Virus record (IMG/VR): IMGVR_UViG_3300025168_000829
Coordinates: 1-21,010 of that record
Strand: one strand, 5' to 3'
Length of the DNA: 21,010 bases
Origin: a virus
Shown: positions 1 to 21,010 of the stretch, in pieces
Layout: each line of letters starts with the position of its first letter
Numbering within the stretch: position 1 is the stretch's first letter
The notes under the pieces: generated by a model
What the model was told of the DNA's origin: nothing
What the model saw: the letters and a program-made list of their open reading frames with translations, nothing else
Database searches by the model: none
Made by a program: the position numbers and the translations under genes

Positions 1-1440
1 AACGCCAACTACGCCACAGCGATGGCTCAGGGCCGTTTATACTGGGAAGGCCTCCAGGGCCGCGCCGCTCTGATCGACAACGAGTTGACGCGCTTGGCTC
101 GCATGTTCCCAGACTCCGAGACCGTCCGGGTAGTTCATGACTTCAGCGAGGTCGATGCACTTCAGGAGTCACGCACCGAGCGGGTCAACAGAGTTCAAGC
201 TTGGTGGCTGATGGGTGTGAGCCTGTCAGAAGCTGCCGCGCTCGAGGGCTTTGACCAGCTTGACGTGGCCGAGGTCGATGATGGCGCTGAGGTCAGCGAT
301 GACCAGGCAGCCGAGCCCAGTGACTTCGCAGCACCGACAGCAGTGGACACCGACCAGCCAGTCAGCGCGCAAGCTCTGAACGGCGCACAGATTGCGTCAC
401 TGCTTGAGATCCTCGCGGTTGTCTCTGCTGGTGGCATAACGATCGACGCAGCCATTTCGCTGATCGGTGTTGCGTTTCCGTCTATTAGCCAACAGCAAGC
501 CGCTGACATCGTGGCGGGTGCGCGCGCTATTCCTGAAGAGATCGAGAGTGACGGAGAGGTCAGGGCCTACCTTGACCAACTGCTCACCCGGTCGGGCGTC
601 ATGTGTCTTGATCCGCTCGTGCGCTGGCTTGTCATCGATGGCCAGAATGAGACACAGACCCGCGACCTCGACACCGAAGAGGGCCGCGCTACGGTCTGGC
701 GCAGCTTCATCAAGCGCGTACACGGACCAGCAGAGCGCAAGATGGCGCTGACCATGCGCCGCTATCTACGCGCACAGGCAGCACGCATCAGCAAGCGGCT
801 GAAGAAAGAGCTTGGCACCAAGGGCATCACCAAGGCAATCGATGACAAGACGCTCGACCGCATCTTAGATGAAGCCTACGAGCGTGAGCAGTTGCTGGCG
901 TTGTTCCGTCCGCTGTACCGCAAGAGCCTCAAGGATGCGTTTGCTGAGGCAGCGCGATCGATTGATGCAGATGTGCTGATTGATTCCGATGAGATCGAGC
1001 GTCAAGCGCTGGCACAGATCAAAGCGATGCAGGACAAGGTTCTCGACACTACCGCACAGGCCGTGCGCGATGCAGTCAACGCCGGCCTCGAGCAGCAGCT
1101 AACACTCCCGCAGATGCAGCAATCGATCGTTCAGGCTTCTGGCTTCTCGCCATCGCGGGCGCTGATGATAGCCAGGACTGAAACCACAAAGCTGTCAAAC
1201 GCCGCTGCCGTCGATGCTTTCCGCAAGGTCGAAGAGTCAGGGCTGCGGGTTGACAAGCAATGGCTCAGCGCCAGGGACGGCAAGGTCAGACCAGAGCACG
1301 CAGCGCTCGACGGTCAGACGGTACGAACTGAGGGCGTATTCAAGAGCAACGGCGCAACCGCGAACGCCCCTGGCGAGTTCGGAATCGGTGCGCAGGACAT
1401 TAACTGCCGGTGCGCTGTCGTCGGCAAGGTGATCGACTAA
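1..1440 (+). CDS. Portal C-terminus fused to MuF-like minor head protein (5' partial)
   Basis: The reading frame is open from the first base, so the gene enters from outside the window; an internal ATG at 22 is probably not the start. The first ~85 residues look like the C-terminal wing of a phage portal protein: a NANYAT motif, the helix RLYWEGLQGRAALIDNELTR, an aspartate-containing VVHDFSEVDAL stretch, then the helix-turn WWLMGVSLSEAAALEGF that normally closes portals. After an acidic, Ala-rich linker (~90-130) and helical regions, residues ~360-478 form a MuF/SPP1 gp7-like domain with ARTETT, the RPEHAALDGQ motif and the terminal NCRC motif (468-471). The portal part would form the DNA entry ring and the MuF part is an internal or minor head protein. 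A single chain carrying both is inferred from the continuous frame. The stop overlaps the next start (TAATG). Confidence 0.85.
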   Translation, partial: NANYATAMAQGRLYWEGLQGRAALIDNELTRLARMFPDSETVRVVHDFSEVDALQESRTERVNRVQAWWLMGVSLSEAAALEGFDQLDVAEVDDGAEVSDDQAAEPSDFAAPTAVDTDQPVSAQALNGAQIASLLEILAVVSAGGITIDAAISLIGVAFPSISQQQAADIVAGARAIPEEIESDGEVRAYLDQLLTRSGVMCLDPLVRWLVIDGQNETQTRDLDTEEGRATVWRSFIKRVHGPAERKMALTMRRYLRAQAARISKRLKKELGTKGITKAIDDKTLDRILDEAYEREQLLALFRPLYRKSLKDAFAEAARSIDADVLIDSDEIERQALAQIKAMQDKVLDTTAQAVRDAVNAGLEQQLTLPQMQQSIVQASGFSPSRALMIARTETTKLSNAAAVDAFRKVEESGLRVDKQWLSARDGKVRPEHAALDGQTVRTEGVFKSNGATANAPGEFGIGAQDINCRCAVVGKVID

Positions 1441-2285
1441 TGAAGCACGTATTTAGGACACTGGTATGCAAGGCTGAGAAAGCCGATGACGGCACAGTCA
1501 CAGCCATTGCAAGCACTCCCGACGTCGATCGTTATGGAGATGTCGTCGCACCCTCTTGGGATCTGGACACGTTTAGGTCGAACCCGGTGATCATGCATGG
1601 CCACGATTATGACGGTCCCGTGGTAGGCAAGGCAGTAGAGATCGACTTGGTCGGTGACACCCTGATGATGCGTGTGCAGTTCGACGAGAGCGACACCAAC
1701 CCGCTGGGCAAGCGTCTTGCTAACCAGTACCGCCAAGGCTTCATGCAGGCGTTCAGTGTGGGCTTCGCACCGGGCAAGAGCACCGAGCGCTCCAAGCTAC
1801 CCACCGACCACGACGCCTATCAGGCCAAGGGTGGCGGATTCTTCTTTGAAAACAACTCCCTCCTCGAGGTCTCCGCCGTGGCTATACCAGCAAACCCCCA
1901 CGCCCTTGCCGTACGCGCCAAGCGCTGGTCACTCGACACAGAGACCCCAGCCATACCAGACATCGAGGGCAAGCACGTGCTTGAGGTTGTCGAGGATGCT
2001 GACGCTGGCACCGTAACGATTACCTACAAGCTTGATGCCGTTGAGCCCGTAGAAGACGAGGAGACGCCCGTCGAGATCGACGACGCGCCAGAGGCTGAGG
2101 CCTACGATGACGACGAGGACGAGAAGCAGATGGCGCTCCGCTCTATGGTGCGCGATGAACTGCTCACGCTGCTCGGCACACAAGATGACGAGGATGTACA
2201 GCGCGGTCTGGATCTGTTCGTCAATGACTCTACCCCCGCCGAAGAGCCTGACGGCTTTGAAGCACTTTTCAACCTGGGCGCGTAG
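1440..2285 (+). CDS. Prohead maturation protease (HK97 gp4 / peptidase S78-like)
   Basis: This 281-residue protein matches the HK97-type prohead serine protease that cleaves the delta domain of the capsid protein during maturation. Visible landmarks are the N-terminal strand with STPDVDRYGDVV, catalytic His in VIMHGHDYDGPVVGK (His53 or His55), nucleophile Ser105 in QAFSVGF, and the LLEVSAVAIPANP strand (Glu142), in the usual order and spacing. The last ~90 residues are strongly acidic (about residues 200-235) and may be a removable tail or scaffold interaction segment. The start at 1440 overlaps the previous stop as TAATG and has an AAGGTG ribosome site about 10 bases upstream. An in-frame ATG at 1410 would add ten residues inside the MuF coding end and is less likely. 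The next gene is its expected substrate. Confidence 0.93.
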   Translation: MKHVFRTLVCKAEKADDGTVTAIASTPDVDRYGDVVAPSWDLDTFRSNPVIMHGHDYDGPVVGKAVEIDLVGDTLMMRVQFDESDTNPLGKRLANQYRQGFMQAFSVGFAPGKSTERSKLPTDHDAYQAKGGGFFFENNSLLEVSAVAIPANPHALAVRAKRWSLDTETPAIPDIEGKHVLEVVEDADAGTVTITYKLDAVEPVEDEETPVEIDDAPEAEAYDDDEDEKQMALRSMVRDELLTLLGTQDDEDVQRGLDLFVNDSTPAEEPDGFEALFNLGA

Positions 2286-2312
2286 CCCAACCCGTTCCAT
2301 CAGGAGATACTC

Positions 2313-3701
2313 ATGGACACCATCAAGACACGCGACGACGCCCTCAAGGTATTGTCAGATCTAAAGACAGAGCAGAAGCGCCTCCAGGAATCTAACCGTG
2401 ATCTCAAAGAGAACATGGAAAGCAAGTCCGCAGCCCTCAAGGACGTACAGCAGAAGCTGGCCGAGCTTGATGCGCCACGGGTTGTCACCGTATCAGAGCG
2501 CGAGGCTACCCTTCGCAAGTTCGTCGATTCAGACGGCAAGCTTGATGTGACTGGCATGGCTTCAGACACTGCTGACCGTGGTCAATGGCACGCTGAGTTC
2601 AAGCAACTCGTCGATGACCGTAACCTCGCCAAGCTGATGCTTAAGAGCGGCAACGTCGGAACACTCGACGCCAAGCTTAACGCACACATGGCAAGCGCTC
2701 CAGACGCTGTACGCAGAGCATTTGTCGATAGCAGCGGTACTGGTGGGGACTGGGTGCCCGACCTTATTTTGCCTGAGCTTATGACTAAGCTGTATACGCC
2801 GCGCGCTGTTGAGGCTCTCTTCAGTTCGATGGCCATGCCTGGCAAGGAACTCCGCCTGCCATTCTTGACTCTCAAGGTCAAGCCTTACCTTAAGTCGGTT
2901 TCGGCAGTTTATGGAACCATCACCGCTGAGGATGATGTCACAAGTCAGGTCAGCATGACTGCCCGAAGTCTCGCCGCTCGGATCCAGATTGATGAAGATG
3001 CTAGCGTCGACTCAGTCGTGGCCGGTCTCGATTATGCCCGCGCCTCACTCGCCGATGCTATCGCGTCAGCCGTTGAAGACGCCATCATCAACGGCGACAC
3101 CGCCGGCAGCCACCAGGACACAATCGCGTCTTGGAATCCAAGAGCGCGCTGGAATGCTTCTGGCCTTGGCGGGTCAGACGATCACCGCTCGGCATTTTTG
3201 GGCCTTCGAGCTCAAGCGTTCGACGTGTCATCAACTCGCGATGCTAGCTCAGACTCCGATCATTACAACGGAATCTTGACTACACGCGCGCTGATGGACG
3301 GTGCCCACGGCGTCGGCTCCAACCTCGCCCTTGTATGCTCACCTGAGTACTACCTGGAGAAGTTGCTGGCCATCGACGAGGTCGCTACGATCGACAAGCT
3401 CGGACCACAGGCTCAAGTTCTGACCGGTCAGGTTGCGAGCATCGGCGGAATGGCTGTCGTCCCATCGGACTTCATGACAAACGACATGCACACAACTGGT
3501 CTCTACACAGGCTCAAGCGCGACGACAGGATATTGCATCGTCAACCGTGACGCATATGTGATGGGTAACTACAAGCCCATGACCATCGACCTCCAGCGTG
3601 AGATCGTGAACGGCGTTGTTGACGTGGTTGCGACCCGTCGCTGCGTGTTCAAGTGCATGGAAGCATCAAGCAAGGCTGTTGCCTACGCATTCAACATCTA
3701 A
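2313..3701 (+). CDS. Major capsid protein (HK97 gp5 fold)
   Basis: A 462-residue major capsid protein. Residues ~1-55 are charged, heptad-like coiled coil (DALKVLSDLKTEQKRLQ and onward), typical of the delta domain that acts as an internal scaffold and is removed by the protease encoded just upstream. The mature shell domain probably starts near residue 130-150, around VDSSGTGGDWVPD, and includes the N-arm, the VPDLILPELM segment, the MPGKELRLPF strand and the E-loop/P-domain region with RIQIDEDASVDSV, as in HK97-type capsids. The exact cleavage site cannot be read. The ATG has a clear AGGAG ribosome site 7-12 bases upstream, after a 27-base gap from the protease. I see no known Lys-Asn crosslink motif with certainty. 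Confidence 0.93.
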   Translation: MDTIKTRDDALKVLSDLKTEQKRLQESNRDLKENMESKSAALKDVQQKLAELDAPRVVTVSEREATLRKFVDSDGKLDVTGMASDTADRGQWHAEFKQLVDDRNLAKLMLKSGNVGTLDAKLNAHMASAPDAVRRAFVDSSGTGGDWVPDLILPELMTKLYTPRAVEALFSSMAMPGKELRLPFLTLKVKPYLKSVSAVYGTITAEDDVTSQVSMTARSLAARIQIDEDASVDSVVAGLDYARASLADAIASAVEDAIINGDTAGSHQDTIASWNPRARWNASGLGGSDDHRSAFLGLRAQAFDVSSTRDASSDSDHYNGILTTRALMDGAHGVGSNLALVCSPEYYLEKLLAIDEVATIDKLGPQAQVLTGQVASIGGMAVVPSDFMTNDMHTTGLYTGSSATTGYCIVNRDAYVMGNYKPMTIDLQREIVNGVVDVVATRRCVFKCMEASSKAVAYAFNI

Positions 3702-3711
3702 GGAGACTGAT

Positions 3712-3951
3712 ATGCCGACCCTACGATTCAAAGGATTCGCACACACCGCCGTCTATCGCGGGCCGTCAGGCTCGTGGCAGCCAGGTGATGAGCGTGAAGT
3801 ATCTGCCGACGAGGCTAAGCGTATGCTTGCCGACTTCGGTGATGCGTTTGAACCAGTGGGGTCGGCTGTCGCTGCCCCTAAGAAGTCCCGCGCCGTGAAG
3901 TCCCCGGACAAGCGTAGCGGGGCTTCTAAGGCCAAGAAGGTGACCAAGTGA
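3712..3951 (+). CDS. Small post-capsid protein with WQPG motif and Lys-rich tail
   Basis: A 79-residue protein that I cannot assign to a named family. It begins with a short beta-rich segment (TLRFKGFAHTAVYRGPSG), then a WQPGDEREVS turn followed by a helix (ADEAKRMLADFG), and ends with a basic tail rich in Lys/Arg/Ser from about residue 55. Small proteins with a 'strand, x-PG-E, helix, AxxL' layout are common between the capsid and connector genes of siphoviruses, where they are usually of unknown function or possible head accessory proteins. The start at 3712 has AAGGAGACTGAT directly upstream and is 10 bases after the capsid stop. The frame extends further upstream, but only inside the capsid gene. 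Its end overlaps the next gene (GTGA). Confidence 0.82.
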   Translation: MPTLRFKGFAHTAVYRGPSGSWQPGDEREVSADEAKRMLADFGDAFEPVGSAVAAPKKSRAVKSPDKRSGASKAKKVTK

Positions 3952-4103
3952 AGCTTCAAGCATCCAAGGTTGGCGAATGGCCTAACGGCGTACACTGGAC
4001 ACCCGGTGAGACGCGAGACATCGAGGTGCTCGAGGGCGCCGAGGTGCCAGCATGGCTGACAGCCCCCAAGGCTAAGAAGGCCAGCAAGAAGAAGGCCGAC
4101 TAA
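3948..4103 (+). CDS. 51-residue protein, probable divergent partner of the preceding gene
   Basis: A short GTG-started gene (GTG AAG CTT ...) whose start overlaps the previous stop as GTGA. The 51-residue product has a WTPGETRDIEV segment that matches WQPGDEREVS of its neighbour in position and pattern (W-x-P-G-[DE]-x-R-[DE]-[IV]). It likewise ends in a Lys/Ala tail (PKAKKASKKKAD). I infer an ancient tandem duplication, or two parts of one functional unit, probably head-associated from its place between capsid and connector. No function can be named. Codon use and reading frame continue smoothly with the operon, and the gene fills what would otherwise be a 150-base gap. Confidence 0.72.
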   Translation: MKLQASKVGEWPNGVHWTPGETRDIEVLEGAEVPAWLTAPKAKKASKKKAD

Positions 4104-4105
4104 CC

Positions 4106-4708
4106 ATGGCCATCATGACCGCAGCAGAGGCCCGCCTGTATATCAGGGGGATCACCGGCACCGCCGAGGACACGACTATCAGCACATTGATAGCACGTGC
4201 CGACGCGGTCTTTGCTGCGTACATTGGCTTGCCTGCTCCGGCTGTTGGTGGGAACCCAACGCTGGAGGATACAAGCCACACCATCTACGTCGACGGACCT
4301 GGCGGCCTGGGGCTTCAGTTGCCCTTCCTGCCAGTGCAGTCCGTCACAAGCATCCACGACGACCCTGACCGCAACTACGCATCAACAGAGCTTGTGGCTG
4401 CGTCTGATTACACCGTCTTCGGTGATGAGGGCTTGGTACAACTCAAGGACGCAAGCATCCACGGCAGTTGGTCCAAGACCACGCGCGCCATCAAGGTCAT
4501 CGCCGTCATCGGGTGGACTACAGTGCCCGAGGCTATCAAGCACGCTGCTGGTCTACAGGTGGCGCACTGGTTCCAAGGACGCGACCACGTAGGACGCACC
4601 AGCGTCGCCCAGGGTGGCGGCACAATCAACGTCAACGATCTCGGTCTACTGGCCGAGGTGACGCAAGCGCTCCAGCCGTACCGGCAGGCGTCTGTCTGGG
4701 TTGGCTGA
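4106..4708 (+). CDS. Head-tail connector / adaptor protein (gp6-like)
   Basis: A 200-residue protein with the layout of head-tail connector adaptors (HK97 gp6 / SPP1 gp15 type) that dock below the portal. An N-terminal helical segment (MTAAEARLYIRGITGTAEDTTISTLIARADAVFAAYIG, quoted in parts: AAEARLYIRG, TISTLIARADAVFAAYIG) represents the usual 'D..I..LI..A......G' repeat. A beta region follows with LPFLPVQSVTSIHD and a DYTVFGDEGLVQL strand, then a C-terminal helix with VPEAIKHAAGLQVAHWFQGR and the closing LQPYRQASVW, which resembles the 'LxPYRR' end of this family. It starts two bases after the previous stop; ATG 4115 is an alternative. Placement between capsid and tail genes supports the call. 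Confidence 0.82.
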   Translation: MAIMTAAEARLYIRGITGTAEDTTISTLIARADAVFAAYIGLPAPAVGGNPTLEDTSHTIYVDGPGGLGLQLPFLPVQSVTSIHDDPDRNYASTELVAASDYTVFGDEGLVQLKDASIHGSWSKTTRAIKVIAVIGWTTVPEAIKHAAGLQVAHWFQGRDHVGRTSVAQGGGTINVNDLGLLAEVTQALQPYRQASVWVG

Positions 4709-4709
4709 G

Positions 4710-5132
4710 ATGGCGACCATGACACCCGAGGAGTTTAGCACCAGCATCGGCACGCTCGTCAGGACTGGCGAGATGACCAACGTACTGGTCCGAGTTGCTA
4801 ACCGCGCAGCGCTGGCGATGGAGCGAGGAGGCAAGCGCAAGACATCGGGCGTGGCTCTGTTTGTGCGTACTGGCTTTCTCAGAAACAGCATCAAGCCAAG
4901 CACGCGCAAGACCCGCACAGGCGTCAGCGCTATCATTAAGGCTGGCAGCAAGCGCGTACCATACGCCGCTATCCACGAGTATGGCGGGGTAGTCAAGACG
5001 CGGCATACCTCGTTCATCATGCCCAAGCGCCCATACCTGGCACCGTCACGAGCATCGGCCGCCAAGGGCGTGCCCCACGATCTGATCAAGGAAGTTCGCA
5101 AGAGCTTAAGGACGGTGGGCATTGGGGGCTGA
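4710..5132 (+). CDS. HK97 gp10 / Mu gpG-like virion morphogenesis protein
   Basis: About 140 residues. The family signature is visible: FVRTGFLRNSI (the RTGxLRxSI motif), a variable basic stretch, then the V(P)YAAIHEYGG motif, and a C-terminal R(P)YLAPSRA followed by a helix. Such proteins act in head-tail joining or tail completion, usually as the second gene after the connector, exactly as here. Start choice is uncertain: TTG 4701 (overlapping the connector stop), ATG 4710 and ATG 4719 are all in frame. I chose ATG 4710, one base after the connector stop, but none has a strong ribosome site. The 3' end overlaps the next gene if that uses its TTG. Confidence 0.82.
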   Translation: MATMTPEEFSTSIGTLVRTGEMTNVLVRVANRAALAMERGGKRKTSGVALFVRTGFLRNSIKPSTRKTRTGVSAIIKAGSKRVPYAAIHEYGGVVKTRHTSFIMPKRPYLAPSRASAAKGVPHDLIKEVRKSLRTVGIGG

Positions 5133-5583
5133 ACGCGCCATCATGCTGCGGGTGCAGGACCAGATCCAGAACTGCAATGGTTCCGGCTCGTATACCTACG
5201 ACCTCAGCGGATCGGACCAGGTATGCATAGGAGAGAGTTTCGCGCCTACCCGGGTGCCTGGGGTCTATATTTTTGCGAACGGCGTCACAACGGCACAGAC
5301 AGCCGGTAGAACGGTGCTGACGCGCTATGACAGAGAGATGAAGATACAGATCGAGGCGTGGGTTGGTGCTACCAGCGCCGCGCCAGGGATCGCGCTGCTC
5401 GATGCTATGGACTTACAGGATGACATCATGCGTGCGCTTGAGTCTGACAGGTCGCTCGACGGCAACGCGCGAGACGTAGAGATTGAGGCCACAGCTTACG
5501 ACGGCGCGGAGATGGATCGCCCTGGTATGGGCATGGCTGTCCTGATACTTACTGTCCGATACACTGAGACGGCGGGGGCTTGA
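5122..5583 (+). CDS. Probable tail terminator / tail completion protein
   Basis: About 150 residues, predicted mixed alpha/beta: an N-terminal helix, a region with RVPGVYIFANG, a YDREMKIQIEAWVG strand, a helix (ALLDAMDLQDDIMRALES) and a C-terminal strand VLILTVRYTET. This order, and the position after the gp10-like gene and before the tail tube, fit the tail terminator (gpU / DUF3168-like) class that caps the tail at the head-proximal end. There is no diagnostic motif, so the role rests mainly on context. The start could be TTG 5122, with AAGGA at 5108-5112 and overlapping the preceding stop, or ATG 5143. I chose 5122 because of its ribosome site. Confidence 0.68.
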   Translation: MGAERAIMLRVQDQIQNCNGSGSYTYDLSGSDQVCIGESFAPTRVPGVYIFANGVTTAQTAGRTVLTRYDREMKIQIEAWVGATSAAPGIALLDAMDLQDDIMRALESDRSLDGNARDVEIEATAYDGAEMDRPGMGMAVLILTVRYTETAGA

Positions 5584-6360
5584 ATGAGTTGGTACGATAG
5601 CGACTGGACGCACCGAGCGCCGATCCTGATTGACAATCACTCAGGCGCCTCGACCATTGACGTGACCGCTACGGTGCCTGGTGACTTCACCCGCTTCTGG
5701 GAGAACGTCGACGGAGCCAACGGCGGCGCCGATATCCGCGTCACTGACGCAGACGGACAGACGCTGCTGACCTTCGACGTGGCCAGCTTCAACGCCACCA
5801 CCCGGACAGCTACAATCGAGATCGACAACCTGTCAGCAAGCAGCACCACATCAGCCATCGTGGCCTGGTTGTACTGGGGAGCCAGCAGCAAGTCCACAGC
5901 GGTCACAGCCTTCAGCCCTCAGAACCCCAAGACCGGGTACATCGAGATCGGCGCACCTGGCAGCGGCTCGCAGCGGATGGTCAAGTGCGGACCTGAGACA
6001 CCAGGCGCAACCAACCCACGCGCCGAGATCCACAAAGCATCAGGCGACCGCATTCATCTGTGGTGGGATCTCACCGGCGTGCTTGCCAAGCGCAGCGTTC
6101 CAAGCCAGAACAGCAGAGCGCTCGACGAGATCGCAAGCGTGACCTATGACCTGCAATACGGCACCAACGGCACCTCAGATTCTGCGATGGTGGTGCTGGG
6201 TGAGCTTCGCATGATCGGCCCTGCCTACGTTCGCACGACGGTGCGCGCTGGTAACAGTGGGACGAACTACACGGCTGTACTTGATGTGACGCTAACCAGC
6301 GGTCGCATCCTTGACTTTAGAGCAACTATTCGCGTCCAAGACGTAATCCAACCAAGCTAA
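5584..6360 (+). CDS. DUF2341-like beta-sandwich protein inserted in the tail module
   Basis: A 258-residue protein whose N-terminal ~110 residues resemble DUF2341. They begin with W-x-x-R-x-P-I-x-I-D-N (WTHRAPILIDN) and contain the FWENVDGANGGADIRVTDADG block, the LLTFDVASFN strand and an IVAWLYWGASS strand. In cellular proteins this domain occurs with lectin-like or filamin-like sandwiches, and a carbohydrate- or surface-binding role is plausible. The C-terminal half is beta-rich (HLWWDLTGVL, SAMVVLGELRM, DFRATIRVQDV) and not recognised. It starts directly after the previous TGA (TGA ATG) and ends 13 bases before the tail tube gene. Its expression with tail genes suggests a virion protein, perhaps a tail-tube or neck decoration; that is inference. 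Confidence 0.75.
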   Translation: MSWYDSDWTHRAPILIDNHSGASTIDVTATVPGDFTRFWENVDGANGGADIRVTDADGQTLLTFDVASFNATTRTATIEIDNLSASSTTSAIVAWLYWGASSKSTAVTAFSPQNPKTGYIEIGAPGSGSQRMVKCGPETPGATNPRAEIHKASGDRIHLWWDLTGVLAKRSVPSQNSRALDEIASVTYDLQYGTNGTSDSAMVVLGELRMIGPAYVRTTVRAGNSGTNYTAVLDVTLTSGRILDFRATIRVQDVIQPS

Positions 6361-6373
6361 ACGGAGCCCTATC

Positions 6374-7315
6374 ATGGCATCAATCTATCACGGCAGAGGG
6401 GCGGCCCTCGGCTTCGGCAAAGAATCAACATGGGGCACAGCAGTGTCGCGCGTCAACTGGCGTCCAGCCATCAGCAGCGCGCTCACACGCACTATCGAAA
6501 AGGTGCCACGGCCCAACCTGCGCGTCGGCTCGGCTGGCGCTATGCGTCGATCCAGGTACGTCCAGACCGATCTGGCCGGTGGATCATTCAGCGTAGAGGC
6601 TACATACGAAAACGTAGGTATGCTTCTCGAAGGCATCATGGGCACTTCAGCGACTACGGGCTCAGGGCCGTATACACATACCTACACGTTCGCCGACGAT
6701 CTCCAGACTGGTCTGACCATTGAGAACGTCCGAGGCACAGGCACCAGCGAGGTCTTCGAGGGTTGCCGTGTATCGACAGCCAGCCTGGCTGTGGCTGCCG
6801 GTGGTGTCCTCAGCATAGACGCTGAGGTCATCGCACAGACATCCTCAGCGCGTGGCTCGGCTCCAACGCCCAGCTTCGGCGCTGGTGACACTCCGGTGCT
6901 CCACAGTCACGCTGGTCAGCTTAGCTTCAACAGCGTCAACTATGACCTCGTTGATCTGAACCTGACGATCAACAACGCACTGGCGACCCGTATGCACCTC
7001 GGATCAGCAGCGACCAAGCAGCCACTCCGCGCGGACTTCCAGTCTGTCGAGCTTGCTGTCACCGTCGAGGTTGATGACGCACTGTACAGCGCGTTCATTG
7101 CAGACACTGAGTCTGACATCGCTATCGTCTTCACCGCTGGGTCCAAGACCTTTACCATCAACGTCCACAACGCCTACATCAGCCAAGCGTCTGACCCTGT
7201 GAGTGACGGCAACGTCATCCAGCAGTCAATCACGTTCATTGGCCAGAGCGACGGCACGGACGAAGGTTGCAGCATCGTTGTGGTCAACACGAACAGCGGC
7301 GCGACAGGCGGCTGA
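6374..7315 (+). CDS. Major tail tube protein
   Basis: A 313-residue protein with the pattern of the siphovirus tail tube family. It has an N-terminal ALGFGKESTWGTA motif ('G.E..yGt' type), then RSRYVQTDLAGGSFSVEATYENVGMLLEGIMG, given here as two motifs: the GGSFSVEATYEN strand and the helix GMLLEGIMG. Next come alternating strands ending in SQASDPVSDGNVIQQSITFIG, which resembles the conserved final strands of tube subunits. Hexameric rings of such a protein would stack around the tape measure protein. A GGAG ribosome site precedes the ATG. The following genes are the tail chaperones and tape measure, the canonical order. Confidence 0.85.
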   Translation: MASIYHGRGAALGFGKESTWGTAVSRVNWRPAISSALTRTIEKVPRPNLRVGSAGAMRRSRYVQTDLAGGSFSVEATYENVGMLLEGIMGTSATTGSGPYTHTYTFADDLQTGLTIENVRGTGTSEVFEGCRVSTASLAVAAGGVLSIDAEVIAQTSSARGSAPTPSFGAGDTPVLHSHAGQLSFNSVNYDLVDLNLTINNALATRMHLGSAATKQPLRADFQSVELAVTVEVDDALYSAFIADTESDIAIVFTAGSKTFTINVHNAYISQASDPVSDGNVIQQSITFIGQSDGTDEGCSIVVVNTNSGATGG

Positions 7316-7338
7316 TAACAAGCTCACGGGAGGAAACT

Positions 7339-7842
7339 ATGGGCATTTTACACGCAATCGAGAACTCAACCACGGACGAGGTCGAAGCTGCCGGACTGAT
7401 TTGGAAGGTCAGACGGATATGCAGCGCCGACCTCGCCAAGGTAGGGTTTGCAGCTTTAGCAATGGCGACCCCAGAGATGGCAGCCGGCGACGATGTCGAG
7501 ATGGAGGACGTGATGCACCGCATCACACCCAAGCAAGCCAGTGACCTGGCATCACTGCAAGAGGCCACCGTTGCGGCGGGCTGCTATGCGGTGGGCGATG
7601 GCGAGGGCAACTGGGACGATCTCAAGCTTGTGATCGACTCAACGCGCCAAGACGCTGACGCCGGCGTCCTCTGGGTCGGGGGTCTGCCGCCTGGTGTGGT
7701 TGACTCACTGTTTGCCCGCATCATGTCACTCTCTACCGATTCGGAGGAGGCTGCTAAGCGGCTTGCCAGCTTTCGAGGCGAACCCGGAAATGCTTCTGGC
7801 AATCGGCGAACTCGCAAGAATGTACGGAAGACTTCCGCATGA
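7339..7842 (+). CDS. Tail assembly chaperone, upstream frame (gpG-like)
   Basis: A 167-residue protein between the tail tube and tape measure, the standard place of the tail assembly chaperone that coats the tape measure during assembly. It has an N-terminal beta segment, a helix-rich centre (CSADLAKVGFAALAM, ASDLASLQEATVAAGCYAV) and a GEGNWDDLKLVIDSTRQD region leading to a helical end. The start at 7339 has a strong GGAGG ribosome site at 7328-7332; the frame is open further upstream but only within the tube gene. From about 7771 this frame turns into low-complexity Arg/Asn/Ser residues while the +1 frame becomes conserved-looking, which is the expected footprint of a programmed frameshift. 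Confidence 0.8.
   Translation: MGILHAIENSTTDEVEAAGLIWKVRRICSADLAKVGFAALAMATPEMAAGDDVEMEDVMHRITPKQASDLASLQEATVAAGCYAVGDGEGNWDDLKLVIDSTRQDADAGVLWVGGLPPGVVDSLFARIMSLSTDSEEAAKRLASFRGEPGNASGNRRTRKNVRKTSA
7771..7790 (+). other. Candidate +1 programmed frameshift region
   Basis: Within the chaperone overlap, the upstream frame reads AGC TTT CGA GGC GAA CCC GGA. A +1 slip at TTT-C (7771-7774) or at CCC-G (7783-7786) would enter the gpT-like frame as GAG GCG ... or GAA ATG .... TTTC and CCCG permit P-site re-pairing after a +1 move, and CGA and GGA are the next A-site codons. The direction is +1 (equivalently -2), unlike the -1 slip of lambda. The site is inferred from where conserved-looking sequence moves from one frame to the other. 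Confidence 0.45.
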
Positions 7843-7981
7843 GATCCTTGAGCTTGACCCCTACGAACTTGGACTGGCAATGCTGGTCTATAGGGAGCGT
7901 GACATGCAGTCGACGCGTATGATGGAAACTATCGGGAAGGCTGGTATGCCGATCTTCCCTTGCGTGATCATGAAGGGGTGA
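7790..7981 (+). CDS. Tail assembly chaperone, downstream frame (gpT-like part)
   Basis: This +1 frame relative to the upstream chaperone encodes PEMLLAIGELARMYGRLPHE followed by ILELDPYELGLAMLVYRERD, a typical gpT-type segment: a helix, a 'P.E.L.LDPYE' turn and a helix leading up to the tape measure gene. It could be made as a C-terminal extension of the upstream protein by a ribosomal frameshift, or start independently at ATG 7790. No good ribosome site is near that ATG (GAGG at 7775-7778 is 11 bases away), so frameshifting is preferred. The frame remains open upstream of 7790 and reads FEANPE across the putative shift site. Its stop is three bases before the tape measure GTG. Confidence 0.72.
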   Translation: MLLAIGELARMYGRLPHEILELDPYELGLAMLVYRERDMQSTRMMETIGKAGMPIFPCVIMKG

Positions 7982-7984
7982 AGC

Positions 7985-10096
7985 GTGGCAGGTGACGTAA
8001 TCAAGCTGGCGCTCGTCCTCGAGGATAAAGCGTCAGGCCCTCTGAAGGGTACTGGCAAGGCAGCGGAGCAGGCAGGCAAGGCAGCCAAGCAAGCGGGCGA
8101 GGGGTTCAAGATCTCTGGCAAGAGCATGCTGATGCTTGGCACTGCTGCGCTCGGCGTCGCTGCTGGGCTTGGCAAGATGATCAAAGGCCTCACCGATAGC
8201 CGTAATGAGTTGGCCGATACAGCGACCAAGACAGGCCTAACAACTGCGACAATTGCAGGCTTGAGGCTTGCCGCTGAAGGTAGCGGGCTGGAGCTTGCCA
8301 ACCTCGCGACGGGGCTTGTCCAACTGCCTAAGCGGATGGACGATGTGGCGCGCGGTACCGGTGAGGCTAAGATCGCGTTCGAGCAGCTTGGCATCAGCGT
8401 GCTTGACGCGAACGGTGATCTGAGGTCTTCGGATGCTGTGCTCAAGGAATCGCTTGAGAGCCTGATGAACGTCGAGGGCGCAACCAAGCAATCGGCACTC
8501 GCAACTCAGCTATTCGGCGAGGCTGGAACGGGCTTGCTTCAGGCGCTGTCTGGGACTGAGCTTGACGAGTTTGTGAAACAGGCTGAGAAGTTCGGCGTAA
8601 GCGTCGGCCCTAATGCGGCCAAGGCGGCGGGTGATCTCCAGCGTGAGCTTGCAAACTTTGGTCTTGTATCAGAGAAGGCGATGGAGAACCTGCTGGCCAG
8701 TATCGGCGGCAAGTCTGGCGGCGCTGCCCACGGCATGAAGGTGCTGACGGCCACCATGCTTGGCCTGTCTGAGATGTTCAAGAACGTGATGGACGTGGGG
8801 CGGCGGTCCTTTGGTGTGATCACCAACACGATCACAGATCTACTGGTTGCGATCATGGGCCTGGGTAAAGCCCTTGGCGATGTCTTTGCGGGCAACTTTG
8901 AGAAGGCATCTGAGCGCGCAGCTTCGGCGATGAACACGCTAAAGATTGGACTCAAGGGCACATTGACTGAAGCGGCTGAACTGTTCGCTGAGGGTGGCCT
9001 GGTTGGCGCTGTGGAGCGCGCAGTACAGACCGGCATGGCAGCCATGGAGGCGACGGCTGGGACGGCTGGAACAGGCGCCAAGGGGCCCGCGACGCAACTG
9101 ATCGCAACGTCCGGGGCTGGCGAAAAGGGCGAGGCCAAGGGCCCAAGCGATGCGCAGAAGGCGTTTGATCAGAGCAGCAAGGCATTCGCGCAGTCGGTCA
9201 AGAGTATGCGGGTCGCGCTGAACCCAGCGGCAAGCAAGTCAGAAGAGATGGCGCGCGGTCTCGTCGAGCTATCGACGCAGATGGCACAAGCAGAAGCCGA
9301 GGCGGCGGCTCTTGGCCCTGAAGCGGTGGCAGCATTCGCAGAGACCAAGGTGGCAGCGCTCGAGACTATGGCTGACATGGGTGAGGGAATACAGGCACAA
9401 CTGGACGTCGAAAAGAAAGCCAAAACAGGAGAGGCTTTGGGTGCTGTCTCTGGTGGGATCGGAATGATCACCGCTGGCCCTGGTGCCGCGTTGTCCGCTG
9501 CTGGCCCTGCTGGCGGCATTATATCAGCGATATCTGACCTTGGAAAGATGGGGTCCGAAGGCGTCAAGACTATGATCAAGGACTTCATTGATGGCTTTAT
9601 TATTGGTCTGGTAGAGGTGCTGCCTGAGTTGATCGGCGTTGTTCCAGAGATCCTGATCGAAGCGCTGCCGGAGATCCTCGGTGGAATCCTGAAGGCAATA
9701 CCCAAAATCCTGCTGTCAGTGTTCGTCAAACTGCCGGTTATCATTGCTAAGGGAGCATTCAGAGCGCTCGGCAAAATTTGGAAGACTATCAAGAAGTACC
9801 TGGGCAAGTTCCTTGACGCTATCAACCCATTCCAGACGGGCGGCATAGTCAGGCAGAGCGGCATTCATATGCTCCACGCTGGTGAACGAATCGTGCCCAC
9901 AAGCGGAGCATCTACTCAGGCGGTGATGGCTGGCGCAAGCAACATCAACACCGGGCAAGCGGTGAACATATCCACCAACGTCGTCGACCCCAACGCCATC
10001 GACGGACTCGCCAGGATGCTCCAGCGAGAGCTTGGCAGCTTCGGCGGCGGGCGTGAGCTTGACATATTTAACGCACCTTCAGCGTCGGTAGGTTGA
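7985..10096 (+). CDS. Tail tape measure protein
   Basis: A 703-residue protein, the longest in the core tail module. It has an N-terminal Lys/Ala-rich coiled coil (about 14-45), a hydrophobic segment (MLMLGTAALGVAAGLGKMI, ~49-67), a globular helical region with GLTTATIAGLRLAAEGSG, long Ala-rich helices, and a second hydrophobic zone (~470-610) that includes DFIDGFIIGLVEVLPELIGV and ILLSVFVKLPVIIAKG. It closes with GGIVRQSGIHMLHAGERIVP, the conserved 'GGiv...aGE.iVP' end of tape measures. At about 0.15 nm per residue the predicted tail is near 105 nm. It starts at GTG 7985 with AAGGGG 6 bases upstream, three bases after the chaperone stop. Confidence 0.93.
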   Translation: MAGDVIKLALVLEDKASGPLKGTGKAAEQAGKAAKQAGEGFKISGKSMLMLGTAALGVAAGLGKMIKGLTDSRNELADTATKTGLTTATIAGLRLAAEGSGLELANLATGLVQLPKRMDDVARGTGEAKIAFEQLGISVLDANGDLRSSDAVLKESLESLMNVEGATKQSALATQLFGEAGTGLLQALSGTELDEFVKQAEKFGVSVGPNAAKAAGDLQRELANFGLVSEKAMENLLASIGGKSGGAAHGMKVLTATMLGLSEMFKNVMDVGRRSFGVITNTITDLLVAIMGLGKALGDVFAGNFEKASERAASAMNTLKIGLKGTLTEAAELFAEGGLVGAVERAVQTGMAAMEATAGTAGTGAKGPATQLIATSGAGEKGEAKGPSDAQKAFDQSSKAFAQSVKSMRVALNPAASKSEEMARGLVELSTQMAQAEAEAAALGPEAVAAFAETKVAALETMADMGEGIQAQLDVEKKAKTGEALGAVSGGIGMITAGPGAALSAAGPAGGIISAISDLGKMGSEGVKTMIKDFIDGFIIGLVEVLPELIGVVPEILIEALPEILGGILKAIPKILLSVFVKLPVIIAKGAFRALGKIWKTIKKYLGKFLDAINPFQTGGIVRQSGIHMLHAGERIVPTSGASTQAVMAGASNINTGQAVNISTNVVDPNAIDGLARMLQRELGSFGGGRELDIFNAPSASVG

Positions 10097-10099
10097 TCC

Positions 10100-10972
10100 A
10101 TGGGCAACTCTGCATTTTACTATTATCCACACCCGGACACGTCGGTGCGTCCGCGTCAGACTGTGGACCTCGGTGAGATCATCAGTGATCTACAGATCAG
10201 GCCCTACCGTGTCAGCCACGACGGGGTGAGCGTCGGCGGTCGGCTGTCTCGCGTTAATCGGCGGGTGGGCATGTCCGTCAGAATCATCAACGAGCGATTC
10301 ACTGACAACCAGTTAGCCGAAAAGCTCTACACCATGGCTGACCACATGGAGCGCGGTGGCTCAGTCTCGTTTACCGTCGACACGGCCAAGACATATGCAG
10401 CGTTTGGAATCAAGAAAACCGGCGACATATACGGCACAACGACGACCGAAGTCTACCAGATGAAGGATCCCCTGTTCGACTCGATGAGTTCAACAGCACC
10501 CGCTGAGAATGATGTGCTGCTGGTCGAGAGCTTTGGGGCTGATGCCAAGCGTGAAGAGGTGCGAGTGCACAGCTACAACGCGACCACCAAGGTGCTAACG
10601 ATCAAGACGCCACTGCTCTACGCGCACAGCGGTCCCACGTTGTTTAGGCATCGTGACTTCTTCCCGGTGCTCTACCGCAACGCATCTGAGACTAACGCAG
10701 CGCTCACCCATGACCATCGCATAAGCTGGACCTGGGATGTCAACTGTGAGGTCTACCCTGCGCACCTGCGCGAGTTGTACGCGGAAGACTCGACGACAAT
10801 CACTCCGTCCGGCGGGCGCACTATCGACTCTATCGTAGGCGGGACATCGGCCGACATTAGTATGCCTGGTGATGGCCTGAGTGACCTGCCTGCGTGGCTC
10901 GACATAGGCAAGGCAGACGAAGAGCCAGACAGCCCAATTCGCACGATGCTTGAAACGCTTGGGCTAGTGTGA
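10100..10972 (+). CDS. Distal tail protein candidate
   Basis: A 290-residue protein directly after the tape measure, where siphoviruses encode the distal tail (Dit) or minor tail protein. It begins with YYYPHPDTSVRPRQTVDLGE, followed by RLSRVNRRVGMSVRI, a beta-rich N-terminal ring-like region. The centre is beta-rich (REEVRVHSYNATTKVLTIKT) and there is a second RHRDFFPVLYRNA block. The tail end has an acidic linker and a helix (IRTMLETLGLV). No catalytic motif is seen. Function is inferred from position and fold impression; it could equally be a baseplate plug. The next gene starts inside its stop (TGATG). Confidence 0.6.
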   Translation: MGNSAFYYYPHPDTSVRPRQTVDLGEIISDLQIRPYRVSHDGVSVGGRLSRVNRRVGMSVRIINERFTDNQLAEKLYTMADHMERGGSVSFTVDTAKTYAAFGIKKTGDIYGTTTTEVYQMKDPLFDSMSSTAPAENDVLLVESFGADAKREEVRVHSYNATTKVLTIKTPLLYAHSGPTLFRHRDFFPVLYRNASETNAALTHDHRISWTWDVNCEVYPAHLRELYAEDSTTITPSGGRTIDSIVGGTSADISMPGDGLSDLPAWLDIGKADEEPDSPIRTMLETLGLV

Positions 10973-12588
10973 TGGCGTGGACGGATGCATTTAAGCGCAA
11001 GCTCGATGTCGGCGGATCTCCCATGTTCGCGCTGGACTTCCAGACGACGGAGTTGCTGTCAAGCTTCGGTGATTACGTGCCTACGCGCTACGTGCTGCAC
11101 AGCCATGCTGGTGACGGCAGAGAGGGCGACGTGCCTCACTCTATAGCCAACGTATCCGGCGCCGGTCATTCTGTGTCTGTGGGCTCTTGGAGCAGCCGAG
11201 CGGGCGGCATACGGGTCAAGCTGGCGTCACCTGCTGTGGCTGCGCTGGTGGCTAAGAAAATACCGCGCGGAATGCTCTGTTACTTCAAGGTGGCATTTGA
11301 GGGCACCAGTTCGGGCGGCTGGAATACAATGGGTCTGTATCAATATCAGGGCTTGTCAGGGTCTGAGAATGACTGGACCATGACGTTCGGCGATCACTTG
11401 TCAGCGCTACAGTCAGCGAGAGGACGCGGCGCAAGAATCGCCCAGCCGCTATTTGGCGGCGTCAAGCAATCAGCGATATCGAGTGACTGGAACGTGCTTG
11501 AAAACTTCATCGAAATACCTACTGCGTCAGCCAGCGCTATCTTTCAAGACGAAGCAACAGGCGCACAGGGATTGCTCTATTGCGAGCCAGAGACCGGCCA
11601 ACCGTTCTATCTCAAGTACAACGGCATTCAGCACACATCAACACCGCGCCGGATTCTGAACGTTTATCAAAAATCCACAGGCGTTGCGGCAACAGTTATC
11701 GGCACTGCTGGCCCTGTGAACATGGGCGCTGCTTCAAAGATCAGTCACGTTGACTACATCTTTGAGGATCTGCCGACGATAGCAGAGCGCTACATGATTG
11801 ATGAAGATCTGCCACGTGGAAGCATGAACGGCCCAAACCACAACATGGGCCTTGGCTTCTATGAGGGCATATTTAATACCACAGACTGGGACAGATGGAA
11901 GACGCGCTGGGGCAAGTACCAAGCATTCAAAGCGGACTGGGTCAGCCAGAAGACGATCTCCAATCCGATCCGCGAGCTTCAAAAGTTCATGGGCAGATTC
12001 GGCGCCTGGATCGTCATCAAGGAGGGCGGGCTGTCTTGGCGTTTCGTGCAGCACATGCTTGATGACTCCTTGATCCCCCTTTACCTAGACTATGAGATCA
12101 ATGATACAGACATCATATCGCTCGACCGATACGAGCAGTACAACAGCGATTCCAAGTCTGCAATCAGCAACGTGAACGTGACCTGGTTCGGCGGTGGTGG
12201 CAGCTATGAGTTCCCGGTCACCCTTCCCAGCACTGACGACGACGTTGGACGCTTAGAAACTGTGGTCTTCAATGACGAGGACCACGCGAGCAATCAGACC
12301 AACGCTCAGACCCACATGCGGAGCAGGCTGGACGCTTGGTACAAGCGCGTACCAGAGAGCTACACGCTGAACCTCAGAGGCTGGCGATGGGCAGAGCTTG
12401 CGCCTGGTGATGTGTGCTCAATCTCCTCGGACTACCTGTACGACCTCACAGCGGCGACATACGGCACGGGACTCAAGACCCTGTCAGACTCTGCCATGAT
12501 GGTCACCAACGTCAACGTCAACTGGAATGACTTTTCAACGACAGTAGAGTTCACCAGACTACCCCAGAAAGCTAACCCCTATATCTAA
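10972..12588 (+). CDS. Tail tip / baseplate hub-like protein
   Basis: A 538-residue protein, second after the tape measure. An N-terminal domain (WTDAFKRKLDVGGSPMFALD) leads into beta-rich sequence. A middle region carries YMIDEDLPRGSMNGPNH and an Asp/Trp-rich stretch (TTDWDRWKTRWGKYQAFKAD). Residues ~325-375 (NPIRELQKFMGRFGAWIVIK) resemble the 'I..ll...g.~~~~~.~G' segment of gp27/gp44-type hubs. The C-terminus has WRWAELAPGDVCSISSDYLY and a final strand NWNDFSTTVEFTRLP, resembling the 'l.PGDvv.v' feature of hub proteins. It probably forms the tail-tip ring that carries the fibres. The ATG overlaps the previous stop as TGATG; a GTG one codon earlier is possible. Confidence 0.62.
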   Translation: MAWTDAFKRKLDVGGSPMFALDFQTTELLSSFGDYVPTRYVLHSHAGDGREGDVPHSIANVSGAGHSVSVGSWSSRAGGIRVKLASPAVAALVAKKIPRGMLCYFKVAFEGTSSGGWNTMGLYQYQGLSGSENDWTMTFGDHLSALQSARGRGARIAQPLFGGVKQSAISSDWNVLENFIEIPTASASAIFQDEATGAQGLLYCEPETGQPFYLKYNGIQHTSTPRRILNVYQKSTGVAATVIGTAGPVNMGAASKISHVDYIFEDLPTIAERYMIDEDLPRGSMNGPNHNMGLGFYEGIFNTTDWDRWKTRWGKYQAFKADWVSQKTISNPIRELQKFMGRFGAWIVIKEGGLSWRFVQHMLDDSLIPLYLDYEINDTDIISLDRYEQYNSDSKSAISNVNVTWFGGGGSYEFPVTLPSTDDDVGRLETVVFNDEDHASNQTNAQTHMRSRLDAWYKRVPESYTLNLRGWRWAELAPGDVCSISSDYLYDLTAATYGTGLKTLSDSAMMVTNVNVNWNDFSTTVEFTRLPQKANPYI

Positions 12589-12602
12589 ACGGAGAATCTC
12601 CC

Positions 12603-12920
12603 ATGGCTCAAACCTTCGACGGCGCACAGTACCCCGACGCGCTCCGCTTCACGCTCTCATCCTCAGTCAACGAGGCCACCCAAGTGGTGATCCCATCCAC
12701 AGCCGTCAAGGTGTCAATCAAGTTCGCGAGTAACGCGGGCAAGGTCGCATTCGAGGGCACAGACGGCTCAGCCATAAACGCGCACTTTGCAGACGTTGCA
12801 GCTAATGCATGGGCTGAGATGAGCCTGGGCGACGGCATCAACGTCTCCAACGGCATCGGCTCGATCTACGTCGCCAGCGCCACAGCAAGCACGGTCTGCA
12901 CCGTCGTCATCGAGGGTTAG
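12603..12920 (+). CDS. Small beta-rich tail-associated protein
   Basis: A 105-residue protein preceded by GGAG about 8 bases before ATG and placed between the hub candidate and the fibre. The sequence is almost entirely short strands with Gly/Ser/Ala turns (VNEATQVVIPSTAVKVSIKF, FEGTDGSAINAHF, NGIGSIYVASATASTVCTVV), consistent with a compact beta sandwich. Small proteins of this look occur near fibres in aquatic phages and are usually called structural, but I know no defined role. It may be a fibre adaptor or trimerisation partner; that is inference from position. There is no signal peptide or membrane segment. Confidence 0.72.
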   Translation: MAQTFDGAQYPDALRFTLSSSVNEATQVVIPSTAVKVSIKFASNAGKVAFEGTDGSAINAHFADVAANAWAEMSLGDGINVSNGIGSIYVASATASTVCTVVIEG

Positions 12921-12923
12921 ACC

Positions 12924-15392
12924 ATGAAAGAATACAACGGCAACACGTTCGGAGACCTCGAGGTTGATGGATCGCTTACAGTCAGCGGCACACTCACGAG
13001 CATCGAAACCACAAACACGCAGATTACAGACAGGCTGATTGAGTTGGCCAACGGCGCCAGCACGGGCGCGGACTCTGGGATCATCATTGAGCGCGGATCA
13101 ACGGGCAACAATGCAGCACTGATCTGGGACGAAAGCGCTGATTCATTTGTTCTGGCCACGACGACAGCGACAGGCGCCAGCAGTGGAGACCTAACCCTGA
13201 CGCCTACTGACCTGAACGTCAGCGACATCGCACTCACACCCGATGGCATCTCCACATCCCACATCACAACGGCTGGATCACTGAAGATCCGAGCCACGAA
13301 CAACATGCACATTGGTGATGACGGCGTCGACTCTATACGCCTGGGCAGGACCAACAGCACAGCAGCGAAGATCCATCTGCGCTCTGGCGCTGATGATGAC
13401 CTGGTGGTGACCAATAGCAAGGTCGGAATTGGCACAGACTCACCAGCCACAGCGCTTGACGTTGATGGCGTGATCACTGCTACCGGCTTTACTATCGGTA
13501 GCGCTGCGATCACTGAGGCTGAGCTAGAGATCCTCGATGGCGCGAGCGTCACTACGGCAGAACTGAACCTGCTTAGCGGCAAGTCGTTTGCAGATGAAGA
13601 CGACATGAGCAGCAATAGTGCAACCGCGATTGCGAGCCAGCAGTCTATCAAGGCTTACGTTGACTCGGTCGCTACATCCTCGGATCTGGACTTCACCACG
13701 GACACAGCCGGTAGCTCATCAGTCGATCTGGACAGTGAGACCTTGACGTTCGCAGGTGGCGAGGGTGTCGATGTGACGCACTCAGGGCAGACTATCACGG
13801 TCGCTGCTGAAGAGTCTTCAGCGTCGAACAAGGGCGCCGTCATCGTTGCGGGTGGTACTGGTGCCACCGTCAGCTATTCAAGCGGCACAGCCACCATAGC
13901 GGTCGATGCAGCGCAGACGCAGATCTCCTCGGTCGGCACTATCGGGACAGGCACCTGGCAAGGCACAGCGATCGCTAACGATTACGTGGCAGCGCTGCCA
14001 ACGAGCAAGATCACAAGCGGCACATTCGCAGACGCTCGCATAGCAGCCAGCAACGTGACCCAACATCAAGCGAGCTTGACCGCAGTTGGAGCGCTGAACG
14101 CTGGTTCAATCACAAGCGGATTCACGTCTATCGATGTGGGCTCAGGTGCGATCACAACGACGGGCGCCGTGGGCACTGGAGCACTGACGACAACCGTGAC
14201 AGCAGCGACAGGTATGACGGTCGATCAGAACTTCAGCGTCACTGATGCGTCCACTACCGTCGGGCTTGATATTGATCTGGATAAAACTGGAGCGAGCACG
14301 TCTAATAACACCATGATTGGTGTTCGTGTAGACATGGACAACACCACAGCCACCAACGGCACCAACGTGATGACCGGGCTCCAAGTCACACCAACATTGA
14401 CGCACGCGGCTGCGGCCGGTGTGACCTTGATCAAAGGTGCTGAGATTGTTGCCACCGGTAGCGGTCCCGGCAACACGACGACGAGAGGCTTGGATATCAC
14501 AGCTACAGGTGCAGACTTTAATCAGGGTCTGTTTATGGATGTTGCAGATGGTGGCGTTGATATCAAGATGGTCAGCAGCGCTGACTCTGGTGATAACTGC
14601 ACGATTGCCACGGGTGCAGCCGGTGCGACTACGCTGACCACAACTGACGACGACGGAGCCAACGCGGATCTAACCTTCAGCATTGACGGCTCTTTCGATG
14701 TGACTGCAACCTCGATGTCTCTAAGTTCTGACCTGACCGTCACGGGCGGAGACATCACGCTTGGCACCGCATCAGACGCGAACAACGCGACCATTGGCGC
14801 GGCGACTGAGTCGGGCACCGACACCGCAGGCAAGAGCCTGACGATCGGCGGTGGTCTCGGCACGGGTAACGCAGCCAGCGGCGACGTGATCGTCACGGTA
14901 GGCGTCCCAGGCAGCAGCGGATCAAGTGCTCAGAGCGCTATCACTGCACAGCGTCACAGCGCGTCAGGCACCTCAACCTATTACGGCGGCGTGGCAGCGC
15001 TGGCGAATGACACGGGCGTGGGTGACGTGGTCATCCTTGGAACCGAAGATGGCACCGACACCCTTTCGGCCGGTCGGCTGATGGTGATGAACTCGTCAGC
15101 AGTCTGGAAGTATGCCGACGCAGACACCGAAGCACTGACGAGCGGACTGCTGGCGATTGCCCTGGGCACTGCGGTCAGTGATGGTCTGCTGGTGCGTGGA
15201 TTCTTCAAGCTCAACAGCTTCATTGAAGGCTCACACTCACCGGGTCAGCCCTGCTATGTCAGCGAGGCAGCCGGTGAGATTGACTTCACGCGTCCAAGCG
15301 CTGGCGGAGACTTCGTGAGAATCGTAGGCCATGCAATCGACACATCTGGGGTGATCTACTTCAACCCTGACCACACCTGGATTGAGTTGTAG
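12924..15392 (+). CDS. Long tail fibre / receptor-binding protein
   Basis: An 822-residue low-complexity protein rich in Thr, Ser, Gly, Ala, Val and Asp. Residues 1-70 hold the LEVDGSLTVSGTLTSIETTN and ITDRLIELANGAST blocks that start many aquatic-phage fibres. Two ELxxLDG-type repeats (ITEAELEILDG, VTTAELNLLSG) lie at ~194-220, SIKAYVDSV is near 241 and GTWQGTAI near 343. A long beta-helix-like shaft of TTTxATG and TLGTAS-type repeats follows. The last ~80 residues form a distinct knob with GQPCYVSEAAGEIDFTRP, RIVGHAIDTSGVIYFNPD and a terminal TWIEL, a common C-terminal fibre domain. It is expected to form trimers at the tail tip for host binding. It begins three bases after the preceding stop; no chaperone-type C-terminal protease domain is visible. 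Confidence 0.85.
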   Translation: MKEYNGNTFGDLEVDGSLTVSGTLTSIETTNTQITDRLIELANGASTGADSGIIIERGSTGNNAALIWDESADSFVLATTTATGASSGDLTLTPTDLNVSDIALTPDGISTSHITTAGSLKIRATNNMHIGDDGVDSIRLGRTNSTAAKIHLRSGADDDLVVTNSKVGIGTDSPATALDVDGVITATGFTIGSAAITEAELEILDGASVTTAELNLLSGKSFADEDDMSSNSATAIASQQSIKAYVDSVATSSDLDFTTDTAGSSSVDLDSETLTFAGGEGVDVTHSGQTITVAAEESSASNKGAVIVAGGTGATVSYSSGTATIAVDAAQTQISSVGTIGTGTWQGTAIANDYVAALPTSKITSGTFADARIAASNVTQHQASLTAVGALNAGSITSGFTSIDVGSGAITTTGAVGTGALTTTVTAATGMTVDQNFSVTDASTTVGLDIDLDKTGASTSNNTMIGVRVDMDNTTATNGTNVMTGLQVTPTLTHAAAAGVTLIKGAEIVATGSGPGNTTTRGLDITATGADFNQGLFMDVADGGVDIKMVSSADSGDNCTIATGAAGATTLTTTDDDGANADLTFSIDGSFDVTATSMSLSSDLTVTGGDITLGTASDANNATIGAATESGTDTAGKSLTIGGGLGTGNAASGDVIVTVGVPGSSGSSAQSAITAQRHSASGTSTYYGGVAALANDTGVGDVVILGTEDGTDTLSAGRLMVMNSSAVWKYADADTEALTSGLLAIALGTAVSDGLLVRGFFKLNSFIEGSHSPGQPCYVSEAAGEIDFTRPSAGGDFVRIVGHAIDTSGVIYFNPDHTWIEL

Positions 15393-15393
15393 G

Positions 15394-16524
15394 ATGCCTG
15401 ATTACGTAAAGATAGACGGCATAGCTGCGGCGGATGTTGCCAAGATAGCGGGAGTGACACCAGGCAAGGTGTGCGGCAATGACAAGCCCTCCTCCGGCGC
15501 GACCATCTGGGTCGGTATCCAAGATGATCGGAAAATCTCAACGGTATCGAACTCAGACCTTTTGGCTGGGAATAGTTGGGCAACGTATGACAGCTTCTCC
15601 GGTGGTCAGAGCCCACATCCTGGCAGTAATAACGATTATATCCACGTGGCCTTCGGTAAGGATGGGTCCGGAAATGCATACTGGGTAGCCAGTCCACAGA
15701 CTGACGGTTGCGAGCTTGCCCACCACGACGATCCAACCGCTGCACCATGGACGGGCGTTAACACTGACTCAGACGGAAACAACATTTCCGGGCGTGCGTT
15801 CGCTATCCAGTGGGGGAATGGCGTATGGATCGCTGTAGGCGGTATGAACTCAAAGGACATCCGACGCTCTACCAACGGTTCAACCTGGGACACCATTGAT
15901 CTCAGTAGTGTATCTGGAATCACGACGACTGGAATCTATGCCCTTGCTCAGAATGGGGCGGGGACGTGGTGGTTCGCCCAAGAAAATAAGATCTGGCAGA
16001 GTACTCAAGACGGAGCGTCAGGATCGTGGAGCTTGATACATACGCTGCTAAACTCAAGCAACGCAGATCCCGGCAATATCCGCGCGCTCCACTTTACGAA
16101 CAACACTCTGGTTGCGGGTGTCGATACTAATGATGCGTTTGTATTCGCGGCGGCTGTTTCGGATCTTACAGACTGGTCTAATGAAACGACCCTAACGAGC
16201 GGCGGGAACGCCTTCGACACTCAGACACAGTCTGCAGCGTATCAGGGCCGGGTGGTCTGCGTCGGGTCCAACAAAAAGTGGACGTTCGATGTCGACGGTA
16301 AGTCGATCACGATGGATGAGAACAACGTACAGGTCGCACCTGACAGCACCTCGCACGGCAACTTTAAGGGCATCAGCACCGATGGCAGCACATGGGTTGC
16401 AGTGTGCTCTTCAGGCGATGTTTTCACCAGCACGAACGGCGGTGACAGTTGGACTGCATCGCACACCAACATCGGCTCTAAGGACTTTTGCGACATCGCC
16501 CCTGATGTGTACCTGCCGCTATGA
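15394..16524 (+). CDS. Beta-propeller-like (BNR-type) tail protein
   Basis: A 376-residue protein with repeated Asp/Ser/Trp motifs typical of BNR/sialidase-like or Ycf48-like propellers: RRSTNGSTWDTI, WQSTQDGASGSWSLI, GISTDGSTWVAV and FTSTNGGDSWTAS, separated by strands such as VWIAVGG and LVAGVDTND. These suggest 5-6 blades. No full catalytic set of a sialidase is seen, so a binding rather than hydrolytic role is more likely. The N-terminus (VKIDGIAAADVAKIAGVTPG) contains the short repeated 'KI-x-G-[IV]' unit often found at the start of phage tail and fibre proteins, perhaps an attachment tether. It starts at ATG 15394, one base after the fibre stop; TTG 15382 is less likely. Its stop overlaps the amidase start. 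Confidence 0.78.
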   Translation: MPDYVKIDGIAAADVAKIAGVTPGKVCGNDKPSSGATIWVGIQDDRKISTVSNSDLLAGNSWATYDSFSGGQSPHPGSNNDYIHVAFGKDGSGNAYWVASPQTDGCELAHHDDPTAAPWTGVNTDSDGNNISGRAFAIQWGNGVWIAVGGMNSKDIRRSTNGSTWDTIDLSSVSGITTTGIYALAQNGAGTWWFAQENKIWQSTQDGASGSWSLIHTLLNSSNADPGNIRALHFTNNTLVAGVDTNDAFVFAAAVSDLTDWSNETTLTSGGNAFDTQTQSAAYQGRVVCVGSNKKWTFDVDGKSITMDENNVQVAPDSTSHGNFKGISTDGSTWVAVCSSGDVFTSTNGGDSWTASHTNIGSKDFCDIAPDVYLPL

Positions 16525-17138
16525 GATGCGTTGTTTACTTAGACCGGCAGCATAGTGGCAAGCCGGGCCGCAAAGCTGAAGACCGAGGCGCGAGCGCTGA
16601 TCTGGATAGTGATGGTACTGTCTCGATCTTCGAGCGTGAAGCTATGCTCACGGCTCGCTATGGCCTGGCCTGTGAGGCGGCGCTGATTGAGATGGGGCAC
16701 ACAGTGATCCCGATATCAGACGGCTGGTACAGCGACAGACACAGACGGGTCAATCAATACGCTGGCACGTTCCCCGCTGGTACGCCCCAGGTGTATGTAT
16801 CGCTTCACCTGAATACAGGCGGAGGAGACTACGGCGCCGTATTCTTTGACCATCGCTCACGCGGCGGTCCTGAGCTTGCGGCCCGTATCGCCACCCAGCT
16901 TAGGATGGTGGCACCAGAGATCAACGGTGCGAAGTGCATAGCAGCCAAGCCAGACGACTGGACGCGCGCAGCATTTGGCACCATCGGAGGCATCATGCAG
17001 CCGCTCGGCATTTGTTTCGAGCCGTGCTTCATGGACAACCCAGCCCACGCCGACCTCTTGACGAGAGAGGGTTTGTCTTCCATCGGCAGGGCGCTCGCTT
17101 CAGGTATTGACGCTTGGGCATCAACGAGAGAGGTATGA
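16521..17138 (+). CDS. Endolysin: N-acetylmuramoyl-L-alanine amidase (Amidase_3-like)
   Basis: A 205-residue cell-wall hydrolase that would cleave the bond between N-acetylmuramic acid and L-alanine. Zinc-binding and catalytic residues of the Amidase_3 fold are visible in order: His11 in LDRQHSGKPG, Glu38 or Glu40 in IFEREAML, His96 in VSLHLN and Glu167 in CFEPCFMDN. The RVNQYA segment (76-81) and the LAARIATQL helix also fit. The protein has no signal peptide, so release would depend on a holin. It carries only the catalytic domain. It starts at ATG 16521 in an ATGA overlap with the propeller gene and opens the lysis cassette. Confidence 0.88.
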   Translation: MRCVVYLDRQHSGKPGRKAEDRGASADLDSDGTVSIFEREAMLTARYGLACEAALIEMGHTVIPISDGWYSDRHRRVNQYAGTFPAGTPQVYVSLHLNTGGGDYGAVFFDHRSRGGPELAARIATQLRMVAPEINGAKCIAAKPDDWTRAAFGTIGGIMQPLGICFEPCFMDNPAHADLLTREGLSSIGRALASGIDAWASTREV

Positions 17139-17139
17139 G

Positions 17140-17331
17140 ATGAGCAAGATATTCAACAAGCTATTCAGCGCCACAGAGCGTATCAGCTACCGACGGATGA
17201 CAGTGTTCGCGGCTTCGTGCGCGCTGCTCCTGGCTGACAAGATCGACGGTGACCAGTGGGTCATGATCGCCATCAGCTACATCGCTGGCCAAGCTGCTCC
17301 CGCAATGGCAGCAGCGATCAAGGGCAAGTAA
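17140..17331 (+). CDS. Candidate holin (two hydrophobic segments)
   Basis: A 63-residue protein with a basic amphipathic N-terminus (FNKLFSATERISYRR), a first hydrophobic segment at ~21-33 (TVFAASCALLLAD), a short polar turn (KIDGDQ) and a second hydrophobic segment at ~41-60 (WVMIAISYIAGQAAPAMAAA), ending in KGK. Size, two-segment topology and position immediately downstream of the amidase are those expected of a small class II-like holin that forms the inner-membrane lesion. The start at 17140 follows the amidase stop by one base with GAGAGAGG as ribosome site. The stop overlaps the next start (TAATG). Family membership cannot be shown by motif because holins are diverse. Confidence 0.7.
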   Translation: MSKIFNKLFSATERISYRRMTVFAASCALLLADKIDGDQWVMIAISYIAGQAAPAMAAAIKGK

Positions 17332-17594
17332 TGGTTGACGCGCTGGGCTGGGTAGTCGCGGGGGTGGTCGGTATTCTGGCCATTGTCTCGCAGTGCGTGA
17401 TCCGCAAGCGTGACAAGCTCAAGAAGCGCCCCACAGCGCCGCCTGAGCAAGTCGCCACTGTGCACGCTCGCGCTGCCATCGAAGACGCAGCACAGCGCAA
17501 CCTGGACACGATAGACGACGCTCTGAAGAGTGAGGACGCCGCTGATGAGTTGGCAGCCCTCGCCAACAGGGCGTCAGAGAGAAGATCAAAGTGA
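17331..17594 (+). CDS. Single-TM lysis-cassette protein
   Basis: An 87-residue protein with one N-terminal membrane segment (ALGWVVAGVVGILAIVSQCVI, about 4-24, quoted as ALGWVVAGVVGILAIVS) followed at once by a strongly basic patch (RKRDKLKKR). A mainly helical, acidic C-terminal domain follows (AAIEDAAQRNLDTIDDALKS). By the positive-inside rule the C-terminus should be cytoplasmic, which is opposite to a classical i-spanin. An antiholin or holin-regulatory role, or an unknown membrane protein, is therefore more likely than Rz. It is linked to its neighbours by TAATG upstream and GTGA downstream, which suggests tight stoichiometry. Confidence 0.7.
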   Translation: MVDALGWVVAGVVGILAIVSQCVIRKRDKLKKRPTAPPEQVATVHARAAIEDAAQRNLDTIDDALKSEDAADELAALANRASERRSK

Positions 17595-18019
17595 TAGCGA
17601 TGATGCTGCTGATAGCAGTCGGGTGGGCTGGAGGTCTTGCTGTACCGGTACAACGGGACGCGTCCCCAGGTGAATGCCTCCAGGCCACACCTCTCAGGGC
17701 TGGCGGTGTACTTCCTCCCGCAATGTTCAGCCCTGAGGGGACCGCCCGATGCACAGCGGTGATCATGCCGCCGACTCAGGTGGCCTATCTGCTACAGCTT
17801 GAGGAGTACCACGAGGCGACCGAGCGACTGAACGCGCTGGACCTGACTCTGCTCGAGACTGAGCGTGACTGGTACCGTGACAGACTTGCCACAGAGCTTG
17901 AGCCTGGGCCATGGTATGAACGACCAGCGGCACAGCGGTGGCTTGGTCGCGGTGAGATGATTGTACTTTTTGCGATAGTGACAGCAGGAGCGGGATATGC
18001 CTATAATGCAGGCAGGTGA
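17591..18019 (+). CDS. Spanin-like protein with both termini hydrophobic
   Basis: A 142-residue protein starting at GTG (GTGA overlap). It has an N-terminal hydrophobic export signal or anchor (MIAMMLLIAVGWAGGLAVP), a periplasmic-looking middle with two Cys (SPGEC and ARCTAV) that could form a disulphide, a helical/coiled-coil segment (YLLQLEEYHEATERLNALDL, then ETERDWYRDRL), and a C-terminal membrane segment (~120-138, MIVLFAIVTAGAGYAYN). This topology resembles unimolecular spanins that link inner and outer membranes, but no lipobox is seen before Cys29, so an N-terminal lipid anchor is unsupported. I call it spanin-like by layout and position. The first third of the coding DNA holds two 12-nt palindromes and a strong hairpin. 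Confidence 0.68.
   Translation: MIAMMLLIAVGWAGGLAVPVQRDASPGECLQATPLRAGGVLPPAMFSPEGTARCTAVIMPPTQVAYLLQLEEYHEATERLNALDLTLLETERDWYRDRLATELEPGPWYERPAAQRWLGRGEMIVLFAIVTAGAGYAYNAGR
17641..17666. repeat. Two adjacent 12-nt perfect palindromes
   Basis: TGTACCGGTACA (17641-17652) and GGGACGCGTCCC (17655-17666) are each exact 12-nt palindromes separated by two bases, inside the spanin-like gene. They may be codon coincidence or protein-binding dyads. Confidence 0.6.
17690..17740 (+). other. Intragenic 13-bp hairpin
   Basis: CCTCTCAGGGCTG (17690-17702) pairs with CAGCCCTGAGGGG (17728-17740) over 13 positions with a single G-U pair. The 25-base loop holds a further GCGG/CCGC pairing. No T-run follows, so it is not an intrinsic terminator. 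Confidence 0.65.
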
Positions 18020-18023
18020 TGAC

Positions 18024-18308
18024 ATGGCATCCAAACTAATGATCGCGGGTATACCGCTGCTGATCTCGCTTGGCGGGCTCATCTTTACGCTCGAGGCAAC
18101 AGCCCAAGAGAGCGAAGAGGTTGAGGAGCGCGTGCGCGTGCTCGAGGTCAAGCAGGCCGAGTCCAGCAGCACCAAGGTGATGGTCAGCCAGAACACTGAG
18201 CGCATGGCGCGACTCGAGGCTGTAGTCATGGAGAACGCCAAGCAACTCAACAAGCTGTCACAAGATATGGCCGCAGTATGCCAGGCCACCGGAGCCCGCT
18301 GCAGGTAG
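18024..18308 (+). CDS. Membrane-anchored or exported coiled-coil protein
   Basis: A 94-residue protein with an N-terminal hydrophobic segment (LMIAGIPLLISLGGLIFTL, ~5-23) followed by EATAQES, where ATA could be a signal peptidase site. The remainder is an unbroken charged coiled coil (EEVEERVRVLEVKQAE ... QLNKLSQDMAAV) with two Cys near the C-terminus (CQATGARC). Short TM-plus-coiled-coil proteins are common at the end of phage lysis modules, and a spanin or accessory role is possible. The start at 18024 is preceded by AGGTGA at 18014-18019; ATG 17997 and 18006 are in frame but lie within the previous gene. It is the last gene before the late terminator. Confidence 0.7.
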   Translation: MASKLMIAGIPLLISLGGLIFTLEATAQESEEVEERVRVLEVKQAESSSTKVMVSQNTERMARLEAVVMENAKQLNKLSQDMAAVCQATGARCR

Positions 18309-18346
18309 TATCGCCCCACATTTTAGCCATTGTTCGTCCTCTGGCG

Positions 18347-18385
18347 CGCCTCGTCTCATGCCCTCTGCTGAGTCGGGGCGTTTTT
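18347..18385 (+). terminator. Intrinsic terminator of the late operon
   Basis: CGCCTCG (18347-18353) pairs with CGGGGCG (18374-18380) with one G-U pair. After a symmetric T-T mismatch, CTCA (18355-18358) pairs with TGAG (18369-18372), leaving a 10-base loop. TTTTT follows immediately (18381-18385). It lies 38 bases after the last lysis-cassette stop and should end late transcription. Confidence 0.85.
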
Positions 18386-18453
18386 CTTTGATCTTTCTAA
18401 TGGTTGTACGTCTCTGCATTCGGTCATCTTTCTGGCAGGTAAATCAAAGAAAC

Positions 18454-18484
18454 TTCCCCCACGGCTATAATCCTGGATTATAAA
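18454..18484 (+). promoter_or_regulatory. Probable promoter of the second operon
   Basis: Two -10-like boxes are present: TATAAT (18466-18471) and TATAAA (18479-18484). The second sits in a CTGGAnTATAAA context shared with the promoter near 20224 and is 3 bases from the conserved leader. No good -35 is seen; TTCCCC at 18454-18459 aligns with the TTCACA of the other promoter but with 19-base spacing. An activator or a phage-modified polymerase is possible. Confidence 0.55.
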
Positions 18485-18487
18485 GGG

Positions 18488-18526
18488 GTCAGGCAATCAA
18501 GCCACACACCAAGGACGAACAAAATG
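18488..18526 (+). repeat. Leader copy 1 (promoter-proximal type)
   Basis: The 39 bases from GTCAGGCAATCAAGCC through ACACACC to AAGGACGAACAAAATG match leader copy 3 at 37 of 39 positions. GGC-AATCAA-GCC can form a small hairpin. Then come 7 A/C bases, the AAGGA ribosome site and an 8-base spacer to the start codon. It is probably the complete 5' UTR of the first transcript. Confidence 0.85.
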
Positions 18527-18718
18527 AACGCAGCAATCGAAGGTCAAAACGGTAGCATCATGCTTTTCTCATTCGAGCACCAAGCACGAGCAGAGCGCGC
18601 CAGAATGGTCGCCGAACAGCCACCAGGAGACACGACCAAAGTGACAGTGCAACCAACGACGGTGCGTGCTGGCGGTGTGATCTCGAAGCTATGGACTGTG
18701 ACTATTCGCTGGGCATAG
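18524..18718 (+). CDS. Hypothetical 64-residue early protein
   Basis: First gene of the second operon, started by leader copy 1 with AAGGA eight bases before ATG. The product has a short Asn/Gly N-terminus, a strand-like IMLFSFEH, a basic helix (QARAERARMVAEQ) and two C-terminal strands (TKVTVQPTTVRAG, KLWTVTIRWA). I recognise no family. Strong promoter-proximal placement and a good ribosome site suggest high early expression, as for small host-takeover proteins; that is inference. The stop is exactly 8 bases before the GGCCCC hairpin of the next leader. Confidence 0.75.
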   Translation: MNAAIEGQNGSIMLFSFEHQARAERARMVAEQPPGDTTKVTVQPTTVRAGGVISKLWTVTIRWA

Positions 18719-18726
18719 CCCTCACC

Positions 18727-18765
18727 GGCCCCCACGGGGGCCACAACCTAAGGACGAACAACATG
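18727..18765 (+). repeat. Leader copy 2 (intercistronic hairpin type)
   Basis: GGCCCC (18727-18732), CACG loop, GGGGCC (18737-18742), then ACAACCT and AAGGACGAACAACATG. The 39 bases match leader copy 4 at 37 positions. There is no T-run, so it does not look like a terminator. Confidence 0.88.
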
Positions 18766-19206
18766 AGCACTCAAGCAATCAACAGATTCAGAGCAATAAA
18801 CGCAAACCCAAACCGCACCAAGCGGGCCGAGGCGTTCCTCAAAAACAAGCGGATAAGCATGGGTGGGGGCTACGTCTGCGACGTTACCTGCGGCGAATGT
18901 AATAATACTGCTGCTGTAGCATTTGGAGGCTGGGACGCTATCGCATGTTCACAATGCGGCGCGGAGATGTACAGGCACGAAGCGATACCAGAGATCGATT
19001 GCTACTTCCGGCTCTACGCGGCTGGAGCTTGCGACAAATGGCACGCATTTGCTCAGATCTTTGCATACATCGATTCAAGCCGGGTCACGCTTAAGCAAGC
19101 TGCGAAGATCGGGACAGAGTACTGGGTACCGGAGTCTGCAACATACGAGATGCGCCAGCGATTCAACGCGCTTGATGCCGCTGGCAAAGATGCGGTGACG
19201 TCATGA
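18763..19206 (+). CDS. Zinc-ribbon-like early protein
   Basis: A 147-residue protein. A basic N-terminal helix (NPNRTKRAEAFLKNKR) is followed by a Cys cluster: Cys39, then CGEC (43-46), and CSQC (62-65) after a 15-residue spacer. This is the usual pair of knuckles of a zinc ribbon. The C-terminal part is helical with many aromatic residues (CYFRLYAAGACDKWHAFAQI, TEYWVPESATYEMRQRF). It may bind nucleic acid or a host protein; no family is recognised. The start at 18763 is fixed by the conserved leader and AAGGA site. The frame is open to 18691, but that would cross the hairpin. It overlaps the next gene by ATGA. Confidence 0.78.
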   Translation: MSTQAINRFRAINANPNRTKRAEAFLKNKRISMGGGYVCDVTCGECNNTAAVAFGGWDAIACSQCGAEMYRHEAIPEIDCYFRLYAAGACDKWHAFAQIFAYIDSSRVTLKQAAKIGTEYWVPESATYEMRQRFNALDAAGKDAVTS

Positions 19207-19544
19207 AGTTCAAAGCTACAGTCACCTTCCCAGGCGATCCGGGTGAGATGCTGGGCCTAGATATCAACGCGCCCGATGTACCTGAGTGTGAAGCACTTGA
19301 CAGATGGTTGTACGGCCACAGCGCTGGCACCACCCGGTCGAAGACAACGCTGCATCTGTTCGACCACGGAAGTCAGGATGACGCGCTGTGTGGCTCATAT
19401 ACGCCTGGTCAGTTCACTAGCGTGAGGTTGAGCTATGACGGCTTTGGAGGAAACCCAAATGCAGCGTCTCACTTTGTTACGGCAGGACAGAAATACAAGG
19501 TCTGCCTGAAGTGCCGCAAGATAGCCGAAGGACGTGAAGCATGA
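19203..19544 (+). CDS. Small Cys-motif protein (LCG ... CxKC type)
   Basis: A 113-residue protein beginning in an ATGA overlap. The N-terminal half is beta-like (FKATVTFPGDPGEMLGLDIN) with a DRWLYGHSAG segment. The C-terminal half has ALCG (Cys63) and, after about 37 residues, KVCLKC (Cys101, Cys104) near the end. The pattern '(H/T)-LCG ... V-x-C-x-x-C-x-K' is a common probable zinc-binding module in small phage and actinobacterial proteins, with no set function. His90 could be a fourth ligand. It is coupled to its neighbours on both sides by 4-base overlaps. Confidence 0.75.
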   Translation: MKFKATVTFPGDPGEMLGLDINAPDVPECEALDRWLYGHSAGTTRSKTTLHLFDHGSQDDALCGSYTPGQFTSVRLSYDGFGGNPNAASHFVTAGQKYKVCLKCRKIAEGREA

Positions 19545-19609
19545 CCGCCACTGATATCCTCGGCGCTGTGATCTGGACCGTCATCATGATTGCGATGGTG
19601 GCGGCATGA
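19541..19609 (+). CDS. 22-residue single-TM micropeptide
   Basis: ATG at 19541 lies in an ATGA overlap with the previous stop, and its own TGA (19607-19609) overlaps the next ATG in the same way. The peptide, MTATDILGAVIWTVIMIAMV then AA, is one hydrophobic helix long enough to span a membrane, with a short polar N-terminus. AAGGA at 19527-19531 is 9 bases upstream. Without it, a 61-base gap would break an otherwise fully coupled gene row. It could be an inhibitor or modifier of a host membrane protein, but nothing in the sequence shows a target. Confidence 0.62.
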   Translation: MTATDILGAVIWTVIMIAMVAA

Positions 19610-19914
19610 TTGGCGACAACGAGCACACCAAGAAGCTGGACAAGTACGACCAGGAGCGCGCCAAGCTCGAGCCCAAGGCCAAGGGCCTGCCACGGCACTG
19701 GCCGAAGATAGAGGTGCCCCCACGGCCCACCATCAGGCAACAGTTGCACGAGCGGGTTCTGCTCATGCGAGAGTCACTGGCATTCAGCCAGCGATGCCTG
19801 GACGCACAGAACGAGCGGTACCCTGAGTTCATTGACCACCAGTGGATTGCTGAGATACAGAAGGGTCACCGAGAACTCAAACAAGCGGAGCGAGAGCTTG
19901 ATGCCATTGTATGA
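19606..19914 (+). CDS. Hypothetical charged helical protein
   Basis: A 102-residue protein rich in Lys, Glu, Arg and Gln, with predicted helices at 5-25 (EHTKKLDKYDQERAKLEPKA) and 43-70 (IRQQLHERVLLMRESLAFSQ), and a C-terminal helix QKGHRELKQAERELDAI. A Pro-rich segment (HWPKIEVPPRP) separates the first two. There is no Cys motif or membrane segment and no recognised family; an all-helical bundle or oligomer is likely. It starts in an ATGA overlap with the micropeptide, preceded by GGTGG, and its end overlaps the FmdB-like gene by 14 bases. Confidence 0.72.
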   Translation: MIGDNEHTKKLDKYDQERAKLEPKAKGLPRHWPKIEVPPRPTIRQQLHERVLLMRESLAFSQRCLDAQNERYPEFIDHQWIAEIQKGHRELKQAERELDAIV

Positions 19915-20095
19915 ATACCGATGTTCGGAGTGTGCCACCCAGGTGGAGCAACTCCAGAAGCACGACGATCCAGCACCAACGTGCCAGAAGTGCGCCGACA
20001 CCGTCAACAAGCTGGTGAGGATGACCAAGCAGGTAAGCCGCACCAGCTTCCGCTTGGAGGGCGGCGGCTGGGCGCGCGACGGCTACAAAGGGTAA
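19901..20095 (+). CDS. FmdB-family zinc-ribbon protein
   Basis: A 64-residue protein with the FmdB-type N-terminus MPLYEYRCSECATQVEQLQK: Y-E-Y-x-C-x-x-C (Cys8, Cys11), then a spacer and C-Q-K-C (Cys28, Cys31). It closes with SFRLEGGGWARDGY, matching the 'F.L.G.GW....Y' end seen in many family members. FmdB proteins are small zinc ribbons of mostly unknown role (named from putative regulators of formamidase) and are common in phages and bacteria. The start at 19901 overlaps the previous gene by 14 bases, with GGAG upstream; the longer in-frame ATG at 19832 is inside that gene. It is the last gene before a probable terminator. Confidence 0.86.
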   Translation: MPLYEYRCSECATQVEQLQKHDDPAPTCQKCADTVNKLVRMTKQVSRTSFRLEGGGWARDGYKG

Positions 20096-20101
20096 AGGGA
20101 C

Positions 20102-20143
20102 GGCACAGCATACGGGTGATGGGGATCAACTGAACGCTGTGCC
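20102..20143 (+). repeat. 8-bp inverted repeat after the FmdB-like gene
   Basis: GGCACAGC (20102-20109) and GCTGTGCC (20136-20143) are perfect complements separated by 26 bases. It starts 6 bases after the stop codon and has no T-run of its own; it may protect the 3' end or pair with the following terminator region. Confidence 0.6.
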
Positions 20144-20190
20144 AAGCTCCGGCGGCGCGGTGTCGTCGGGGCTTATCTTCATCTTTCTTT
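20144..20190 (+). terminator. Probable intrinsic terminator
   Basis: AAGCTCCG (20144-20151) pairs with CGGGGCTT (20167-20174) with one G-U pair around a 15-base loop, followed by the T-rich ATCTTCATCTTTCTTT. The T-tract is interrupted, so termination may be partial. Layout and sequence (CGGGGC, then T-rich, then ATCTTTCT) mirror the late terminator region. Confidence 0.5.
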
Positions 20191-20200
20191 GAGAATATAC

Positions 20201-20229
20201 TTCACAGCGATATCGCGCTGGAGTATAAA
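20201..20229 (+). promoter_or_regulatory. Sigma70-like promoter
   Basis: TTCACA (20201-20206), a 17-base spacer and TATAAA (20224-20229). Transcription would begin near 20236, the first base of the conserved leader. It shares CTGGAnTATAAA with the promoter at 18454-18484. Confidence 0.7.
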
Positions 20230-20235
20230 CGAAGT

Positions 20236-20274
20236 GTCAGGCAATCAAGCCAAACACCAAGGACGAACAACATG
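20236..20274 (+). repeat. Leader copy 3 (promoter-proximal type)
   Basis: GTCAGGCAATCAAGCC, then AAACACC, then AAGGACGAACAACATG; 37 of 39 bases match leader copy 1. The leader starts at the predicted +1, so it should be the whole 5' UTR of this transcript. Confidence 0.87.
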
Positions 20275-20634
20275 AACATCACGACAGCAAAACAGACAGC
20301 GCGCGAAACCTTTGCCAAGTTCTTCAACCCAGCCATGCGGCTCGAGCACGGCTGTGACACGCTACAAATCGACCCAGGCGACGAACTGCGCGAGGAGTGC
20401 TCGACGCTGCCGCGCGGCGCTCACCTCATCGCTGCAAGTCGCGTCAGCGTTCACGCCGACGATCGTCACCTTTGGGTCTTCTTGTGCACCTTAGAGACTT
20501 CTGACGGTGTCGAGTTCGTGACTTGGCGCGCTAACGATGGCCGCACCGGAGACACAGCAGGGTGCTATCTTCGGAATGATTACGATACAGCCGATCAAGC
20601 CGTAGCGGGTTTCCACGCACGCGCACGGCGCTAA
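20272..20634 (+). CDS. Hypothetical 120-residue early protein
   Basis: The product begins with a basic helix (TAKQTARETFAKFFNPA), continues with a mixed alpha/beta body containing four Cys spread without a CxxC pair, strands HLIAASRVSVHADDRHLWVF and GVEFVTWRAND, and ends in a short basic helix (AVAGFHARARR). I do not recognise a family. It sits directly behind a sigma70-like promoter and leader copy 3, and its stop is exactly 8 bases before the next hairpin leader, as for the gene at 18524. The two proteins show no visible similarity. Confidence 0.75.
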   Translation: MNITTAKQTARETFAKFFNPAMRLEHGCDTLQIDPGDELREECSTLPRGAHLIAASRVSVHADDRHLWVFLCTLETSDGVEFVTWRANDGRTGDTAGCYLRNDYDTADQAVAGFHARARR

Positions 20635-20642
20635 CCACCAAC

Positions 20643-20681
20643 GGCCCCTACGGGGGCCACAACCCAAGGACGAACAACATG
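20643..20681 (+). repeat. Leader copy 4 (intercistronic hairpin type)
   Basis: GGCCCC (20643-20648), TACG loop, GGGGCC (20653-20658), then ACAACCC and AAGGACGAACAACATG. In RNA this is a C(UACG)G tetraloop, an exceptionally stable class. It matches leader copy 2 at 37 of 39 bases and has no T-run. Confidence 0.9.
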
Positions 20682-20870
20682 GAAGCCGATAGCAAACTAA
20701 CCGCCACAGTCTCGACGATCGCGACGATACTGAGCGACCTGGCAAAGCAAGCAGACGAGTGCCCTGCACCTGGGGCCGCGATGCCCTTCTTCGTCCAGCG
20801 TATGCAGCGCCTGGCCGAGATGCTGAATGAAGAAGTCAACGAGTACAACGACCAACATAAGCCCCTTTAA
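20679..20870 (+). CDS. Hypothetical 63-residue helical protein
   Basis: A small, mostly helical acidic protein: helix 1 (KLTATVSTIATILSDLAKQA), a CPAPGAAMP turn, and helix 2 (FFVQRMQRLAEMLNEEVNEY). It has no membrane segment and no family I recognise; a two-helix hairpin that dimerises is plausible. Its start is set by leader copy 4. The stop TAA forms part of the AAGGAGG ribosome site of the next gene, so the two are closely linked and probably co-translated. Confidence 0.75.
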   Translation: MEADSKLTATVSTIATILSDLAKQADECPAPGAAMPFFVQRMQRLAEMLNEEVNEYNDQHKPL

Positions 20871-20880
20871 GGAGGACGAT

Positions 20881-21010
20881 ATGCCGACAGCTAAGACCAA
20901 CGAACCGATCACCCTGGACGCCCTGCCCGCTGGCAGCGTAGTCGAGCTTCAGGGGAAGAAATACCCAACCCACGCTGGACTCCTGGCGCTAGCTCACGCC
21001 CACGGCATGA
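20881..21010 (+). CDS. Start of a gene, possibly a phage recombination/annealing protein (3' partial)
   Basis: The ATG is preceded by a near-perfect AAGGAGG (20869-20875) with 5-base spacing, the strongest ribosome site in this region and unlike the repeated leader used by its neighbours. Only 43 residues are visible: a disordered polar N-terminus, then a VVELQGKKYPTHAGLLALAH segment and AHGM at the edge. This 'G-K-x-Y-(P/V)-x-x-x-G-L-L-x-L-A-H-x-x-G' opening recalls the N-terminus of some phage single-strand annealing or DNA-metabolism proteins found in early regions. Too little is present to assign a function, and this should be treated as a lead only. Confidence 0.6.
   Translation, partial: MPTAKTNEPITLDALPAGSVVELQGKKYPTHAGLLALAHAHGM

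Follow-up and report, generated by a model that had tools for sequence, protein, structure and literature searches.

The window analysed here, an entire IMG/VR record of 21,010 bases, is a linear piece of a tailed-phage genome, with the capsid, tape measure and endolysin genes upstream of a leader region. This region contains four copies of a 39-nt leader, all located at 18.5-20.7 kb, 3' of the endolysin gene and, like the other window features located below, on the + strand. A sequence scan placed a terminator-like hairpin with a T run after the structural and lysis genes (18363..18378). It is followed by a -10-like TATAAA without a good -35 box (18479..18484), which leaves a gap of 5 nt to the CAGG of copy 1, by the class 1 element CAGGCAATCAAGCC with its hairpin GGC-AATCAA-GCC (18490..18503), and by the SD box AAGGACGAACAA-A-ATG at the start of a 64-aa ORF (18511..18526). 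Copy 2, with the stop codon at 18718 located 8 nt upstream, is comprised of a class 2 hairpin, GGCCCC-CACG-GGGGCC (18727..18742), and of an SD box at the start of a 147-aa ORF (18750..18765). Two strong stems followed by a U-rich stretch (20102..20174; -44 kcal/mol, z -4.95) form a terminator-like end to this first unit. A promoter-like TTCACA-17-TATAAA that contains an inverted repeat (20201..20229) precedes copy 3, the end of TATAAA (20229) lying 8 nt before CAGG; the copy itself carries the class 1 element CAGGCAATCAAGCC (20238..20251) and the SD box AAGGACGAACAA-C-ATG of a 120-aa ORF (20259..20274). Copy 4 has a class 2 hairpin with a UNCG tetraloop, GGCCCC-TACG-GGGGCC (20643..20658), whose upstream stop codon at 20634 is again 8 nt away, and an SD box starting a 63-aa ORF (20666..20681).

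Since copies 1 and 3 are located downstream of promoter-like sequence and copies 2 and 4 start 8 nt past a stop codon, the region appears to be the same unit laid out twice, in the order terminator-like structure, promoter, class 1 leader, gene, class 2 leader, gene. Terminator-like structures stand upstream of both promoters (18363; 20102-20174). The promoters of the window are reasoned rather than proven, because a scan of the leader region with a stricter promoter definition found none. A search for relatives through the 147-aa zinc-ribbon-like ORF found none.

The original prediction described four copies of 39 nt, each with a 3' stem arm ending in GCC, a 7-base A/C-rich linker, AAGGACGAACAA, one free base and ATG; all of this, including the coordinates, proved exact when checked on the sequence. 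Direct sequence comparison also confirmed the two classes, each 37/39 identical, and the repeated leaders do precede unrelated proteins. The idea of a single four-copy stem-loop family had to be replaced: two unrelated hairpins, located at different positions, are joined to one phage-specific SD box.

This 16-nt SD box occurs exactly four times in the window, and at up to 3 mismatches it gave 5 matches, a number reached by 0/100 shuffles (mean 0.46). The exact box is present in 81 stretches of viral contigs, a chance-level set by our own estimate, and GCC at the right distance was found in 0/81 of them. The pattern GCC-N7-AAGGACGAACAA-N-ATG, proposed earlier as a search key, thus retrieved no other phage, the hairpins alone do match others, and the box was found in 0/30 whole records of capsid relatives (L086-L165). 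Judged from these comparisons, the SD part AAGGACGAACAA-N-ATG is private to the window phage. A distant capsid relative, G030, possesses its own four-copy leader, AAGGAG[CT]AACAAAATG.

Recurrence and variation of the class 1 element

Hairpins of both classes recur in other phages at the same positions, a point in support of the original prediction. For class 1 (RNA form 5'-GUCAGGCAAUCAAGCC), the 16-mer GTCAGGCAATCAAGCC was found in 22 viral contigs, near the chance expectation by our own estimate; in 13/22 it stands directly before an SD and ATG, in front of different genes. The pattern CAGGCAATCAAGCC-N1-12-GG-N5-10-ATG returned 89 viral stretches, several of them from records that are fragments, and a simple threshold on mutual flank identity (<=60%) reduced these to 51-52 distinct leaders. 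Some of the distinct leaders are probably chance matches in coding sequence, 17/61 distinct places being located within long open frames; after dropping copies inside long ORFs, about 40 of the approximately 50 dissimilar exact-14-mer leaders are probably genuine.

The genes 3' of class 1 leaders encode Sak-like and RecT-like annealing proteins, an HNH endonuclease and unknowns. One carrier (L230) shares its contig with L127, a distant capsid relative of the window, and an isolate, Pseudomonas phage PPSC2 (Otagovirus, NC_073678, ~59.51 kb), carries class 1 as well; no isolate relatives were found for L228, L250 and L170. In a marine phage, promoter, class 1 and gene follow one another in three places, and a terminator-like hairpin precedes two of them. 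The only candidate for class 1 and class 2 together outside the window, L172, turned out to be a T-tailed terminator.

Placed in the same frame, the reversed 14-mer gave 13 matches of 2 distinct kinds and the stem-swapped 14-mer 83 matches of 25 distinct kinds, each with 0 promoter-linked places compared with 17 for class 1. Essentially all stem-swapped matches are inside terminase and structural genes, with one leader-like case (L392). A similar, slightly stricter pattern had 40 matches in cellular genomes, about the chance number by our own estimate, one of them with a matching promoter.

A sigma70 score of at least 7 was obtained for 25/52 distinct class 1 leaders versus 11% of shuffled upstreams, and in 26/52 the -10 ends 5-6 nt before CAGG, versus approximately 12% by shuffling; the flanks hold little information outside the -10 and SD regions. 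The favoured place of class 1, 5-6 nt 3' of the -10, is presumed to be the mRNA 5' end, and the gap favours a stem that would stand very close, by a few nucleotides at most, to the predicted start of the transcript. The presumed -10 of the Otagovirus copies ends just 1 nt before CAGG, and the start site would therefore fall inside the motif. Such a preferred spacing to the -10 box, along with the inverted repeats in the spacer of several promoters, might also be expected if class 1 acted as DNA, either as an initially transcribed sequence tuning promoter escape or pausing, or as an operator or phage-regulator site around +1. We consider this unlikely, as the motif is not a perfect dyad, is found on the sense strand adjoining SD boxes, and retains the GGC/GCC pairing in its variants, with double changes outside the core.

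The class 1 stem has 3 bp only (GGC/GCC, -3.0 kcal/mol), and the two class 1 leaders of the window are not more stably folded than their shuffles (z -0.40 and -1.10). Further copies in the carriers keep GGC and GCC and change loop bases; natural variants hardly differ in GGC/GCC or in the second loop base, and the remaining loop bases vary. The compensatory changes by which selection on the stem was to be recognized gave a mixed outcome: the outer two pairs show a few double changes among 15 variants (three of A-U to G-C and two of G-C to C-G), a set that is small, was collected by hand and consists in part of related sequences; the core GGC/GCC hardly varies, and the stem-swapped form is all but absent from leaders. 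Because the contigs were gathered by the exact 14-mer, conservation is partly a product of the search and the true variability is underestimated. Downstream of several promoters in Pseudomonas Otagovirus phages stand other hairpins, whose loops are A-rich or of the GNRA type (GAGGC-GAACAA-GCCTC, AAGGC-AAAAC-GCCTT, GCC-GAAA-GGC and GGCC-AACAAC-GGCC); 13/64 Otagovirus promoter leaders fold with z < -1.5, and most are without a hairpin (mean z -0.37). Since GGC/GCC is kept, the outer pairs are double-changed and other hairpins occupy Otagovirus promoters, class 1 seems to depend on structure as well as on sequence.

The main rival to a role in shielding message ends, set out below, is that a conserved partner recognizes GGC-AAU(CAA)-GCC at phage transcript 5' ends, a sequence-specific role that we regard as a tentative possibility. 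Such a partner could be RNA polymerase, the ribosome, an RNA decay factor or a widespread phage protein. The approximately 50 distinct leaders with the exact 14-mer and dissimilar flanks, some 40 of them likely genuine, are consistent with such a partner, as are the confinement of the stem-swapped variant with the same loop to coding sequence (bar L392), the 2 distinct places of the reversed control, and the near fixation of the core and second loop base among variable loop bases. The partner is hypothetical, however: pairing of class 1 with E. coli 16S/23S/5S rRNA was not above shuffles, the same phages put other hairpins at other promoters, cellular genomes hold about a chance number of matches, and selection by the exact 14-mer makes the element look less variable than it is. 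We regard it as less likely than not that CAGGCAATCAAGCC acts in cis as a hitherto undescribed RNA element, placed right at the transcript 5' end in many unrelated phages of several host groups, which one conserved partner would read and thereby favour phage messages. Class 1 matches nothing in Rfam or the papers searched: the Rfam 15 covariance models gave no family match (the only match, of 19.5 bits against a cut-off of 45, was elsewhere), the core GGCAATCAAGCC was found only outside phage papers, the RNA form CAAUCAAGCC was not found in these papers, and for CAATCAAGCC no phage leader appeared by title among the matches listed.

Class 2 hairpins between genes

The class 2 consensus GGCCCC-YACG-GGGGCC (18727, 20643) forms 6 bp with -13.8 kcal/mol, and the two class 2 leaders of the window fold with z -1.86 and -2.21 relative to shuffles. 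We found GGCCCCYACGGGGGCC before AGG and ATG in 55 viral stretches, compared with about 1 expected by chance (our own estimate); one of them, L466, reads GGCCCCCACGGGGGCCACAACCGAGGACGAAACAACATG and is almost identical to copy 2 of the window. Among 31 distinct class 2 leaders a stop codon is located at most 40 nt upstream in 29/31 and 6-14 nt upstream in 25/31, and a sigma70 score of at least 7 was reached by 0/31. At the same place the carriers also possess other tetraloops on different stems (UUCG 7, CUCG 4, UCCG 3, GCAA 2 and GAAA 1), and the isolate Klebsiella phage IME279 has several such hairpins in one genome. As the carriers place other super-stable tetraloops on other stems, structure appears to be what counts for class 2, which, on its sequence and position, belongs to the known intercistronic UNCG hairpins.

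These data also bear on the view that the four copies have no role and merely arose by recent duplication or as recombination linkers. The SD box, identical in 4/4 copies and with this spacing found nowhere else, would fit such an origin; we nevertheless hold it to be improbable, since both hairpins are present in unrelated phages, with other linkers and each at its own position, and since stem and loop of class 2 change yet the hairpin stays super-stable.

Proposed function and comparison with known systems

The leader anatomy, the positions relative to promoter-like sequences and stop codons, the recurrence in other phages and the structure-level variation of class 2 were observed directly; transcription start sites, stabilisation and insulation are inferred. 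The best-supported reading, which for function rests on analogy and which we favour on balance though not firmly, is that class 1 and class 2 leaders are compact expression leaders that protect the ends of the mRNA and leave the ribosome site accessible. In each leader a hairpin would be followed by a short A/C-rich linker free of structure, then by an SD box and the start codon. In promoter position, the class 1 hairpin would lie at, or a few nucleotides from, the transcript 5' end and cap the primary 5' end of the message; in intergenic position, the super-stable tetraloop hairpin of class 2, right behind the upstream stop codon, would cap the 3' and 5' ends created by intergenic cleavage. 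Capping would slow 5'-end-dependent and exonucleolytic decay, the hairpin would insulate the SD box by keeping upstream RNA from pairing with it, and in both classes the A/C-rich linker would leave the SD open. The interpretation of the leaders given in the original prediction is partly supported.

Several observations run against parts of this proposal. Among them are the weak 3-bp stem of class 1, whose leader is not more stably folded than shuffles, the missing good -35 of copy 1 and the negative outcome of the stricter promoter scan, the presumed -10 of the Otagovirus copies just 1 nt before CAGG, and the Otagovirus promoter leaders, most of which are without a hairpin. Against a purely structural role are the letter-for-letter recurrence of the 14-mer and the near absence of its stem-swapped form from leaders.

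That two hairpins occupy the same pair of positions in dozens of phages unrelated to one another suggests that these phages protect or expose their messages in a common manner. If class 1 works as proposed, a 14-nt tag would mark transcript 5' ends in phages sharing little else; it would help to predict the transcription units of phages in metagenomes and could serve as a very small building block with which mRNAs are stabilised or insulated. Were it read by a partner, unrelated phages would have a control point in common. With class 2, the super-stable intercistronic hairpins already known are extended to an arrangement of stop, hairpin and SD that is fixed.

Three known systems invite comparison. 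Stem-loops at the 5' terminus stabilise the ompA and papA mRNAs (work of Emory, Bouvet and Belasco, as cited in PMC3997798), a 5'-end hairpin hinders 5'-end-dependent decay (according to references in PMC3997798), and the T4 gene 32 leader offers a precedent for a 5'-terminal stabilising stem-loop (as cited in PMC8948821). The class 1 hairpin resembles these in its presumed location near the transcript 5' end, before an open ribosome site, and differs in its 3-bp core, in a sequence almost fixed across unrelated phages, and in a start site that is predicted. With regard to structure alone, the stem-swapped form is all but absent from leaders, yet other hairpins are found at the carriers' other promoters.

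The CUUCGG/UNCG hairpins of T4 and other phages are super-stable tetraloops, mainly intergenic (Tuerk 1988, as cited in PMC8948821). Copy 4 has the corresponding C(UACG)G on a stable stem (-13.8 kcal/mol), and class 2 is located between genes, 8 nt past the stops at 18718 and 20634. It differs in that the hairpin stands directly before an SD, 8 nt behind the stop, and in the copy 2 loop, CACG, which is a near variant.

The original prediction knew of no named family for the leader. This stands for class 1 with respect to Rfam, but a close named precedent exists in the start-associated sequences (SAS) of Cluster K mycobacteriophages, unusually conserved repeats at the ribosome sites of non-structural genes that are unrelated to one another, in some cases immediately preceded by an inverted repeat (PMC3203893); similar sequences are present in Microbacterium cluster EF phages (PMC7302621). 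The SAS has a 13-bp consensus, GGGATAGGAGCCC, at the ribosome site, and the ESAS, a 17-bp imperfect inverted repeat, lies upstream of about half of the boxes and is confined to the phage cluster (PMC3203893). The window likewise displays a conserved box, in four copies, before unrelated non-structural genes; its box, however, is AAGGACGAACAA rather than GGGATAGGAGCCC, and hairpins of 3 and 6 bp, not a 17-bp repeat, precede every copy. Because sequence consensus and repeat length fail, the window leaders are not members of SAS/ESAS but work like them, and they differ further in that their two hairpins are common to unrelated phages and are sorted by promoter versus intercistronic position.

Class 2 leader and zinc-ribbon-like ORF

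A class 2 leader (one with the super-stable GGCCCC-YACG-GGGGCC hairpin) is located at positions 495-534 of the 9.4-kb contig L466, and is near-identical to copy 2 of the window, with the 16-nt ribosome-binding box (SD box) almost included. The window itself encodes, at 18763-19206, a 147-aa ORF with two CxxC pairs that are weak zinc-ribbon matches; relatives of this ORF were sought in viral contigs and none were found.

A four-copy leader in a capsid relative

The distant capsid relative G030 possesses a four-copy leader of its own, AAGGAG[CT]AACAAAATG (L188-L191; positions 19986, 22744, 25304 and 27602), three copies of which lie behind a similar A/C-rich, promoter-like stretch.

Class 1 cassettes and phage promoters

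Marine phage L172 carries, on the reverse strand (5330-7070), three cassettes composed of promoter, class 1 hairpin leader and gene; two are immediately preceded by T-tailed hairpins, and these two have near-identical promoters. Among promoters that precede class 1 leaders, several carry inverted repeats in the spacer (window 20196-20227; viral contig stretches L167, L168, L176 and L216); these repeats differ in sequence from phage to phage and look like operators. TTGAC-N-TGTAGAAT promoters are numerous in genomes of the Otagovirus type, a Pseudomonas phage group (L198, L210, L225, L247, L248, L336 and L337), about one fifth being followed by a well-folding hairpin and the remainder by an unstructured A/C-rich leader.
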